NCBI RefSeq assembly: GCF_038751955.1
Contig: NZ_JBCEXH010000004.1
Location: forward strand, 124,001-188,000
DNA length: 64,000 nucleotides
Reading direction: 5' to 3'
Source of the DNA: Methanocalculus natronophilus
GTDB taxonomy: Archaea; Halobacteriota; Methanomicrobia; Methanomicrobiales; Methanocorpusculaceae
Shown here: piece after piece, positions 1-64,000 of the stretch
Layout: each line of letters starts with the position of its first letter
Numbering within the stretch: the first letter of the stretch is position 1
Made by a program: the position numbers and the translations under genes
Notes under the pieces: generated by a model
What the model was told of the DNA's origin: nothing
Databases searched by the model: none
The model's input: only the letters and a program-made list of their open reading frames with translations

Positions 1-1
1 G

Positions 2-244
2 GCTGACATGGGCCGCGACCTCGCACTTGGGATGCAGATCTACCAGATGCGGTGCAGGATGACCGGGGATGATGTTGACCATGCCATCCGGACACTCTCT
101 GATCCTGAGGTCCTGAAAATTATTGTGGAAGAAGGCGATATGGATCGGCCGGGAAAGCTCATCCGCCGCCTCCTCTTCAGGCCTGATCTTCTCCCGCTCT
201 TTGGAAGGCTTGGGATTATGCAGCTGCTCCGGAGCCTGCAGTAG
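2..244 (+). CDS. C-terminal part of a geranylgeranyl reductase-family flavoprotein (5' truncated by window edge)
   Basis: The reading frame is open from base 2 and ends in a stop at 242-244, so only the last ~80 residues of a longer gene are here; the ATG at 8 is probably internal. The tail shows a helical stretch with an EEGDMDRPGKLIRRLL-type segment followed by a hydrophobic leucine-rich end. That arrangement is what I associate with the C-terminus of archaeal digeranylgeranylglycerophospholipid reductases, which saturate archaeal membrane lipids with FAD. The FAD-binding N-terminus lies outside the window, so the assignment rests on the tail alone and is moderate. Another FAD-dependent oxidoreductase of the same superfamily is the main alternative. 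Confidence 0.5.
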   Translation, partial: ADMGRDLALGMQIYQMRCRMTGDDVDHAIRTLSDPEVLKIIVEEGDMDRPGKLIRRLLFRPDLLPLFGRLGIMQLLRSLQ

Positions 245-349
245 CATCACACCCTCCCTGCCTCCGGATGGCATCGTCTATTTTTGCATCCCACAGAAAA
301 ACATGCCTGATCGCAGAATTCATGAGATCCCAGAACAAGATTGTTATCT

Positions 350-658
350 ATGGAAAGCAGATTTGGCAGAGGATTTGTTGTGAACCTGGTCCTCCTCAGC
401 AAACATTTTACCCTCCCGCCTGAGCAGGCGTTCTATGGTGCATCAGATCATCTCACGGAGATGCAGGTGCCGCCGCGACTGAAGGGAACCGAAGTCCAGG
501 AACTGACTGAAAGGCTGAAAAAACTCATCATCTGGCACAAGATTGGTATCAATGATTCCCAGGATGCTGCAACGGCAAAAAAGATCATCAATAAGCTCAT
601 TCTGGCCGCCGATCGGGAACTTGGTATAGAAGATCCTGATATGGGGTCATTTGACTGA
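350..658 (+). CDS. Conserved Methanomicrobiales protein of unknown function, 102 aa
   Basis: This is a small soluble protein with no signal peptide or membrane segment. The N-terminus (SRFGRGFVVNLVLLSKHF) is followed by a PPEQAFYGASDHL motif and a mostly helical C-terminus ending in RELGIEDPDMGSFD. A TTG three codons upstream is in frame, but ATG at 350 is the more natural start. It resembles, from memory, a short protein family confined to methanogens. No catalytic motif is visible and I cannot give a function. It sits between the reductase fragment and gyrB on the same strand but is separated from gyrB by 173 bases containing a TATA box, so it is probably not co-transcribed with gyrase. Confidence 0.7.
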   Translation: MESRFGRGFVVNLVLLSKHFTLPPEQAFYGASDHLTEMQVPPRLKGTEVQELTERLKKLIIWHKIGINDSQDAATAKKIINKLILAADRELGIEDPDMGSFD

Positions 659-716
659 TCTAATGGTTTATTTCAGTATTTTCTGTATCAGAGGCGAAGT
701 ATATCATCTCCAAATA

Positions 717-756
717 CCAATATATAATGGTAAAGCAGGCAAAAAACCCTGCCTGC
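717..756 (+). promoter_or_regulatory. Probable gyrBA promoter (TATA box) with small inverted repeat
   Basis: A strong archaeal TATA-like box (ATATATAAT, 720-728) lies about 105 bases before the gyrB ATG, predicting a transcript start near 750. A GCAGGC / GCCTGC inverted repeat (735-740 and 751-756, 10-base loop) straddles the predicted start site and could be an operator or a leader hairpin. Confidence 0.5.
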
Positions 757-768
757 AGGAGTTAGTGA

Positions 769-5305
<4,537 letters not shown>

Positions 5306-5332
5306 GTTGTTTTGGGGACTAATCCCCTTTTT

Positions 5333-5746
5333 ATGTTTCAGACAACGCTTCAGCTGAAGAGCCATGGAGAGGGTGATATCATTGATATCACCCATCAGGT
5401 TCAGGACGCGGTCATGGAGAGCGGTATTGTTTCAGGCATTGCTCACCTCTTCGTGGTGGGATCAACTGCTGCCCTGACCACAATAGAATATGAATCCGGC
5501 GTTCTTGCCGATCTCAGAAATGCTCTCTCCCGCATTGCACCTGAAGATGTGCCCTATGCTCATGACAGCCGTTGGGGAGACGGCAATGGCCGCTCCCACG
5601 TACGGGCTGCTCTCATAGGTCCTTCACTCTCGATCCCTGTTGCTGAAAAGAGGCTCCTTACCGGAACGTGGCAACAGATTGTCCTCTGCGAACTTGATGT
5701 CCGCTCTATGAGAGAGAGAAGTGTTATCGTAACGATAGTTTCGTAA
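5333..5746 (+). CDS. YjbQ/UPF0047 family protein (secondary thiamine-phosphate synthase fold)
   Basis: A 137-residue single-domain protein. The diagnostic features are GIAHLFVVGSTAALTTIEYE in the first half, HDSRWGDGNGRSH in the middle (histidines and aspartate usually conserved as a metal site) and TGTWQQIVLCELD near the end. Members of this family have weak thiamine-phosphate synthase activity in bacteria, but the physiological role is unsettled. The ATG at 5333 is preferred over an upstream TTG at 5312 because family members start directly with the FQTTLQLKS-type strand. It lies 27 bases after gyrA on the same strand and could be read through from gyrBA. It is convergent with the next gene. 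Confidence 0.88.
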   Translation: MFQTTLQLKSHGEGDIIDITHQVQDAVMESGIVSGIAHLFVVGSTAALTTIEYESGVLADLRNALSRIAPEDVPYAHDSRWGDGNGRSHVRAALIGPSLSIPVAEKRLLTGTWQQIVLCELDVRSMRERSVIVTIVS

Positions 5747-5750
5747 ATTC

Positions 5751-6014
5751 CTAATCAAGTGGGACGGATTCCAGCTGCGATACAAGTTCCCAGATCCGCG
5801 TTCGTGCATGCACAGGCATATTCGGGTCGTTGCTGACCTCGTCGATCTTTGATATTGCTGTTGCCGCACGAAGACCCGGTGCGTTGCTCTCATCCAGAAG
5901 AATAGATCGTGTCTCGTCTGCGACCCGACGAATATTCCGTGGTATAGTGTTATCTTCCATCATCATCTGAAGGATCTGAACACAATTTCGTAATGTATTG
6001 CCCGTTTCTGCCAA
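5751..6014 (-). CDS. UPF0147 family protein, 87 aa
   Basis: A small all-helical protein with the family core [38 protein letters not shown] and [15 protein letters not shown]. The function of the family is unknown. An ATG at 6071 would give a longer product, but it lies upstream of the TATA box at 6057-6065, so it cannot be on the transcript. A TTG at 6014 is preceded by GGAGG with seven bases of spacing and gives a normal-length family member, so I chose it. The gene is divergent from the UPF0148 gene and both appear to share one nearly palindromic TATA element. Confidence 0.85.
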
Positions 6015-6053
6015 ATGAAACCCTCCATCTTTTCCCTTTACTATTCCCCCTGA

Positions 6054-6069
6054 GGGTTTATATAGTTTC
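6054..6069. promoter_or_regulatory. Shared TATA element of two divergent genes
   Basis: The sequence TTTATATAG (6057-6065) reads as a good TATA box on both strands (CTATATAAA on minus). It lies about 45 bases upstream of the TTG start of the UPF0147 gene and about 60 bases upstream of the UPF0148 ATG. No second TATA box is visible in this gap of ~107 bases. Confidence 0.55.
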
Positions 6070-6121
6070 ATAGTTCGGCCAGCGATGCTTTATCTCTTCG
6101 GTGGCAAAGGTACTGGTGCGT

Positions 6122-6583
6122 ATGACAGAGATAGATGAGATAATGGCTGAGTATCTGCTGAAGGGTGGAAAGATGCTGGCAAAGACCTGTTCTGTCTGCC
6201 AGGCACCGCTCTTTGAGTACAAGGGTGAGCGCTTCTGTGTTCTCTGCACGGAATCATCAGGCAGAGAGGGAGAAACGCTGGCAACTCTTGAGCAAAACCA
6301 GGCTGCTGCAGAGGATACGATCCAAAAACCGCCTGCCAGGGATCTGCAGGTCGATCCAGAGCCAGCTGCAGCATCGGTATCAAGCCGCCGTCAGTATGAG
6401 CCGCAGGAGGCACCATCCATGCTTGCCGGGTCTATAGAGGATGCGCTGATAGCCCTCTGCCGCCGCATGGCAGATGAACCCGACCCGGCCCGCTGTGCGG
6501 TTTATATGCAGACGATCAGGGAGGGGGTCTCTGCGATGATGGCGCTCCGTGGGGAGCATTGCTGCTGTCATGAGAGGGAGTGA
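6122..6583 (+). CDS. UPF0148 / Sjogren-scleroderma autoantigen 1-like zinc-ribbon protein
   Basis: A protein of 153 residues. The N-terminus carries the hallmark DEIMAEYLLKGGKMLA followed by a four-cysteine zinc ribbon (CSVCQAPLF...FCVLC). The middle is low-complexity and rich in Ala, Gln and Pro, probably a disordered linker. The C-terminus has a helical segment (IEDALIALCRRMADE) and ends in HCCCHERE, an unusual run of three cysteines. The function of the archaeal family is unknown. I preferred ATG 6122 over GTG 6101 because family members begin near this methionine. The last 68 bases overlap the end of the helicase gene on the opposite strand. Confidence 0.8.
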   Translation: MTEIDEIMAEYLLKGGKMLAKTCSVCQAPLFEYKGERFCVLCTESSGREGETLATLEQNQAAAEDTIQKPPARDLQVDPEPAAASVSSRRQYEPQEAPSMLAGSIEDALIALCRRMADEPDPARCAVYMQTIREGVSAMMALRGEHCCCHERE

Positions 6584-8153
6584 CAAAACGCTCGATACTT
6601 GCCTGCTCCTCCCTCTTTTCTTTGTGTGCACCCAGCCGCTTCACCCCGGTTGCCATCGCCTTCTCCTTCCTGCTGCTCACCCAGCGGAAGGTCTCGTCAC
6701 TTGTTCCTTTTGTGACCAGCACGATGATATGGCCTGCAGCGCTCCGTCCGGTCCTTCCTTTCCTCTGAATGCTCCGGATCTCTGATGGGACGGCCTCATA
6801 AAAGATGACGAGATCGGTGGATGGGATGTCAAGTCCTTCCTCACCAACTGACGTGGCAACGAGTACCGGGTACTCTCCACCACGAAACTTCCGGATCGCT
6901 TCAATCTGCTTCTTCTGAGACAGGCCGGTGTCGCTCTCCCGTGATGCCTGGCCGACAAACCTGCATGCGATGATCCCTTTATCCGAGAGGTGATCGACAA
7001 GCATCGTTACCGTGTCGCGGTAGCTTGCAAAGACGATGATCCTGCTTTCAGGAGCTTCCATGAGCTGGTCATGGATGACCGATGCAACAAGAGATGGTTT
7101 TGGATGCACCTCCCCTTCAATTTCCGTGACAATACGTCTCAGATCAAGAAACATCCTGTCTTTTACCATCTTCTGGCTTGCCCTGCTTCCTTTCTTTGAC
7201 TGGCCTTCGGCGTGGAGCTTCTCTATGTACCGGCCAAGTGCGAGGGACCCTTGCGACTCAGCCATGACAACCGCATGCCTGAGCTTCATGATCTCGGCAT
7301 GGAGCGAGGATGCTGCATAGGCGCGGGTATCGCCTTCTGCTATCCGCTCCTGAATGTCTGCCTGCAGCCGGTTCAGCACTTTCATTGAGAGCTGTTCCCG
7401 TCTGGGGAGAGAACAGCCAAGTCCTGCAAGCGTGGCAAGACGGGCATCTATCATTTTTTCGAGGATCCTGACACACTGCTGCAGTGAGGCAGGAAGCTCC
7501 ACTGGTATGTAGTCGACTGTCCGTTCGTGGATATAGGGTATGACATCGGGATCGTTCTCATCCCGGCTCTCAACATGCGTAACACCGAGGTGATCGCATA
7601 CATCCTGGACACGCTCACGATTGCTCCCGGGAGAGGCGGTCATCCCGAGGATAAGAGGATTGTCGGCTGTTTCAAGGTACTGTTCTGCAAGATAGGTGTA
7701 GGCATAGTTGCCGACTGCCCGGTGGCATTCATCGACGATCAGCAGGGAGACTGTTCTGAGATCATAGCGGTTGTTCTGGCAGTCGTTCTGGATCACCTGT
7801 GGTGTCGCACAACAGATCCGGCACTCCTCCCAGAGAAGCGTCCGTTTCTTCGGCGGTGTGCTGCCGGTGAAGCTGATGCAGTCCTTCTCAGATGGTTCGG
7901 GGAGCCTGAGGTTTTTCTGAAAAAAGTTGAGGTGCTGTTCAACAAGCGGCTTTGTGGGGGCGAGGATGAGCACCCGTCCGCCTGTGTTCAGGAGCCGTGA
8001 TGCAGCGACAAGCAGTGCCACAACCGTCTTACCAAGACCGGTTGGAAGAACGATCAGTGTGTTCTCCTCAAGTGCCCGCATCGCGATGGTAAGCTGGTAC
8101 TGACGGGATTCAACGGTATCGGGTGTGATATACGGGTGCTGGATGGTCTTCAT
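6516..8153 (-). CDS. Hef-type superfamily 2 helicase lacking the nuclease domain
   Basis: A 545-residue helicase of the FANCM/Hef family, which remodels stalled replication forks. Motifs in order: Q-like region with SRQYQLTIAMRALE, Walker A PTGLGKT (~37-43), APTKPLVEQH, DECH box (VDECHRA), GMTASPG, the family-specific helical insert (roughly 220-330), FASYRDT, ATSVGEEGLDIP and QRKGRTGR (motif VI). Full archaeal Hef continues into an XPF-like nuclease and HhH domain; here the protein stops after ~50 low-complexity residues, so the nuclease is absent. The start lies two bases after the glyS stop, so it is in a glyS operon. Its 3' end overlaps the UPF0148 gene. A lost or separately encoded nuclease is possible. 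Confidence 0.88.
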   Translation of the reverse strand: MKTIQHPYITPDTVESRQYQLTIAMRALEENTLIVLPTGLGKTVVALLVAASRLLNTGGRVLILAPTKPLVEQHLNFFQKNLRLPEPSEKDCISFTGSTPPKKRTLLWEECRICCATPQVIQNDCQNNRYDLRTVSLLIVDECHRAVGNYAYTYLAEQYLETADNPLILGMTASPGSNRERVQDVCDHLGVTHVESRDENDPDVIPYIHERTVDYIPVELPASLQQCVRILEKMIDARLATLAGLGCSLPRREQLSMKVLNRLQADIQERIAEGDTRAYAASSLHAEIMKLRHAVVMAESQGSLALGRYIEKLHAEGQSKKGSRASQKMVKDRMFLDLRRIVTEIEGEVHPKPSLVASVIHDQLMEAPESRIIVFASYRDTVTMLVDHLSDKGIIACRFVGQASRESDTGLSQKKQIEAIRKFRGGEYPVLVATSVGEEGLDIPSTDLVIFYEAVPSEIRSIQRKGRTGRSAAGHIIVLVTKGTSDETFRWVSSRKEKAMATGVKRLGAHKEKREEQASIERFVTPSHDSSNAPHGAPSSQRPPP

Positions 8154-8155
8154 CT

Positions 8156-9871
8156 TCAGATCCCGGAGAACTGCAGCTCACCCCGTATCAGCTTTCTGAT
8201 TATAGATGGAATCTCGTCTAGTGGTACCCGGACCTGCTGCATGCTGTCCCGTTCCCTGAGTGTTGCAGCTGCATCATCTTTTGATTCGTAATCGATTGTG
8301 ATCGCATACGGTGTTCCGATCTCGTCCTGTCTCCGGTACCTTCTCCCGATAGCGCCTGAATCGTCATATTCTGTTACGATCCCAAGAGCGCGGATGGCTT
8401 CAGCAAGAGATCCGGCCATCTCTTCAAGTCCGTCCCTGTTCATCAGTGGAAAGACGGCAACCTGGACAGGCGCCACTGCCGGGGGTAGCCGAAGCGATGT
8501 CCTGGTCTCACCCTCCACTTCATCCTGGTGAAAGGCATGCTCAAGAACAGCATAGCAGAGACGGTCGATCCCATAGGATGGTTCGATGACATGGGGGCGG
8601 ACCTCCTCTCCCCTGACAAGCACCTCTTCGTCCCTGACCTCGAAGAGATCGCAACCGATCTCAATCTCCTCGCCATCCAGTGTGATCGTGATTGTATCGC
8701 CCTGTGGTTCTGCTGCTGCTATCTTCTCGCCGACCTCTTTTGCCCGGTTCCTGAACCGGGGTCCAAGCAGCCCCATCTTCGGAACAGTTGCAACTCTCCG
8801 CTCGGTTCTGGGCTCCGGGTACTGGATAAAGACGGTCATCTTCTCACCGCTCACCTCAGCATGAGCCCGGAGATCATAATCGGTTCGATCTGCGATACCG
8901 ACAGCCTCAACCCATCCGAACCGCTCTGAATAAAACTCCGCATCCCAGCAGTCTGCTGCATAATGCGCACGCTCGTCAGGCAGATGCTGGCGGAACCGGA
9001 TCTTCTCACGGTCAACGCCGATCCTGACCATGTAGTCATGGGTGAGCGCCAGATAGTATGCGACATATTCGCTTGCAACAAGCCCGCTCAAAACAGCTTC
9101 CCCAACCGTCAATGTTTCCGGTTCGCTCTCTTTCTCCTGGTGTTCGATACCATAGAACGGCATGGTGTAGTCTGCATAGCGGGAGAAGTCCGGGTGATCC
9201 TTCTTATCGGGATGCACAAAGATCTCGGCTTCCGCCTGGGTGAATTCCCGAAGCCGGATCATCCCCTGCCGGGGCGAGATCTCGTTCCGGTAGGACCTCC
9301 CGATCTGGACTGCCCCAAAGGGGAGTGCGTCCCTGTAGAACCTGAGAAGGCGGGCAAAGTCGGTGAATATCCCCTGTGCGGTCTCCGGGCGCAGGTATCC
9401 CTTCCGGTGTCCGCCCGGGCCGATTGAGGTTGAAAACATCAGGTTGAACTCAAAGACCAAAATGTCTGTCAGAGGCTTTTTACAGGAGGTGCAGGGCTTA
9501 TCTGCAAGCCCCGCAGACAGCTCTTCCTTTGCGAGACTCTGTGCATTTGCTATCCCGTATTCTTCGGCCACATGATCTGCACGGAAAAACTCCTGGCAGC
9601 CGGGGCATTGGAACATCTTATCAGAAAAACCTTTGAGATGACCGGATGCAACATAGATCGGCTCAATGCCTATTGTCGGGCATTCGATCTCGTAGTACCC
9701 TTCCCTGACGATATAGAATTCACGCCAGATATCTTCGATCCGCCGCTTCATCATCGCACCAAGCGGGCCATAATCGATGAAGCCTGCAACAGATCCGTAT
9801 ATCTCCCCTGACGGCCAGACATAGCCGCGGCGGCGGGCGAGATCGATCACCTTTTCGTATACATCCTCCAT
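8156..9871 (-). CDS. glyS: Glycyl-tRNA synthetase, archaeal/eukaryotic alpha2 type
   Basis: Class II aminoacyl-tRNA synthetase of 571 residues that charges tRNA-Gly. It shows the N-terminal ARRRGYVWPSGEIYG and GFIDYGPLG, a cysteine-bearing insertion (FQCPGCQEFF and CTSCKKPL) that probably binds zinc, and motif 2 with GRSYRNEISPRQGMIRLREF. Motif 3 is near VIEPSYGIDRL and a C-terminal anticodon-binding domain starts around residue 470 (PVQVAVFPLMNRDG). ATG at 9871 begins the canonical MEDVYEKVIDLARRRG. Transcription is probably from the gap at 9872-10008, which also drives the divergent CMI4-like gene. The Hef-like helicase follows directly. Confidence 0.97.
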   Translation of the reverse strand: MEDVYEKVIDLARRRGYVWPSGEIYGSVAGFIDYGPLGAMMKRRIEDIWREFYIVREGYYEIECPTIGIEPIYVASGHLKGFSDKMFQCPGCQEFFRADHVAEEYGIANAQSLAKEELSAGLADKPCTSCKKPLTDILVFEFNLMFSTSIGPGGHRKGYLRPETAQGIFTDFARLLRFYRDALPFGAVQIGRSYRNEISPRQGMIRLREFTQAEAEIFVHPDKKDHPDFSRYADYTMPFYGIEHQEKESEPETLTVGEAVLSGLVASEYVAYYLALTHDYMVRIGVDREKIRFRQHLPDERAHYAADCWDAEFYSERFGWVEAVGIADRTDYDLRAHAEVSGEKMTVFIQYPEPRTERRVATVPKMGLLGPRFRNRAKEVGEKIAAAEPQGDTITITLDGEEIEIGCDLFEVRDEEVLVRGEEVRPHVIEPSYGIDRLCYAVLEHAFHQDEVEGETRTSLRLPPAVAPVQVAVFPLMNRDGLEEMAGSLAEAIRALGIVTEYDDSGAIGRRYRRQDEIGTPYAITIDYESKDDAAATLRERDSMQQVRVPLDEIPSIIRKLIRGELQFSGI

Positions 9872-9949
9872 GGTATCACGACTTCCTTATCTATTAGACG
9901 ACTCGATATTTGATATGATTGTCACCCTGCTGTGACGGCCGGATCAACA

Positions 9950-9970
9950 AACTATTTATCATATAAACCC
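9950..9970 (+). promoter_or_regulatory. TATA box for the 10009 gene
   Basis: ATATAAAC at 9961-9968 lies ~45 bases before the ATG at 10009, giving a predicted start near 9990. A second AT-rich box (TATTTATC) lies just upstream. Confidence 0.45.
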
Positions 9971-10008
9971 GATGAGATGTGAAGATCATACAATAGGTCG
10001 ATATACAC

Positions 10009-10617
10009 ATGGCTACCAGCAGCAAACAAAAAAACCTTCTCAAGTTATTCGCCGATATCACCAGTAAAACAGAGATCGTCGAACCTATGAAGAAGATTCA
10101 CGGAACATTGCGTGATCAGGATGCAGTTGAGAGAGAGATAGCGCTGATTATGCGGGAAATCCTCGATCAGGGCTATTTTAAGACGAAACTGGAACCAATT
10201 CAGCTTGCGCGTCTTATCACGCTCTATCATACAGGAAAGAACGATACCGAGATTGCCCGGAGCCTGGGTGATGAGAAACTGTCAAAGACGGTTGCCCGGG
10301 CACGTGTCAGGCTGAAACTCTTCCGGGATCTTGATTTTAAGATGCCGTTTGAAACACAGGTTCTTGAGGATCTGATGGCACAGGATCTCACCATGAAGGA
10401 GATCTCTGAGGTGCTTGGTATAAGCCCCTCAACCCTGAGAGAATACCGGCATGTGCTTGATGAACAGAAAGATACCACCCTTGATCCCTATCTTGAGCGT
10501 ATCCGCGATGTGATGGAGGATCGTGATCTCACCGAGCAGATGACGCTTGGAGTCACGAAGGACAGTCTGGGTGATGCCATCGATATTACGGAAGCCGAGA
10601 TGATCGATCTCGGCTAA
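10009..10617 (+). CDS. CMI4-like helix-turn-helix protein (conditioned-medium-induced protein 4 family)
   Basis: A soluble, highly charged 202-residue protein. Residues ~70-105 (ARLITLYHTGKNDTEIARSLG followed by a KTVARARVRLKLF helix) and ~125-150 (DLTMKEISEVLGISPSTLREY) look like two winged-helix or HTH-type segments. The second reads as a classic recognition helix. The family is named after a haloarchaeal protein induced by conditioned medium; its molecular role is not established. The protein is probably DNA-binding on sequence grounds. Transcribed alone, with a T-run (10620-10626) directly after the stop that could act as a terminator. Confidence 0.7.
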   Translation: MATSSKQKNLLKLFADITSKTEIVEPMKKIHGTLRDQDAVEREIALIMREILDQGYFKTKLEPIQLARLITLYHTGKNDTEIARSLGDEKLSKTVARARVRLKLFRDLDFKMPFETQVLEDLMAQDLTMKEISEVLGISPSTLREYRHVLDEQKDTTLDPYLERIRDVMEDRDLTEQMTLGVTKDSLGDAIDITEAEMIDLG

Positions 10618-10649
10618 ACTTTTTTTATTCTCTGAACCGACTCATCTCC

Positions 10650-11327
10650 ATGTACCTGACATACCTGGGCCATGCCTGTATTCTCTGCGAGGGATCAAGG
10701 CGGGTGCTGTTCGATCCGTTTATACCCTCAGGAGAAGCACCGCCGGATTCGGATATCGTCTGTGTGACCCATGCACATGCCGATCACCTTGGCGATACTG
10801 CCAGCATGAAGCGACAGACCATTGCACCTAACGAGCTTGCCAAGTATCTCAAGAAGGAAGGTGTTCCTGTTGAAGCCCTGAATATCGGGGGAAGCATCTC
10901 AATTGACGGTGTATCGTTTACCATGACTCCCGCAGTCCATTCGTCCTGGCTTGAGGATGCAGGCGGCGGCTATTATGGCGGCCCTGCAGCCGGGTATGTG
11001 ATGAGGATGGATGGCGTCTCGGTCTATCATGCCGGTGATACTGCTCTCTTTTCGGATATGAAACTGATCCGTGAACTCTATCATCCGGATGTTGCACTCC
11101 TGCCTATCGGCGGCAGGTTTACGATGGGGCCGGATGAGGCGATGGTCGCCGCATCGTATATCGGAGCTGATTTGATCATCCCGATACACTACAATACCTG
11201 GGATGTCATCAGCCAGGATCCATTGCCATTTAAACATGCGATAGAGGCGACCTCTGACATGAGGGTTGCGATCCTTGAACCCGGAGAGAGACTTGAACTA
11301 CCTGAAGCTGAAGGGTTTGGCGGCTAA
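10650..11327 (+). CDS. UPF0173 metal-dependent hydrolase (metallo-beta-lactamase fold)
   Basis: A 225-residue MBL-fold enzyme. The metal-binding motif THAHADHLGD is at about residues 45-54, further ligands are in AVHSSWLED and HAGDTALFSD, and the final histidine is in IPIHYNTWD. The small size and the single-domain fold match UPF0173 proteins of unknown substrate. The start MYLTYLGHACI is the standard N-terminus of the group. It follows the CMI4-like gene by 32 bases and is followed 17 bases later by a lipoprotein gene on the same strand, so it may be co-transcribed with the latter. Confidence 0.88.
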   Translation: MYLTYLGHACILCEGSRRVLFDPFIPSGEAPPDSDIVCVTHAHADHLGDTASMKRQTIAPNELAKYLKKEGVPVEALNIGGSISIDGVSFTMTPAVHSSWLEDAGGGYYGGPAAGYVMRMDGVSVYHAGDTALFSDMKLIRELYHPDVALLPIGGRFTMGPDEAMVAASYIGADLIIPIHYNTWDVISQDPLPFKHAIEATSDMRVAILEPGERLELPEAEGFGG

Positions 11328-11344
11328 ACAACTGGTGAAATTGT

Positions 11345-11812
11345 ATGAGACTGTATATACTTGCAATCCCGCTTGTCCTTCTCCTTCTCACGACCGGATG
11401 TGTCGGTGAGATGGAGGATCCGCTATCTCCTGGGACGATGTCTGGAATCTGGGTTCATGACAGCCCGGCTCCGGTCTTCATCTTCAGTATCCATCCCGAT
11501 GATCGTGTTGATGTCATCTTTACAGGGCTTGAGGATCCAGGTGCACCGGAGGAGCCGGTTGTTGGTGCAGGCACCCTGGAGTCTCGTGACGAGATGCGTA
11601 CAATCACCTACCTGGCACCGGTTTCCCGCGAAATCCGCATCCTGCATCTTGAGAAGACGGACGCTTGCCTCATTCTGAAGGCTGCGTCACAGGAAGATGG
11701 GACGCTGCTTGATATTGGAGATCTTGCGGGTATCCGGTTTGTCCGGGGGGCATCCTATTCGATGCCCCTGTTGGATCTCTATGGTGTGGATCCAGAATCT
11801 ATACTGATCTGA
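11345..11812 (+). CDS. Predicted lipoprotein of unknown function, 155 aa
   Basis: The N-terminus is a short lipoprotein signal: two charged residues, a leucine-rich stretch, then the lipobox LLTTGC with cysteine about residue 19. The mature part is a beta-rich domain (GIWVHDSP, FIFSIHPDDRVDVIFTG, MRTITYL, REIRILHLEKTDACLILKAA) that resembles small beta-sandwich or lipocalin-like folds, without a family I recognise. It is presumably anchored to the outer face of the cytoplasmic membrane. The gene ends 14 bases into the convergent gene on the minus strand. Confidence 0.7.
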   Translation: MRLYILAIPLVLLLLTTGCVGEMEDPLSPGTMSGIWVHDSPAPVFIFSIHPDDRVDVIFTGLEDPGAPEEPVVGAGTLESRDEMRTITYLAPVSREIRILHLEKTDACLILKAASQEDGTLLDIGDLAGIRFVRGASYSMPLLDLYGVDPESILI

Positions 11813-12065
11813 GGTACTCCTGGAGGAGTGCCTCACGGTATGCTTCTCTCTTCTTTTTCGGGATATAGTTGAATTGGGTCGCCCGGAGGATCAGCTCATC
11901 AGCAATAGCCTGCTTTTCGGTCAGGCCGAGTTTTTTGACCTCCCCGATGATCCAGTCGAGCTTATCGATCCCGGTCTCTTTTCCATCCACAATGATCTGC
12001 TTTATCAGGATTTTATCAGGTGGAGTTCCTCCACATATCGTGCAGTAATCACCTTCGTCTGCCAT
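11799..12065 (-). CDS. Small CxxC protein conserved in methanogens, 88 aa
   Basis: It begins MADEGDYCTICGGTPPDK, a CxxC pair that could bind metal only with a partner or a second copy, because no other cysteines are present. A helical C-terminus follows with LDWIIGEVKKLGLTEKQAI and KKKREAYREALLQEY. No catalytic motif is seen. It is the last gene of a cooS-cupin-88aa run: eight bases separate it from the cupin, whose start overlaps the cooS stop. The context suggests a role linked to CO dehydrogenase, for example metal delivery or regulation, but this is inference from position only. The family looks methanogen-specific to me. Confidence 0.75.
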   Translation of the reverse strand: MADEGDYCTICGGTPPDKILIKQIIVDGKETGIDKLDWIIGEVKKLGLTEKQAIADELILRATQFNYIPKKKREAYREALLQEYLRSV

Positions 12066-12073
12066 GTTGAGTT

Positions 12074-12397
12074 TTACTCCTTGATCATGGTGAGCATCAT
12101 CTTGAACTTCGTGATCGCCGAGAGGGCGTGCGGGGCATGTGCCGGAAAGATGATCGAGTCACCAGTCTTCATCTCAAATGTCTTGCCTTCAAGCCAGATC
12201 TCACACTCTCCGTCCAGGATGGTGACAAGGGCATCAAAGGGCGCGGTATGTTCAGAGAGCCCTTCATCTTCGTCAAAAGAGAAGATACTGATGTTGCCGT
12301 TCTTCTGTTTGATCACCATTCTGCTGGAGACTGCTCCATCCTGGTATTCAACGAGTTCGTCCAGCCGGATTTTTTTCCCCTTGATATCATCACTCAT
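12074..12397 (-). CDS. Small cupin-domain protein
   Basis: A 107-residue single cupin barrel. The two cupin motifs are recognisable: SEHTAPFDALVTILDGECEIWLEG, with His and Glu/Asp candidates, and KTGDSIIFPAHAPHALSAI. The first has one clear histidine rather than the usual HxH, so metal binding may be atypical. The start codon overlaps the cooS stop by four bases (ATGA), showing tight coupling to CO dehydrogenase. Small cupins beside redox enzymes often act as ligand sensors or metal-handling proteins; which applies here is unknown. Confidence 0.85.
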   Translation of the reverse strand: MSDDIKGKKIRLDELVEYQDGAVSSRMVIKQKNGNISIFSFDEDEGLSEHTAPFDALVTILDGECEIWLEGKTFEMKTGDSIIFPAHAPHALSAITKFKMMLTMIKE

Positions 12398-14277
12398 ATT
12401 CCAAGCTCCTTTCTCTTTGACTCGATATGTGCGGCGATCCCGTCGACGGCCTTTACCGGGTCTGGTTCAACAAAGAGGACTCCGCCAGTTAATCCTTTGA
12501 GGTCTTCAGTTAAGAGCTTTACCAGATTTGGAGCACCGGTAACGGTTGGAACCGGGTTTACATAGGTGTAGAGGCCAAAGGCAAGGGCGAAGATGGCATC
12601 GATTGTTGCCTTCTGCTCCATGTATTCGGGTGCAGCTGCTGCAACCGGGAGCTGCGTGACCGCAACTCCAAGAGCATCGGCGACACTCCTGATCAGGTCG
12701 GCACACCTGCCGGTGTCGGTACAGGTTCCAAAGGAGAGGACAGGCGGTATACTGAGTGTTGTACAGAGTTTTCCAAGACCAGGACCTGCCCGATTCCAAG
12801 CCTCGGGTGAAGCGAGCCCTGCCACCTGGAGGGCGGCTGATCCGCATCCCATTGAGAGGACAAGGATGTCCCGTCTGATCAGTTCTTCTGCTATTGCCAC
12901 GGTATGTACATCCTGTCCGTGGTCTCTCAGTGTCGTGCAGGAGACGAGGCCGCAGATGCCCCTGATTGTTCCATCCCTGATAACATCAAGCAGGGGATCA
13001 AGTGTACCGCCAAGAGCGGCCTGGATGCTTTCTGCTGAGAAACCGGCCACTGCTGTTCGTACCGGAAGCCCGGTGATTGGAGTGACCGCCTTTCTGCGCT
13101 TCTTGAAGTTCTCTATCCCCATGCGGATCAGCTTCTCTGCCTGGGCATCTGCCTCAACCGGATCGTACTCCTCGCGATCCGACTCACCTTCGAAGGCAAC
13201 CAGCTGGCTCACCGGTACCAGTCTGAATTGGTATTTTTCTGCATAGAGCGGATCCATTGGGAGTGAGCAGTTCATGTCGGCGACAAAGACGTCAACTGCC
13301 CCGGTTGCCAGAACCGCTTCCTGCATGATCCAGTTGCCGGTGAAACCGGTGAAGACATCATCCATCTTCCACCGCTGGATCATCTCCTGCCCGGTCTCGA
13401 TATTCGCGATGATCCTGAGGCCTTGTGCCCCGACGTCACGGGCTGCTTTCTGGAGCTCCTCCCGTCGTGCCGCCATAACAAGCGCGAACCCGAGGAATGG
13501 TTCATGGCCGTTAGGAAGGATGTTGACGTAGTCTGGATCCAGAACGCCGAGGTCAACATTCACCTCATGCGGCCTCGGTATGCCAAAGAGTATGTCCTGA
13601 ATTGATTCAAGAACGATCTGGCTCTGGTATGCCATTGCAACACCAAGGCGCATCGCTTTTTTTGCGAGGCTCACATAGTAGCCGTCCACATTTGTCAGTG
13701 AAGATCCCGTGGCAAGCACCATCTCGCCATAGATGCCTCCCGGAAAGATGCCAAGTTCACGCCAGCATTTTTTCCGGTCTTCGGGTGCGAGTTTCTCAAC
13801 AATCCTGCTCTCCTCATGGGATCGCCTGTGAAAATCCTCCTGGAGGAAGTCACAGAGTGCATGGATGTCCCCGGTGATTCCAAGCCGCTTTTTGAAGGCA
13901 GCGAGTTTCTCCGGTTCGGTTATGGTAAATGGCCCTTTCCCGTCTGCTGCTTCCCTGAGTGTCCGGATTGTCTCCTCGCAATGGTACTGGTATGTTGAAG
14001 CACCCATTACGTTTCTGAGGAGCATCATGCGCATTGCCATTCCGTCTGCTGATATACCGCATACGCCGCGTTTGTCAGATTCCGCATCTGCACGGCATGG
14101 TCCGTTTGAACAGAAGTCGCACCGGACACCACCCATGCAGAATTTGCACCGGGTATCCGGATTTGATCCAAGCCCCTGGGCGGCATAGCGATCCCAGACA
14201 TTTGACATACCGTCTTCTTTCAGCCGTCCATAGACTTGGTGTACAGAGTCATGGTAGGATATCCTCTCTTTATCCAT
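12394..14277 (-). CDS. cooS: Anaerobic carbon monoxide dehydrogenase, catalytic subunit (CooS type)
   Basis: Nickel-iron-sulfur enzyme that interconverts CO and CO2; 627 residues, the normal CooS length. The N-terminal cysteines C44, C47, C53, C56 and C61 (CKFCMGGVRCDFCSNGPC) supply the D- and B-cluster ligands. C-cluster ligands are spread through the Rossmann domains (for example LVSCTTLRDHG, LSMGCGSAALQ, FGTCTDTGR). ATG 14277 is preceded by GGTGAT and gives the expected start MDKERISYHDS; an in-frame ATG at 14313 is rejected because it lies just upstream of the predicted transcript start. No cooF or energy-converting hydrogenase is adjacent, so its electron acceptor is not encoded here. 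It is distinct from CdhA, which is also in the window. Confidence 0.96.
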   Translation of the reverse strand: MDKERISYHDSVHQVYGRLKEDGMSNVWDRYAAQGLGSNPDTRCKFCMGGVRCDFCSNGPCRADAESDKRGVCGISADGMAMRMMLLRNVMGASTYQYHCEETIRTLREAADGKGPFTITEPEKLAAFKKRLGITGDIHALCDFLQEDFHRRSHEESRIVEKLAPEDRKKCWRELGIFPGGIYGEMVLATGSSLTNVDGYYVSLAKKAMRLGVAMAYQSQIVLESIQDILFGIPRPHEVNVDLGVLDPDYVNILPNGHEPFLGFALVMAARREELQKAARDVGAQGLRIIANIETGQEMIQRWKMDDVFTGFTGNWIMQEAVLATGAVDVFVADMNCSLPMDPLYAEKYQFRLVPVSQLVAFEGESDREEYDPVEADAQAEKLIRMGIENFKKRRKAVTPITGLPVRTAVAGFSAESIQAALGGTLDPLLDVIRDGTIRGICGLVSCTTLRDHGQDVHTVAIAEELIRRDILVLSMGCGSAALQVAGLASPEAWNRAGPGLGKLCTTLSIPPVLSFGTCTDTGRCADLIRSVADALGVAVTQLPVAAAAPEYMEQKATIDAIFALAFGLYTYVNPVPTVTGAPNLVKLLTEDLKGLTGGVLFVEPDPVKAVDGIAAHIESKRKELGI

Positions 14278-14315
14278 CGTCACATCACCAACACGTTCGG
14301 CATGGCGCGGCAATG

Positions 14316-14326
14316 AGATAAACCTT
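14316..14326 (-). promoter_or_regulatory. Probable cooS TATA box
   Basis: On the minus strand GTTTATCTC lies here, predicting transcription from about 14297 and a 20-base leader before the cooS ATG at 14277. Confidence 0.45.
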
Positions 14327-14334
14327 CTTCTGGT

Positions 14335-14424
14335 CCGGTACCCATGTGCCTGCGGAGGAGGTGATATCGGCTATTGCCGGACATCATCAGACCGCCCGGT
14401 ACCCATGTGCCTGCGGAGGAGGTG
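14335..14424. repeat. 29-bp direct repeat upstream of cooS
   Basis: Two exact copies of a 29-bp sequence (14335-14363 and 14396-14424; starts 61 bp apart) begin CCGGTACCCATGTGCC and end GCGGAGGAGGTG. They lie upstream of the predicted cooS TATA box, between divergent cooS and methyltransferase genes. The position fits operator sites for a regulator of either gene; a local duplication is the simple alternative. Confidence 0.85.
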
Positions 14425-14471
14425 TCACCTGACCATCCATTTGATAGTCCCTCACGAAAAAAGGAATCAGT

Positions 14472-15308
14472 ATGGATTCAATCATCAACTGGGACGAACT
14501 CTGGAAGGCAATTCATGTCAGCTCCCGGCTTCGTGTTGAGAAAGACCAGGATCCGGGGAAGGTCTGGGATAAGAAAGCCGGTGCTTACTCCCGCATCACC
14601 AGGGATGAAAAAGAGTCGACCAGGCAGGAGCTCTCCATGCTCGATCTCAGGCCTGCTGATACCGTTCTTGATATGGGAGCGGGAACCGGGCGGCTGGCTG
14701 TTCCGATTGCGGGGAAGGTTTCGCATGTGACTGCTCTTGATGCATCCCCTGGGATGCTTTCACACCTTGAGGAGCGGATGGCAGCAGAAGGGAGGACGAA
14801 CTATTCCTGCGTGGTGAAGCGCTTTGAGGACGTGGTGGTTGGAGAGGATATCCAGGTGCATGATGTCGTGATCGCGGCATTCTCGCTTGGGTTCTATGAT
14901 GTCGGATCAGCACTTCTGAAGCTGGATGCTGCTGCCCGGCGCTCAGTGCATCTCTTCTGGCATATGGGCGAATGGCGGAGCCAAAAGGAGATGGCAATCT
15001 ATACGGCAGTCTATGGGGAGGAAGGTACCCGCCAGGTGGGGTATCCGGATGCTCTCTTCCTAGCAAATATCCTTCATGGGTATAAGATTTATCCGGATAT
15101 CCGGATCTACCGTGCACTCTGGGAGACGGCATATGATTCCCCAAAAGAGGCTGCAGAACAGTGGCTGACGATGCATGCACCGGATTTTGAAGATATTGGC
15201 CTTGTTACCCGGCATTTTGAGGATCTTCTTGAGAAGGGTGATGACGGAAAATACCATGAGCGGTCTGTCCGCATTACCGCGATGCTCTCCTGGAGGAAGG
15301 GGGAGTAG
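14472..15308 (+). CDS. Class I SAM-dependent methyltransferase, 278 aa
   Basis: The SAM-binding motif I is VLDMGAGTGRLAVPIAG (~residues 60-76), followed by ALDASPGML (motif II) and a VHDVVIAAFSLGFYD post-motif. The C-terminal half is longer than a minimal methyltransferase and contains aromatic-rich segments (HLFWHMGEW, HGYKIYPDIRIYRALWE) that probably form the substrate pocket. The substrate is unknown. It is divergent from cooS across a 194-base gap with direct repeats, so it may share regulation with CO dehydrogenase. The ATG at 14472 follows no perfect Shine-Dalgarno; a leaderless or weakly initiated start is possible. Confidence 0.85.
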   Translation: MDSIINWDELWKAIHVSSRLRVEKDQDPGKVWDKKAGAYSRITRDEKESTRQELSMLDLRPADTVLDMGAGTGRLAVPIAGKVSHVTALDASPGMLSHLEERMAAEGRTNYSCVVKRFEDVVVGEDIQVHDVVIAAFSLGFYDVGSALLKLDAAARRSVHLFWHMGEWRSQKEMAIYTAVYGEEGTRQVGYPDALFLANILHGYKIYPDIRIYRALWETAYDSPKEAAEQWLTMHAPDFEDIGLVTRHFEDLLEKGDDGKYHERSVRITAMLSWRKGE

Positions 15309-15314
15309 GGGGGA

Positions 15315-15473
15315 GGGGGCTCTCGTACTCGCGTGTCAGAATCCCGCCACCGCCACGGACCCGTCCGCACGTGCTTCACTCACTCCTGATGATTTTGTTT
15401 ACTGCATCGGGATCTCTTCCCACGTTCCGAAGAGTTCAGGAAAATCCCTCGCGATCAGAATTTTGGAGAAGAG
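15315..15473 (+). repeat. Dispersed non-coding repeat, copy A (short form)
   Basis: This stretch shares two blocks with 58701-59060. Block 1 begins GGGGGCTCT and contains GCGTGTCAGAA and CCCGTCCGCA. Block 2 contains CTGCATCGGGATCT, CCCACGTTCCGAAGA, TTCAGGAAAA and GATCAGAATTTTGGAGAAGA. Copy A lacks the ~200-base segment that separates the blocks in copy B. It lies directly after the methyltransferase stop on the plus strand. Confidence 0.85.
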
Positions 15474-15476
15474 GAA

Positions 15477-15536
15477 AAAAAGTGTTGCTGGAGTACACTT
15501 TTTGGATCTAAAAAGTGTCATGGAAGTACACTTTTT
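15477..15536. repeat. Tandem pair of 27-bp palindromic units
   Basis: Two hairpin units with the same 9-bp stem, AAAAAGTGT / ACACTTTTT, and 9-base loops (TGCTGGAGT and CATGGAAGT) occupy 15477-15503 and 15510-15536, with a 6-base spacer. The 3' arm of unit 1 can also pair with the 5' arm of unit 2. They lie between convergent genes, so bidirectional termination or protein binding is possible. Confidence 0.85.
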
Positions 15537-15541
15537 CGATG

Positions 15542-15557
15542 ATATGCCATAGCATAT
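15542..15557. repeat. Short inverted repeat ATATGC-CATA-GCATAT
   Basis: A 6-bp stem with a 4-base loop follows the tandem palindromes, just before the 3' end of the acyltransferase gene. It adds to the concentration of dyad symmetry in this intergenic stretch. Confidence 0.6.
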
Positions 15558-15574
15558 TCCCTAAAATAGATACT

Positions 15575-16171
15575 TTATCCCCTCTTCATCTCATCAGGAA
15601 GGGGCCGTATCTGTGCCGGGGAACCAACTGCCATCATGCCTGCCGGTACATCATGCGTCACAACCGATCCGGCAGCAACGGCCGCACCCTTCCCGATTGT
15701 GATCCCCGGGAGGATGATGGCGGCTGCCCCGATTGTTGCATAGTCTTCGATCACCGGCCCTTCAAGCCGGGGTTTGCCTGATGGCGGGTAGCGGTCGTTT
15801 GTGAGCACGGCGTGGGGGCCGATGAAGACATGGTCGCCGATTTGTGTGTGGGTCGGGATGAATGCCATGCTCTGGATGCTCACGTGGGATCCGATTGAAC
15901 AGTTCCCCTCGATGATGGTGCCGGTGCCAACCGATGTCCCTTCCCCGATGACTGTCTTCTCGCGGATTAAGACATTGTGGCCGGTGTTGCAGCGATCCGC
16001 AAGGGTAACGTCTGCATAGAGTATTGTGCCTGACCTGAGCGTTACGCCTTCACCGATTATGGTGCCAGGGTGATCGGTTCTCCCGATATAGTCGCGGGAG
16101 GGAAAACCGATTGTGACCGGCTCAAAGACAGTGAGGGATTTGCCGATGGTATTGATGCCGTATTCGTTCAT
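15575..16171 (-). CDS. Left-handed beta-helix (hexapeptide repeat) acyltransferase
   Basis: A 198-residue protein made almost entirely of hexapeptide repeats ([IVL]-G-x-x-[VA]-x), for example AIIGEGVTLRSG, TVIGEGTSVGTGTIIEGNCSIGSHVSI, QIGDHVFIGPHAVLTND and TIGKGAAVAAGSVVTHDVP. A catalytic-type histidine sits in GHNVLIRE or in IGPHAV. The fold is that of sugar O- or N-acetyltransferases such as WbbJ and PglD homologues that act on surface polysaccharide precursors. No glycan cluster surrounds it, so the acceptor is unknown. It stands alone between two repeat- or AT-rich gaps. Confidence 0.88.
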   Translation of the reverse strand: MNEYGINTIGKSLTVFEPVTIGFPSRDYIGRTDHPGTIIGEGVTLRSGTILYADVTLADRCNTGHNVLIREKTVIGEGTSVGTGTIIEGNCSIGSHVSIQSMAFIPTHTQIGDHVFIGPHAVLTNDRYPPSGKPRLEGPVIEDYATIGAAAIILPGITIGKGAAVAAGSVVTHDVPAGMMAVGSPAQIRPLPDEMKRG

Positions 16172-16498
16172 CTAAAAGAGAGATGGGTGGGGATGGGAGA
16201 AAAAGGGAGGGGGTGAGAGTGCATGGATGGGCTCAACATTTTAGGTATGGTGTTCCAGTGAATCTGGCAGAAAGTATATATTACTAATATACAAAATAGA
16301 TATAAAATCAATATTGGTAATATAGAAAACTTCGAATGATCCCAGCTCATCAAAAGTTCATATATTGGGTTATGGATCAATAATTAATGATCACGCTCTT
16401 TACTTCAATTATTAAGGATATGCTGTTTTTTTGCTCAATAAATTACAACAATGAAAGAACTGTCCATTAATTCCGCTCTTATCTATATCTCTCTTTTA
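16172..16498. other. AT-rich intergenic region without a gene
   Basis: About 330 bases, much more AT-rich than the flanks. It contains TATA-like words and imperfect palindromes (TATATTACTAATATA near 16277 and GATCAATAATTAATGATC near 16376). A minus-strand promoter for the acyltransferase is likely here. I see no convincing ORF or RNA gene. Confidence 0.5.
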
Positions 16499-17299
16499 TC
16501 AATCTCCTCTATCAAACACCGGGCATTCCGTCACGCACCTGCTGCACCGGATCGTCGCCGCCTTCGCAATCCAGGGGGCAATCGGCGCAATAAAACGGAG
16601 GAGGAGCTGCCTGCCGATCAGCCACTTCGCTATCGGGACGACTGGCTCTGGCACCCATGGGCTGATTGTTCTGCACCTGAATGTCTCGACACCATCTTGT
16701 CGTATCGCACCAGAAGGGCAGGCTTTGATGCATTTCCCGCACTCAATACAGATATCCGGGGTTTGGCCTGGCGTACTATCAGTATCAATTTCTTCCTGCA
16801 TATCTCCGGATTTGATCAGACTCGATTCTCCTGTGACAACGCCGGAGAGGATCAGCCGGGGGCCATGTTCCCTGTTCAGGAGGAGGGTACTCTTTCCGGT
16901 TGTCCCAAGGCCTGCGGCGGCGGCAACCTGCTTCAGCCGCACCACTCCCCGAACCTGCCCATCTGTGATCCTGACCGGGAGATAGAGAGGCACATGCCGT
17001 GCCGGGATGCCCTCCGCTGCGAGCAGTCCTTCGAGCCGGATAGCGGTTTCATTCAGGTTTTGGGCAATTCCAAGCATGATATCTGTTTGTTCGCGTGCTG
17101 ATAGGGAATATGCCTCCACCGGGACTGCTTTTGAAAAGATGATCACAGACTCTCCGGGGAAAAAGAACTCCTGCACGTATTCCCTATCCTTATCGGAAAG
17201 TTTATGGAGTGCTGCCTCTCCATAGGTGTCAATTCCTTCGTTTTCGAAAAACATTTTGAGATCCCTACTCCCTACTGATCCCTGCTCGTTCTCTCTCAT
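16499..17299 (-). CDS. QueG-like 4Fe-4S protein downstream of the cdh operon
   Basis: A 266-residue iron-sulfur protein. The central part (RLKQVAAAAGLGTTGKSTLLL, followed by EHGPRLILSGVVTGE) resembles the core of epoxyqueuosine reductase and reductive-dehalogenase-type proteins. The C-terminus carries one full ferredoxin motif (CIECGKCIKACPSGAIR) and a second shorter group (CSRCVTECPVF). There is no separate cobalamin domain. An alternative start is ATG 17254 with AGGGAT upstream. It follows the CooC-like gene by ~95 bases of purine-rich sequence on the same strand. By context it may donate electrons to the corrinoid activator or the CFeSP, but this is inference. Confidence 0.75.
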   Translation of the reverse strand: MRENEQGSVGSRDLKMFFENEGIDTYGEAALHKLSDKDREYVQEFFFPGESVIIFSKAVPVEAYSLSAREQTDIMLGIAQNLNETAIRLEGLLAAEGIPARHVPLYLPVRITDGQVRGVVRLKQVAAAAGLGTTGKSTLLLNREHGPRLILSGVVTGESSLIKSGDMQEEIDTDSTPGQTPDICIECGKCIKACPSGAIRQDGVETFRCRTISPWVPEPVVPIAKWLIGRQLLLRFIAPIAPWIAKAATIRCSRCVTECPVFDRGD

Positions 17300-17323
17300 T
17301 TTGGATTATCCATTGCCGGCTCT

Positions 17324-17398
17324 CTGGCTCTCACTTCTCTTTTCTGCCTTTCTCTCTGCCTTTCTCTTACTCTCTCTCTCTTTCTCTCTTCCCTCAGT
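17324..17398 (-). other. Homopurine tract between two cdh-linked genes
   Basis: The transcribed-sense (minus) strand is almost pure A/G here (pyrimidine-rich on plus). It separates the CooC-like gene from the QueG-like gene and contains many GGAG/GAGG words that resemble ribosome binding sites. Confidence 0.6.
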
Positions 17399-18155
17399 AT
17401 CCGGCTTTTTGGAGTATCTCTTGTACCGAACTGTACCCGGGCGTCTCCCGGGGAATTGAGAGGAGAGATTCACCGGCAAGCACATACTCCTGGAGAAGCG
17501 GGTCCTCTGCAATCTTTCCGAGATACTCATGCGGAAGCTCAGATCGAGCCCGATCCTCTGCGGATTTGGGGAAGAGGTATCCGCCGATGATTCGGAAATT
17601 ATCTGTCTGAATCTTCACTTCCCTGATGATCCGGTATGCCCGTTTGACATGCTCAAAGGATTTATGGGACGGACCGATAATATCAAAGATCTCATCAACC
17701 TGCCCTGTCACTCTCCGGTTTAAGTGTTCAAGACCGGCTGGGGAGTCGATCAGGACATACCGGTAGTTCTTCACGATTTTTGTGAGTGCTCCCTTCAGGG
17801 CAGAGTCCGGGAGGCAGTAGCACCCTTCCACCCACTTTGTCCCGACAGCCAGCAGGTCAAATGATTTCCCCTCATAGAGGCCCTCTTCCCAGATTCTTGA
17901 CTCGATCCGTTCAGTCGGGGCAACCCCTGTGGTTGTTCCTCCTCTCCGGATGAACGTATCAGCAATAAGATCAGCAATTGTCTTCACACCTGCTGCATGG
18001 AGGTCAACCCCCACCATCTCGGCAAGGTTCTGGTCAGGATCCAGATCAACCAGCAGAATTGGCGTCTGTTCAGTCTCTATGAAATATTTGGCCATCAATG
18101 CGGTAAAACTTGTTTTGCCAGTACCGCCCCGTCCCATTGTCACCAGTGTCTTCAT
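17394..18155 (-). CDS. CooC/AcsF-like nickel-insertion ATPase
   Basis: MinD-family P-loop ATPase of 253 residues related to CooC and AcsF, which help insert nickel into CO dehydrogenase and acetyl-CoA synthase. The P-loop is MGRGGTGKTS (~7-16), with arginine in place of the usual signature lysine of the deviant Walker A. LLVDLDPDQNLAEMVG follows, and a CxC metal motif (GCYC, ~112-114) is present. LIDSPAGLEHLNRR is the switch II region. ATG 18155 is eight bases after an AGGTGA placed at the stop of the RACo gene. It is the seventh gene of the cdh transcription unit and is most likely the maturation factor for CdhA/CdhC, perhaps also for CooS. Confidence 0.88.
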   Translation of the reverse strand: MKTLVTMGRGGTGKTSFTALMAKYFIETEQTPILLVDLDPDQNLAEMVGVDLHAAGVKTIADLIADTFIRRGGTTTGVAPTERIESRIWEEGLYEGKSFDLLAVGTKWVEGCYCLPDSALKGALTKIVKNYRYVLIDSPAGLEHLNRRVTGQVDEIFDIIGPSHKSFEHVKRAYRIIREVKIQTDNFRIIGGYLFPKSAEDRARSELPHEYLGKIAEDPLLQEYVLAGESLLSIPRETPGYSSVQEILQKAGY

Positions 18156-18163
18156 TCTCCCTT

Positions 18164-20056
18164 TCACCTGCTTTTTGAAATATTTCTCTCTTCTCCCAAT
18201 TCCAATTCTCTTCTCTCTCCGGGTATAACCGGAAAAAACTCTTCTCTTCCTGGAATAAAGAGTGCTGCTGTGTACTCCTCGATAAAATCCGTATCAACCA
18301 GAAGATCAATGTAGACCATCATCTGTGCAATACGTTCTGCCTCTCTTCGTTTATCAACAGAGATCAGTGCTGCATATGCCCCTTTCAGCGAGGTGTTGCC
18401 AACCGGGTGGATCACCGCATTCGGAAATGAGGGTATGATCCCAAATGCAACAGTATTCCCGATATCAACAAATGCTCCAAACGCCCCGGCAAGATGGATC
18501 TCCCTGATGTCCCATACGCTCAGCCGATATTTCTTCAGCAGGACACCAATACCGCCGGAGAGGGCAGCTTTTGAGTCCATGAAGTAGTCCATATCATCCT
18601 GGGTGATGACGATATCCCTGCCGGTTGCGCTCTCTTCTGCTCCGACGACAACATATTCAGCTCCCCCGGGACTCATGCGGACACGCGGATGGGTGGTAAA
18701 TTTCCCCTTGAAATCCAGGATGCCCGCCTGAAACATCCCGGTAACCAGATCGATCAGTCCTGACCCGCAGATGCCCCGTGGGCGTGTACCTCCGATCACC
18801 CGGATCATCGCAAGGCCGGTACCTGGATCAATCCTGATCCGTTCAATTGCCCCCCGCATCGCCCGCATCCCGGAACTGATACCCGCTCCTTCAAATGCCG
18901 GTCCCGATGCACAGGATACCGATGCAATCCAGTCCCTGTTGCCGATGATGATCTCTCCGTTTGTTCCAAGATCTATGAAGAGCGAGATTTCAAAACTGCA
19001 ATGGAGGCCGGAGATGAGAACTCCCCCAACAGCGTCGCCACCAACAAACCGGCTCACATTCGGGAGACAGTAGCAGTATGCCTCAGGATGTATCCTGATG
19101 CCGAGCCCGGCTGCTTTGCAGATGATCGGCGTTCGGAAAACAGCAGCATCTGCCAGCTCAAGATAGGCTGGATCAAGACCGGCAACCAGGTGTGTCATGA
19201 CAGTATTGCCGCCGATACAGATCTCCAATACCTCCTCTCTCTGCACACCGGCAGATTCCGTCACACTGTCAATGACTGCATTGATGCTTTTTACGGCTGC
19301 CTCCTGGAGAACGAAAAGACCACCGTCCTTTCGTGTAAACCCAATCCTTGTGATCACCTCCTCTCCATAGGTGATCTGGGTATTCAAAGTGGTTGCTTCG
19401 GCAAGCACAATGTCTGTCTCAAGGTCAACAATTGCACAGGCAATGGTCGTCGTTCCGAGATCAAGGGCAAGGCCAAGGAGTGGTTTTCCCTCATCAGCTT
19501 CCATAAGATCGAGTATTTCCGGATACCCGTTTGTTCTGGTTATCACTGCCTCCATCCGGGTCTCCTGCCCGGTGATTGTTTCATATATGCGTACGGGAAT
19601 CACCGGCCGTGGTCCGGTATACCCCACAAGCCGGATGGAAGGCTTTTGAAACGGCATCACGGGATCAGATCGGATCTCAAGTGGATACCTGACAACTGAA
19701 GGGTTGATCCCGCCGCAGTCACATTCTCCAAAGAGCCCGCAGAGGATCTGGGCATGTTCGACCCGGCTCTCAACAGGAATTGTGACTTCCATTGCTCCTG
19801 CAATGGTGATCTCACAGGCAAGCCGGTAACCGGCATCTCTCTCAGCAGGTGAAAGACGGCTCTTATGGGAGAGCTTCTGCTCAGTGTAGTCACCCGAATC
19901 GATGATCACCCGGCATTTTCCACACTCGCCTTTCCCTCCGCAGATGCTCTCGATCATTATTCCTGCGCACCGGAGGGCAGAAAGCAGGTTCGTTCCGACA
20001 GGAACCTGGGCGACCCTGTTCAATGGGTGGAAGATGACGGTTACTTCCTGCCTCAT
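18164..20056 (-). CDS. RACo-like reductive activator of the corrinoid iron-sulfur protein
   Basis: A 630-residue protein with an N-terminal [2Fe-2S] ferredoxin domain (C39, C45, C48 and C81; CGGKGECGKC) joined to a long ASKHA-fold ATPase region (LGLALDLGTTTIACAIVDL, GGNTVMTHLVAG, DLGTNGEIII, CGSGLIDL, HLAGAFGAFVD). This layout is that of RACo/AcsV, which uses ATP to reduce inactive Co(II) in the corrinoid protein to Co(I). The start overlaps the cdhE stop by one base (TAATG), so it is translated with the corrinoid subunits it should serve. RamA, the methylamine-pathway activator, differs by having 4Fe-4S clusters at its C-terminus. Confidence 0.9.
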   Translation of the reverse strand: MRQEVTVIFHPLNRVAQVPVGTNLLSALRCAGIMIESICGGKGECGKCRVIIDSGDYTEQKLSHKSRLSPAERDAGYRLACEITIAGAMEVTIPVESRVEHAQILCGLFGECDCGGINPSVVRYPLEIRSDPVMPFQKPSIRLVGYTGPRPVIPVRIYETITGQETRMEAVITRTNGYPEILDLMEADEGKPLLGLALDLGTTTIACAIVDLETDIVLAEATTLNTQITYGEEVITRIGFTRKDGGLFVLQEAAVKSINAVIDSVTESAGVQREEVLEICIGGNTVMTHLVAGLDPAYLELADAAVFRTPIICKAAGLGIRIHPEAYCYCLPNVSRFVGGDAVGGVLISGLHCSFEISLFIDLGTNGEIIIGNRDWIASVSCASGPAFEGAGISSGMRAMRGAIERIRIDPGTGLAMIRVIGGTRPRGICGSGLIDLVTGMFQAGILDFKGKFTTHPRVRMSPGGAEYVVVGAEESATGRDIVITQDDMDYFMDSKAALSGGIGVLLKKYRLSVWDIREIHLAGAFGAFVDIGNTVAFGIIPSFPNAVIHPVGNTSLKGAYAALISVDKRREAERIAQMMVYIDLLVDTDFIEEYTAALFIPGREEFFPVIPGERRELELGEERNISKSR

Positions 20057-21489
20057 TATTCATCCTTTGGTGGCCAGCGTTCCTCAATGAAGCGTTTCAG
20101 ACCGGAGGAGTCTTTTGGCCCGACCAGAACCCGCCACCCGCTTGCCTCCTCGGTCTCTCCGGAGAGGCGTGCTGCAAGGCCGGGGATGATCAGGACACGG
20201 TGATCAACGAGGCTTTCAGCATTGAACTCCTCTAAAGCCTCGGCCATGGATGCGGACGTGAGATACCTTCCCGCAACAGCACTCTCGACACTGATGCCGC
20301 TTGTATCAACAACAATCAGGTGGCAGTCAATATGTGCTGATTTGATGTCCGCCTCTACAGTGAAATAGGTGAGTGCATAATTTGTCGTGATCAGGAGCGG
20401 CGAATTTGTGTCGGGATTGCCAAATGTCCTGACACCTGGTTCGACAGAGACTGGTTTTCTTGGGTCTGTGTAGATGTTGAACCGCCATATCAATTGAGGA
20501 AGCAGTGTCCACCCTTCCATGCTGTGCATGATCAGAAGGTCAGCATACCGGGAGATGAGCATCGCCGCCATATAGGCCTCTTTCCACTGTACAACTTCAG
20601 GCGAGATCTCCTCGCCGGTCCATGCGGCAATCGGGGTTCCAAGAATAGGAAAACCTACAAGTTCGTCCCGCGAGATGCAGGCAGCCTTCCTGAGCAGGGT
20701 ATGGTTTAGGATTGTATCGGCAAACCCTTCATCCGGAAATGTGCCGGGATCGAGCACCAGATCATCGATACCATATGCAGCAAGGGTTTTTACAAGCGAT
20801 CTCAGCTGTCCTGGATCGCCTGGGGCCGATACCACAAGCGGTGCTTTGTACTCCAATGCAAGTGCTGCCATCTCCTGCCAGTTCAGGGTGTTTGCCGCAA
20901 AGATAAGTGGCCGGCAGTCATCTGCCTCACGGAGGCCCGCCTCCATCACCGCAGGGTTTTGGGAACAGAGGATGAAAGGCTTACCTGTTCTCTGTTTTGC
21001 TATCTGAACTGCCTTTTGGAAGCTTTGTGGATCATCTGTAACGGATCGTATCGCAACTGCGTCAAGGCGAAGTTCGCGGCCGATATATTCGTAGGAAAAA
21101 CCCACAATTGCATCTATCCGCTCAACAATCTCTTCCTCAGACATGCTGTCTGCCAGATCGATTGCGATTGGGGTTTGGTTGTGGTAGGTGAAGTCATGCC
21201 GGTAGAGGACATGTTTTCCACCGATCGTAATCGCATCTTCACCTCTTCCAATTGTCACCGCCCTGACCGGAGGCGCTAGCAGCTCCCCAAGACTCTCCAG
21301 AAGATCTGCATACTCCTCCCTGAGAAGCGGCGGGCAGTCGGGGATCGTGAACTCCCCATTGACAAGCTTTGTTGCAAATGCCATGCAGTTTGCTTCGCCA
21401 CATTCGCCGCAGTTGGTCTTTGGCAGGAGCCCATAGACATCAATTGGGCTTATCTCCTTGATGCTCTTCTTCTTCTGTTTCTGTACCAT
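20056..21489 (-). CDS. cdhE: Acetyl-CoA decarbonylase/synthase gamma subunit (CFeSP large subunit)
   Basis: Corrinoid iron-sulfur protein subunit that carries the methyl group between the methyl-tetrahydropterin and the A-cluster. The N-terminal 4Fe-4S motif (C27, C30, C35, C52; LLPKTNCGECGEANC then PDC) is typical. A TIM-barrel middle and a C-terminal corrinoid-binding domain (VSVEPGVRTFGNPDTNSPLL, VDTSGISVESAVAGR) follow. ATG 21489 has GGTGA eight bases upstream and is preferred to GTG 21501. It forms a heterodimer with CdhD, encoded just upstream. The product is about 477 residues, normal for the family. Confidence 0.96.
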   Translation of the reverse strand: MVQKQKKKSIKEISPIDVYGLLPKTNCGECGEANCMAFATKLVNGEFTIPDCPPLLREEYADLLESLGELLAPPVRAVTIGRGEDAITIGGKHVLYRHDFTYHNQTPIAIDLADSMSEEEIVERIDAIVGFSYEYIGRELRLDAVAIRSVTDDPQSFQKAVQIAKQRTGKPFILCSQNPAVMEAGLREADDCRPLIFAANTLNWQEMAALALEYKAPLVVSAPGDPGQLRSLVKTLAAYGIDDLVLDPGTFPDEGFADTILNHTLLRKAACISRDELVGFPILGTPIAAWTGEEISPEVVQWKEAYMAAMLISRYADLLIMHSMEGWTLLPQLIWRFNIYTDPRKPVSVEPGVRTFGNPDTNSPLLITTNYALTYFTVEADIKSAHIDCHLIVVDTSGISVESAVAGRYLTSASMAEALEEFNAESLVDHRVLIIPGLAARLSGETEEASGWRVLVGPKDSSGLKRFIEERWPPKDE

Positions 21490-21504
21490 TCCACTATTCA
21501 CCCC

Positions 21505-22716
21505 CTAGCATCGTGTCCTCACCCAGTCCGGTATGGGTGGTTGTTTTCGATCATTCTGAATCAGCCATTCCCTGATATCCTGCATTGTCCTCACCGCTGC
21601 CGGGTGCATCATCATGAAGATGTCAACACCTGCCAGAAGAAGCGTGAGTGCATTGATCGTCTCCCAGACCGGCCCACGGATCTCCCTTGGACTATAGATG
21701 GGATCCATTGTCAGCCATGCTTCCCTGGCAGCCCAGGCATTGGTGGACGCAGAGATGGTCGGGTGCTGCAGTTCTGAATCTCCCATCAGGGCAGCCTGCC
21801 GGGCACGCTCGTGGATGGTGAACGAGTATTCAAGACCATACCCGAGTGCAACAGTTGTGAGATCCATAACGATCTCTTCAGGGGGGAGATATTCATACAG
21901 CCGCCGGTTCAGCTCTTTCGCACTATTGAGTTCAAGTCCGGTAAAGGCAAGGAGCACATGGCCGTTATCGCGTGCAGCCACTGCAACAGATTCCAGTGTC
22001 TTTGCTTCAGCCATATCAAGGGTGACGGAGTTCAGGAGCAGCCGCTCGCCACTGGTTCGTTCAGCAACTTCTGTAAAGACTGCCGCATCCTTCTTCGGAT
22101 CACCGCACCCGCCGATGATCAAAGGAACATCAACTGCCTGGAGCACCTCCTCAACCGTGTTTGCCGCCTCCTGTGGTGAGCGATCCTGGATGAGCGGATC
22201 CGTGCTCATCAGGTGCACCGTGACCAGATCAGATCCGAATTTCTCAACATTCATCCGTGCCCATTCTGCAGGATCGTCAAGGACATCAAGTACTGGTGCT
22301 TTCAGCGCTTTTGGGAGCGCGACATCCATATCAAAGACATCCATTGCAATTGCGGTACGGTTCTTTGGAAGATGATTGGGACTTGAGAAGGCCATGCTGG
22401 TCGATCCGCCGATTTTGATCGTTTTCCCCCTGGTACCTCCGTCTGCCTTTGTTGATCCGAGTGTCACCTCCCTGATAGCGCCTGGATAGCTCTCGTCTGG
22501 GGGGCTGAACCTCTCCTGGAAGAGTTCTGTTGGCCGGGTGGGAGGAGCTGGCATGGCCGGAATGTGTGGTCCACCTGAACCGGCCGGTATAAAGAGTTCA
22601 AGATCACCAATCTCCATTCTGAAGTTCTCAAACTCAACCTGCTCAACCCCTGAGAGGAGAGAGAGCAGCCGTTCGCCCAGTACGGTGTATCCGGTATTCT
22701 TCTCTTTATCTGTCAT
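21505..22716 (-). CDS. cdhD: Acetyl-CoA decarbonylase/synthase delta subunit (CFeSP small subunit)
   Basis: A 403-residue TIM-barrel partner of CdhE in the corrinoid iron-sulfur protein. Recognisable features are the IKIGGSTSMAFSSPNHLPKNR segment ending the N-terminal region and the barrel strands PVLDVLDDPAEWARMNVEKF and DLVTVHLMSTDP. The stretch VPLIIGGCGDPKKDA and the C-terminal DPIYSPREIRGPVWE are also characteristic. The ATG shares its A with the TAA stop of cdhC (TAATG), and GGGGGG lies eight bases upstream. A proline-rich linker at residues ~45-60 (SGGPHIPAMPAPPTRP) is a usual feature of archaeal CdhD. Confidence 0.96.
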   Translation of the reverse strand: MTDKEKNTGYTVLGERLLSLLSGVEQVEFENFRMEIGDLELFIPAGSGGPHIPAMPAPPTRPTELFQERFSPPDESYPGAIREVTLGSTKADGGTRGKTIKIGGSTSMAFSSPNHLPKNRTAIAMDVFDMDVALPKALKAPVLDVLDDPAEWARMNVEKFGSDLVTVHLMSTDPLIQDRSPQEAANTVEEVLQAVDVPLIIGGCGDPKKDAAVFTEVAERTSGERLLLNSVTLDMAEAKTLESVAVAARDNGHVLLAFTGLELNSAKELNRRLYEYLPPEEIVMDLTTVALGYGLEYSFTIHERARQAALMGDSELQHPTISASTNAWAAREAWLTMDPIYSPREIRGPVWETINALTLLLAGVDIFMMMHPAAVRTMQDIREWLIQNDRKQPPIPDWVRTRC

Positions 22717-24089
22717 TATGAATCCCCCCTGCCTGGTTTCTTCGGCTGTACAGGCTGGATGATCACCCTGTCAGCATAGATCCGGGCATTTTTCAGAATG
22801 ATCCTGAATCCTCCTGTGGTAATCGGGATCTCGCCAGCGGTCATCACCGGCGCCTCTTCCGGCTCTTCCTCCTCTTTAACCCATCGTGCGGTAACCGGAT
22901 GGCTATGCGAGAGCAGAAACTCCTTTAGATCACCTATTGTCTGGACATCCTTCTCGGTTGCAATAGCCGGAGAGACGTCTTCGGGGATGTAGTCTTTGAG
23001 CCGATCCTTGATCTCAACTGGGATCCAGACGACAGCATCATACCCGCCATCAGCCTGGAGGAACTTCTCTGAGCGCATATATTCAATTGATATCCCATGG
23101 AACCCGTCGATCTGGCGGCCGCCTGCTGTTGAATCGGCCATAGTCGAGAAAGGCAGGCCGTTGACTGCCAGATCCGTAAAACCACGGTGGACAATACCAT
23201 ACCCTGCGACTTCGGGGATATAGAAGGCGATCGCCTCAAAACAGCCACAGGAGGTGTGGGGATAGCCAAACCCTGAATAGAGCTGGATCCTGCTCACCTC
23301 GCCCATCGACCGCGCCTGTGCGCTCTCATTGACGCCTGTATACTCGCCTGTCTCTGTATCAAGGCATTCCCCTTTCTCTATTGGGAAGATTGGGCCCTTG
23401 GGATCGATCCTGGCAGCAGCACGCCCGTCAAACCAGCTGATCGCCCCGCAGTTCGCATACCGCTGTGGCGTCACGACACAGACATGTGTCGGGGCAAACG
23501 ACTGGCAGAGTGCGCACCCGTAGAAGACATCCACATCCTCATCAGACAGCCCGCGAGCCCGTGCATCACGGGCTTCATAGATAGCCAGAGCCTCATCATA
23601 CCGTGCTTTGACCTCTTCTGGATCGGTGATGAAGGTGATCTGGATGTCCTCAATGATCGGCAGCTCGTTTCTGAAGAGCTCCTGCATTGCCATGCCTAAA
23701 AACCTGAACGAATCAAGCCCTTTTTGAAATGCCTTTTTTGAGAGCCGCATCCAGATGTCGTAGCGCTGGTTAAGGTGCATCAGCCCCTCGATATAGTTGC
23801 AGTACTCGTGGATCCGCCGCTCGATCACACCTTCCAGGTTCTCTTCAAGCTCAGGCCCGGCAATCTCAATGAGTATGCCAAAGGGGTGGCTCTTTCCCTC
23901 CTCAAGGTCAGGGATGTCTGGTCCGATGATATGAATTGATCCCGATTCGATCTCTCTTGCAGGTTTCAGCCTGACAAGCTCAAACTTCTCATCAACCTTA
24001 GGCCCCCCAAGCTCAATCTGCATATCATTTTTCCGAATCCTCTCTCCTTCATGAACCAGGCCGACATCAACTGGTATCTCTTCAAACAT
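22716..24089 (-). CDS. cdhC: Acetyl-CoA synthase catalytic subunit (CODH/ACS beta)
   Basis: This subunit forms or cleaves the C-C and C-S bonds of acetyl-CoA at the nickel A-cluster. Cysteine ligands are visible: C192 and C195 (FYGCALCQSF) and C281 and C283 (HTSCGCFEAIAFYIPE). At 457 residues it has the archaeal form without the N-terminal CODH-interaction domain of bacterial AcsB. The C-terminal ~40 residues (VKEEEEPEEAPVMTAGEIP and onward) form an acidic linker followed by a short IILKNARIYADRVII strand, also common in archaeal CdhC. It lies three bases after cdhB and is coupled to cdhD. Confidence 0.97.
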   Translation of the reverse strand: MFEEIPVDVGLVHEGERIRKNDMQIELGGPKVDEKFELVRLKPAREIESGSIHIIGPDIPDLEEGKSHPFGILIEIAGPELEENLEGVIERRIHEYCNYIEGLMHLNQRYDIWMRLSKKAFQKGLDSFRFLGMAMQELFRNELPIIEDIQITFITDPEEVKARYDEALAIYEARDARARGLSDEDVDVFYGCALCQSFAPTHVCVVTPQRYANCGAISWFDGRAAARIDPKGPIFPIEKGECLDTETGEYTGVNESAQARSMGEVSRIQLYSGFGYPHTSCGCFEAIAFYIPEVAGYGIVHRGFTDLAVNGLPFSTMADSTAGGRQIDGFHGISIEYMRSEKFLQADGGYDAVVWIPVEIKDRLKDYIPEDVSPAIATEKDVQTIGDLKEFLLSHSHPVTARWVKEEEEPEEAPVMTAGEIPITTGGFRIILKNARIYADRVIIQPVQPKKPGRGDS

Positions 24090-24091
24090 CC

Positions 24092-24631
24092 TTACTCCTC
24101 CTCCTTGTTGCCGATGATTGCTTCAAGGTTGATGATCCAGTTTTTGATAGAGATGTTCGAAAACGACCACCTGGCGTTCGGCTGGTAGACATTGTCAAGG
24201 CTGATCGTCTTCAGGGAGGGTGCAAAGTGCTTCAGGCCTGAGAGGATGGTAAAACCCATCTGGTAGGGAAGGCCGACAAAGATTGCGAGATCATGAGGGC
24301 CGTTGCCATCGACTCCCTGCCAGGCCGGGTCAGCAAGCCTGAATCCGGCATCCACAGCTGGCATCACCGCATCCGGCGTGAAGTCTCTCGCAAGAAATGC
24401 AGTATTTGTACTGCCGGTTGCAATCACTCTGATCTGAAACTGCCGGGCGAGCCTGATGACATAATCGATCAGCTTCTTCTCTTCGAGATCGATCTCGCTG
24501 GCAATGCTCCCGACAACAAAGACCGGCCGACTGGCCCGCCGGATCATCGCATCGGCAATCTCGGGCTTGGTGATGAGCGAAGCCTTCTTCGGGCCGGGGA
24601 CTTCAGCTGTCAGCCAGCTCTCCTGGTTCAT
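24092..24631 (-). CDS. cdhB: CODH/ACS epsilon subunit
   Basis: A 179-residue Rossmann-like protein that associates tightly with CdhA in the alpha2-epsilon2 CO dehydrogenase subcomplex. It shows IADAMIRRASRPVFVVGS, IRVIATGSTNTAFLARDF, LAIFVGLPYQMGFTILSGLKHF and a C-terminal KTISLDNVYQPNARWSFSN. The last segment is characteristic of the family. The start overlaps the cdhA stop by four bases (ATGA). Its exact role is unsettled; a role in FAD binding or in electron transfer has been proposed for homologues. Confidence 0.95.
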   Translation of the reverse strand: MNQESWLTAEVPGPKKASLITKPEIADAMIRRASRPVFVVGSIASEIDLEEKKLIDYVIRLARQFQIRVIATGSTNTAFLARDFTPDAVMPAVDAGFRLADPAWQGVDGNGPHDLAIFVGLPYQMGFTILSGLKHFAPSLKTISLDNVYQPNARWSFSNISIKNWIINLEAIIGNKEEE

Positions 24632-26973
24632 GATACCACCTCCTTCTTCCGGATAAGCGTTGGATCGGGTATCACCGTCTCTTTCCAGTCTTTCTCTTTG
24701 AGTATCGCGACAATATCCTCTTTCATGGTGATCGGGATGTCTGCTTCCATCCTGACGAACCGATGGATGTCTGCTGGCATCGATCCGAGGAGTCGGCGAT
24801 GGAGATCGATGTAATGGGTCAGCTTCAGTGCCCGGCCCCGTGAGGTGTCGTTTGGCCGCATCGAGAGTTTTGCGATCATCACCATCGCCTCTTCTTTTGT
24901 CTCAACCGAGATGAAGAGGTGTTCGGGGACAGGGCCGACATAGATCCTCTCGTTTGTCCGTGCGTCCGTGACATACCAGTCTTCGTCACGATCTGCCCTG
25001 CCAAGCAGCATCCGCCGGTATTTCGTACCATGCGGCCCGACAATCACCGGAATGCCAAGGCGCCAGAATCCGGCTGCAATGGCTGCTGCCTTCTGGGACA
25101 TCGCACCCCACGCAACACCGACTGCACCCACCCTGTTATGGACATAATCTGCGATCTCTTCGTAATTACCACGGAGGTTTCTCCGTGCGAAGATGGAGGC
25201 GATCTTGATTGCTGCACCTGCAATGTGGGAATTGGAGACGCAGGAGCCGACATTGACAATACCTCCTGCCTCAAAATTTCCAGGATATAATTCGTAGGGT
25301 GACTTCCCGTCTGCATCCCTGTACATGCCGATTGTCATCGCAGCACAGCCGGAAGTACAGATGATGAAACGGCGGTTGGCAAATTCCATTGCCATCTCTG
25401 CAAGGTCTTCGCCACCTGAGGGATAGTTGGCACACCCGACAAAGGCGACGATACCTGGGATCTCACCAAGCACGATAGGCCCTCCGACCTGCCGGATCTC
25501 AATATCCTGTATGGCTCCCCTGCCTGATCTGAGTTTATAGGATTCGTGTTCGAGCCTCTCCTCTGCTGTCAGGGTAATCAGGGAATGTATGTCGATATCC
25601 TCTGAACAGGCCTGCTCACACCGTATGCAACCGACACAGGCATCATACACCCCGGCGAGCATTGCTGAATCGCCACGTGCAAAGAGTTTCAGGGCATCGG
25701 GGATATGGAGATCATTTGGACAGGCTCTCCGGCACTCCCTGCACTGTGTACACTTCTTTGCCTCTTCCATTCCTTCTTTGAGGGTTAATTTCGCTTTCTT
25801 CTTCTTTCTCTTCTTCGGGGCGTTTATGGTTGCCGTCCTGACGGCTATCTCACCCACTTTTTCGGGATCCAGAATTAATGCCCCTTCCAATGTACCGCGT
25901 GTAAATTCATCGATGATATCGTCGACCGGGTCACCTGTTCTGTCCGGGAGGCCGAGACAGTTCTTCTCGCTTGTTGCAATGACTGGTATCTGCTGCACCC
26001 GTGCCTCATCAAAGACGTCTGTTCTGATACACTGCTCATCAACGACGATGATATCAGGTATGCCGCTTCTGATGTACCGTATCTGCCAGGAGATCGGCCC
26101 GACGATCTTTGCCCGTGCCGAGTACCGGGTCATGTCGATACCGGTGCAGCATATGCCTGCCACCTCCAGTTCACCTGTCAGGTCATGATCCTGCATATAG
26201 TCCATAATGCCAACTGACGGGACGACGTTGTGTCCGATGACCAGGATAACCGGTTTTGTCGTGTCAATCGAACCATAGCCGATCTCAACAAGTGGTGCAT
26301 CAGGATCTGCTTTTGGGAGATCATATGCAGACACCTGTGCAATATCGGCAACCTCCATAGAGAGATGGTCGATCATGCCCGTGTGGAAGACCTTGGACTC
26401 AAGGTCAAGGGGATTACCCTCCTGGCCGGTATGGGTGCAGGCAAGAAGGGCGCCGATCTGCTGTTCAGCATAATCCAGGACCGCCTCAAGATCCCCGAGC
26501 GTCTCCGGCTTCATCCCGCAGACGAGCCTGGTGATCGGCGCCTCGACCTTGATGCTCAGGCCGCCGGGGTCGAGTTTCTTCTCATCTCCATACGTGTGAA
26601 CCAGGTGTGTGACCATTTCACGGGCATGGTTCATATGGGTTGCAGCACCGATACATGCGGCTAATAGGACGATCCGCGACTGCTGCCCCGGCATGCTGAT
26701 ACCACATGCACCTTTTCTGTCACCTGTCAGGTCACACTTTCCATAGGTACAGAGACAGCAGAGGTCGCAGAGTGGCAGATAGAACGGCCTGTACCGGTTC
26801 AGGAGCGTGAGATCCCAGTTCCGGAGTGTGGTGAGCGATGGAAAGGGAGTCGGGCCCTGCGGCTCATCCCAGGTCTCCTGTGCCAGGCGCCCGACAGACA
26901 TCCTGAGGTCTTTTATCTGGCCAAGTTCGGTTTCTAATTCCTTTATGCTGATATTGATCTCTTTTGTACCCAT
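24628..26973 (-). CDS. cdhA: CODH/ACS alpha subunit (carbon monoxide dehydrogenase)
   Basis: A 781-residue nickel-iron-sulfur CO dehydrogenase of the acetyl-CoA decarbonylase/synthase complex. The N-terminal cluster ligands appear as PLCDLCCLCTYGKCDL. A two-cluster ferredoxin insertion, the archaeal hallmark missing from CooS, reads CTQCRECRRACPND and CVGCIRCEQACSEDID (~residues 415-470). C-cluster segments include VAGICCTGIDM, IATSEKNCLG, AFVGCANYPSGG, ICTSGCAAMTIGMY and NVGSCVSNSH. The ATG at 26973 has GGTGGTG about eight bases upstream. It is the first gene of a unit that continues through cdhBCDE, RACo and CooC-like genes. Confidence 0.97.
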   Translation of the reverse strand: MGTKEINISIKELETELGQIKDLRMSVGRLAQETWDEPQGPTPFPSLTTLRNWDLTLLNRYRPFYLPLCDLCCLCTYGKCDLTGDRKGACGISMPGQQSRIVLLAACIGAATHMNHAREMVTHLVHTYGDEKKLDPGGLSIKVEAPITRLVCGMKPETLGDLEAVLDYAEQQIGALLACTHTGQEGNPLDLESKVFHTGMIDHLSMEVADIAQVSAYDLPKADPDAPLVEIGYGSIDTTKPVILVIGHNVVPSVGIMDYMQDHDLTGELEVAGICCTGIDMTRYSARAKIVGPISWQIRYIRSGIPDIIVVDEQCIRTDVFDEARVQQIPVIATSEKNCLGLPDRTGDPVDDIIDEFTRGTLEGALILDPEKVGEIAVRTATINAPKKRKKKKAKLTLKEGMEEAKKCTQCRECRRACPNDLHIPDALKLFARGDSAMLAGVYDACVGCIRCEQACSEDIDIHSLITLTAEERLEHESYKLRSGRGAIQDIEIRQVGGPIVLGEIPGIVAFVGCANYPSGGEDLAEMAMEFANRRFIICTSGCAAMTIGMYRDADGKSPYELYPGNFEAGGIVNVGSCVSNSHIAGAAIKIASIFARRNLRGNYEEIADYVHNRVGAVGVAWGAMSQKAAAIAAGFWRLGIPVIVGPHGTKYRRMLLGRADRDEDWYVTDARTNERIYVGPVPEHLFISVETKEEAMVMIAKLSMRPNDTSRGRALKLTHYIDLHRRLLGSMPADIHRFVRMEADIPITMKEDIVAILKEKDWKETVIPDPTLIRKKEVVS

Positions 26974-27072
26974 ACTGTAACACCACCAGACATAGTCAAC
27001 AGGGCTTTTTTTGCACGTCTCACATGAGAGAAGGGTATCTGACCTGTTTCCTGTTGAGTGAATACAGTATGG

Positions 27073-27084
27073 GGATAAAAATAG
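27073..27084 (-). promoter_or_regulatory. Probable cdh operon TATA box
   Basis: CTATTTTTATCC on the minus strand lies 100 bases before the cdhA ATG and predicts a transcript start near 27053. That leaves a leader of about 80 bases, which contains a TCTCA-CA-TGAGA dyad at 27019-27030. Confidence 0.5.
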
Positions 27085-27185
27085 TTACTGATCGCGGACA
27101 GTGATTCTGGCATATCTCTGTCCTGTCAACTGTCTGAAGCCCTGATGTTACTGGCAGATGGCAGAATCATTCTGTGGATGCCTGA

Positions 27186-28079
27186 TTATTCCGGTTCTGC
27201 TTCCTCTATGAGGCTTTCACGCTCCAGGAGTTTGAGATGGGCTTCTATTGTCCTTGTAAACAGCGGGCCGATAGTGTCTGCTGGCAGGCCGAGGATTGCT
27301 TTTGTTTTTGCTGCCACGTCATCCGGATCATCCAATCCTTCTTTTGCTGCTGCCTGCACGGCACTATGGACTGACTGGATGCAGGCAAGCCCCTGATCCA
27401 TCCTTGCATATGCCATAAGCCCTTCCCTTGGCTCATCCCATGACTGAAAGAGTGCATTGACACCCTCAACCTCCTTCAGCCGTCCGATCGATTCAACTGA
27501 TGCACCGGGGTCGTCATAGACGGGTGCTGCGCCCGGAACCGGCAAGGCATCGCCTGAGAAGAGAATCCCGGTCTCTTCCATAAACAGTGAAATGGAACCG
27601 GGTGAATGGCCGGGTGTGTGGATCACTGTCAGATCCGTCATACCGTCAAGGTTTTCATCCAGAACAAGGACTTCACCGTCGCTGAGGAGAGCATCAATTG
27701 TGACAGCCCCACTGATGAGCGACTCAAACCCGGGCACCGGCCGTTCACGGTTCTGGAGCTCCGGATCCTCAATCCATTCCAATTCGGCAGCATGTGCGGC
27801 GATTGTGCACCCGGTTGCCCTCTGGATTGCCCATGCTCCCCCCATATGATCGGGGTGTGAGTGGGTCAGGATAATCCGGCTGATCTCTTTTGGGGCGCGT
27901 CCCGAGGCCCTGATACTCTCAAATATATCTGTGCTGCATCCGGCAACCCCTGTGTCAATCAGGGTGATCGTCTCACCATAGATGAGAAAACAGGAGACGA
28001 AACGATCAAGGGTGACTCCCGGTGCAACCGGTATGGTATAGTTGAGCCTGAGTGCATGAACGGAAGGTGCAACTGACAT
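27186..28079 (-). CDS. Metallo-beta-lactamase fold hydrolase
   Basis: A 297-residue MBL-fold protein. The HxHxDH motif is THSHPDHMGG (~residues 72-81), with downstream metal ligands in HTPGHSPGSISLF and LFSGDALPVPG. A C-terminal helical extension (~residues 215-297) follows, as in GloB-like and RNase-like MBL proteins that act on thioesters or phosphodiesters. The substrate is not evident. A TATA box (TTTTTATATC, ~28114-28123) and an AAGGAA ribosome site precede the ATG. It reads in the same direction as the cdh genes, but the cdh promoter lies between them, so it is a separate unit. Confidence 0.85.
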   Translation of the reverse strand: MSVAPSVHALRLNYTIPVAPGVTLDRFVSCFLIYGETITLIDTGVAGCSTDIFESIRASGRAPKEISRIILTHSHPDHMGGAWAIQRATGCTIAAHAAELEWIEDPELQNRERPVPGFESLISGAVTIDALLSDGEVLVLDENLDGMTDLTVIHTPGHSPGSISLFMEETGILFSGDALPVPGAAPVYDDPGASVESIGRLKEVEGVNALFQSWDEPREGLMAYARMDQGLACIQSVHSAVQAAAKEGLDDPDDVAAKTKAILGLPADTIGPLFTRTIEAHLKLLERESLIEEAEPE

Positions 28080-28456
28080 GGTAATTCCTTCTCATTGGGT
28101 TTTGGGGCAGAAGTGATATAAAAAGTACGGGGGTCGTCAGGGTGCTCCGGGTCTCTACGGTACTTAGAATCTGACCTTTGGGGCTTCTTCTTCCCTGAGA
28201 TTGTACTTCATTGTCCAAGAGATACGCCTCACCATGCGGGAATTGAAAAAGGCCCATTTCAGCTCCTCATAGTTTTATATGATCTGTTGTGGTGATAAAA
28301 TTGTGAGGAAAGAAATACTGAACCTGGGAACTGCCTTTTTTTATCATTACTGCAGAAAGCTGTAAATTGAACCCTGGTGCTGGCGCCGGAACTCCCGGTA
28401 GCAACGTGGTTTACCTGCCATGGTGCCAAAAAAAGGTAGCGGAGGATGGAAATGGA
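28080..28456. other. Intergenic region of ~375 bases without a clear gene
   Basis: It contains the promoter of the MBL gene on the left (TTTTTATATC near 28118). The rest shows no codon-like organisation on either strand; the ORF at 28006-28257 minus is an unsupported shadow. A run of A's (28430-28436) lies close to the 3' end of the small membrane protein gene and reads as a T-run on the minus strand, fitting a terminator. Confidence 0.4.
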
Positions 28457-28636
28457 TCAGTACGCAACGTCAGGACCAAAGATCAGTCCGTCCTGGAATC
28501 CATCCTGGTACCCGATGAAATATCCTGCATCCACACCAAAGATGTAGCCACCAACTGAAGCAAGAATTACGATAATAACCATCAGAATTACCATAATCAG
28601 GGTTTGGTGCTTTTCGATTACATCAGCCATTGTCAT
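28457..28636 (-). CDS. Small single-span membrane protein, 59 aa
   Basis: A short N-terminus (MTMADVIEKHQ) leads into one strongly hydrophobic helix (TLIMVILMVIIVILASVGGYIFG). The tail is unusual: GVDAGYFIGYQDGFQDGLIFG has alternating Gly, Asp and aromatic residues with an internal near-repeat GYxxGYQDGFQDG. ATG at 28636 has AGGTG at six bases spacing; the track of in-frame starts also includes GTG 28645 and ATG 28630. A good TATA box at 28659-28669 implies a leader of only a few bases. Function unknown; I do not recognise the family. Confidence 0.65.
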   Translation of the reverse strand: MTMADVIEKHQTLIMVILMVIIVILASVGGYIFGVDAGYFIGYQDGFQDGLIFGPDVAY

Positions 28637-28658
28637 CAGGAGCACCTACTATCTTATG

Positions 28659-28669
28659 CTATATAATAG
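28659..28669 (-). promoter_or_regulatory. TATA box of the small membrane protein gene
   Basis: ATTATATAGC on the minus strand, centred ~28 bases before the ATG at 28636, predicts a transcript with almost no leader. Confidence 0.55.
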
Positions 28670-28758
28670 TTTCTCGCAATGCTACCTGGCGTTGCTGCTC
28701 CTGTGCAATATTGTTATAACTTTTTATAAAAATAGTTGTAGATTTTTATTTTTATAAA

Positions 28759-28831
28759 TACTCCCGGGCGGAGTCGAACCGCCGTCGCCGGATCCAAAGT
28801 CCTGCATGATTGACCGCTACACTACGGGAGT
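28759..28831 (-). tRNA. tRNA-Gln (anticodon UUG)
   Basis: Read on the minus strand the acceptor stem is ACTCCCG paired with CGGGAGT (seven pairs), discriminator A at 28759. The D stem is GTG/CAT, the anticodon loop is CTTTGGA (anticodon TTG), and the T arm is GGCGG-TTCGACT-CCGCC. There is no intron and no encoded CCA. The anticodon stem CAGGA/TCCGG has one A-G mismatch at its second pair (positions 28-42), which is unusual but does not prevent folding. Confidence 0.93.
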
Positions 28832-28860
28832 AAGAAGATTCTCCAGTATATTTGTGTCAG

Positions 28861-28873
28861 GGGAATATAGGGA
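28861..28873 (-). promoter_or_regulatory. Probable tRNA-Gln promoter (box A)
   Basis: CCCTATATTCCCC on the minus strand is about 35 bases before the mature tRNA 5' end, giving a predicted start about ten bases upstream of the tRNA. Confidence 0.45.
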
Positions 28874-29017
28874 TTTGGGAGGTATTCCGTATTGTTCTTC
28901 TCAGAAATCCCGGTTGGAGATCAGATCGGGTTATTTACAACACTTGCGTTTGCTTTATGTTGCATGGTGCTGTATGGAGGATACCTATTCGTATGGAATA
29001 CCCGCTCTGGTGAAGCC

Positions 29018-29821
29018 ATGAAGACGACGATCTATACCTTTACCGGCACTGGAAACACCCTCTCGGTTGTCCAAAACCTTGCATCAGCACTTGGTCAGAC
29101 AGTTATTGCTCCTATTCCGGGAGCCGGGGGAGATACCGATTCCTCGCCAGATCTGACGTCTGCTGATGCAATTGGAATTGCATTTCCGGTTCATTTCATG
29201 GATATGCCAGAAATCGTCCGGGAATGGGTGGAATCTCTCACTATCAGCGGCAATCCCTACATCTTCGGCATCGCCACATGCGGGGGAAGTGCGGGAGGCG
29301 CATTATATAATCTTGATATGCTCCTGAAGGCAAAAGGGCTCCATCTCTCATCAGGTTTTGTCTTCACCATGCCAGAGAACTTCAATGGACCCATAAACCT
29401 GATGGAATCCCTGGACGAGGTCGAAAAGAGACTCGCATCTGCCGGGGAGCGGATACCTGAGGTTGCAGCGGTGATCCGGGAAAAGCAGGAGTTGCCGCCT
29501 GAGGGGTCGGATTCCCTTCCCTTCAGGATTGCAGGGCCGGTTGTCCGCTTCCTCCTGACAGAACTCTATCCGACAAAGAGACGGTTTCATGCAACAGAGG
29601 CCTGTAACCGGTGCGGACTATGCAGCCGGATCTGTCCGACAAAAAACATCACCATCACCGGGAGTGCCGTCTCCTGGGGGAGTGCCTGCACCCTCTGTTA
29701 TGCCTGCATCCACTGGTGCCCGGAGGAGGCAGTTGAGATCGGGAACAGGACAAAGGGAAAACGGCGGTACACGCACCCGGATGTGACGGTTGCTGATATG
29801 GTGGCGCAGCGGGGAGGGTAA
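29018..29821 (+). CDS. EFR1-family flavodoxin-ferredoxin fusion
   Basis: A 267-residue cytoplasmic redox protein. The N-terminal flavodoxin domain has the FMN phosphate loop FTGTGNTLS (~residues 6-14) and an ATCGGSAGGALYN loop. The C-terminal half carries two 4Fe-4S motifs, CNRCGLCSRICPTKNI and CTLCYACIHWCPEEAV. This is the EFR1 pattern; members are electron carriers whose partners are usually unknown. ATG 29018 is preceded by GGTGA. The frame stays open upstream to 28892 and would add a hydrophobic segment (FTTLAFALCCMVLYGGYLF), which is not typical of the family; I treat it as non-coding but note it. Confidence 0.86.
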   Translation: MKTTIYTFTGTGNTLSVVQNLASALGQTVIAPIPGAGGDTDSSPDLTSADAIGIAFPVHFMDMPEIVREWVESLTISGNPYIFGIATCGGSAGGALYNLDMLLKAKGLHLSSGFVFTMPENFNGPINLMESLDEVEKRLASAGERIPEVAAVIREKQELPPEGSDSLPFRIAGPVVRFLLTELYPTKRRFHATEACNRCGLCSRICPTKNITITGSAVSWGSACTLCYACIHWCPEEAVEIGNRTKGKRRYTHPDVTVADMVAQRGG

Positions 29822-29909
29822 GCATCCTCTCTCAAACACCAGTCCACTCTTAAAAAAATATAAAAAAAATACCGGGATCACGTGTCCCTGTATTTCTATT
29901 GCGGTTCTG

Positions 29910-30362
29910 CTACTGTTCAATCTCTTTAATCGCCGCTTCAGTCTTCCCGGCAAGCTCATGCTTTCCTTCAAGCTCAGCAACCCGCCTGATCGCCTCGAGG
30001 CGGTGGACGGCGTCCTCAAGGAATGAGAGAATATCGGCTGGGAAGAGATCTATTCCGTATTCATCAAGGAGATGGGCATGAATCTCCCGGTGATCAAGCC
30101 CCATCATCCTGAGTTCGATGAGTACCAGGACGAACTTCTGCTCAGGACACCCGCAGAGGGGGTTTCCCCTGCACCGGCAGTCAAGAAAGTCCTTCTGGAA
30201 CCTGAGGAGCTGATCACGGAGCGTAGCGTCGAGATTTTCGTAATTGAGGGATCCGGCAATCGCCTCGAGATTGGCACCATGAAATGCAAAATCGGGGAGG
30301 CGATATCCGGCAATCCGCTGGATCTTCCTGCTGGAACGGAGACGGGCCTTTCCTGCGATCAC
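29910..30362 (-). CDS. DUF5814-like cysteine-motif protein, 150 aa
   Basis: The middle contains CRCRGNPLCGCPEQKFVLVL, a cluster of cysteines that could bind zinc or an Fe-S centre. The rest (MMGLDHREIHAHLLDEYGIDLFPADILSFLEDAVHRLEAIRR) is strongly helical and matches what I remember of the C-terminal domain of haloarchaeal DUF5814 proteins. In those proteins the domain is fused to other regions; here it stands alone. Start is GTG at 30362, immediately after the TAA of the upstream DUF2150 gene, so the two are one operon. Function unknown. Confidence 0.72.
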   Translation of the reverse strand: MIAGKARLRSSRKIQRIAGYRLPDFAFHGANLEAIAGSLNYENLDATLRDQLLRFQKDFLDCRCRGNPLCGCPEQKFVLVLIELRMMGLDHREIHAHLLDEYGIDLFPADILSFLEDAVHRLEAIRRVAELEGKHELAGKTEAAIKEIEQ

Positions 30363-30986
30363 TTATGCTTCTCCGGGTTCCTCATCGAATTTCTTGAGGG
30401 ACTTCATCGCCTCGCCCATCTTCTCGACAGCAACAAGCCACTCATCAAAGATTGTTGGATCATCTGTATCCTTCACATACCTGGCACAGCAGGTAGCACC
30501 ATTGATCACAGCAGATCCGATCACAGCAGCAATCCTGAGTGCTTCTTCAGGGTCGTCATCGACTGCCTTCTTCCCTTCCTTCACAAGCGCCTTGATATCC
30601 GCCTCGGTCTCGCCTGCAAGGAAATTATGGCAAGAGGCAAAGACCACCATCATCGCAACCTGCACGGATCCGACAATCTCGCCAAGTTCTCCTTCCGGCA
30701 CCTCACCGAGCACAATCTCTTCGACTTCGGCGAGTTTCTGCATCGCATCCTCATGGCTGATCCGTTCGTTTTGCCAGAGCTTGATGATCTTCAAGACAGC
30801 GATGGTGATATCCTCGCTGAAGTTCTCAAGCAACCGGAAGCCTTCCGGCATCTCATCACCGCCACTCCCTTCGAAATCTGCTTCTGAAAGTGTTGTCAGC
30901 CAGTTGTCCCAGCGTTCCTGATTATAGAAGATATAGAAGAGTTTCATCGGCTCTTCCTTTTTAGCTGTACTTTTCTTCCGCGCCAT
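30363..30986 (-). CDS. DUF2150 family protein
   Basis: About 207 residues, acidic, soluble. The N-terminus is basic (ARKKSTAKKEE) followed by KLFYIFYNQERWDNWLTTL, the recognisable start of DUF2150 proteins of methanogens. Later segments (EVEEIVLGEVPEGELGEIV, LRIAAVIGSAVINGATCCARYV) are helical. The role is unknown. I placed the start at ATG 30986; an alternative ATG four codons upstream (30998) is almost on top of an AGGTGA sequence, so the spacing fits neither perfectly. Transcribed with the DUF5814-like gene and divergent from thiI. Confidence 0.78.
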   Translation of the reverse strand: MARKKSTAKKEEPMKLFYIFYNQERWDNWLTTLSEADFEGSGGDEMPEGFRLLENFSEDITIAVLKIIKLWQNERISHEDAMQKLAEVEEIVLGEVPEGELGEIVGSVQVAMMVVFASCHNFLAGETEADIKALVKEGKKAVDDDPEEALRIAAVIGSAVINGATCCARYVKDTDDPTIFDEWLVAVEKMGEAMKSLKKFDEEPGEA

Positions 30987-31060
30987 TTCATGTACCATCT
31001 CACCTGAGTGTTAAAGAGGTTACCGCTCTCCTCTTCTGTGATGACTGCAAATGAATAGTC

Positions 31061-32236
31061 ATGCAGCAGACGGTTATGGTGCGGTATGGCGAGCTCTTCT
31101 TAAAGAGCGAACCTGTTATGCAGCATTATATCAGGATACTCAGGCGCAACCTGGGCAGGGCCCTTGAAGCAGCAGAGATCCCCCATTCAATCGAAGAGCA
31201 CAGGGGGAGGCTCTTTATCAATACCGATGACCCTGATCGCGCCGCAGCCGCTGCCCTGCTCTTTGGTGTCGTCTCAACCTCCATCGCATACCGCTGTGAA
31301 CCAACCCCTGCATCTCTTGCAGAGGCAGCAGTCCGCTGTGTGGCAGAATCCGGAAGACGAAAAGGAACATTTGCTGTCCGTGCAAGGAGAGAAGGGGTAT
31401 CCGGGTTCACCAGCCAGGAACTCGGTGCAACAATCGGATCAGCCATCATTCAGCACTTCCCGGATCTGACCGTCGATCTCACAAACCCGGAGTACGAGGT
31501 CTTTGTCGAGGCACGAAAGTACGGCGGTTTTGTTACTGATCGGTTCTTTCAGGGTCCAGGCGGCCTTCCCCTCGGTACCCAGGGAAAAGCCGTCTGCCTC
31601 CTCTCAGCCGGGATCGACTCACCTGTTGCCGCCTGGCTCATGATGCGGCGTGGAACTGAGATCGTCTTCCTTCACATGGATGGCGGCCGGTATGCAGGAG
31701 CAGATACAAAAACTGATTCGAGAAAGCACGCAGCAGCCCTCTCCCGGCATTGTATGGGAATGCCGCTTTCTCTGATCGAGGTTCCGATGGGGCCGTTCTT
31801 TGAGGCCCTTGCAACCCTCCCGGATCCACGGTTTACGTGTCTCCTCTGTAAACGGTTCATGCTCCGTATCGCAGAGCGGATCGGATCGGCAGAAGGATGC
31901 ATGGCAATTGTCAATGGCGACAACCTCGGCCAGGTGGCATCCCAGACGCTCCAGAATCTTTCTGTTGTTTCGCCTGCTGCCACACTCCCCATCCTCCGGC
32001 CGTTACTCACCTACGACAAGGTGGAGGTGATTGAACTGGCACGATCCATTCGGACGTATATTGAAAGACCAGGTGATCACGCCTGCCTGGCTGTCCCAAA
32101 GAAACCTGCCACCCATGCAACCAACGCTGAGGTCGAAGAGCTGGAGGCAACTCTCCCGCTTCAGGATCTGATTAAAAAAGCAGTAGCCGGAGCAGCCAGG
32201 ATAACTGCCCTCTCTGGCTCAATCATTGACGGTTAG
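31061..32236 (+). CDS. thiI: tRNA sulfurtransferase ThiI (4-thiouridine synthase)
   Basis: A 391-residue enzyme that adenylates U8 of tRNA before sulfur transfer. It has an N-terminal ferredoxin-like/THUMP region (roughly residues 1-165, ending KYGGFVTDRFFQGPGG) and a PP-loop ATPase motif (SAGIDSPVA, ~181-189). There is no C-terminal rhodanese domain, as in other methanogen ThiI proteins. Instead it has a CLLC motif (C260, C263); in Methanococcus the equivalent CxxC has been reported to be required for activity. It ends convergent with and overlapping pscS by 18 bases. Bacterial thiazole synthesis is unlikely to be its role here. Confidence 0.93.
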   Translation: MQQTVMVRYGELFLKSEPVMQHYIRILRRNLGRALEAAEIPHSIEEHRGRLFINTDDPDRAAAAALLFGVVSTSIAYRCEPTPASLAEAAVRCVAESGRRKGTFAVRARREGVSGFTSQELGATIGSAIIQHFPDLTVDLTNPEYEVFVEARKYGGFVTDRFFQGPGGLPLGTQGKAVCLLSAGIDSPVAAWLMMRRGTEIVFLHMDGGRYAGADTKTDSRKHAAALSRHCMGMPLSLIEVPMGPFFEALATLPDPRFTCLLCKRFMLRIAERIGSAEGCMAIVNGDNLGQVASQTLQNLSVVSPAATLPILRPLLTYDKVEVIELARSIRTYIERPGDHACLAVPKKPATHATNAEVEELEATLPLQDLIKKAVAGAARITALSGSIIDG

Positions 32237-33400
32237 CCCGTTTTCTGCTGCAATAGAGGTAAAGACCTCTGCGGTATACTCTGCCTGGACTCTCGACATT
32301 CCGTAGGTATTGAATTTCCAGACCTTTGTCGCACCGGGGATCACCCCGCTTATCCCTCTCTTTGCAAGTGCACTCGAGAGGAAGAATCCCCGTTTCTTGT
32401 GTGTTGCTGCAACCCGGTCAAAGGATTCGCGTGTATCAATTCTGGTCAGGGTATGCCTTCTGGGCATCTCGGAGAGGATTGTTGTCCCCTCAATTGAGCA
32501 GAGTGCATCGATAATGATCCCGGCATTCTCCAGTTCCCGATCAAATGCAGAAACCCGCTCCTTCACATGGGGAAACGATGCCATCATTCCCATCAGGGTG
32601 ACGCCCATCAGGGTGCAGCCCATCATCGAGACCTCCTTGATTCCAAAGGTCCTGCCGGTCAGGTCTCCCTTCACAGCGGTTGTTGCAAAGATGCGGTCAG
32701 CATACTCTTCGGTTGTTGCGACAAGCCCGGATGGTGCCGGTGCTGCCATCGATTTATGGCCGGATCCGATGACAAAATCGACACCGAGGTCTTTCCCACT
32801 GACAGGAAGGATGCCGACGGTATAGGCTCCGTTATAGAGCACCGGGATATCATAGCTGTGTGCGACCTCTGCGATCCCTTTCACCTCGTGATGATTGCCA
32901 AACTGGTAGTCCACCCCCTCGACAAAGAGCAGTGCCGGTCTCCTGCCGTCAGTTCTGATCACCTTCTCGATTGTTTCTGCTGTGGCATTGGCGGTGATCT
33001 GGTTTTTTGGATTTTTTGGGATCTCACGGGGAACTCCCCCAACCGACTCAACAGCCATAAACTCGGTATAGTGGGAGAGCGAGGTGAGGATCACGGGATC
33101 GCCCTTCTGCACCATCCCCTGGCAGACCGCCTGGAAGCCCCGGCGGGCTCCAGGTACAACCCGGCAGGTATCCATTGAGAGCCAGGAAGCGAGATCGGCA
33201 TGGAAATCTGCAATAGCTGGCTTTTTGATATAATCAAGCCTGAACGGCTTTCTGCAGTTATCACAGACCGAGTATCCGTCGCCGTAGGCGATCACCGCTT
33301 TCATCGCATCAGCAGTGAGCCGCCCGCCAACCTGGATTGGGTCAATGTTAATCGTCATCTCGTCGTTTTGCCGGACATCGATATCGCCTGCACACCGCAT
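32219..33400 (-). CDS. pscS: O-phospho-L-seryl-tRNA:Cys-tRNA synthase (SepCysS)
   Basis: PLP enzyme of 393 residues that converts Sep-tRNA-Cys to Cys-tRNA-Cys, the route by which methanogens make cysteine for translation. Visible features are NIDPIQVGGRLTADAMKAV, YSVCDNCRKPF (a cysteine pair typical of the family, near the sulfur-transfer cysteines), and the PLP lysine in GSGHKSMAAPAPSG (~214). TFGIKEVSMMGCTLMG and the C-terminal GVIPGATKVWKFNTYG also fit. I kept ATG 33400 because homologues begin with a CxxxIDVRxNDE-type segment. A small 59-residue gene lies two bases upstream on the same strand. Confidence 0.95.
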   Translation of the reverse strand: MRCAGDIDVRQNDEMTINIDPIQVGGRLTADAMKAVIAYGDGYSVCDNCRKPFRLDYIKKPAIADFHADLASWLSMDTCRVVPGARRGFQAVCQGMVQKGDPVILTSLSHYTEFMAVESVGGVPREIPKNPKNQITANATAETIEKVIRTDGRRPALLFVEGVDYQFGNHHEVKGIAEVAHSYDIPVLYNGAYTVGILPVSGKDLGVDFVIGSGHKSMAAPAPSGLVATTEEYADRIFATTAVKGDLTGRTFGIKEVSMMGCTLMGVTLMGMMASFPHVKERVSAFDRELENAGIIIDALCSIEGTTILSEMPRRHTLTRIDTRESFDRVAATHKKRGFFLSSALAKRGISGVIPGATKVWKFNTYGMSRVQAEYTAEVFTSIAAENGLTVND

Positions 33401-33402
33401 AC

Positions 33403-33582
33403 TCAGATCAGCTCCTCTTCCAGTATATCGACCTGGCGCCGCACGCTCTTCAGCAGCTTTTCTGCTTTCTGCTTCTCTTCAGCACTCAGCTGGTGGAATG
33501 GTGCCGTTTCCCGGAGCATCATCCTGATATCAGTCAGGAGGAAGAGTGACTGAAAGAGTGCATCAGTTGCACGTTGTGACAT
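33403..33582 (-). CDS. Small conserved-looking ORF upstream of pscS, 59 aa
   Basis: Reading from ATG 33582, the product starts MSQRATDALFQSLFLLTD and ends KKSVRR-like helix, VDILEEELI; it is an amphipathic, Gln/Glu/Lys-rich helical peptide. Stop TGA is at 33405-33403, two bases before the pscS ATG, so it is translationally linked to SepCysS. No metal or catalytic motif is present. The size, codon use and spacing support a real gene; function unknown. Confidence 0.6.
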   Translation of the reverse strand: MSQRATDALFQSLFLLTDIRMMLRETAPFHQLSAEEKQKAEKLLKSVRRQVDILEEELI

Positions 33583-33667
33583 GGTACTGGATCATTATGC
33601 TGCCTTCCCTTTTACTTTCACCCTCCATTCCCAGCACTTAATTCTCTCTGAGTAGAAGATACGATCA

Positions 33668-34801
33668 ATGAAGATCATCCACATCGCCGATACCCATCTT
33701 GGCGTCACCGCCTTCTCCCGGATCGATCCAAAGACCGGTATGAACCTCAGGGAGAAGCAGATTTACGACAATTTTCTCTCATCTATTGAGGAGATCTGTA
33801 GAATCAGGCCGGATGCACTTCTCCATGCAGGAGATCTCTTTGACTCTGTGAAGCCGAGGACACAGGCTTATGTCACTGCATTCGAGGCGCTGGAACGCCT
33901 CACAGATGCCGGCATCCCCCTGATCATGATCGCAGGCAACCACAGCATCCCAAAGACCAGGTACACCCGCGCGCCCTTCTCCCTCTTTGAGTACCATCCC
34001 GGCACGATCCATATGGCGTATAGTCTCCGGTACGAATCATTTGAGTGCGGGGATACAATCTTCCACCTGATACCAAACATGCTCAACCCCGATCAATACC
34101 GTGAGGCATACAATGACGTTGAGCGCTCAAAGTCACACAACAATGTCCTGGTCACTCACGGGCTTGCGAGCAGTATCACCGACAGGCGGCTGGCAACGGT
34201 TGCAGAACACGAGATCGACGCGACCATGACGACCGCCGACTTCGACTACATCGCCCTTGGCCACTACCATAGCCAGAGCCAGGTGGGGCCGCATGCCTGG
34301 TACTCGGGGTCGCTTGAGCACCTGACCTACGGCGAGATGTATGAAACAAAGGGGGGTCTCACTGTCGATACGGCACGCAGGACAGTCGAACCTCTCCCTC
34401 TCCCAAAGACCCCGATGATCGATCTCGGCTCGCTGCAAGCGGACGATCTGACCGCGAGTGAGATTATTAGCGAGATCGAAGCACGGATAGAAGCTATATC
34501 CTCACATACGCCCCCGATGGCACAGATCACCCTTGAGGGGATCAGGAAAGAGACGGGACGTGCCATAGCAGGCCGGGAGATGGCGCGGATCCGTGAACAG
34601 GTGCTTGACCTCCGGATCAAATCCATATCTCCCGACGAGATCGTGATGGAACGGAGTCATACCGATTCCGCATTCAATATCCAGAAAGAATTTTCAGTCT
34701 TCGTGAAAGGCCAGGGGCTCCCGGAGAAGACCGAGTCATTCATTCTTGAGAAGGGATCTGCGATCCTCTCCTCGATTGTAGAGGAGGCGGATACCGAATG
34801 A
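33668..34801 (+). CDS. mre11: DNA double-strand break repair nuclease Mre11
   Basis: A 377-residue Mn-dependent nuclease that with Rad50 starts end resection. All phosphoesterase motifs are present: IHIADTHLG, HAGDLFDSVKPR, MIAGNHSIPKT, VLVTHGLAS, and LGHYHSQSQVG followed by YSGSLEHLTYGE. The C-terminal ~110 residues form the capping and Rad50-binding region. It is the first gene of the mre11-rad50-nurA-herA operon and overlaps rad50 by four bases (ATGA). No strong TATA box is evident in the 85 bases upstream. Confidence 0.96.
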   Translation: MKIIHIADTHLGVTAFSRIDPKTGMNLREKQIYDNFLSSIEEICRIRPDALLHAGDLFDSVKPRTQAYVTAFEALERLTDAGIPLIMIAGNHSIPKTRYTRAPFSLFEYHPGTIHMAYSLRYESFECGDTIFHLIPNMLNPDQYREAYNDVERSKSHNNVLVTHGLASSITDRRLATVAEHEIDATMTTADFDYIALGHYHSQSQVGPHAWYSGSLEHLTYGEMYETKGGLTVDTARRTVEPLPLPKTPMIDLGSLQADDLTASEIISEIEARIEAISSHTPPMAQITLEGIRKETGRAIAGREMARIREQVLDLRIKSISPDEIVMERSHTDSAFNIQKEFSVFVKGQGLPEKTESFILEKGSAILSSIVEEADTE

Positions 34802-37800
34802 TCCCCGAATCCATGACCCTGAAGAACTTCAAGCGGTACCGTCACCAGACCTTCACCTTCAAAGATGGTATCACTGCGATTGTCGGGAGCAATGGTTCGG
34901 GGAAGAGTACGATCATGGAGGCGATCGTCTTTGCCCTGTATGGGATCTCAGGCTCGGGGATCGATGCTGAGTATGTGGTCAGTGCCGCTGCCGGGCCAAA
35001 AGAGAGATGCGAGGTCAGGCTCTCCTTCCAGACAGGCGGGGAATACTATACGATCGTCCGGTCTTTCCGGAAAGGCCAGACGACACACCATGATGCGCAG
35101 CTCAATTTCGGGGATGGGAGGCTGATTGCAACCGGGGTCAGCCCTGTGAGGGAGGCGGTGCAGCAGATCCTGAGGATGGGGCCCGCTGACTTCAGGACCA
35201 CCATCTATGCCCCGCAGCGGGATCTGCTCGCCCTCCTGGATAAGAACCCGGTCGAACGGAAACGCTGGTTCATGCGGGCCCTTGGAATTGAACGGATCCG
35301 TGATACATCCTGGGAGATGATACGCTCAGAGATCAGGGGACTGGAGGATCGGATCACCACCCTCTCGGGGAGGCTTGCAGAGATCGACTCCGACCGCCTG
35401 AAGGTCGCTGACCAGGAGGAGGAGCAGAAGGAGAAGCAGTATACGGGAGCCCTTGCTGATGCAACCGCCACACTTGAGGCGATCCAGCTGGCTGAGACAG
35501 AGAACACGGCCAGAAGAGAGGTGCTCCAGCAGACGATGCAGGAGCTCTCCGCCCTCTCCTCAGAGAAAGCGGGACGGCAGGATGCCCTTCTGAAACTTGC
35601 CCGCCAGCTTGATGCCGCTGAAACTGAACTCGTCTCTCTCCGGGAGGATCGTCTGCACTTTGAAGCTTCACAGGTGCAGGAAGCCCGCTATGAGGAGATC
35701 AAAGCCCATGCCCTTGCACTTCGCGCAGCACGGGAGGCGCATATGGATGCCACAAACCGCCTCCGTGAAGCCGGTGCACGCCATGCCGAGCTCTCCCGCT
35801 CGCGTGCACGGCTTCTTGAGCAGCTCTCACGTGCCAGGGATGCAGAAGCAACAGTACAACGCCTTGCCCATATACCAGGAGAGCGTGAGAATCTCCTTAC
35901 CAGGCGGCGCTCGCTGCAGGCGGCGCAGGAGGACTATTATCGCCTGGGAAAGGAGCTTGCATCTCTTGAATCTGAGATCCGGGTGCTGAAGGATCAGGTG
36001 CAGGCGCTGATGAGTGAACGGGAGACGCTTGCGGCGCTTGAAGCTGAATGTAGCCGTATCAATAAGGAGATCGAATCCAAAAACGGAGTTCTGGCACTAT
36101 CAGAGCGATTCTTTGAGGTGGAACGGCTGATGAAGGAATGCCGTCTCTACAGGGATCAGATCCGAGAGATCGAGGCGGATATCCACTCATTGCGTGAACA
36201 CGCCGCCCCTCTCATCCAGGAGGTTGCGATCAGGGAGAAAATAGCCGGGGAACTATCTGATGCCAGGAGTGCTGCTGAACAGATCCGGGGCGGGATTGCC
36301 ACTCTCAGATCCAAAATTGCCCATTCTGAAACCTCGAAACAGGAGGCCGGGCGTCACCTGAGTGAACTTGACGCTGCAGGGGAGGAGAGCGGCTGCCCGA
36401 CCTGCGGCCATCCTCTCCAGGATCGCTACCTTGAAGCACGCACCCGCCTCCTCGATCAGATTGCCGCCTTCGAAGCAGATACCGAATCCGGGAGAATGAG
36501 GCTTGCCTCATGTGAACTCCGGATCAGGGAGATGGATGCTGCGATCAGAGAGAAGGAAGATCAGATTGCACGATGCGTGGAGGCAGAACGCAACCTCGCC
36601 GGGATCGAGGCGCGGATACATGAGCGGACAAACGAGAAGGAACGCCTCGCCTCGATCGTTTGTGAGAAGGAGGATGCAATCAGGAGGCTGGATGTGCCGG
36701 ATATCAGCCATGAAGAAATGATCCGGCAGGTAGAGGAATTCCAGGCACTCACCAGGAAGCGAGATGAGATTGCAGGTGCACTCAGGCGGGTATCCGGGAT
36801 AGAAAAAGAACAGAAGTCGCTTGCCAGCCGTGCCGAAGGGCTCTTCCAGCGGATGGACGAGGTGTCTGCACGCCGGGAAGAATCAGCGTACTCTGAGGAC
36901 GTGCTCAGGGAGATCGATTCTGCTCTTCAGGCACTCGAACCACTCTATGAGGAGTACCGGGAAGCTCTGGTTGCTGCACGGGAGCGGGAGGCAGTTGAAG
37001 AGGCTATCAGGGTCGAGACCGAAGAGATCACCCGTATGGAACAGCATTCTGCAGAATTAAAGGCTGAGATCGACAGGATAGGCTTTGATGAGGCGGCCTT
37101 TCAGAATGCAGAGGAAGAACTGGCACTGGCAGCAGAAAACCATGACCGTTACCTCTCCCTGAAAGGAAAGGTTGAGCGGATTCCTTTTATCGAAGCCGAT
37201 ATCTTGCGGTTAACAGAGGAAAAGAACAGTGAGGAGGCGATGCTGGCTGGAATCGAAGAGAAGATTGCCGGGTACGGGTATATCGAAGAGGAGCTTGATG
37301 CAACCAGGCAGGAAGCCGAATCGCTCCATGAACAGAAGAAAAAATCCGATGCCAGGATACGCGAGATCACCGGCCTCCTCGGCAGTGTCCGGGAGAGGCG
37401 TGGCCAGATAGCCGGGTCTCTCAGAAATGCGGCAGCATATGAGAAGGAGCAGGCACAGCTCCTCTCTGAGAAGACGCTTCTTGAAACAACAGGAACCGTC
37501 ATGAAACAGTTTGCCGAGCACTTAATCGGATCTGTGCGGGCGCGGATCGAAGGCGAGGTGGGCGAGATCCTCTCTCTCATCACTGATGGTCGCTATGAGC
37601 ATGTTACTGTCGATTCGGACTTCTCCATCAGGGTGCATGAAGCGGGTGAGGATTATCCGGCATCACGGTTCTCTGGTGGAGAGCAGGATGATATCGCAGT
37701 CGCCCTCAGGATAGCCCTCTCGCGCCATATTGCGGCAACCCATCGCATCAGGGACGCAACGGTGCTCATCTTTGATGAGATCTTTGGGAGCCAGGATGAA

Positions 37801-37965
37801 GAGCGGCGCAGGAACCTGATCCGCGCACTGAGAAAACAGGAGCCTTATTTCCCGCAGATTCTCCTGATATCCCATATCGAGGGGGTGCAGGAGGAATGCC
37901 AGACGGTAATCCGGGTGGAGGAGCAGCCTGATCTCACCAGTATTGCAATCGAGGTTGATCAATGA
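34798..37965 (+). CDS. rad50: DNA double-strand break repair ATPase Rad50
   Basis: A 1055-residue SMC-like ATPase. N-terminal Walker A is GSNGSGKSTIMEAI; a long antiparallel coiled coil (roughly residues 180-880) surrounds a zinc hook, SGCPTCGHPL (~C532 and C535). The C-terminal signature motif is SRFSGGEQDDIAVALRIAL and Walker B is VLIFDEIFGSQDEE. The length is slightly above the usual archaeal size, with most of the extra length in the coiled coil. It is coupled to both neighbours by 4-base overlaps. The complex tethers and processes broken DNA ends. Confidence 0.97.
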   Translation: MIPESMTLKNFKRYRHQTFTFKDGITAIVGSNGSGKSTIMEAIVFALYGISGSGIDAEYVVSAAAGPKERCEVRLSFQTGGEYYTIVRSFRKGQTTHHDAQLNFGDGRLIATGVSPVREAVQQILRMGPADFRTTIYAPQRDLLALLDKNPVERKRWFMRALGIERIRDTSWEMIRSEIRGLEDRITTLSGRLAEIDSDRLKVADQEEEQKEKQYTGALADATATLEAIQLAETENTARREVLQQTMQELSALSSEKAGRQDALLKLARQLDAAETELVSLREDRLHFEASQVQEARYEEIKAHALALRAAREAHMDATNRLREAGARHAELSRSRARLLEQLSRARDAEATVQRLAHIPGERENLLTRRRSLQAAQEDYYRLGKELASLESEIRVLKDQVQALMSERETLAALEAECSRINKEIESKNGVLALSERFFEVERLMKECRLYRDQIREIEADIHSLREHAAPLIQEVAIREKIAGELSDARSAAEQIRGGIATLRSKIAHSETSKQEAGRHLSELDAAGEESGCPTCGHPLQDRYLEARTRLLDQIAAFEADTESGRMRLASCELRIREMDAAIREKEDQIARCVEAERNLAGIEARIHERTNEKERLASIVCEKEDAIRRLDVPDISHEEMIRQVEEFQALTRKRDEIAGALRRVSGIEKEQKSLASRAEGLFQRMDEVSARREESAYSEDVLREIDSALQALEPLYEEYREALVAAREREAVEEAIRVETEEITRMEQHSAELKAEIDRIGFDEAAFQNAEEELALAAENHDRYLSLKGKVERIPFIEADILRLTEEKNSEEAMLAGIEEKIAGYGYIEEELDATRQEAESLHEQKKKSDARIREITGLLGSVRERRGQIAGSLRNAAAYEKEQAQLLSEKTLLETTGTVMKQFAEHLIGSVRARIEGEVGEILSLITDGRYEHVTVDSDFSIRVHEAGEDYPASRFSGGEQDDIAVALRIALSRHIAATHRIRDATVLIFDEIFGSQDEERRRNLIRALRKQEPYFPQILLISHIEGVQEECQTVIRVEEQPDLTSIAIEVDQ

Positions 37966-38936
37966 AAGGAACATATGTCCAGGATCTTATCCGGGTGGTT
38001 GCGGATATCAAACAGAGGAGATGTAATCTCAGCCCGACCGGTTTTATCGCAGAGCAGGGTATCGGATCAGATGATTATGTGCGGATTGTGCCGGCTGACG
38101 ATCGTGCCATCACCGCAGTTGACGGGAGCAATGCCACCGTCTACTCCACCCCGTTCTTTACACTTGATGTATTCCGGGGTGCCGTCACCGGGTATGCCCG
38201 ACAGGAGCGGGTGATGCTCAGGCAGACACCGCTTCGGATCTTTCGGATTGGTGATGGCCAGGACGAGGACTATGCCGACGTCCACAGGGATTATTTTGGA
38301 TGCGAACCCGCTGTTCCTCTTGATATGGGTGATACCCTGGCAGCAGAGGCCGCGTTTCGCGATACCATCGAGTACGGCCTTGCCATGGCTGCCGCACGGG
38401 AAGCCTCACCCGGGACCCTTCTCCTCCTTGATGGCGCCCTCTATGCCGAACATCCCTCACATGCCCCGATCCTTGATGCCATCACCGATACCTGCCGGGA
38501 ACGCGGTCTCCTTCTTGCGGCTGTGACAAAGAATGCTGGCGCAACCTGGGATGGGAAGCAGCCTCTTGTCCCGGCTGCAGTGAAGGGTGCTGCAACACTT
38601 GGGATCCAGCCACCCTGGTACCTGAAGGTGAAGGAGGGCTATGTTGCCTGTCTCCATTCCAGCTCTGCCCGTGGGTTCCTGGTCACGGTGCCGGATGCCT
38701 ATGGCGACGAGGAGGTCTCGGCTGTCTGTTCAGCACTCTCATCCTATGCCGGAGACGGGCGTGTTGTCGGATACCCCTATCCCCTGATGGATGCCCACCG
38801 GTATGCGGTGATCAGACATGATCTGGTGCGGCATGTCCGAAATGACATCATCGCCGGCTGTGCAACCCAGTCGATCAACTACCTGGATTATGAAGATATT
38901 CTTGGAGATTATCATGACGAACTTAATCGATACTAA
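37962..38936 (+). CDS. nurA: 5'-3' nuclease NurA
   Basis: A 324-residue RNase H-like nuclease that works with the HerA translocase to resect DNA ends. The catalytic region includes AITAVDGSNATV (the first Asp) and LLLLDGALYAEHPS (a second acidic site), with a final aspartate region near GYPYPLMDAHRYAVI. The family identity is supported strongly by context: it is encoded directly between rad50 and herA, the standard archaeal arrangement. The ATG overlaps the rad50 stop by four bases and the gene overlaps herA by 23 bases. Confidence 0.92.
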   Translation: MKGTYVQDLIRVVADIKQRRCNLSPTGFIAEQGIGSDDYVRIVPADDRAITAVDGSNATVYSTPFFTLDVFRGAVTGYARQERVMLRQTPLRIFRIGDGQDEDYADVHRDYFGCEPAVPLDMGDTLAAEAAFRDTIEYGLAMAAAREASPGTLLLLDGALYAEHPSHAPILDAITDTCRERGLLLAAVTKNAGATWDGKQPLVPAAVKGAATLGIQPPWYLKVKEGYVACLHSSSARGFLVTVPDAYGDEEVSAVCSALSSYAGDGRVVGYPYPLMDAHRYAVIRHDLVRHVRNDIIAGCATQSINYLDYEDILGDYHDELNRY

Positions 38937-40509
38937 TACACCCGATGCAGCTAAATTCCGGCTTATCGGCCAGACCCATGCAAGCTACCGGTGTGCTGTT
39001 CCCTATACAAGCGAGATCTTTCTTGGTGATCTCCTGGCAATCATTGATGAGGAGAAGCAGTTCACGTTCTATGCCAAAGTGACCGGTATACAGCATTCAA
39101 GCAATTTTGCGGATGCAAACTGGGATACACGGCCGCACACCACCCACTTTTACAACCTTGGCGAGGATGTCTTCCTCATGCTTGAGGCAACTCCGCTTGG
39201 ATATCTTGATGCCGCCGGGAACTTCCGACGCCCAAAGACAGTGCCAACCAAGTTCTCTCATGTCAGGATTGCCAGGGAAGATGATTTTGCCTTTCTTGAT
39301 GCGTATATGGGCACAATCGGGGTCGGGCTTGTCAGGAACGGAACCGGCACAGTCAGAACCGCAAACGTTGGTCTCCACCCCCATGATCTCAACCAGCATA
39401 TGGGTGTCTTTGCAACGACCGGGATGGGCAAGAGCAACTTTATGAAGGTCTTTTCCGCCTCATGCATGAAAGAGCAGCCCTTTGGGCTTTTAATGGTCGA
39501 TCCTCATGGGGAATATCTCAAGGGGCGCCCATCACCCGATGGCAGCCAGAACCCGGGGCTTCTCCACTACAAGGACGGGGCTGATGGTCTTGCGGTCTTC
39601 TCAACCCGCGATGAGAAGACGATCCTGCGGTATGGTGCATCCACCCTGAGCATCGCCTATGATGATTTTCGCCCCGCAGATCTCTATCCAATCTTTGAGT
39701 TTACCGAACCACAGGTAGAGATCCTTGAGACAATTGGCGATATCACCGGATCAGAGATGATCGATTTCTTCCAGGAGACCGATTTCACTGAGGACTGGCA
39801 CAAAAAATACACCGGATCAAATCCGGGGCTGGCCCGCAGGCTGAAAGAGTTCCATGAACTGTCGCTCCGGTCGGTGAAGCGGAAACTTGAGATCCTGACA
39901 CGGCAGAACTCTTTCTTCCGGAGGTCGGGATCTTCAGTGAATGCCATCAGGGCAGCCCTCAGTGACAGGAAAGTGGTTTTAATTGATATACCGGGGATGC
40001 GGGAACAGTCCGAGCTCTTTATCCTCTCACTTCTGACCCGGATTTTTCTCAATGAACGGAGAAACAGCGGCTTTGGAAGTGATGATCAGCACCAGTCCGG
40101 ACAGGTCCTGATTGCCATTGAGGAGGCACAGCGTGTCCTTGGTCCTGGTCGCGGAACAGCGGTATTTCGTGAATGTGCAATGGAGGGGAGAAAATTCGGG
40201 ATAGGCCTCTGTGTGATCACCCAGCAGCCGAAGAATATTGATCCCAGGATACTTGCCCAGATCAACACCTATGTGGTTCTCGGTCTCTCTGACCGTGGTG
40301 ACAGGCAAATGATTGCCTCAAGTGCAAAACAGGATTTATCCCCCCTTGATGGGGAGATCCAGACACTTGAACGGGGAGAAGCGGTGATCAGCACCCTCTC
40401 GGTTCCGTTCCCGATCAGCTGTCGGATCCATCCTTTTGACCGGTATATCAAGGAACCGTCAATGAAGAAGAATGATTCTCTCAGGAAAGGTTTGGAGAAG
40501 AGTTTTTAA
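38914..40509 (+). CDS. herA: HerA DNA-translocating ATPase
   Basis: A hexameric FtsK/HerA-type ATPase of 531 residues. It has the N-terminal HAS beta-barrel (FRLIGQTHASYRCAVPYTSEI), Walker A TTGMGKSNFMKV (~168-175), Walker B-like VLIAIEEAQRVLG, and an arginine-finger region after GIGLCVITQQPKNIDPRI. ATG 38914 with TTGGAG eight bases upstream is chosen over an in-frame ATG at 38818 that would put 32 unrelated residues in front. It overlaps nurA by 23 bases and the convergent OB-fold gene by four. With NurA and Mre11-Rad50 it forms the archaeal end-resection machine. Confidence 0.95.
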   Translation: MTNLIDTNTPDAAKFRLIGQTHASYRCAVPYTSEIFLGDLLAIIDEEKQFTFYAKVTGIQHSSNFADANWDTRPHTTHFYNLGEDVFLMLEATPLGYLDAAGNFRRPKTVPTKFSHVRIAREDDFAFLDAYMGTIGVGLVRNGTGTVRTANVGLHPHDLNQHMGVFATTGMGKSNFMKVFSASCMKEQPFGLLMVDPHGEYLKGRPSPDGSQNPGLLHYKDGADGLAVFSTRDEKTILRYGASTLSIAYDDFRPADLYPIFEFTEPQVEILETIGDITGSEMIDFFQETDFTEDWHKKYTGSNPGLARRLKEFHELSLRSVKRKLEILTRQNSFFRRSGSSVNAIRAALSDRKVVLIDIPGMREQSELFILSLLTRIFLNERRNSGFGSDDQHQSGQVLIAIEEAQRVLGPGRGTAVFRECAMEGRKFGIGLCVITQQPKNIDPRILAQINTYVVLGLSDRGDRQMIASSAKQDLSPLDGEIQTLERGEAVISTLSVPFPISCRIHPFDRYIKEPSMKKNDSLRKGLEKSF

Positions 40510-41051
40510 TTTTCTTTCTTCTTTTTCTCTTTTCTTCCACTCTCAGCAGACGTCTTGACTGTCTTTTTTCTGATAGAGACACAGTTGATGACCGGGTCTC
40601 CGGAGATGACATATCGTTTCATCACCTGGCCGAGAACCTCGACGACATCATCCTTGTTGATGTCTTCTTCGGGAGATGTGAACATCTTGACAGATACTTC
40701 ACCGGTCCGATCTCCAATCAAAAACTGGGGTCTGTTTAAGAACTTGAAATAGACCCGCTCAACGACACCCTCATACCTGACAGGCTTGCTCATCAGCCCT
40801 TCATTGATCTCATTTGCCCGCACCTTCCGTGCCTCTGCCTCATAGACAGGCCTGAGGTTCTGGTACTGGCTCTGGCTCATGTAGTTCATGGCAAGCGGAA
40901 TGGTCAGGATGAGCAGCAGTGTCGGGATGCCCCAGAGGAGCATTGTCCAGTCTCTGGTTGTGTAAAATGAGAAAAAGAAGATCGCGGTGAAGAAGAGGAA
41001 TGCGCCCAGATGGACGATCGTCAGCCTCACCGTAATATTCCCAATCTTCAT
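40506..41051 (-). CDS. Membrane protein with C-terminal OB-fold domain, 181 aa
   Basis: Two membrane spans (about residues 10-32 and 36-55: IVHLGAFLFFTAIFFFSF and MLLWGIPTLLLILTIPLAM) are followed by a soluble domain. That domain (EGVVERVYFKFLNRPQFLIGDRTGEVSVKMF and NKDDVVEVLGQVMKRY) reads as an OB-fold of the kind seen in NfeD-like and nucleic-acid-binding proteins. The tail is a lysine-rich KTVKTSAESGRKEKKKKEN. The domain is likely cytoplasmic. Its function is unknown. The 3' end overlaps herA by four bases, and fdhC lies 20 bases upstream in the same direction, so they may share a transcript. Confidence 0.75.
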   Translation of the reverse strand: MKIGNITVRLTIVHLGAFLFFTAIFFFSFYTTRDWTMLLWGIPTLLLILTIPLAMNYMSQSQYQNLRPVYEAEARKVRANEINEGLMSKPVRYEGVVERVYFKFLNRPQFLIGDRTGEVSVKMFTSPEEDINKDDVVEVLGQVMKRYVISGDPVINCVSIRKKTVKTSAESGRKEKKKKEN

Positions 41052-41070
41052 GGATTTACGCTTCCGTTCT

Positions 41071-41943
41071 TTACTTTAATGCTGCCATCTCTTTGCGGAA
41101 TGCAATCCAGTAGATGACACCAACGAAGAGCAATCCTCCGACGATGTTGCCTATGGTAACCATGATGACGTTGTTTGTCCACATGGTGACCCAATTAAGT
41201 TCTATGGCATTATTTGCATAGATAGCCATCTGCTCAGGGGTCGCATACGCCTGGGTGAAGATAGCCGCCGGAAGGAAGTAGATGTTGGCGATACTGTGCT
41301 CGAGTCCGCTCGAAACGAATGCCATGATTGGGAACCAGATACCTGCAATCTTGCCGATGGCGTCATCAGCACAGATACCAAGCAGCACTGCAAGGTTGAC
41401 AAGCCAGTTACAGCCGACAGCCTTCCAGAAGAGATCCCATTGAACCATTGCTACAAGCGGATAATTCACCTTCGCCCAACCTATAGCAATCGCTCGTTCA
41501 CCAAATACCGTCACCGTACCTACACCCGCAGCATCAAAGGCTGTCAGGGGGCCCATTGCCATAAGGTACGCATACAGTATCGATCCGATGACGTTTCCGA
41601 TATAGACCCATACCCAGAGGTTCAGGACACTTGCCCAGCTGATCTTATGGATAAAAGCAGCCATTGGGGCAAGCATCGCGTCTCCGGTAAACAGTTCAGC
41701 ACCGGTCATGACGGTGATAATAAGACCGACAGGGAACACAGCTCCCATAATAAGCTGTCCAAACCCTGGACTTATGGCTTCGTGAACACCTGTACTGCAC
41801 ACAGTTGCAAGGCCACCACCCATGGCGATGTATGCACCGGACATGAATCCTCGAAGGAGCATGTTCCAGTATGGCAAGCCTGCTTTATACTTGCCTGCAT
41901 CTCCTGCCTTGGCAACTATCTGCACTGGAGGATGAAATACCAT
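41071..41943 (-). CDS. fdhC: Formate/nitrite transporter family channel, probable formate importer FdhC
   Basis: A pentameric-type FNT channel of 290 residues. Conserved stretches are the LLRGFMSGAYIAMGGGLAT entry helix, GAVFPVGLIITVMTGAELFTGD (the re-entrant Omega loop region), the CNWLVNLAVLLG helix and SGLEHSIANIYFLP. Six hydrophobic segments are present. ATG 41943 follows an AGGTG sequence; an ATG at 41955 is the alternative. In formate-using methanogens fdhC usually accompanies fdhAB, but no formate dehydrogenase gene is in this window. Nitrite or other small monovalent anions remain possible substrates. Confidence 0.9.
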   Translation of the reverse strand: MVFHPPVQIVAKAGDAGKYKAGLPYWNMLLRGFMSGAYIAMGGGLATVCSTGVHEAISPGFGQLIMGAVFPVGLIITVMTGAELFTGDAMLAPMAAFIHKISWASVLNLWVWVYIGNVIGSILYAYLMAMGPLTAFDAAGVGTVTVFGERAIAIGWAKVNYPLVAMVQWDLFWKAVGCNWLVNLAVLLGICADDAIGKIAGIWFPIMAFVSSGLEHSIANIYFLPAAIFTQAYATPEQMAIYANNAIELNWVTMWTNNVIMVTIGNIVGGLLFVGVIYWIAFRKEMAALK

Positions 41944-42104
41944 ATTTCTACACACCTCTTTTCTAAAATCCCACCTATCACCGGAAAGTATTCAGTAACT
42001 TCGGCATAGGCATAATTGATGATTTAAATGAAGGACTTATTAATAGATTTCTAAATGTTCCTCAAAAAACCGGCCTGCCGGAGTTTGCAGGATGGTAGGG
42101 TAGG

Positions 42105-42140
42105 GTTAAGTATATATTGGGTTAATTGACCAATTAAAAA
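42105..42140 (+). promoter_or_regulatory. TATA box and dyad before the 42152 ORF
   Basis: AGTATATATTGG near 42109-42120 is a good plus-strand TATA box. It is followed at once by the inverted repeat TTAATTG-ACC-AATTAA (about 42122-42137), which overlaps the expected start region and could be an operator. Confidence 0.45.
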
Positions 42141-42151
42141 AGGTAACTATT

Positions 42152-42307
42152 ATGTTTATATTCACCAATTTCAATGGCCCGTATTTCGCGGGATCAACAC
42201 TTCCAATTCAACTGCCGGATACTTGCGCGCAGAAAATCCCGGATCCAGGTGGACTGCTTCTCCCCCACCCGCCCCTTCAGATAGTTGAGGTGATGAGCCC
42301 TTGGTAA
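42152..42307 (+). CDS. Possible 51-aa leader ORF
   Basis: ATG 42152 is preceded by AAGGT at eight bases and by a TATA box and dyad upstream. The product is Pro-rich and uncharged in the middle (PDPGGLLLPHPPLQIVEVMSPW). Its stop overlaps the TTG start of the zinc-ribbon gene, so it could serve as a translationally coupled leader. The sequence has no family I know; it could also be chance. Confidence 0.3.
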   Translation: MFIFTNFNGPYFAGSTLPIQLPDTCAQKIPDPGGLLLPHPPLQIVEVMSPW

Positions 42308-42903
42308 AACGTATCCTCGCACCACCGTTTCTCACGGAGATGATCACTTCAATCATCACACTCTTTGATGGCGTCGTCTTCTCCTCGGCAGGTTCGCACT
42401 GCAGGATATGCGGTGCATCCCTCAAAAAGCATGATCAGAAAAAGAAACAGTTTGCCACGCTGATTGTGGATGGGAACAAAGAGACTGTTTTCGTCAGTGT
42501 TGTTCGCTACCGGTGTCCGGACTGTGGGAAACTCTGGTATGCTGATGAGCCGTTTTACAAAGGTACCCGCCACGGAATACCTGTTGTTGACCTTGCGCTT
42601 GCACTCTCTGAAAAATATCCCTACCATCATACTGAAAAAAGGATCGCCGCCCTTGGCATCTCTCTGGACCGGGGCACAGTCCGGCGCTATGCACTGATGC
42701 GTGATCTGCTTCCCCGGCCTGAACTCACTGATATGTACGGGATGCGGCTCCCGATCCGGTTTATGTCACTCTCCGGGCTCGTCGCCCAGGGGAGAGCCAT
42801 CGAAGGGGCAGAACTGCTCGCTGCCCTTGGCCTCCCACCCACAGACCGGGCATCTCTTCGTACCCCGCCGTCTGTAGAAGAGGAACGGGATGAAGAGGAG
42901 TAG
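42301..42903 (+). CDS. Zinc-ribbon/HTH protein resembling a transposase N-terminus
   Basis: About 200 residues. Residues ~30-85 hold CRICGASLKKHDQKKK followed by YRCPDCGKLWYADEP, a four-cysteine ribbon, then GTRHGIPVVDLALALSEKYPYHHTEKRIAALGISLDRGTVRRY. This reads as an HTH much like the start of ISL3-type and related transposases. No DDE catalytic core follows, so it is either a domesticated regulator or a truncated transposase. Start TTG 42301 has GAGGTGAT seven bases upstream. The last 138 bases lie antisense to a small membrane zinc-ribbon gene, so the true 3' end deserves care; the C-terminal tail is Glu-rich. Confidence 0.6.
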   Translation: MVKRILAPPFLTEMITSIITLFDGVVFSSAGSHCRICGASLKKHDQKKKQFATLIVDGNKETVFVSVVRYRCPDCGKLWYADEPFYKGTRHGIPVVDLALALSEKYPYHHTEKRIAALGISLDRGTVRRYALMRDLLPRPELTDMYGMRLPIRFMSLSGLVAQGRAIEGAELLAALGLPPTDRASLRTPPSVEEERDEEE

Positions 42904-42969
42904 AAAGAAGAGCGGATACCCAAGTATAAACGAGAGTACGGTGATTGCAAGTGATCCGGCAAGAAGCAC
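42766..42969 (-). CDS. Small membrane protein with C-terminal zinc ribbon, 67 aa
   Basis: An N-terminal hydrophobic region (LAGSLAITVLSFILGYPLFF and LLLFIPFLF) is enough for one or two spans. It is followed by YRRRGTKRCPVCGWEAKGSEQFCPFDGSPLG, a complete CPxCG-type zinc ribbon. It begins eight bases after the mfnF stop on the same strand and is therefore probably the third gene of an mfnD-mfnF unit. The cysteine pattern is so regular that I consider it real although it is antisense to the end of the 42301 gene. Function unknown. Confidence 0.7.
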   Translation of the reverse strand: MLLAGSLAITVLSFILGYPLFFLLLFIPFLFYRRRGTKRCPVCGWEAKGSEQFCPFDGSPLGDEPGE

Positions 42970-42977
42970 AGCCGGTA

Positions 42978-43886
42978 TCAGAAACCGTCTCGTATCGCCA
43001 CCTCCCTGACAGCATATGCGGGGAGTGCTTCAGCAGATGATCCAGGCTCCTGGTTGAGGTTGATCCCGCCAAAGGTCTGGTGAATCAGTTCTGCCCCGAT
43101 TCCTGCTGCAAGCACAGGCTTTGATCCAAACCGCTCAAGCGACTTCCGGAAGAGGGTTTTCTCAGCCTCCCAGAATGCTTCTGCTATCGCAACAGCACCC
43201 TGCTCCCCGATCTCGTCTGTATCTGCGCAGACGGATCGGGCAAGTCTCGCAAGGCTCAGCTCCCTGGTTGCCTCTTTTCCATCAGGTGCAGGCACGGTAT
43301 ATTCCCGTGGAGTGATATGGCCAAGCACAAGATGGGCATCTGCTGCCTGCGCAAAATACTCAGTCGAGAGCGGGGTCTCCTCGCCTGCGATAGTGACTGC
43401 TTGGAGAAGCGATGCAACCGGTGTTCTCAGCATGCCGCAGTAGACGAGCATTCCTGCTCGCAGCCGGGAGAGATCGGTACGGCCGGGCAGCTCTCTAAAG
43501 GGGGAGAGCGGAACGATATCTGCAGTGGTGCTCCCAAAATCAAGGAGAATACCGTCAGGATAGTGGTCCTTGAGGAAATCGGCTGATGCAAGCCAGTTCG
43601 CGGCTGCAAGCTGCGGGACGGGTTCGGTATGGAACCTTCCATCTGTTCCATAGAATCGGGCATCAGGCAGAACGTCCAGAACTGCATCAACGATGAACCG
43701 GATCCCCTCAGCCTTGGAATAAAAGCAGTCAGCGAGCTCTCCGCTCATCACCACTGCAGCCTCCCCTTCAATGCCTGAAAGCATCTCACCAATTGGAGCC
43801 TCTTTCCAGAGAGGGCAGTACCGGATGATGACCTCATCGTCTGTGACAATCTTTGTGTTTGCTCCTCCGATGTCTATGCCTATCAT
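42978..43886 (-). CDS. mfnF: Methanofuran biosynthesis enzyme MfnF (ASKHA fold)
   Basis: A 302-residue member of the hydantoinase/oxoprolinase-like group (H4MPT-linked C1 transfer pathway protein). In Methanocaldococcus the MfnF enzyme joins the aminomethylfuran phosphate to gamma-glutamyltyramine. Nucleotide-binding features are IGIDIGGANTKIV at the N-terminus, LLDFGSTTADIVPL in the middle and VLAAGIGAELIHQT near the end. ATG 43886 overlaps the mfnD stop by four bases. The pairing with mfnD is strong support. Methanofuran is the first C1 carrier of CO2-reducing methanogenesis. Confidence 0.88.
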   Translation of the reverse strand: MIGIDIGGANTKIVTDDEVIIRYCPLWKEAPIGEMLSGIEGEAAVVMSGELADCFYSKAEGIRFIVDAVLDVLPDARFYGTDGRFHTEPVPQLAAANWLASADFLKDHYPDGILLDFGSTTADIVPLSPFRELPGRTDLSRLRAGMLVYCGMLRTPVASLLQAVTIAGEETPLSTEYFAQAADAHLVLGHITPREYTVPAPDGKEATRELSLARLARSVCADTDEIGEQGAVAIAEAFWEAEKTLFRKSLERFGSKPVLAAGIGAELIHQTFGGINLNQEPGSSAEALPAYAVREVAIRDGF

Positions 43887-44770
43887 TGCCTGGTCATCCC
43901 TCCACGTGTGTCGAAGGCAACTGATCCATTCAGGTGCACCGGGGGAAGCCTGACACCTTCTGAGGCCTTGATCAACAGGTCAGCAATCTCCTCCTCCATC
44001 ACCCCGGCTATTCCGATCAGGCTTGTTGTGATCCGTGGATTGACATCCACAACAGTGATCCTCTCACCGACAATCATGTCAATGCCGATATAGCCCTGGC
44101 ACCCGAGTGTCGTCACGACTTTCTCTGCAGTCTCCCTGATCTCCTCTGCCCGCGGGTGTTCAATCGGCGTCTCACCTCCGAGATAGGTGATGATGCCGTC
44201 GTCATCTGTATCAATTCTCTGCCTGTTGATTGCAAGGACTAGTGGTGGTGCGCCGGTATAGAAGCTGCATGCATCGCCGACGACCCGTGAGGCAATAACC
44301 GAGACAGAAATATGATCTCCTGTGAGTATTTCCTGGCCAAATTCGGCTTCTCCGGGCTCTTCATCGCGTATTCTGATCTTCATTGAACCTGATCCCCGGA
44401 TCGGCTTGATCACCCGCCTGCCGCTGGTGACTTCCCGGGGGACATCGATTCCATGTTCTGCGAGAAGGCGTGCTGAGAGGCGTTTGTTTGCACAGACAGC
44501 TGCGTTTGTACTGTCGGTGCCCACATTATGCGTCACACCTTCCATCACACTGGTAAAACCTGCGAGCAGGTGATCAGGAGCAATAATCAGTCCATACCTG
44601 CAGTCGGGGGCAAGCCGTGCGATTTCTTCAGCAAAATCTCCCGTTGTCGGGGAGAGGACGTCATATCCAAGCGCCTCAAAACTCCGCCTGAGCGTCGTCA
44701 GCATCGCTTCACCTTCCGGTGCAAGCACGGGGTCATGGAATTTTGTATACTCTGCCAGGAGTACCTTCAT
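43883..44770 (-). CDS. mfnD: Tyramine-L-glutamate ligase MfnD (ATP-grasp)
   Basis: A 295-residue ATP-grasp ligase that attaches the first glutamate to tyramine in methanofuran synthesis. The start is MKVLLAEYTKFHDPVLAPEG at 44770; an extended frame to 45031 is rejected because it would run through the surE promoter. ATP-grasp features are RRVIKPIRGSGSMKIRIRDE, GQEILTGDHISVSVIASR and the metal-binding GYIGIDMIVGERITVVDVNPR. Its stop overlaps mfnF. The transcript probably starts from a TATA box (ATATATATAA, ~44838-44850) that overlaps the surE start. Confidence 0.9.
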   Translation of the reverse strand: MKVLLAEYTKFHDPVLAPEGEAMLTTLRRSFEALGYDVLSPTTGDFAEEIARLAPDCRYGLIIAPDHLLAGFTSVMEGVTHNVGTDSTNAAVCANKRLSARLLAEHGIDVPREVTSGRRVIKPIRGSGSMKIRIRDEEPGEAEFGQEILTGDHISVSVIASRVVGDACSFYTGAPPLVLAINRQRIDTDDDGIITYLGGETPIEHPRAEEIRETAEKVVTTLGCQGYIGIDMIVGERITVVDVNPRITTSLIGIAGVMEEEIADLLIKASEGVRLPPVHLNGSVAFDTRGGMTRQ

Positions 44771-44837
44771 ACAGGGTATATTGATCCCATAGTCAGATGA
44801 GGCTTTGCCGATACGAGGGTATTTCTTAGCCGGAGGT

Positions 44838-44850
44838 TGAATTATATATA
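44838..44850 (-). promoter_or_regulatory. TATA box for mfnD overlapping the surE start
   Basis: AATTATATATATG on plus is ATATATATAATT on minus, about 68 bases before the mfnD ATG. On the plus strand the same bases lie just in front of the surE ATG, so the two transcripts would overlap at their 5' ends. Confidence 0.4.
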
Positions 44851-45629
44851 TGAAACCAACTGTCCTGCTGACAAACGACGATGGTGTCTCTTCAGGAGGG
44901 CTCTGGGCTGCATATGCTGCTCTGTCCGAGATTGCCGAGGTGACCGTGGTTGCCCCGGCAACGCAACAGAGCGCGGTTGGACGATCAATCTCCATCTTCG
45001 AGCCGATCCGGCTGCATAAGGTCATTATCAACGGATTCCCGGCCTATGCTGTTGATGGGAAACCAACTGATGCGGTCATCATCGGGCTCTATGCCCTCAG
45101 GCTCAATCCTGACCTCGTTGTTTCAGGGATTAATATCGGAGAAAATCTCAGCTTTGAATCTATTATGACCTCAGGCACTGTCGGTGCCGCACTTGAAGCT
45201 GCAAACCAGGGACCTCGTGCTGTGGCATTCTCTCTCCAGGTGAATGACCAGGGGATGAAGTTCGATGATCCAAGGTCGGATATGATGCATGACGACTCTA
45301 TTGGGGATGTCGTAAAGGATGTCTGCTCCACGATCTTTGAGAAGGGGTTCCCTGAGCATACCGATGTCCTGAATGTCAATATCCCTGCCGAGATCAAAGG
45401 TGGCTATGAGGTGACCCGGCTTGCCCATACACTCTTCCATACCGGTGTTGAGGAGCGTTTCGATCCGCGTGGGCGGCCATATTACTGGATTGACGGCCCT
45501 CTTGTCGAGGATGCCGAGGAGGGAACAGATGTCCATGCGGTCAGGCAGGGGCGGATATCGCTCACACCGATCACACTTGACTGCACTGCCCCGGCTGCAT
45601 TTGAGGGATTGCGGAAGCAGTTCTGCTGA
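44850..45629 (+). CDS. surE: 5'/3'-nucleotidase SurE
   Basis: Metal-dependent nucleoside monophosphate phosphatase of 259 residues. The N-terminal VLLTNDDGVSSGGLWA carries the aspartate pair that binds the metal; VVAPATQQSAVGRSIS, LVVSGINIGENLS and SGTVGAALEAANQG are the other conserved blocks. A GGAGGT lies 12 bases upstream of ATG 44850, rather distant. The gene is divergent from mfnD. It follows no clear operon; rpiA starts 38 bases after it. SurE is thought to recycle nucleotides or respond to stress. Confidence 0.95.
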   Translation: MKPTVLLTNDDGVSSGGLWAAYAALSEIAEVTVVAPATQQSAVGRSISIFEPIRLHKVIINGFPAYAVDGKPTDAVIIGLYALRLNPDLVVSGINIGENLSFESIMTSGTVGAALEAANQGPRAVAFSLQVNDQGMKFDDPRSDMMHDDSIGDVVKDVCSTIFEKGFPEHTDVLNVNIPAEIKGGYEVTRLAHTLFHTGVEERFDPRGRPYYWIDGPLVEDAEEGTDVHAVRQGRISLTPITLDCTAPAAFEGLRKQFC

Positions 45630-45667
45630 CAACAATATAGATAGTCTCTTTCAGCATATGTGATCCC

Positions 45668-46324
45668 ATGGATGAAGCAAAAAAGGATGCAGGGTACCGG
45701 GCAGCTGATCTGGTCAGGGACGGGATGGTTATCGGTCTTGGAACCGGCTCAACCGTCCTCTATGCGATGGAGAGCATAGCTTCAAGGATGTGTGATGAGG
45801 ATCTCCGGATTGCCGGCGTGCCGACATCATATGAAGCAGCATACCGGGCTGTCGGGCTGGGGATTCCACTCACCACGCTCGATGAGCACCCGGTTCTTGA
45901 TCTCGCAATAGATGGTGCAGATCAGGTCGATCCCGGGAAGAGGATGATCAAAGGCCGGGGTGCTGCCCTTCTTCGTGAAAAGTGTGTGGCGGATGCGGCA
46001 GACCAGTTTGTGGTCATCATTGATGAATCAAAATGTGTGAAAAAACTCCATGGGCAGGTGCCAATCGAAGTTCTTTCCTTTGCACAAGGGTCTGTGGTTC
46101 GGCAGATAACTGATCTCGGCGCTCAGGCGGCCGTACGCTCAGGCTCCGGCAAGGACGGCCCTGTCGTCTCGGATAACGGACACCTGATCATGGACTGCCA
46201 GTTTGGGGCTCTCGCTTCGCCTGACGATCTTGAGCTGCGTCTTGCAGTCATACCCGGCCTTCTCGAATCCGGTCTCTTTACCCGGTATACCGGAAAAACA
46301 AGGGTTATTATTGGTGGAAAATAA
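45668..46324 (+). CDS. rpiA: Ribose-5-phosphate isomerase A
   Basis: A 218-residue isomerase that interconverts ribose 5-phosphate and ribulose 5-phosphate, providing pentose phosphates for nucleotides. The blocks MVIGLGTGSTVLYAM, DEHPVLDLAIDGADQVDP, MIKGRGAALLREKC and KLHGQVPIEVL are diagnostic. An ATATAG element ~28 bases before the ATG suggests a nearly leaderless transcript of its own, although read-through from surE is possible. It is followed by a convergent regulator with almost no gap. Confidence 0.95.
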   Translation: MDEAKKDAGYRAADLVRDGMVIGLGTGSTVLYAMESIASRMCDEDLRIAGVPTSYEAAYRAVGLGIPLTTLDEHPVLDLAIDGADQVDPGKRMIKGRGAALLREKCVADAADQFVVIIDESKCVKKLHGQVPIEVLSFAQGSVVRQITDLGAQAAVRSGSGKDGPVVSDNGHLIMDCQFGALASPDDLELRLAVIPGLLESGLFTRYTGKTRVIIGGK

Positions 46325-46328
46325 TTTT

Positions 46329-46706
46329 TTATGATTCGATGCACTCGCGCATCCGGTTGATCATGGATATCTGGGTTTCTGCTTCCTGGCGCTTCTTCTG
46401 CTCAAGGATATTGGTGATATCATTTAAGCCAAGAGAAATCGAGTAGATCTTCACCGGCCGTCCCTTATTTTCTGTCTTGCTCTCACGGCAGTTGACCCAT
46501 TCCTGTTCTTTGAGTTCCCGCATCGCGATACTCACTTCAGGCTGGCGAAGATCAGTTGCACGTTCAATCTCACGTGACGTTGCCTCCGGGAGTTCAGAAA
46601 GATAGACAAGCACTTTAGCTACATTTCTCTTCATCCCGACACCATTGAGCAGAGTTACGATTTCCTCCTGCTTTGGTGTCAGTGTACCGAATGCTCCTGT
46701 TTCCAT
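46329..46706 (-). CDS. Winged-helix transcriptional regulator, 125 aa
   Basis: The region TPKQEEIVTLLNGVGMKRNVAKVLVYLSELPEATSREIERATDLRQPEVSIAMRELKEQEW is a full winged helix, with ATDLRQPEVSIAMREL as the recognition helix. KGRPVKIYSISLGLNDI forms the wing and a C-terminal helix with EQKKRQEAE likely mediates dimerisation. It is of the broad ArsR/TrmB-like archaeal type; there is no sensor domain or metal motif, so the signal is unknown. ATG 46706 has GGAG eight bases upstream; ATG 46730 is an in-frame alternative. It lies upstream-adjacent to tbp's 3' end on the same strand order. Confidence 0.8.
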   Translation of the reverse strand: METGAFGTLTPKQEEIVTLLNGVGMKRNVAKVLVYLSELPEATSREIERATDLRQPEVSIAMRELKEQEWVNCRESKTENKGRPVKIYSISLGLNDITNILEQKKRQEAETQISMINRMRECIES

Positions 46707-46816
46707 AGTGATGCTCCTGATATGTATCATTATTAATATTTGATATTATAAAAGCCCTCCCATTCCTTCAGCCTATACGGTGTCAGAGAATGTGAGGGAA
46801 AAAGAGAGGTGAATTA

Positions 46817-47377
46817 TTATATCATCCCGAGATTTGAGAGATCATTTAAGATTCTCTGAACAGCTCCCTTTGCATCTTCGGGCTGCTTTCCGCCTGTTAT
46901 GATCAGTTTGCCTGATCCAAAGAGGAGGACAACAACCTTTGGCTCTTCGAGCCGGTATACCAGTCCGGGGAACTGTTCGGGTTCATACTCGATTCTGTCA
47001 AGATTGAAGCCAACAGCAATTTTGTTGAGGTTAATCGGAGTTCCCAGATCGGCTGAGGTGACGATGTTCTGAATTTTATAGGTGAGTTTCTCAGGGATGT
47101 CTATCTTCAGATCCCTGAGCAGCCCCCCGAGTATCTCCAGTCCCTGGTTCAGGCTGTCGATGCTCTTTGCGCCGGTGAGCACAACTTTCCCTGAACCAAA
47201 AACAAGAGCAGCGATCTTTGGGTTCTGCATCCTCAGGACGACGCCAGGAAACCGCTTCTTATTATATTCAGCACCCTTTATCTCAGCAGCAAGTGATGGA
47301 AGATCGAGAAAATCGGTAACTTTTGCCGATGCAACGATATTTTCAATCTTGAGAGAATCCTCGGGATTGAATGTCAT
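46817..47377 (-). CDS. tbp: TATA-box-binding protein
   Basis: The archaeal general transcription factor TBP, 186 residues, with the two direct repeats of the saddle fold: LKIENIVASAKVTDFLDL...GVVLRMQNPKIAALVFGSGK and YKIQNIVTSADLGTPINL...GLVYRLEEPKVVVLLFGSGK. ATG 47377 is chosen over 47392 because a strong TATA box (TTTTTATATAC, 47399-47409) is centred 27 bases upstream, so the mRNA appears to be leaderless and starts at this ATG. TBP-encoding genes with their own TATA box raise the possibility of self-regulation. Confidence 0.97.
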   Translation of the reverse strand: MTFNPEDSLKIENIVASAKVTDFLDLPSLAAEIKGAEYNKKRFPGVVLRMQNPKIAALVFGSGKVVLTGAKSIDSLNQGLEILGGLLRDLKIDIPEKLTYKIQNIVTSADLGTPINLNKIAVGFNLDRIEYEPEQFPGLVYRLEEPKVVVLLFGSGKLIITGGKQPEDAKGAVQRILNDLSNLGMI

Positions 47378-47398
47378 GTTTATAAATACCACTATTCA

Positions 47399-47409
47399 GT
47401 ATATAAAAA
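47399..47409 (-). promoter_or_regulatory. tbp TATA box
   Basis: TTTTTATATAC on the minus strand, 27 bases upstream of the tbp ATG at 47377, implying a leaderless transcript. Confidence 0.65.
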
Positions 47410-47477
47410 CTTTGGCGGAAGAGATATCCCGCCCATTACCCTGCCTGCCCTGATTGCTGGCATCCGGGTTCTCTGTA

Positions 47478-49364
47478 TCATTCTTCGATGGTCGAGAGAT
47501 CCCCTGGATCTTCTCCGAGTTCCTGTGCCCTGAGGACTCTCCTCATGATTTTGCCGCTTCGTGTCTTTGGCAGAGAGTCGGCAACCCTGATCTCGGAGGG
47601 AACCGCAATCGGGCCGAGGGTGATCCTGACATGGTAGGCGAGATCCTGTTTGAGTTTTGGCGTCTCGACGATCCCCTCCCGCAGGAGCACAAATGCCAGG
47701 ATCCGGTTGCCTTTCATCTCATCAGGAATACCAACGACTGCTGCCTCCGCAACGGCCTTGTGAGCGACGAGTGCGCTCTCCACCTCGGCAGTGCCGATGT
47801 TATGGCCTGAGACGATGATCAGGTCGTCTGAGCGCCCAAGGATCATGATGTACCCTTCGTCATCCCTGACCGCAAGATCGCTTGCCTGGAAGCTGTTGCC
47901 AGGCCCGCTCCAGTACTGACGGTATCTCTCTTCATTCTGGTGAACCATACGCGCCATTGATGGCCAGGGCTCCTTGATGATCAGCTGGCCGGAGACGCCC
48001 GGAGGAACGGGATTGCCCTCCTTATCGACGATGTCGACAAGAACACCGGGTATTGGTTTCCCGGCAAATCCCGGCTTCATCGGCTCCCCGATCATAGTGG
48101 TGATCATGTGCATGCCAGTCTCGGTCTGCCACCAGGTGTCGATAATCGGGAGTCTGCCTTTCCCAATCGTATGGTAATACCATTCGAATGCCTCAGGATT
48201 CAGCGGTTCACCTACCGATCCGAGCAGACGCAGCGTGGAGAGGTCATATTGATTCGGATACTCTTCTCCAAACCTCATGAACATCCGGATCGCTGTTGGG
48301 GCGGTGTAGAGGATTGAGACGCCGAATTTTTCGATATATTTCCACCAGATGCCCGGATCCGGGTAGTCTGGCGTTCCTTCGGTGATAAAGATGGTCGCGC
48401 CCATCAGAAGCGGCCCATAGACGATATAGGAGTGGCCGGTGATCCATCCGGGATCGGCTGTACACCAGAAGACATCAGAGTCCCTGATGTCCAGGACATA
48501 CTTGCTTGTGTAGTAGGTCCCGACCATGTAGCCTCCTGTTGTATGGACAATGCCCTTGGGCTGCCCGGTGGTTCCGGAGGTATAGAGGATGAAGAGCGGA
48601 TCTTCGGCATCCATAGACTCGGGTGCACATGTTTTTACACTCCTCTCCATCAGTTCGTAAAAGTCCCACTCAAAATCGGGGATGAGGTTGATCTTTGGGC
48701 TCTGTGACCGGTAGACAACGACATGGTCGACTGTTGTTGCATTGATAAGCGCCTCTTCAAGGATAGGCTTCAGCGGGATCGTCTTTCCACGCCTGATACT
48801 GGCATCAGCAGTAATGACAACTTTTGCTCCTGCCCCGGTTATGCGTGCATGGAGTGCGTCTGATCCAAATCCTGCAAAGACAACTGAATGGACTGCTCCA
48901 ATCCGTGCACACGCAAGCATCGCGATAACCTGCTCGGGGACATTTGGCATGTAGATGCAGACGGTATCGCCTTTTGCAACGCCAAGGCTCTTCAGTCCGT
49001 TTGCAAACCGCTCTACCTCACGGAGAAGCTGCCAGTAGGTATAGCTTTTTGTTGTTCCGTCGTCGCCCTGCCAGAAGAGTGCGACTTTGTTCCTCCGGTG
49101 GCTCCCGATATGCCTGTCAAGGCAGTTGAAGGAGATATTGGTCTTTCCGTTGACAAACCAGCGGGCAAAGGGGTGCTGCCAGTCTTTTACGGTATCAAAC
49201 GGCTGGAACCATTCGAGTTCATTGCTTATCCGAGCCCAGAATCCATCCGGATCAGTGAGATAACCCTGGTAGACATGGTCAGCATCTTTGACAAACGCAT
49301 CTTTACAGAAGATGGGATCGGGCATGTATGTTTTTGTACTCAGCTTCACCTGTTTCTCGGTCAT
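47478..49364 (-). CDS. acs: Acetyl-CoA synthetase, AMP-forming
   Basis: A 628-residue ANL-superfamily enzyme that activates acetate to acetyl-CoA with ATP. The P-loop [19 protein letters not shown], the acetate pocket tryptophan in [12 protein letters not shown], the hinge [23 protein letters not shown] and the catalytic lysine in [15 protein letters not shown] are all present. The start [19 protein letters not shown] at 49364 gives a normal length. With the cdh operon this allows acetate assimilation or the first step of acetate use; the enzyme costs two phosphate bonds. No acetate kinase or ADP-forming synthetase is in the window. Confidence 0.96.
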
Positions 49365-49532
49365 ATATTGCCTCCGAAATTGACATGATTAATGATGTAG
49401 ATTACCGTATCCGGTTCACCGGCATGATATAAAAACATGGTATGGTCTTCTGCTGGAAAAAGAGAAAAATATAAGAGGGGTGCTTCTGTGTCTGATGGCT
49501 GAAGCAGCTCTCCATGTGAGTTGTAAAACGGC

Positions 49533-49847
49533 CTAATCGTATTCCCGCCAGGTGTGTTCACAGGCAACACACCGGAAGAACCTGACCTCACTCTCGTCAG
49601 CAGAGCGCAGCTGCCGAAGCCACCAGTATGCTGTGTTATGCCCGCATTCCGGACATCTCATCGCACAGGTCGGGAGCGTCGCGATCTTGTTCTCATCATC
49701 AACAATGACGATCTCCTTCTCGGTTCGTTCCTTTGTCACCTGAAATGATTCCGAATCAGTGATCTCTTCAGAATAGTCACACCGGCGGCAGTGCATCCGT
49801 CCGGAGCGCGCGATCATGAGGCTCTTACATTCTGGGCAAAAACGCAT
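49533..49847 (-). CDS. tfs: Transcription factor S (TFS, RNA polymerase cleavage factor)
   Basis: A 104-residue archaeal homologue of TFIIS/RPB9 that stimulates RNA cleavage in backtracked RNA polymerase. The N-terminal zinc ribbon is MRFCPECKSLMI...MHCRRCDYSE and the C-terminal ribbon is MRCPECGHNTAYWWLRQLRSADESEVRFFRCVACEHTW. The catalytic acidic pair of the latter sits in SADES (residues ~78-82), so it should be active. It reads in the same direction as acs, with 168 bases between. Confidence 0.96.
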   Translation of the reverse strand: MRFCPECKSLMIARSGRMHCRRCDYSEEITDSESFQVTKERTEKEIVIVDDENKIATLPTCAMRCPECGHNTAYWWLRQLRSADESEVRFFRCVACEHTWREYD

Positions 49848-49949
49848 GACTGTACTATTATGCCTGAGACGTTTAAAGAATGCCGCATCTGGCGATGGTA
49901 CTGGTACGTTCCCCTGGTTTTTTCTTATCAGACGACCAATCTATCCTGA

Positions 49950-50801
49950 ATGAATGAGTACCTGGTCTTTCTATCCTGTATTGGTTTTCTTCTTTTTCTG
50001 ATACCAAACAGGTACCGATGGTATGCAGGCATCATCGGCTGGGCGTCCATATCCCTGCTTCTCTTACTTGAGCTGCCAGGTTTTCTCGAGATTAACAACT
50101 TCCTCTATCCGACAATCGGCATCCTTTCGGTTCCCTTTGTCTACCTGACAGCGCGGCGTCTGCTGGCAGAAGATCAGGCTATCGGCTCACTTACAAAAGC
50201 AGCGGCGTTTTCATTTCTCATCTATGCACCGTTTGGGTTCATTGATCCACTTCGAAACTGGCTGATAGCAGTCGTTGTCGACCAGACATATTTTGTCCTG
50301 TCGCTTCTCAAGTATCCAGTCACCCTGTACTCATGGAATACCTTCATGGCAGGGTCAATACCCGGCAGTGATCTCGGATTCCGGGTTGAGATTGTCCTTG
50401 GGTGCACGGGAATTGCCAGCATCGCCATCATGCTTGCGGTTGCAAATATGGTGCCGACGACTCTCCGGCAGAAGGTCCTCGCCTTTCTCCTGATAGCACC
50501 AACCATCTATATTCTCAATCTCTTCAGGAACGCCTATGTCATCATGGCATATACCGGCCAGTGGTACCCCTGGCTTCCTGAGCTTGTGGGACGGGGAGCC
50601 TATGGCTATGAGAGTTTCTTCTGGGCACACAATGTCGTCTCTGAACTACTGGCCCTTGCACTTCTCATTGGAATGGCTTATGCGCTCTTCCGACTCATCC
50701 CCGATCTCGGGGTGATGGCAGAGCAGCTGATTTCCAGGTATATTCATGATAGCAGAGAGCTTGTGGCCGGGTTCAGGCAAGCCGTTTTGAGAGGTAGATG
50801 A
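49950..50801 (+). CDS. artA: Archaeosortase A
   Basis: A polytopic membrane protease-transpeptidase of 283 residues that cleaves the C-terminal PGF tail of surface proteins and attaches them to lipid. The catalytic residues are Cys ~151 (LGCTGI), Arg ~193 (NLFRNA) and a histidine ~227 (WAHNVV) where homologues may have Arg. Eight or so hydrophobic helices are visible from the N-terminus. The convergent neighbour is a CDP-alcohol phosphatidyltransferase, overlapping by 29 bases; in Haloferax, ArtA function depends on phospholipid headgroup synthesis, which makes this pairing meaningful. No PGF-tailed substrate was recognised in the window. Confidence 0.9.
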   Translation: MNEYLVFLSCIGFLLFLIPNRYRWYAGIIGWASISLLLLLELPGFLEINNFLYPTIGILSVPFVYLTARRLLAEDQAIGSLTKAAAFSFLIYAPFGFIDPLRNWLIAVVVDQTYFVLSLLKYPVTLYSWNTFMAGSIPGSDLGFRVEIVLGCTGIASIAIMLAVANMVPTTLRQKVLAFLLIAPTIYILNLFRNAYVIMAYTGQWYPWLPELVGRGAYGYESFFWAHNVVSELLALALLIGMAYALFRLIPDLGVMAEQLISRYIHDSRELVAGFRQAVLRGR

Positions 50802-51405
50802 TCCGCTGGATAGCAGAGAGATTTGTGCAGAGCGCGATGATGATGATGGATACCCAGATGAATCCTGTCACGCCCCCGAGAATTAAGACAAGGAGGGTTT
50901 CGGGCCTGCCAAAGAACCCGACTCCTTCCAGTGGGTCATCAATTTTTCCGCAGACCCGGTCTGAGAACCCGACTTCCGCATAGACAACCGGCTTGATGAA
51001 GGTGTTCATCATTGAGCCGATGATGGCAACAGCGACAATTCCAAAATCTGCAATCGGGGGGACTGGAGCTATTTCTGAGATGATGGCAACTCCTGAGAGG
51101 CCAACCCCGAGGAGTGCGAGTACATCAATGTACTTATCGATAATCCAGTCGAGAACCGCGCCGAAACAACTGTTCCTGTCGGTCTTCCGCGCGACACTCC
51201 CGTCAACAAGATCGAGCACCGCAGAGATGAAGAGGAGCAGTGATCCAAGCAGAAATTCCCGGTATGCAAATGCGGCGGCGCATGCTATACCAAAGAGTAA
51301 CGAGAGGATTGTTATCTGGTTGGGAGTGAGGCCCAGCCGTACGCAGAGATTTGCGAGAGGTTCGAGATACCTGATACAGCGTGGCCGGAGTGCGGTGATA
51401 TTCAT
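50773..51405 (-). CDS. CDP-alcohol phosphatidyltransferase
   Basis: A 210-residue integral membrane enzyme that displaces CMP from a CDP-lipid or CDP-alcohol to build polar lipids. The family motif is DLVDGSVARKT...FGAVLDWIIDKYID (~residues 65-95), with the four aspartates, the Gly and the Ala-Arg all in register. Several hydrophobic helices surround it (LTILSLLFGIACAAAFAY, LLLFISAVLDLVD, LVLILGGVTGFIWVSIII). The product could be archaetidylserine, archaetidylglycerol phosphate or archaetidylinositol phosphate; sequence alone does not decide. Convergent with artA. Confidence 0.87.
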   Translation of the reverse strand: MNITALRPRCIRYLEPLANLCVRLGLTPNQITILSLLFGIACAAAFAYREFLLGSLLLFISAVLDLVDGSVARKTDRNSCFGAVLDWIIDKYIDVLALLGVGLSGVAIISEIAPVPPIADFGIVAVAIIGSMMNTFIKPVVYAEVGFSDRVCGKIDDPLEGVGFFGRPETLLVLILGGVTGFIWVSIIIIALCTNLSAIQRIIYLSKRLA

Positions 51406-51490
51406 GGTCTCTTCACGGTTTTGATGGCTGGTTGAAATGATCCTATATTCTTAAGGCATTCAACGAGATATATCAATGCTGAGGATCAGT

Positions 51491-52180
51491 ATGAGGCAGC
51501 ATCCAGAAAAACCCCACGTACTCATGATGTCAGAGATTACAGCAGACGGGAAACTTACACTCAAAAAGGATGCGTCAAGCAAGATCCTGATGAAATATAT
51601 GGCTGAGGAGACCGAACTCCTCCTCCACAGGACACGGGCCGCATGCGACGCCATCATGGTCGGGTCGCAGACCATCCGTATCGACAATTCCTTTCTCACT
51701 GTCCGGAAAGTCCCGGGGAAGAGTCCTCTCCGGGTTATCCCAAACAGCAGGGGAGATCTCCCTCTCTCCTCAAATATCTTTAAATCAGATGCAAAGACCG
51801 TTATTGCGGTCTCTGACGCAGCTCCGGCTGAAAATGTGCAGGCAATCCGCGCAACTGGCGCTGACGTGGTTGTTGCGGGATCAGATCAGATCGATCTCCC
51901 CTCTCTTCTCTCAGTTCTCTCTGACCAGTATGGTGTAAGAAAGATGATGGTCGAGGGGGGACCGACCCTGAACTGGCATATGCTCCATCACCGGCTTGTT
52001 GATGAGATCCGGCTCATCCACCTTCCCTTCATTGTCGGAGGGGATGATACGCCATCACTTGTTGGCGGTATGCATATCGAGAGTGAGGATGAGATGATCA
52101 GGCTTGATCTCAGGAATCATTATCTCTGTGGCACAAACCTTGTAACGGAGTACGATGTACTCTATCCGGCGATAGTATGA
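51491..52180 (+). CDS. arfC: 2,5-diamino-6-(ribosylamino)pyrimidinone 5'-phosphate reductase
   Basis: A RibD C-terminal-type reductase of ~229 residues in archaeal riboflavin and coenzyme F420 synthesis. NADPH-binding features are MMSEITADGKLTL, RAACDAIMVGSQTIRIDN and GVRKMMVEGGPTLNWHML. The last block, MVEGGPTLN, is the family signature. ATG 51491 has GAGGAT in front; ATG 51476 is in frame and possible. The stop overlaps the sppA ATG by four bases. The first step of the pathway (ArfA/ArfB) is not encoded nearby. Confidence 0.92.
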   Translation: MRQHPEKPHVLMMSEITADGKLTLKKDASSKILMKYMAEETELLLHRTRAACDAIMVGSQTIRIDNSFLTVRKVPGKSPLRVIPNSRGDLPLSSNIFKSDAKTVIAVSDAAPAENVQAIRATGADVVVAGSDQIDLPSLLSVLSDQYGVRKMMVEGGPTLNWHMLHHRLVDEIRLIHLPFIVGGDDTPSLVGGMHIESEDEMIRLDLRNHYLCGTNLVTEYDVLYPAIV

Positions 52181-52965
52181 ATGTGATAGAACGGGAGATT
52201 CAGAAAGTCAGGAGGAGGAAAAAACTCAAGCTTGTTTTTCTTGGTTTGTTCTTTCTCGTCATTGGCATATTCGCCATTCTGGGCTTCCTGAGCCTTGCAG
52301 ATCCTCTCTCTCTAAGTGATGTTTCTGTGGTTCGGGTCGAAGGACTCATGGTTACTGGTCCTGGAAAATCAGCCAGCCATATCGGGAGCGAATATGTCGG
52401 TGCAGAGATCCGAAAGGCAGCTGACGATCCCCTGACACGTGCAATTGTCCTCAGGATAGACTCTCCCGGCGGCACCCCTGCAGCAGCACAGGAGATTATC
52501 CGTGATATCACCTATGCAAAGGAGAAGAAACCGGTTGTCGTCTCAATGGGAGATGCTGCACCCTCGGCAGCATACTATATCGCCGCCTATGCCGACCGCA
52601 TTTATTCAAGCCCGGATACGATGACGGGCGGCATCGGGGTTATGTGGGTCTTCTATGATCTGAGCAGGCAGTTTGACCTTGAAGGAATTGAAGTGGATGT
52701 GGTCAAGTCCGGTGATATGAAGGATATGACCCACCCCTACCGCACCATCTCGCCGGATGAGGAGGCTGTTGCCCAGGAACTTGTTGATGCCAGCTTCGAC
52801 CGGTTGTTTGATGATATCAGCAGCCAGCGGAATATCACACGCGAGTCTATTGAAGATGGGCGCCTGATCCGCGGGGAAGATGCGATTGCCCTTGGGCTTG
52901 TCGATGAGATCGGAAACCTCCAGGATGCGATAGCCGGCGCGCGGGCAATGGCCCGGGCGCGGTGA
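52177..52965 (+). CDS. sppA: Signal peptide peptidase SppA (S49 family), short archaeal form
   Basis: A 262-residue membrane-anchored serine protease. An N-terminal basic stretch (QKVRRRKKLK) precedes one transmembrane helix (LVFLGLFFLVIGIFAILGFL). The catalytic serine is in GDAAPSAAYYIAAYADRIY (~residue 130) and the catalytic lysine in VVKSGDMKDM (~177). The core RIDSPGGTPAAAQEI is conserved. The active site should face outside the cytoplasm. It is co-translated with arfC, an unrelated gene, so the pairing looks incidental. Confidence 0.93.
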   Translation: MNVIEREIQKVRRRKKLKLVFLGLFFLVIGIFAILGFLSLADPLSLSDVSVVRVEGLMVTGPGKSASHIGSEYVGAEIRKAADDPLTRAIVLRIDSPGGTPAAAQEIIRDITYAKEKKPVVVSMGDAAPSAAYYIAAYADRIYSSPDTMTGGIGVMWVFYDLSRQFDLEGIEVDVVKSGDMKDMTHPYRTISPDEEAVAQELVDASFDRLFDDISSQRNITRESIEDGRLIRGEDAIALGLVDEIGNLQDAIAGARAMARAR

Positions 52966-52973
52966 ACCAGACC

Positions 52974-52991
52974 TTTTTTTTTTAAAAAAAA
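52974..52991. terminator. T10/A8 tract between convergent genes
   Basis: Ten T's followed by eight A's, nine bases after sppA and ~60 bases after truD. On both strands transcription would meet an oligo-T run, consistent with archaeal intrinsic termination in both directions. Confidence 0.55.
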
Positions 52992-53053
52992 CCGGATGAG
53001 GGTTTTTCCGGAAGATGAATGGCTGCCTGTTGGGTAAAACCAGGGCTCGTTCT

Positions 53054-54319
53054 TCAGACCAGGGATAATGGGTCCCCTTTCATGAACTCGCGGCATACCG
53101 ATGTCGCATACTGGCCGGGGGGAAGTGTAAATGTAAGGATGACCGTATTCTCCTCAAGTACTGAATGAATATCCGTATTCAGGGAAATTGACCTGAGAGC
53201 TCCGTCAAAAGCAGTTTTCAGGAATTGTGATGCGCGTTTGAAGGAATCTTCGGTGATACCGTGCTCCCGGGATAGGCTGATCATATAGGTCTCCATCGGC
53301 CCGGGATTTTGAATCCCTGTTCCGCCGGGTAAGAACGCAGCTACTTCTGCCCGCTGCCGTCTGATATGCTGGCGAGCTGTCGGGAGGTTCTGTTCGGTTG
53401 CGATGTCTGATCGTTTGTTTCCAAAGATGAGTCTGTCACCGGGCTCGGGCTCACCTGGTGCAAATCCGCGATCAAAGCGGTCGCTGAGGGCTGCATTGAA
53501 GATATAGGACTGCCAGGCTGAGACAAACATTGAGCCAAGCGTTTTGGGGAGTTGTGTGAGTGCTCCCTGGTAATCACCGGTGTTTTTTGTGAGGTGGTCC
53601 AGCATGGCACGCTCGAATCCAAGCCGCACCGGGAGCGCATGGAGTGCCTCTTTTGCATCTCCGGTCTCCCGGAATGCAGCACGCGCATCCCTGACAAATG
53701 CGTCCTCATTTGGAAACGCCTCCCCGATATAGGTCATGACCGCATCCTGGTAGTCGCCCAGGAGGATCGCTTTGCCGATACGATGGGTGATCGGTTTCTG
53801 GGCGCCGAACCTCTGAACACCGTAATAGTTCGGGATGCCGGATCTCACGGTCTCTGCAATCTCCGGAATGGATTGCATCATCTCCTTCTCACAGTCACGG
53901 ATGGTGATCGTAAACTGGTTGCCCAAAAGATCCCCAAGTGAGAGTCCAAACTGGTGGGAGCCGGCAACCTCGATTGTCATATCCTTCAGCGAGAGCCTGC
54001 GTATTGCATCAGCATCGACTTTGTAGAGTGAGATGTAATGAGTTGCAATGGCGTTTCTGTCCTTTGTGCCAGCCCATCCTATCCGCTTCCTGCTGATCCC
54101 AAGCCTCTTTGCTATCTCGTGGATGGCATGCTGGTGCTCCCAGGAGCGGCGGGTTACTTTGCAGATCAGGTACGGCCCGCTCCCGGTGAATGGCTTTGGA
54201 ATCTCGTCCACGACGAAGTCTTCAGGGATGGTCCTCAGCTTTCCTCCGATGCCGGGATGGTCGTCTCCATAGTACCGCATCTGCAGCTCGTGTTCCAGGG
54301 GGTGGGTGCTTGGCTTCAT
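53054..54319 (-). CDS. truD: tRNA pseudouridine(13) synthase TruD
   Basis: A 421-residue enzyme that makes pseudouridine 13 in tRNA. The N-terminal GGKLRTIPEDFVVDEIPK, the catalytic-aspartate block IGWAGTKDRNAIATHYISL, and GIPNYYGVQRFGAQKPITHRIG are typical. The usual inserted TRUD domain follows in the middle. The C-terminus (TFTLPPGQYATSVCREFMKGDPL) closes the fold. The ATG overlaps the pth2 stop by four bases. Both proteins act on tRNA or peptidyl-tRNA, a plausible reason for the operon. Confidence 0.95.
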   Translation of the reverse strand: MKPSTHPLEHELQMRYYGDDHPGIGGKLRTIPEDFVVDEIPKPFTGSGPYLICKVTRRSWEHQHAIHEIAKRLGISRKRIGWAGTKDRNAIATHYISLYKVDADAIRRLSLKDMTIEVAGSHQFGLSLGDLLGNQFTITIRDCEKEMMQSIPEIAETVRSGIPNYYGVQRFGAQKPITHRIGKAILLGDYQDAVMTYIGEAFPNEDAFVRDARAAFRETGDAKEALHALPVRLGFERAMLDHLTKNTGDYQGALTQLPKTLGSMFVSAWQSYIFNAALSDRFDRGFAPGEPEPGDRLIFGNKRSDIATEQNLPTARQHIRRQRAEVAAFLPGGTGIQNPGPMETYMISLSREHGITEDSFKRASQFLKTAFDGALRSISLNTDIHSVLEENTVILTFTLPPGQYATSVCREFMKGDPLSLV

Positions 54320-54678
54320 AGGAGTTTTAATTCTGCGGTGATGCGGTCAAGGATCTCGCTTTTTGCTGGCCCAAGGCCAAGGGCAGTGACGGTTCCAGGG
54401 GGGATCTCGGTGAGGCCTGCATCCTGGATGATGGATGTGGGAATGCTGTTTGCCTCAGCGATAACCTTCAGTTCAAAGAGCGCCCGCTCACCGGTTGCCT
54501 TCAGTGCGACCTTCTTCTGCCCTTCATCCATCCATGCACGCTTTGAGGCTGCAGTGGCTTTCTCAGAGGCGCCGACTGCGGCATGAGCAAGCTGGGCGCA
54601 TTTCTTGCCGCAGCTCATCTTGAGGTCGTCCCGGATGATCAGGCATTGTTTCCATACAAACTCAGGTGATTGACTCAT
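54316..54678 (-). CDS. pth2: Peptidyl-tRNA hydrolase Pth2
   Basis: A 120-residue enzyme of the archaeal/eukaryotic type that releases peptides from peptidyl-tRNA. Landmarks are LIIRDDLKMSCGKKCAQLAHA (the characteristic catalytic region near the N-terminus), KATGERALFELKVIAEA and AGLTEIPPGTVTALGLGP at the end. It is the promoter-proximal gene of a pth2-truD operon. The full length is normal for the family. Confidence 0.95.
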   Translation of the reverse strand: MSQSPEFVWKQCLIIRDDLKMSCGKKCAQLAHAAVGASEKATAASKRAWMDEGQKKVALKATGERALFELKVIAEANSIPTSIIQDAGLTEIPPGTVTALGLGPAKSEILDRITAELKLL

Positions 54679-54775
54679 CGTGCTGTACCTGTTGGTTGGG
54701 TATTGATGAAATACATGTCCTGCAGGCAGTGTGTCTCTTCGGTATGCTTATTTTGTTATCCTGTGAGGATTAGCC

Positions 54776-55249
54776 ATGACTGAACTCGTTGTAGGGATGC
54801 CTGCGCCGGATTTCTGCCTCCCTGATGCAGATGAACAGATGGTCTGCCTCTCCGAACACAGAGGGAGGTTTGTGGTCGTCTATTTCTACCCAAGGGACAA
54901 CACATCAGGCTGTACGCTTGAGGCACGATCCTTTACTGAAGAGCTGGATGCATTTACTGATGCAAATGCAGTGGTTCTTGGGATCAGCCCTGATTCTCCA
55001 AAAAGCCATAAACGGTTTGCTGAAAAACAGAGCCTCGCGGTAACCCTGCTCTCGGATCCTGATCACATGGTGAGTGATGCCTATGGTGTCTGGGTTTTGA
55101 AGAAGATGTATGGGAGAGAGTCGATGGGTATTCTCCGGAGCACGTTCTTACTTGATCCTGAAGGAAAAATTGCTCATATCTGGCGAAAAGTGAAGGTAAA
55201 AGGTCATGTTGACGAGGTGATGGCAAAGCTTCTGGAACTCCGGAGCTAG
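54776..55249 (+). CDS. bcp: Bcp-type peroxiredoxin
   Basis: A 157-residue thiol peroxidase that reduces hydrogen peroxide and organic hydroperoxides. The peroxidatic cysteine is in YPRDNTSGCTLEARSF (C46). The usual resolving cysteine five residues later in classic Bcp (GCTxEAxxC) is absent, being replaced by serine, so it may act as a 1-Cys enzyme or use another partner thiol; two further cysteines (DFCLPDADEQMVCLSE) lie near the N-terminus. The rest, GISPDSPKSHKRFAEKQSL and GILRSTFLLDPEGKIAHIW, is standard. Confidence 0.92.
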   Translation: MTELVVGMPAPDFCLPDADEQMVCLSEHRGRFVVVYFYPRDNTSGCTLEARSFTEELDAFTDANAVVLGISPDSPKSHKRFAEKQSLAVTLLSDPDHMVSDAYGVWVLKKMYGRESMGILRSTFLLDPEGKIAHIWRKVKVKGHVDEVMAKLLELRS

Positions 55250-55291
55250 GTATGGTCTCTCCTGGCTCTCTCTTTTTTCCGGGAGCAGACG

Positions 55292-55984
55292 TCAGGTTTC
55301 CATGGCATCCCATCCCGGACAGGAGAGCTCGCATGCACGGCAGTGTTCAATTAACCCGCAGCCTGATGCTTTATCTGAATTCATCCGCTTGAAGCACTTT
55401 TCCCGGCTGTATATCCCTTCTTCAAGGGCGTTCATCGGGCAGGAATCAATACAATGGCCCGGACATCCGGTGCAGGGGGTGTCTGGCTGAAGTGGGCTGG
55501 TGGTTGTTGTATCGAGGTTTATCCAGACTGCCCGGAACCTGATCTGCGCATCGAAACCTTTGACCAGCACCAGGTTGCTTCGTCCCATGATGCCAAGGCC
55601 GGCCATGCAGGCGGCATCTTTGAGATAGATTCCGCCATGGAAGAGCTGGTAGGGGATTACTGACGCACTGATGCCATATGTCTCTTCAAGCCACGCAGAC
55701 AGCGCTTTTCCAATGGCTGCAAGGTGCTGATCTCCCGGGGTGCCACGGTCTTCTTCCCATAAATCCAGTTCCGGATCTGATCGGTCATGGGAGAGGCCGA
55801 GGATGATATAGGATCCATGCTCCCTCTCTGATCCCTGGTAGCCGTCTGCTACTGCCGAGGGGCAGTTGATGAGGTCCCGTGCCGGGACAAACCCCACGCA
55901 ATCCGCACCGAGTAGGAGGGCCTGGTTCTGGATTGCTTCTTTGATTGCGGGATCGTTTTGTCTTCTCTCTTTCTGGTGCATCAC
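55292..55984 (-). CDS. QueG-like 4Fe-4S protein, short
   Basis: A 230-residue protein with the same core seen in the cdh-linked protein at 16499: DAACMAGLGIMGRSNLVLV followed by AQIRFRAVWINLDT. Two Fe-S motifs follow: CTGCPGHCIDSCPMNALE and, at the C-terminus, CGLIEHCRACELSCPG. It is shorter than epoxyqueuosine reductase and lacks its HEAT repeats and cobalamin signatures, so it is probably a different reductase of this superfamily. The genomic partner is not evident; it stands between bcp (convergent) and the phosphoesterase (divergent). Confidence 0.75.
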   Translation of the reverse strand: MMHQKERRQNDPAIKEAIQNQALLLGADCVGFVPARDLINCPSAVADGYQGSEREHGSYIILGLSHDRSDPELDLWEEDRGTPGDQHLAAIGKALSAWLEETYGISASVIPYQLFHGGIYLKDAACMAGLGIMGRSNLVLVKGFDAQIRFRAVWINLDTTTTSPLQPDTPCTGCPGHCIDSCPMNALEEGIYSREKCFKRMNSDKASGCGLIEHCRACELSCPGWDAMET

Positions 55985-56033
55985 AATCTGTCTTCAGATT
56001 GCATTGGCCTCCTCAAGAAGGCTTTGGAACTAT

Positions 56034-56044
56034 CTTTTATATGC
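56034..56044 (+). promoter_or_regulatory. TATA box of the phosphoesterase gene
   Basis: CTTTTATATGC lies ~31 bases before the ATG at 56070, predicting a leader of only a few bases. Confidence 0.5.
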
Positions 56045-56069
56045 ATACAAAGACTGTACAGAGGGCTCT

Positions 56070-56519
56070 ATGACAGATTCACCATTGTTTGTTATCCAGA
56101 AGCATGATGCACAGAACCTTCATTACGATCTCCGGCTTGAGGTTCAGGGAACCCTCCGCTCCTGGGTTCTTCCAAAAGGCCCATCCGCAGACCCGGCGGT
56201 GAAACGGCTTGCCATGGAGACAGCGGATCACCGCCTTGAGTATGCCGCGTTTGAAGGGGTGATCCCGGAAGGTGAGTATGGTGCCGGTACGGTGCTGATC
56301 TGGGATCGCGGCACCTTCGAAAACCTCAGGCTGGAGAAAGATGGAACGGATATAGAGAGATCCCTTGCTGAAGGGAAGGTTGAGGTATTCTTTTCAGGTA
56401 CCAGGATGAAAGGCGGCTGGGCTCTCATCCGGACGGGGAAGCCATCTGAAGGCCGCTGGCTCTTCATCAAGATGAAGGATGAGTATGCAGACAGGACAAC
56501 CAGACTCACGGATGCATAA
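56070..56519 (+). CDS. Stand-alone LigD-type 3'-phosphoesterase
   Basis: A 149-residue homologue of the phosphoesterase domain of bacterial DNA ligase D, which heals 3'-phosphate and 3'-ribonucleotide ends. The active-site pattern is FVIQKHDAQNLHYDLRLEV (the His and Asp that bind the metal). LRSWVLPKGPS and ETADHRLEYAAFEGVIPEGEYGAG follow, with the second catalytic His in the latter. The ATG at 56070 is preceded by GAGGG; the frame is open upstream to 55866 but a TATA box sits inside that extension, so I reject it. No ligase or Ku gene is adjacent, so it acts alone or with distant partners. Confidence 0.9.
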   Translation: MTDSPLFVIQKHDAQNLHYDLRLEVQGTLRSWVLPKGPSADPAVKRLAMETADHRLEYAAFEGVIPEGEYGAGTVLIWDRGTFENLRLEKDGTDIERSLAEGKVEVFFSGTRMKGGWALIRTGKPSEGRWLFIKMKDEYADRTTRLTDA

Positions 56520-56705
56520 CCAGGATTCTGTTGTACGCAGAAGAATGGGCTCAGGAGATTGCAGCAGGGATATAGGACAGGCTCTATCATCTGTTATTCT
56601 GGCCTTGCCCTGGTTTTTGGGCTGTATCCGGGAATTCTGAGAGGTGGTTTTCCGTCAGAGAGAATAATAAAAGCATTAATGTCTCGGGATTAAAATCATA
56701 CACCA

Positions 56706-58010
56706 ATGACCTCCAACCCGGCCCGCCATCCAGTACCTGCTTTTGATCTCTTTAATGTCTTTTTTGAACGGATATACGATCCAACAGTTCATGTCGTATT
56801 CACGTTTTCCGGCCATCTTGATGAGGGAAAACTACGGGATGCGACCATGCAGGTGATTGCTGCCAACCCCTATCTTGGCACCCGTTTCATAGTGGTCGAC
56901 GGTGTGCCGGTCTGGGAGGAGACGCAGCAGACTCTGTGGGATGCGGCGTTTGTTCTTCTCGATGCAGCAGAAACAGATTTCCCGCCTGCTGTTGTGCCCG
57001 ATCCGCTTGATGTCCGGAACGGCCCACAGATCCGGGTTGCTCTCTACAGAAAACCGGATTCTGACTGCGTTGTTGTCACCTGCCATCACGGGTTCTGTGA
57101 TGCGAATGGTGCATTTGTGCTTGGAAAGGAGGTTTTTGCCGCATATCGTGGTGTATGTAACGATACCGGGTATGTCCATCCGGAAACGGGCCTCTATGAC
57201 CGGACAACTGCTCGTCTGCTCTCCCTCTATACTGAAGAGGAGAAAAGAGCTGCTATTGCGGAAGAAGAACCCTTCATCGACAGGTGGCGGTTTCCCGTGG
57301 TGAGTGCCGGCCGGGGTGTTCCAAAGGCTGCATACAGAAGACTCAGGGGTGATCGCCTCAGCAGGATCAAGGCGTTTGGGAAGAGGTTTGATGCTACAGT
57401 CAATGATCTGCTGCTTGGTGCCTTCTTCCTCGCGTTTCTTGCGATCAGGGATGATCCTGCTGACCGCGGAGCACCCCGCGGGATTCTGACGTCAGCAGAT
57501 ATGCGGAAGTTTCTGCCGGGTGACGGCGATACCCCGCCTGCGAATCTCTCGGTTGCATTTGAACTGACACTCAGTGTCGACGAGGGTGCAACGCTTGAGG
57601 ATATTCTTCCAACGGTTGTAGCCTTCACACGCAGGCGAAAGGAAGGCGGGCTGGGGCCCGGCTGCATTCATTTTTATGAAGAGATTATGGCAGGCGGGAT
57701 GGATTCAGTTGAAGGCTTCTTTGACGGGATGATCAAACGGTACCAGGAATCCGGCCAGAAGAACCCGGTCTTTGCAAACCTTGGTGTGATCGACTGCGAT
57801 GCCTATCTTCCTGTTCCGGGGCGTGACGGCTCTTCGCCTGACCTGCGCGATGTCTGGTTCATCCCCTGTGTCTGCTGGCCATATGGGTTCCTGGTGACGG
57901 CTTATACCGTTCTGGAAGAGGTTACCCTCATGACTGCATACGAGGAGGGACCGTACTCAACTGAGACTGTTGAGCGGTTTTTAGAGTATATGGATGGGTA
58001 TCTGCCGTGA
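56706..58010 (+). CDS. Stand-alone condensation-domain (NRPS-type acyltransferase fold) protein
   Basis: A 434-residue protein with the two-lobed acyltransferase fold of NRPS condensation domains, PapA and wax-ester synthases. The N-terminal lobe starts PVPAFDLFNVFFERIY and contains VTCHHGFCDANGAF (~residues 125-138), which matches HHxxxDG except that the final glycine is alanine followed by Asn-Gly. The C-terminal lobe has NDLLLGAFFLAFLAI and a DMRKFLPGD segment. No adenylation, carrier or thioesterase domain is nearby, so the acyl donor and acceptor are unknown. It overlaps the HD-domain gene. A role in acylating a lipid or small molecule is a guess. Confidence 0.75.
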   Translation: MTSNPARHPVPAFDLFNVFFERIYDPTVHVVFTFSGHLDEGKLRDATMQVIAANPYLGTRFIVVDGVPVWEETQQTLWDAAFVLLDAAETDFPPAVVPDPLDVRNGPQIRVALYRKPDSDCVVVTCHHGFCDANGAFVLGKEVFAAYRGVCNDTGYVHPETGLYDRTTARLLSLYTEEEKRAAIAEEEPFIDRWRFPVVSAGRGVPKAAYRRLRGDRLSRIKAFGKRFDATVNDLLLGAFFLAFLAIRDDPADRGAPRGILTSADMRKFLPGDGDTPPANLSVAFELTLSVDEGATLEDILPTVVAFTRRRKEGGLGPGCIHFYEEIMAGGMDSVEGFFDGMIKRYQESGQKNPVFANLGVIDCDAYLPVPGRDGSSPDLRDVWFIPCVCWPYGFLVTAYTVLEEVTLMTAYEEGPYSTETVERFLEYMDGYLP

Positions 58011-58606
58011 GTCCGGGTATGGAAACAGATGATGGAATTGATCTGATACAACGGCATGTCAGGGCGTTTCTCAAGGAATCGGGCTCCCACGGGTTCGATC
58101 ATACCGCCCGTGTCACCCGTCTCTGCAAAAGAATCGGATTGCGCGAGGGTGCGGATATGTCGGTACTCATCCCTGCCGCCCTCTTCCATGATATCGCCCG
58201 GCCCCTTGAGGAGGAGACGGGCATCCCCCATGAAGAGCAGGGATCAGAGATGGCGGCAGCATATCTCACATCTGCCGGGTACCCCGGTGATCAGGTTGCT
58301 GCAATCACGCATGCGATCCGTTCCCACCGTTTTCGTTCTGGGGTTCTGCCGGAGACGCGTGAAGCGAAGATCCTCTCGGATGCCGACAAGCTGGATGCGA
58401 TGGGTGCAGCAGGCATTGCCCGGACTTTCATGCAGGCAGGGGAGGAGGGCACCGGGATTTCAGGGGCGGTTGCTCATTTCCATGAGAAGTTGCTGAAGCT
58501 GAAGGATAGGATGTATACGGAGGCTGCCCGTGAGATAGCCGAAGAGAGGCATGCGTTTCTTCGTATGTTTCTCCAGGAGCTTGAGCGCGAGGAATGCGGG
58601 GATTAG
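58007..58606 (+). CDS. HD-domain phosphohydrolase
   Basis: A 199-residue single HD domain. The metal-binding residues are in HGFDHTARVTRLC, PAALFHDIARPLEEE, HAIRSHRF and ILSDADKLDAMGAAG, all in the expected order. GTG 58007 overlaps the stop of the condensation-domain gene; ATG 58019 is an alternative. Its substrate is not predictable: nucleotides, cyclic nucleotides and phosphorylated small molecules are all possible. The tight coupling to the condensation protein suggests the two act in one process. Confidence 0.87.
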   Translation: MSPGMETDDGIDLIQRHVRAFLKESGSHGFDHTARVTRLCKRIGLREGADMSVLIPAALFHDIARPLEEETGIPHEEQGSEMAAAYLTSAGYPGDQVAAITHAIRSHRFRSGVLPETREAKILSDADKLDAMGAAGIARTFMQAGEEGTGISGAVAHFHEKLLKLKDRMYTEAAREIAEERHAFLRMFLQELEREECGD

Positions 58607-59074
58607 ATGGTGGGAATGCTTTTGTTAAATAAGGTTCTTCTTCTTTTTAGGCTTCTTGGTGGTAGAAGAGTCAGAGACAGGCATGGAGTTATGTTGGATA
58701 GGGGGCTCTGGTATTTGCGTGTCAGAAGCCCCCACCGCCCGCGTTCCCGTCCGCAAATGCTTCGCAAGGGAGTTTGAGCCGGGTTGCCGCAGATGCTGGC
58801 GCGGGAGGGGCGGGAATGCTCCCTTTGGGCTTTCAGAGGAGATATGCCCCGATTCTTTCAGAATCGCCTTTCAGGTTGCTCTGATGAGCAAGGGCTTATC
58901 ACCTCTGCCAGCCTGCCTCTTTCGCTGACCCCGCCCCCCGATACCCGCGCCGCAACTGCTTTTAGTCACTCCTGATTATTTTGGTTGCTGCATCGGGATC
59001 TTTTCCCACGTTCCGAAGAATTCAGGAAAAACACGAGTGATCAGAATTTTGGAGAAGAGTCAAAAAATTGAGAT
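58607..59074 (+). other. Non-coding region dominated by dispersed repeat copy B
   Basis: About 470 bases between the HD gene and the lipoprotein gene. Except for ~90 bases at its left, the region is the long form of the dispersed repeat. The ORF at 58656-58928 (90 aa) has no coding character that I can support and runs through the repeat. Confidence 0.6.
58701..59060 (+). repeat. Dispersed non-coding repeat, copy B (long form)
   Basis: Block 1 starts GGGGGCTCTGGTATTTGCG and reaches TCCCGTCCGCAAATGCTTC. Block 2 starts near 58967 (TCACTCCTGAT) and includes GCATCGGGATCTTTTCCCA, CGTTCCGAAGAATTCAGGAA and GATCAGAATTTTGGAGAAGA. The ~200 bases between them are GC-rich. The match to 15315-15473 is strong at both ends, so copy A looks like a deletion form or copy B like an insertion form. 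Confidence 0.85.
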
Positions 59075-60598
59075 TTAGTTTTTCTTCTCAAGTTCGATTC
59101 TGAAGCTCTCCATTGCGAATAACTCCATATCTTCCATGGAGGTGTCGCTTATAATCGCCGGAAACTGCCGGACGACTCTGAAGATCACGGCGCCCTCGGG
59201 ATAATCGGGGATCACTGTTGCATCGACATTCTTCTGGATCACAAGCCGGGTTGGGTCGATATTGGTTCCATAGTATCTCTTGAAGGCTGCCCTGTCATCT
59301 TCGGGGATATCGAACCAGTCGCCGCCGTCGGCGACGGTCGGATCAACCGGTACCCATCCATATCCGGGGAGATAGTACTCAGCCCAGAAATGGGGGCTTG
59401 GAGTGTCCTGAAGGAGCATCTGGAACCCGCCGGTGGCACGGGCGGGGATGCCAAGTGATCGGCAGAATGCCGAGAAGAGCATGCTCTGGGTGCCGCAGTC
59501 GCCACGGCCTGTTGTGAACATATGGGTGGACTCGGCGACTTTCGGGGTCTTTGAATCCAGCGATACATGCGGGACGAGGCTGTAGGGGTATGTTGTGATG
59601 ATATGCTCATAGATCATCTGTGCCTGCGTGTGGGGGTTTGTTTCGCTTCCGACGATCTCACGCGCTTTATTCCGGATCGCGTCGTTTACCTCGATGTTCC
59701 GCTCTGACCTCGTGTAGAGGATATACTCGGGATCGGTTGTGTCATATTCGCCGACTTTTTCGGGGTCGACAATGAAGATTCCCTCATAAGAGGTGAACGC
59801 GATATCAGCGGTGAGGACCAGATCGCCGTCGATGGCATCGACAGGAATCTCGTAGTAGATGATCCCGATCTCGTGATGGACATCCGGGCCCTTCACGATA
59901 TACTCAGGATATGCCATGTTCGTAACCGAGACATCACGCTGGATATCGGTCTCGATGGGGTGGGGGTACCAGATCTTCAGGGTGCCTCCTTCGGGAAGGT
60001 TTTCTTTTGCAATCTCAAGATGCATCGTCCCCTCGTAGTGTATCGGGTTCCTGTAGGGGAGATCCTCTGCCTTCAGACTGCCTGTCCGGACATCTTCAGC
60101 CAGTGCATACCGGGACATAAATTCAAAGGAGAATGCCAGCTTTTGCTTCTGCAGGAGTTCCGGATGGGCATAGAGGTAGTTCCTTGCGGTATTATAGAAA
60201 TACAGGGTCTCACCGTCGGAGACAAGTTTCTGGGCTTCGTCTGCGAGCCAGCTGTTGATCTCTTCTTCGGTGATATCGGGCACTGCCGCTTTCAGGGCAT
60301 CCCGTGCGGCAGCTTCACCCAGTGAAAATTCGCCATAGGTTCTCGTTGACCGAAACATCCAGTTTCTGGATTCAATCCCGGGATCCGTGTGGCCATGAGC
60401 GAAATACCAGGCCGCTGATCCTTCAAATGCTGCTTCTGCGGCCTGGTAGTTTCCGGCTTCGTATTCGGCAAGGCCCTTCTGGAATAGGGTTTCGCCGGTA
60501 TTTTCTTCGGTGTGAACAGGGTGATCGGAGACGCAGCCCGCGAAAGCGAGCATCGCAATCATCAGGATGATTGCAAAGAGTAATGCCTTGATTCGCAT
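59075..60598 (-). CDS. Transglutaminase-domain lipoprotein
   Basis: A 507-residue surface lipoprotein. The signal (LLFAIILMIAMLAFAGC) has a lipobox cysteine at ~21. Residues ~35-70 look like a TPR-type helical hairpin (LFQKGLAEYEAGNYQAAEAAFEG). The C-terminal half is a transglutaminase/protease fold: GRGDCGTQSMLFSAFCRSLG carries the catalytic cysteine (~366), followed by SPHFWAEYYLPGYGWVPVDPT with the His and Asp. It could cleave or cross-link surface proteins. A TATA box (60621-60630) is ~25 bases before the ATG, suggesting a leaderless or nearly leaderless mRNA. Confidence 0.87.
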   Translation of the reverse strand: MRIKALLFAIILMIAMLAFAGCVSDHPVHTEENTGETLFQKGLAEYEAGNYQAAEAAFEGSAAWYFAHGHTDPGIESRNWMFRSTRTYGEFSLGEAAARDALKAAVPDITEEEINSWLADEAQKLVSDGETLYFYNTARNYLYAHPELLQKQKLAFSFEFMSRYALAEDVRTGSLKAEDLPYRNPIHYEGTMHLEIAKENLPEGGTLKIWYPHPIETDIQRDVSVTNMAYPEYIVKGPDVHHEIGIIYYEIPVDAIDGDLVLTADIAFTSYEGIFIVDPEKVGEYDTTDPEYILYTRSERNIEVNDAIRNKAREIVGSETNPHTQAQMIYEHIITTYPYSLVPHVSLDSKTPKVAESTHMFTTGRGDCGTQSMLFSAFCRSLGIPARATGGFQMLLQDTPSPHFWAEYYLPGYGWVPVDPTVADGGDWFDIPEDDRAAFKRYYGTNIDPTRLVIQKNVDATVIPDYPEGAVIFRVVRQFPAIISDTSMEDMELFAMESFRIELEKKN

Positions 60599-60620
60599 GA
60601 TTGTAGAAAAACCCTTCTCC

Positions 60621-60630
60621 TATATAAAAT
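60621..60630 (-). promoter_or_regulatory. TATA box of the transglutaminase lipoprotein
   Basis: ATTTTATATA on the minus strand, centred ~27 bases before ATG 60598. Confidence 0.55.
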
Positions 60631-60724
60631 AAGTTGAATTGATTTCTGAAAAGTGATGGCTGGCTCCGGGTTCTTGCAGGGAGGCATTCTCTGTCTCTTT
60701 CTCCCCCATGAACCATGTTCGTTT

Positions 60725-61228
60725 TTATGAAATCGCATGCAGTTCCCTGACAACAGACTCCACATCCTTTTCTGAAGATGCGATCGTGATGTCGGCATAC
60801 TGCTCATAGAGGGGTACCCGGCTCTCGTACATCTCGCGGAGGGTCTGGTCCGGAAGGAGGACGATACCCCGTGTTGTGATGTTTTTGATCCTCTTTTCCA
60901 TCTCGGAACAGGAGATCTCCAGGTACACAACAACTCCAAGAGATTTCAGGTGCTCCATTGCGGCCCTGCTCCAGATGACGCTTCCGCCGGTTGCGATCAC
61001 CGAGTGGCGGGGGCTGAGTGAGAGGATCACTTCCTCCTCGATCTGGCGGAATGCATCGGGGCCGTCCTCGTCAAGGATCTCCTGGAGCATCCTGCCGCTC
61101 TGCTGCTGTATCAGGATATCGCAGTCAATAAACTGCATGCCAAGCGTCTTTGCAAGGACGACGCCGACGGTGCTCTTCCCGGCACCCGGCATGCCGATAA
61201 GGATGATGTTGTGCTGGGGGTGGGTCAT
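60725..61228 (-). CDS. AroK-type shikimate kinase-like P-loop kinase
   Basis: A 167-residue nucleoside-monophosphate-kinase fold protein. It has the P-loop LIGMPGAGKSTVGVVLAKTL, a substrate-binding FIDCDILIQQQSGRMLQEI, SVIATGGSVIWSRAAMEHLK and a lid region near RGIVLLPDQTLREMYESR. This is the bacterial-type shikimate kinase pattern. Most methanogens use a GHMP-type shikimate kinase, so this protein may act on another substrate or replace it. ATG 61228 with GGAG nine bases upstream is preferred over ATG 61282. No other aromatic-pathway gene is adjacent. Confidence 0.8.
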   Translation of the reverse strand: MTHPQHNIILIGMPGAGKSTVGVVLAKTLGMQFIDCDILIQQQSGRMLQEILDEDGPDAFRQIEEEVILSLSPRHSVIATGGSVIWSRAAMEHLKSLGVVVYLEISCSEMEKRIKNITTRGIVLLPDQTLREMYESRVPLYEQYADITIASSEKDVESVVRELHAIS

Positions 61229-61334
61229 CGGAGGTACTCCTGAATCATCTTCTCCTCTTCGTGTGATTGTTTTAGGATTCATTATCAGGGGCTTTTATTT
61301 CTGCTTCCTGAATCAATTTGTCAAAATCGCTTTT

Positions 61335-61400
61335 ATACAGCCTTTTCTGAACTTTAATACAGCCTGTCCTGAACTTTGATACTGCCTGTTCTAGAATAAT
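61335..61400 (+). repeat. 22-bp tandem repeat, three copies
   Basis: Copies begin at 61335, 61357 and 61379, each with ATAC(A/T)GCCTxTxCT followed (first two) by GAACTTT. The third copy is degenerate. Confidence 0.8.
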
Positions 61401-61468
61401 CCTGAGTGGATTTATAATTACCCAAAACCGGCTCGATGAGACTCAGAACCTAAACTATCGATCTGCTT

Positions 61469-61496
61469 CAGGTATTACAAGGCAGGTATTACAAGG
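61469..61496 (+). repeat. 14-bp perfect tandem duplicate
   Basis: CAGGTATTACAAGG occurs twice back to back, at 61469-61482 and 61483-61496. Confidence 0.85.
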
Positions 61497-61604
61497 TAGG
61501 TTGGATCTTTGGATGTCCTCTGGTGGAGTTCTATGAAAACTACATCCCTTCAGTTCTTAAGTTGGATAAATGTGTACATCTCCCACATAATTGGTTGCAA
61601 AAAT

Positions 61605-61619
61605 GTGTACCGGGTACAC
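61605..61619. repeat. 15-bp palindrome
   Basis: GTGTACC-G-GGTACAC is a perfect palindrome about a single central base. The word AAATGTGTAC that leads into it is also found 32 bases upstream (61568-61577). Confidence 0.8.
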
Positions 61620-61827
61620 GAAATGGCAACTTAAGATTGGAATGATCGATGTGTTGATTGGACCGCAGGTACCCGTTTCTCACAGTAAACCTTCAGAGGA
61701 AGCCAACTATACGGAAATTCCGGATTGTTGCCTCACCCCAACACGACCATTTAAGCCATAAGATTCCAGATATTCCCTCTCTCAACAGATTCGCCAAAAA
61801 ACTCTTAGAGTCCCTCCTGCACCAGGA

Positions 61828-61869
61828 GCTTTTCCCTGAACTTGTCCCTGAACTTTTCCCGGAACTGCG
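61828..61869 (+). repeat. 12-bp tandem repeat, three copies
   Basis: Units of the form TTTTCCCTGAAC / TTGTCCCTGAAC / TTTTCCCGGAAC follow one another. In one frame they encode repeated FPEL, but the surrounding ORF is not supported. Confidence 0.7.
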
Positions 61870-62196
61870 TTAAGGTTGTATGAAATATTCTTGTGCGAGA
61901 GGGGAAGGGATCGGTTCGCCAGCGATTGTTATCGTCGCCGGATAAAAGGATGAAAGGGGGGTTGGAATTGCCGGACAACAGGCTCTATCGTGTTATTATT
62001 GTTACTCACCAGCGTGTACAAAAAGAGGTTCCACTCTAAGTTCCGGAAAGAACCCCGTCCACTCATTCTTTCCGATTCTGTCTCTTCTGTTTGTTTCATG
62101 GGTATATCAGAAAGAGCGGCGGGGTGTGAGTGATTTTTTGATCCGGGTGTTATCGTGTTATTGTTGTGAGCAGTACTAGTACAAGAGATCTTTTTC

Positions 62197-62214
62197 CCCC
62201 TATCGGGGTTTTTT
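62197..62214 (+). terminator. Hairpin with T-run
   Basis: CCCC-TATC-GGGG followed by six T's (62209-62214) resembles an intrinsic terminator. No gene ends just upstream, so its transcript is unclear. Confidence 0.4.
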
Positions 62215-62305
62215 GGGAGGGATGGGGTTGGGGATGTGCGGTATCTGGGGGGTGTGAGTAATTGATAGGCTCCCGTCATCCCTGGCGATAAAGAAACTCC
62301 GGCAG

Positions 62306-62386
62306 GTCCATGGTTCAGTGCCGGGAAACCCTCTCCTTGCAGAATCGATGTATCTGAATGGTTACGTTGAGCGGATGGGTATGTAG
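62306..62386 (+). pseudogene. Fragment of a COG2865-like ATP-binding/regulator gene
   Basis: The frame reads VHGSVPGNPLLAESMYLNGY then VERMGM and a stop. The NPLLAE-x-MYLxGYVERMG pattern is the conserved C-terminal block of AlbA_2 domain (COG2865) transcriptional-regulator-like ATPases. Only the last ~27 residues remain; upstream codons do not continue the family. I read it as a relic of a mobile-region gene rather than a functional gene. Confidence 0.5.
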
Positions 62387-62460
62387 AGTACAGAGACGTA
62401 TAAGTAATTTTTTATAGAATGGGGTTTTTTAGGTATGATTATATCAGAAGGTGATTATTA

Positions 62461-63363
62461 ATGAACTTGGGGATTAATAATAATTTAAATCCTGATATGA
62501 AATTGGCAAAGGATACACTTGCTGTAGCTCAACAGGACATAAAAGCTTCAATTGTTTTATTTGAACACTCTTTTTTTCCACAAGCGGTTTTTTCTCTCCA
62601 ACAAGGTATAGAAAAAGGTTGGAAAGCATATGGTTATTACATTGGTACAATAACTCCTGAGAAGGCAAGGAGTATGAGAAATGATGGTGTAGGTCATAAA
62701 GGTCATAAAGTATTAAAAATCACTCTCAATGAATTCCGTCGCATAATAATCAGTCCTTTGATACGTCAAGTAAACGCTATCAGAAAATATTATCCATCAT
62801 CTATAAATAAAGAATCGCCTGAAGGTTCTACGTTTTTAACACATTTTGATAATGATCTCCACTGGGCTCAAAAAGAGATTGATAAAATTACGGAATCTTA
62901 TCCCAACCCAACCTCTGAAGAACTGCAAACAAGAATAGAACGTTATCAAAATGATGAGCAAAAAATTCAGGAATGTGAGGATTATTTCAAATCTCCAGAA
63001 TTCGATCCAAAAACTAGAGAGTCAATTCGTTCTAGGGCAATAGAAGAGGTCATGTCCGTTTTAAAAAATAATCCTAAAGCTAAGGAAATTATTGATAATA
63101 AGACAAATAATATATTTGATGATGAAAGAATTAAAAATATTCTACTCGCTGTTACCAAAGATATGGTTATTATCAATCCTCTCCTTTATTTTGCGATTGT
63201 AACTCAACTGCATGAAAGCAAAACCCGCTATCCAGATAAGGATTACTCTCCACTTAAGGAATATACTAAAGATCATCCAATTATTTTATACTTCGAATCC
63301 ATAGCTGATATTACACAGACTTGTCTGAATAAAATGGATGAATTATTCCAGATATCTCTTTAA
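62461..63363 (+). CDS. HEPN-domain protein, AT-rich, possibly AbiV-like
   Basis: A 300-residue soluble protein encoded by AT-rich sequence unlike its left neighbours. The N-terminal third has the HEPN helical pattern (LAVAQQDIKASIVLFEHSFF, PQAVFSLQQGIEKGWKAYGYY) with an RNDGVGH motif (R73-x5-H79), the Rx4-6H arrangement of HEPN ribonucleases. A second histidine follows (H82). The remainder is helical with no second domain recognised. There is no nucleotidyltransferase (MNT) partner next door. ATG 62461 has AAGGTGAT upstream and a TATA-like TTTTTTATAG at ~62410. It lies beside an IS element, which suggests horizontal transfer. A role in toxin-antitoxin or abortive infection is possible but unproven. 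Confidence 0.65.
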   Translation: MNLGINNNLNPDMKLAKDTLAVAQQDIKASIVLFEHSFFPQAVFSLQQGIEKGWKAYGYYIGTITPEKARSMRNDGVGHKGHKVLKITLNEFRRIIISPLIRQVNAIRKYYPSSINKESPEGSTFLTHFDNDLHWAQKEIDKITESYPNPTSEELQTRIERYQNDEQKIQECEDYFKSPEFDPKTRESIRSRAIEEVMSVLKNNPKAKEIIDNKTNNIFDDERIKNILLAVTKDMVIINPLLYFAIVTQLHESKTRYPDKDYSPLKEYTKDHPIILYFESIADITQTCLNKMDELFQISL

Positions 63364-63683
63364 GCATCTCATTTAAAAAAGAATGAGAACAATCTGCTAC
63401 AAAATCTTCCATTATAATTATATATTGTAATTTAATTTATATTTTTGATATAATGGCAAATCCATTATTTTTGCGTGCAACACTCCACGGGATTACTTCA
63501 CTATAATAAATGCATTCATTCTTAATTGTTTATTTTATTTTCATTGCAAGATATGCATAATATGGTGGTCCCCATTTGAGTTTCCCTTCACCACCCAGTC
63601 GGATATTTTTACACTCTTTGTATTTTTTAAACCGCTTAATAACCCAACTTTGCCATTAACAAGAAATAAAAGTGTTCTTAGTG
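63364..63683. other. AT-rich gap before the transposase
   Basis: About 320 bases rich in A and T, with no ORF. Presumably it includes the left end of the insertion sequence; the right end is outside the window, so terminal inverted repeats cannot be matched. Confidence 0.5.
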
Positions 63684-63721
63684 ATGTTTGTATCGACGAA
63701 AATGCAAACAAAACTAAGAAC
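63674..63721 (+). promoter_or_regulatory. Hairpin burying the transposase start codon
   Basis: GTTCTTAGT (63674-63682) pairs with ACTAAGAAC (63713-63721), and inside it TGTTTG (63685-63690) pairs with CAAACA (63705-63710), leaving a GA/AA internal loop and a 14-base apical loop. ATG 63684 is within the stem; a second in-frame ATG (63702) is in the apical loop. Confidence 0.75.
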
Positions 63722-64000
63722 CAATGAACTTGAACCGAATGAGAATATATCCTTTCCTATCGGTACCCTTTACCTCGTTAAAAGGCTGTATGAAACCCTG
63801 AATCTCTCCCCTGTTTTCGGGAAACACAAGACGAGGGGTATCGATATCAACAATTTGCTTCAAGCCCTTGTCAGCTACAAAATGACGGATAACTTCAGCA
63901 TAAAGCGGTCTCACGAATGGATCTACCGGCCTGAAGTGCTCGACGAATTCAACCTTCCTGAATTCAGCGAACGAACACTCTACCGTGTCCTCGAAATTCT
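63684..64000 (+). mobile_element. IS1634-type transposase, 5' part (truncated by window edge)
   Basis: The N-terminal ~106 residues of a transposase: TKLRTNELEPNENISFPIGT, LYLVKRLYETLNLSPVFGKH, TRGIDINNLLQALVSYKMTD and FSIKRSHEWIYRPEVLDEF. This N-terminus matches IS1634-family transposases that I recall from Methanosarcina and other methanogens. The DDE catalytic core and the right terminal repeat are outside the window. The start at ATG 63684 lies inside a hairpin; ATG 63702 could be the true or secondary start. The element sits next to the HEPN gene and the degenerate repeat region. Confidence 0.85.

What the first reader, a model, noticed from the sequence alone, without database searches (positions are those of the whole stretch)
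56706..58606. Condensation-domain protein coupled to an HD hydrolase: possible unknown acylation pathway
A full NRPS-type condensation fold, with HHxxxD retained and the final Gly replaced by Ala, is translated with an HD phosphohydrolase. No carrier protein or adenylation domain is near. Free condensation domains in archaea are poorly studied and could join amines or alcohols to acyl groups, for instance in lipids or cofactors.
Basis: partly seen in the sequence, partly recalled or inferred. Interest (0 to 1): 0.6.

Follow-up and report, generated by a model that had tools for sequence, protein, structure and literature searches.

The report
Free-standing condensation-fold enzyme in methanogens
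This methanogen carries a single-domain relative of the enzymes that join building blocks of non-ribosomal peptides, probably an uncharacterised acyl-transfer enzyme shared across its order, but the HD hydrolase gene beside it is there only because a stretch of DNA between the two is missing in this strain.

Summary
Window 56706-58010 (+) encodes a complete 434-aa free-standing condensation (C) fold with HHGFCDA, followed by an HD hydrolase. The coupling is not supported. In three congeners the same two genes flank a 13-18 kb block (PEGA surface proteins, solute-binding proteins, an ABC transporter), and that transporter has no close copy in this genome. Of 28 genomes with both genes on one contig, only this one has them adjacent. 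The HD reading frame probably starts 9 bases after the C stop, not overlapping it.

The C protein is worth keeping on its own. It is widespread in Methanomicrobiales (homologues in 144 of 232 genomes, the close orthologue in about 76) and rare elsewhere in the phylum. His128 and Asp132 are invariant in all 69 homologues examined; Ala instead of Gly is the family norm. The genome has no detectable carrier protein or phosphopantetheinyl transferase, but several acyl-CoA-synthetase-like genes. Best guess: an acyl-CoA-dependent N- or O-acyltransferase of unknown substrate, working like PapA5 or TRI3. No gene neighbour is conserved order-wide, so the substrate cannot be named. A new, order-restricted member of a known fold class; modest interest.

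The parts
56706..58010 (+). Free-standing condensation-fold protein, 434 aa, HHGFCDA motif at residues 127-133, catalytic His128/Asp132
57084..57104 (+). HHGFCDA active-site motif (residues 127-133), followed after 14 residues from the Asp by Tyr147 as in NRPS-type C domains
   Evidence: sequence; conservation
58019..58606 (+). HD-domain phosphohydrolase (YedJ/YpgQ type); likely start ATG 58019 rather than GTG 58007. Neighbour by position only, not shown to be part of the same system
   Evidence: family; start; not a conserved partner
47478..49364 (-). Acetate--CoA ligase (AcsA), a possible source of acyl-CoA donor; syntenic in congeners but not shown to be linked
   Evidence: synteny

Best explanation
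The C-fold protein is a free-standing, carrier-independent acyltransferase. His128, in the HHxxxD motif at the junction of the two lobes, deprotonates an alcohol or amine acceptor, which attacks an acyl thioester, most likely an acyl-CoA such as acetyl-CoA, giving an ester or amide of a small molecule. The HD phosphohydrolase next door is an independent enzyme that became adjacent when a 13-18 kb block was lost from (or never entered) this lineage. Shown here: fold, conserved catalytic residues, lack of detectable carrier protein and phosphopantetheinyl transferase, order-wide conservation, non-conserved pairing. Inferred: that it transfers acyl groups, that CoA is the donor, and that the acceptor is a small molecule.
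For: Full-length C fold with high confidence; structural matches to C domains, PapA5 (1q9j, TM 0.65-0.66 by query), TRI3 15-O-acetyltransferase (3fot, 0.71) and AzeD (8s6l, 0.75). His128, Asp132, Arg267 and Asn280 invariant, and Asn358 and Gly360 invariant wherever not gapped, in 69 homologues. No PP-binding or ACPS family match in a 99.7% complete genome, with controls ringing; only about 10 of 76 orthologue-bearing genomes have any PP-binding match. Six strong AMP-binding enzymes in the genome, including acetate--CoA ligase, so acyl-CoA can be made. An SDR gene lies 50-52 bp upstream of the orthologue in three loci and a TetR regulator upstream in two, which suits small-molecule chemistry. 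Independent HD.
Against: 44 of 48 orthologues keep HHxxxDx14Y, which PMC10619693 describes as the NRPS-type signature, as against plain HxxxD in CoA-dependent enzymes. The close structural match AzeD is labelled a dehydratase, and C folds also epimerise, cyclise or hydrolyse, so acyl transfer is not certain. No order-wide conserved gene partner supports any substrate.
Confidence: 0.5

Rival explanations
1. The enzyme is a C-fold protein with a non-acylating reaction (dehydration, epimerisation, isomerisation or thioester hydrolysis) on a small or CoA-bound substrate.
For: Highest TM score among the listed matches is AzeD 'dehydratase' (0.75); C-fold domains are known to dehydrate, epimerise and hydrolyse (PMC10880069); NRPS-type HHxxxDx14Y signature kept in 44 of 48.
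Against: The characterised examples act on carrier-bound substrates, and no carrier protein is detectable here; low sequence identity (about 16%) to AzeD gives no transfer of function.
Confidence: 0.2
2. It is a detoxifying acyltransferase (chloramphenicol-acetyltransferase-like role) acting on foreign compounds.
For: TetR-family regulator 27 bp upstream of the orthologue in L006 and likewise upstream in L005; divergent members lie beside a MATE transporter (L080) or a protein that looks like an MFS exporter (L077, by eye from its sequence).
Against: Those neighbours occur in only a few genomes; the orthologue is conserved through whole genera, more like a core function than an accessory resistance gene.
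Confidence: 0.12
3. The C protein and HD hydrolase form a two-enzyme acylation pathway.
For: In this genome they are about 8 bp apart on the same strand and could be co-transcribed. Orthologues co-occur more often than chance across genomes (61 both, 15 C only, 39 HD only, 117 neither).
Against: Co-occurrence is confounded by shared ancestry. The genes are 14-18 kb apart in three congeners and 14 kb to 2.5 Mb apart in all 27 other same-contig genomes. 39 genomes have HD without the C orthologue.
Confidence: 0.04
4. It is a dead remnant of an NRPS.
For: No A or T domain beside it; weak overall sequence match to PF00668.
Against: Complete, confidently folded, catalytic residues invariant over an order, own orthologous clade with 100/99 support.
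Confidence: 0.02

Closest known systems
PapA5 (phthiocerol dimycocerosyl transferase, PDB 1q9j)
   Same: Free-standing C fold of about 420 aa; HHxxxD active site; whole-length structural match, TM 0.65-0.73; weak match to PF16911 PapA_C in 15 of 20 orthologues
   Different: NCBIfam PapA5 models score 13-17 bits against cut-offs of 716 and 396; about 15% identity; no polyketide synthase neighbour or carrier protein here
NRPS condensation domains (PF00668; e.g. SrfA-C, TycC, bacitracin synthase 3)
   Same: Pfam match over the cut-off; HHxxxDx14Y kept in 44 of 48 orthologues; best E-values in PDB sequence and fold searches
   Different: Not embedded in an NRPS; no A or T domain partner; no detectable carrier protein or phosphopantetheinyl transferase in the genome; Gly of the motif is Ala
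AzeD of Pseudomonas aeruginosa (8s6l)
   Same: Single-domain C fold, TM 0.75 both ways
   Different: 16% identity; AzeD belongs to a carrier-based pathway (my recollection, not tested); profile match E 8e-5 only
TRI3 trichothecene 15-O-acetyltransferase (3fot)
   Same: Single-domain C/BAHD-like fold, TM 0.71 by query; CoA-dependent with an HxxxD base (PMC10619693)
   Different: Fungal, 12% identity, different substrate class
YedJ/YpgQ-type HD phosphohydrolases (for the neighbour)
   Same: Matches 2pq7, 5dqv (YpgQ) and 3gw7 (yedJ); PRK10119 by NCBIfam
   Different: Below the NCBIfam equivalog cut-off (98 against 286 bits), so not assigned as YedJ itself

Membership tests
Condensation-domain superfamily (PF00668 fold) | Two-lobed chloramphenicol-acetyltransferase-like fold | tested here: met
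   AF2 model pTM 0.90; PDB fold search dominated by C domains
Condensation-domain superfamily (PF00668 fold) | Catalytic second His and Asp of HHxxxD | tested here: met
   H128 and D132 invariant in 69 of 69
Condensation-domain superfamily (PF00668 fold) | Gly after the Asp (HHxxxDG); a common but not universal feature | tested here: not met
   Ala in 47 of 48 orthologues. PMC1894796 states this Gly is not invariant in C domains, so this does not exclude membership of the superfamily
NRPS condensation domain (as part of an NRPS) | Works with carrier-protein-bound substrates; linked A and T domains | tested here: not met
   434-aa single domain; no PP-binding, no ACPS in the genome
PapA5 / Pap acyltransferases | Curated family model score | tested here: not met
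   17 bits against 396; 12.8 against 716; PapA_C 16.3 against 30
PapA5 / Pap acyltransferases | Acyl transfer to an alcohol | not testable with these tools
   needs an enzyme assay
CoA-dependent HxxxD acyltransferase (works like) | HxxxD base and a CoA-binding tunnel | tested here: inconclusive
C/HD two-gene pathway | Conserved gene pairing | tested here: not met
   1 of 28 same-contig genomes adjacent; 14-18 kb apart in three congeners
HD phosphohydrolase (neighbour) | PF01966 match with His/HD/Asp metal ligands | tested here: met
   E 6.6e-17; H61-D62 pair and D125/D127 visible in the alignment

The most novel reading that the evidence does not exclude
A Methanomicrobiales-specific acylation step on a core cofactor, lipid head group or osmolyte, catalysed by a carrier-free C-fold enzyme that keeps the NRPS-type HHxxxDx14Y signature plus lineage-specific conserved cysteines beside the active-site motif (C126) and near the C-terminus (C390).
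Probability: 0.15. Interest if true: 0.6.

Novelty: new member of a known kind. Interest (0 to 1): 0.3.

Why it matters
A conserved, apparently catalytic acyl-transfer-type enzyme across an order of methanogens whose genomes mostly lack detectable carrier proteins suggests a metabolite or modification not yet described there, and it is a tractable single-gene target. The HD coupling, which made the finding look like a pathway, can be dropped.

Tried and rejected
Operon partner: compared gene order in 53 loci; no neighbour recurs beyond a few related genomes (HEAT-repeat protein after C in four loci, SDR before C in three, TetR before C in two). Several 'conserved neighbours' in Methanoculleus (such as cluster 1) look like out-of-frame ORFs in GC-rich DNA and were disregarded. 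Carrier-dependent mechanism: rejected for this genome. PapA5 membership: rejected on scores. Defence system: no PADLOC match. Literature: five searches found no paper on this protein in Methanomicrobiales; the library is open-access only, so absence is weak evidence. No useful promoter or terminator signal (bacterial consensus, not suited to archaea).

Full report
What is there. The first, 56706-58010, is 434 aa. Pfam calls it Condensation (PF00668, 33.4 bits against a cut-off of 30.6), and each of 20 orthologues matches the same family. AlphaFold2, given the alignment of orthologues, returns a confident model (pLDDT 90.3, pTM 0.90) whose matches among solved structures are C domains, epimerisation domains, PapA5, AzeD and TRI3. 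So the fold claim is right.

Where it comes from. All 33 relatives found in named genomes are from Methanomicrobiales or unnamed Euryarchaeota bins; the nearest are Methanocalculus genomes at 60-66% identity. The window's genome is 2.0 Mb, 99.7% complete, and this is its only significant PF00668 match.

The active site. HHGFCDA occupies residues 127-133. His128 and Asp132 are invariant in 69 of 69 distinct homologues, including those at only about 25% identity; His127 is invariant only in the 48 close orthologues; Ala replaces Gly in 47 of 48 orthologues and 17 of 21 divergent members. The Ala is therefore the family norm, not decay, and PMC1894796 notes that the second His is invariant in C domains while the Gly is not. 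Arg267 and Asn280 are also invariant, as are Asn358 and Gly360 wherever not gapped. 44 of 48 orthologues keep HHxxxDx14Y, a pattern that PMC10619693 attributes to NRPS-type rather than CoA-dependent enzymes. In the tree the orthologues form one group with 100/99 support.

Distribution. 144 of 232 genomes of the order have a homologue, 100 of 135 among the good-quality ones; about 76 carry the close orthologue (my count, used). In an even sample of the phylum, 76 of 393 genomes match, and all but eight of those belong to the same order.

The HD gene. It is a YedJ/YpgQ-type HD phosphohydrolase; YpgQ is an Mn-dependent nucleotide pyrophosphohydrolase (PMC8177086), which is a lead, not a demonstrated activity here. 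A match is present in 112 of 232 genomes of the order. Its pairing with C is the weak point of the finding. In three other Methanocalculus-group genomes (L065, L066, L067) the two genes sit on either side of a 13-18 kb block of PEGA-domain surface proteins, solute-binding proteins and an ABC transporter. Where the stretch extends far enough, the outer neighbours are the same as in the window: the iron-sulphur protein upstream of C and the transglutaminase-like lipoprotein beyond HD. The window lacks that block, and the block's transporter permease has only a 26% identical best match elsewhere in this genome, so the transporter at least is missing, not moved. Part-presence of the block beside C in a fourth congener (L034) makes a deletion in this lineage more likely than an insertion in the others, but I did not prove direction. 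Over 28 genomes with both genes on one contig, the next-smallest distance after this one is 14 kb. The two genes do co-occur across genomes more than chance (61/15/39/117, Fisher p about 8e-16), but that test ignores shared ancestry, and 39 genomes have HD without the C orthologue.

The HD start. The GTG that overlaps the C stop gives six residues with no counterpart in relatives, whose homology starts at residue 7-9 in the congeners. An ATG at 58019, in frame and nine bases past the stop, gives METDDGIDL, which lines up with MDGGIDL of a congener. Co-transcription in this strain remains possible.

What it probably does. No match to the carrier-protein family or to the 4'-phosphopantetheinyl transferase family was found in the genome, while those searches rang in 11 and 10 of 14 control genomes. 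Across the order only 33 of 232 genomes have any carrier-protein match, and about 10 of those carry the C orthologue. By contrast nine AMP-binding matches, six of them strong, are present, one an acetate--CoA ligase 7.3 kb upstream in the window. An acyl-CoA donor is therefore the simplest assumption for an acyl-transfer reaction. Acceptor and acyl group are unknown: no neighbour is conserved beyond a few related genomes, and the suggestive ones (SDR in three loci, TetR in two) are too few to settle it. A non-acylating reaction remains a real rival, since the match with the highest TM score is labelled a dehydratase.

Lineage-specific cysteines. Cys126 and Cys390 are each present in 46 of 48 orthologues and in none of the 21 divergent members. 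It is recorded as a lead only.

Verdict. Real, intact, conserved, uncharacterised as far as the searched literature shows; a new order-restricted member of the free-standing C-fold class. The 'coupled' part is most likely an accident of gene order.

Noticed in passing
window junction 58007-58019; L065, L066, L067: A 13-18 kb block (PEGA surface proteins, solute-binding proteins, TupABC-like ABC transporter, methyltransferase) lies between the C and HD genes in three congeners and is absent here.
   Followed up: partly
residues 126, 131, 388, 390 of the C protein (window 56706-58010): Four cysteines beside the active-site motif and near the C-terminus are nearly invariant in the orthologues; 126 and 390 are absent from all divergent homologues. 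Possible metal or structural site.
   Followed up: partly
window 49950-50801 +: Archaeosortase A (TIGR04125, 262 bits), indicating PGF-CTERM surface-protein processing in this genome.
   Followed up: no
window 60725-61282 -: Shikimate-kinase-like protein scoring best against a 'homoserine kinase' model (NF040667, 184 bits, just under its 197 cut-off): possibly a homoserine kinase.
   Followed up: no
window 56070-56519 +: Stand-alone DNA ligase D 3'-phosphoesterase domain (PF13298; TIGR02777 over cut-off) immediately upstream of the C gene.
   Followed up: no
G103-G109: One genus of the order carries three or four C-fold matches per genome, close and distant, pointing to old duplication and diversification of the family.
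   Followed up: no
L020, L031, L032: A short-chain dehydrogenase gene lies 50-52 bp upstream of the C orthologue on the same strand.
   Followed up: partly
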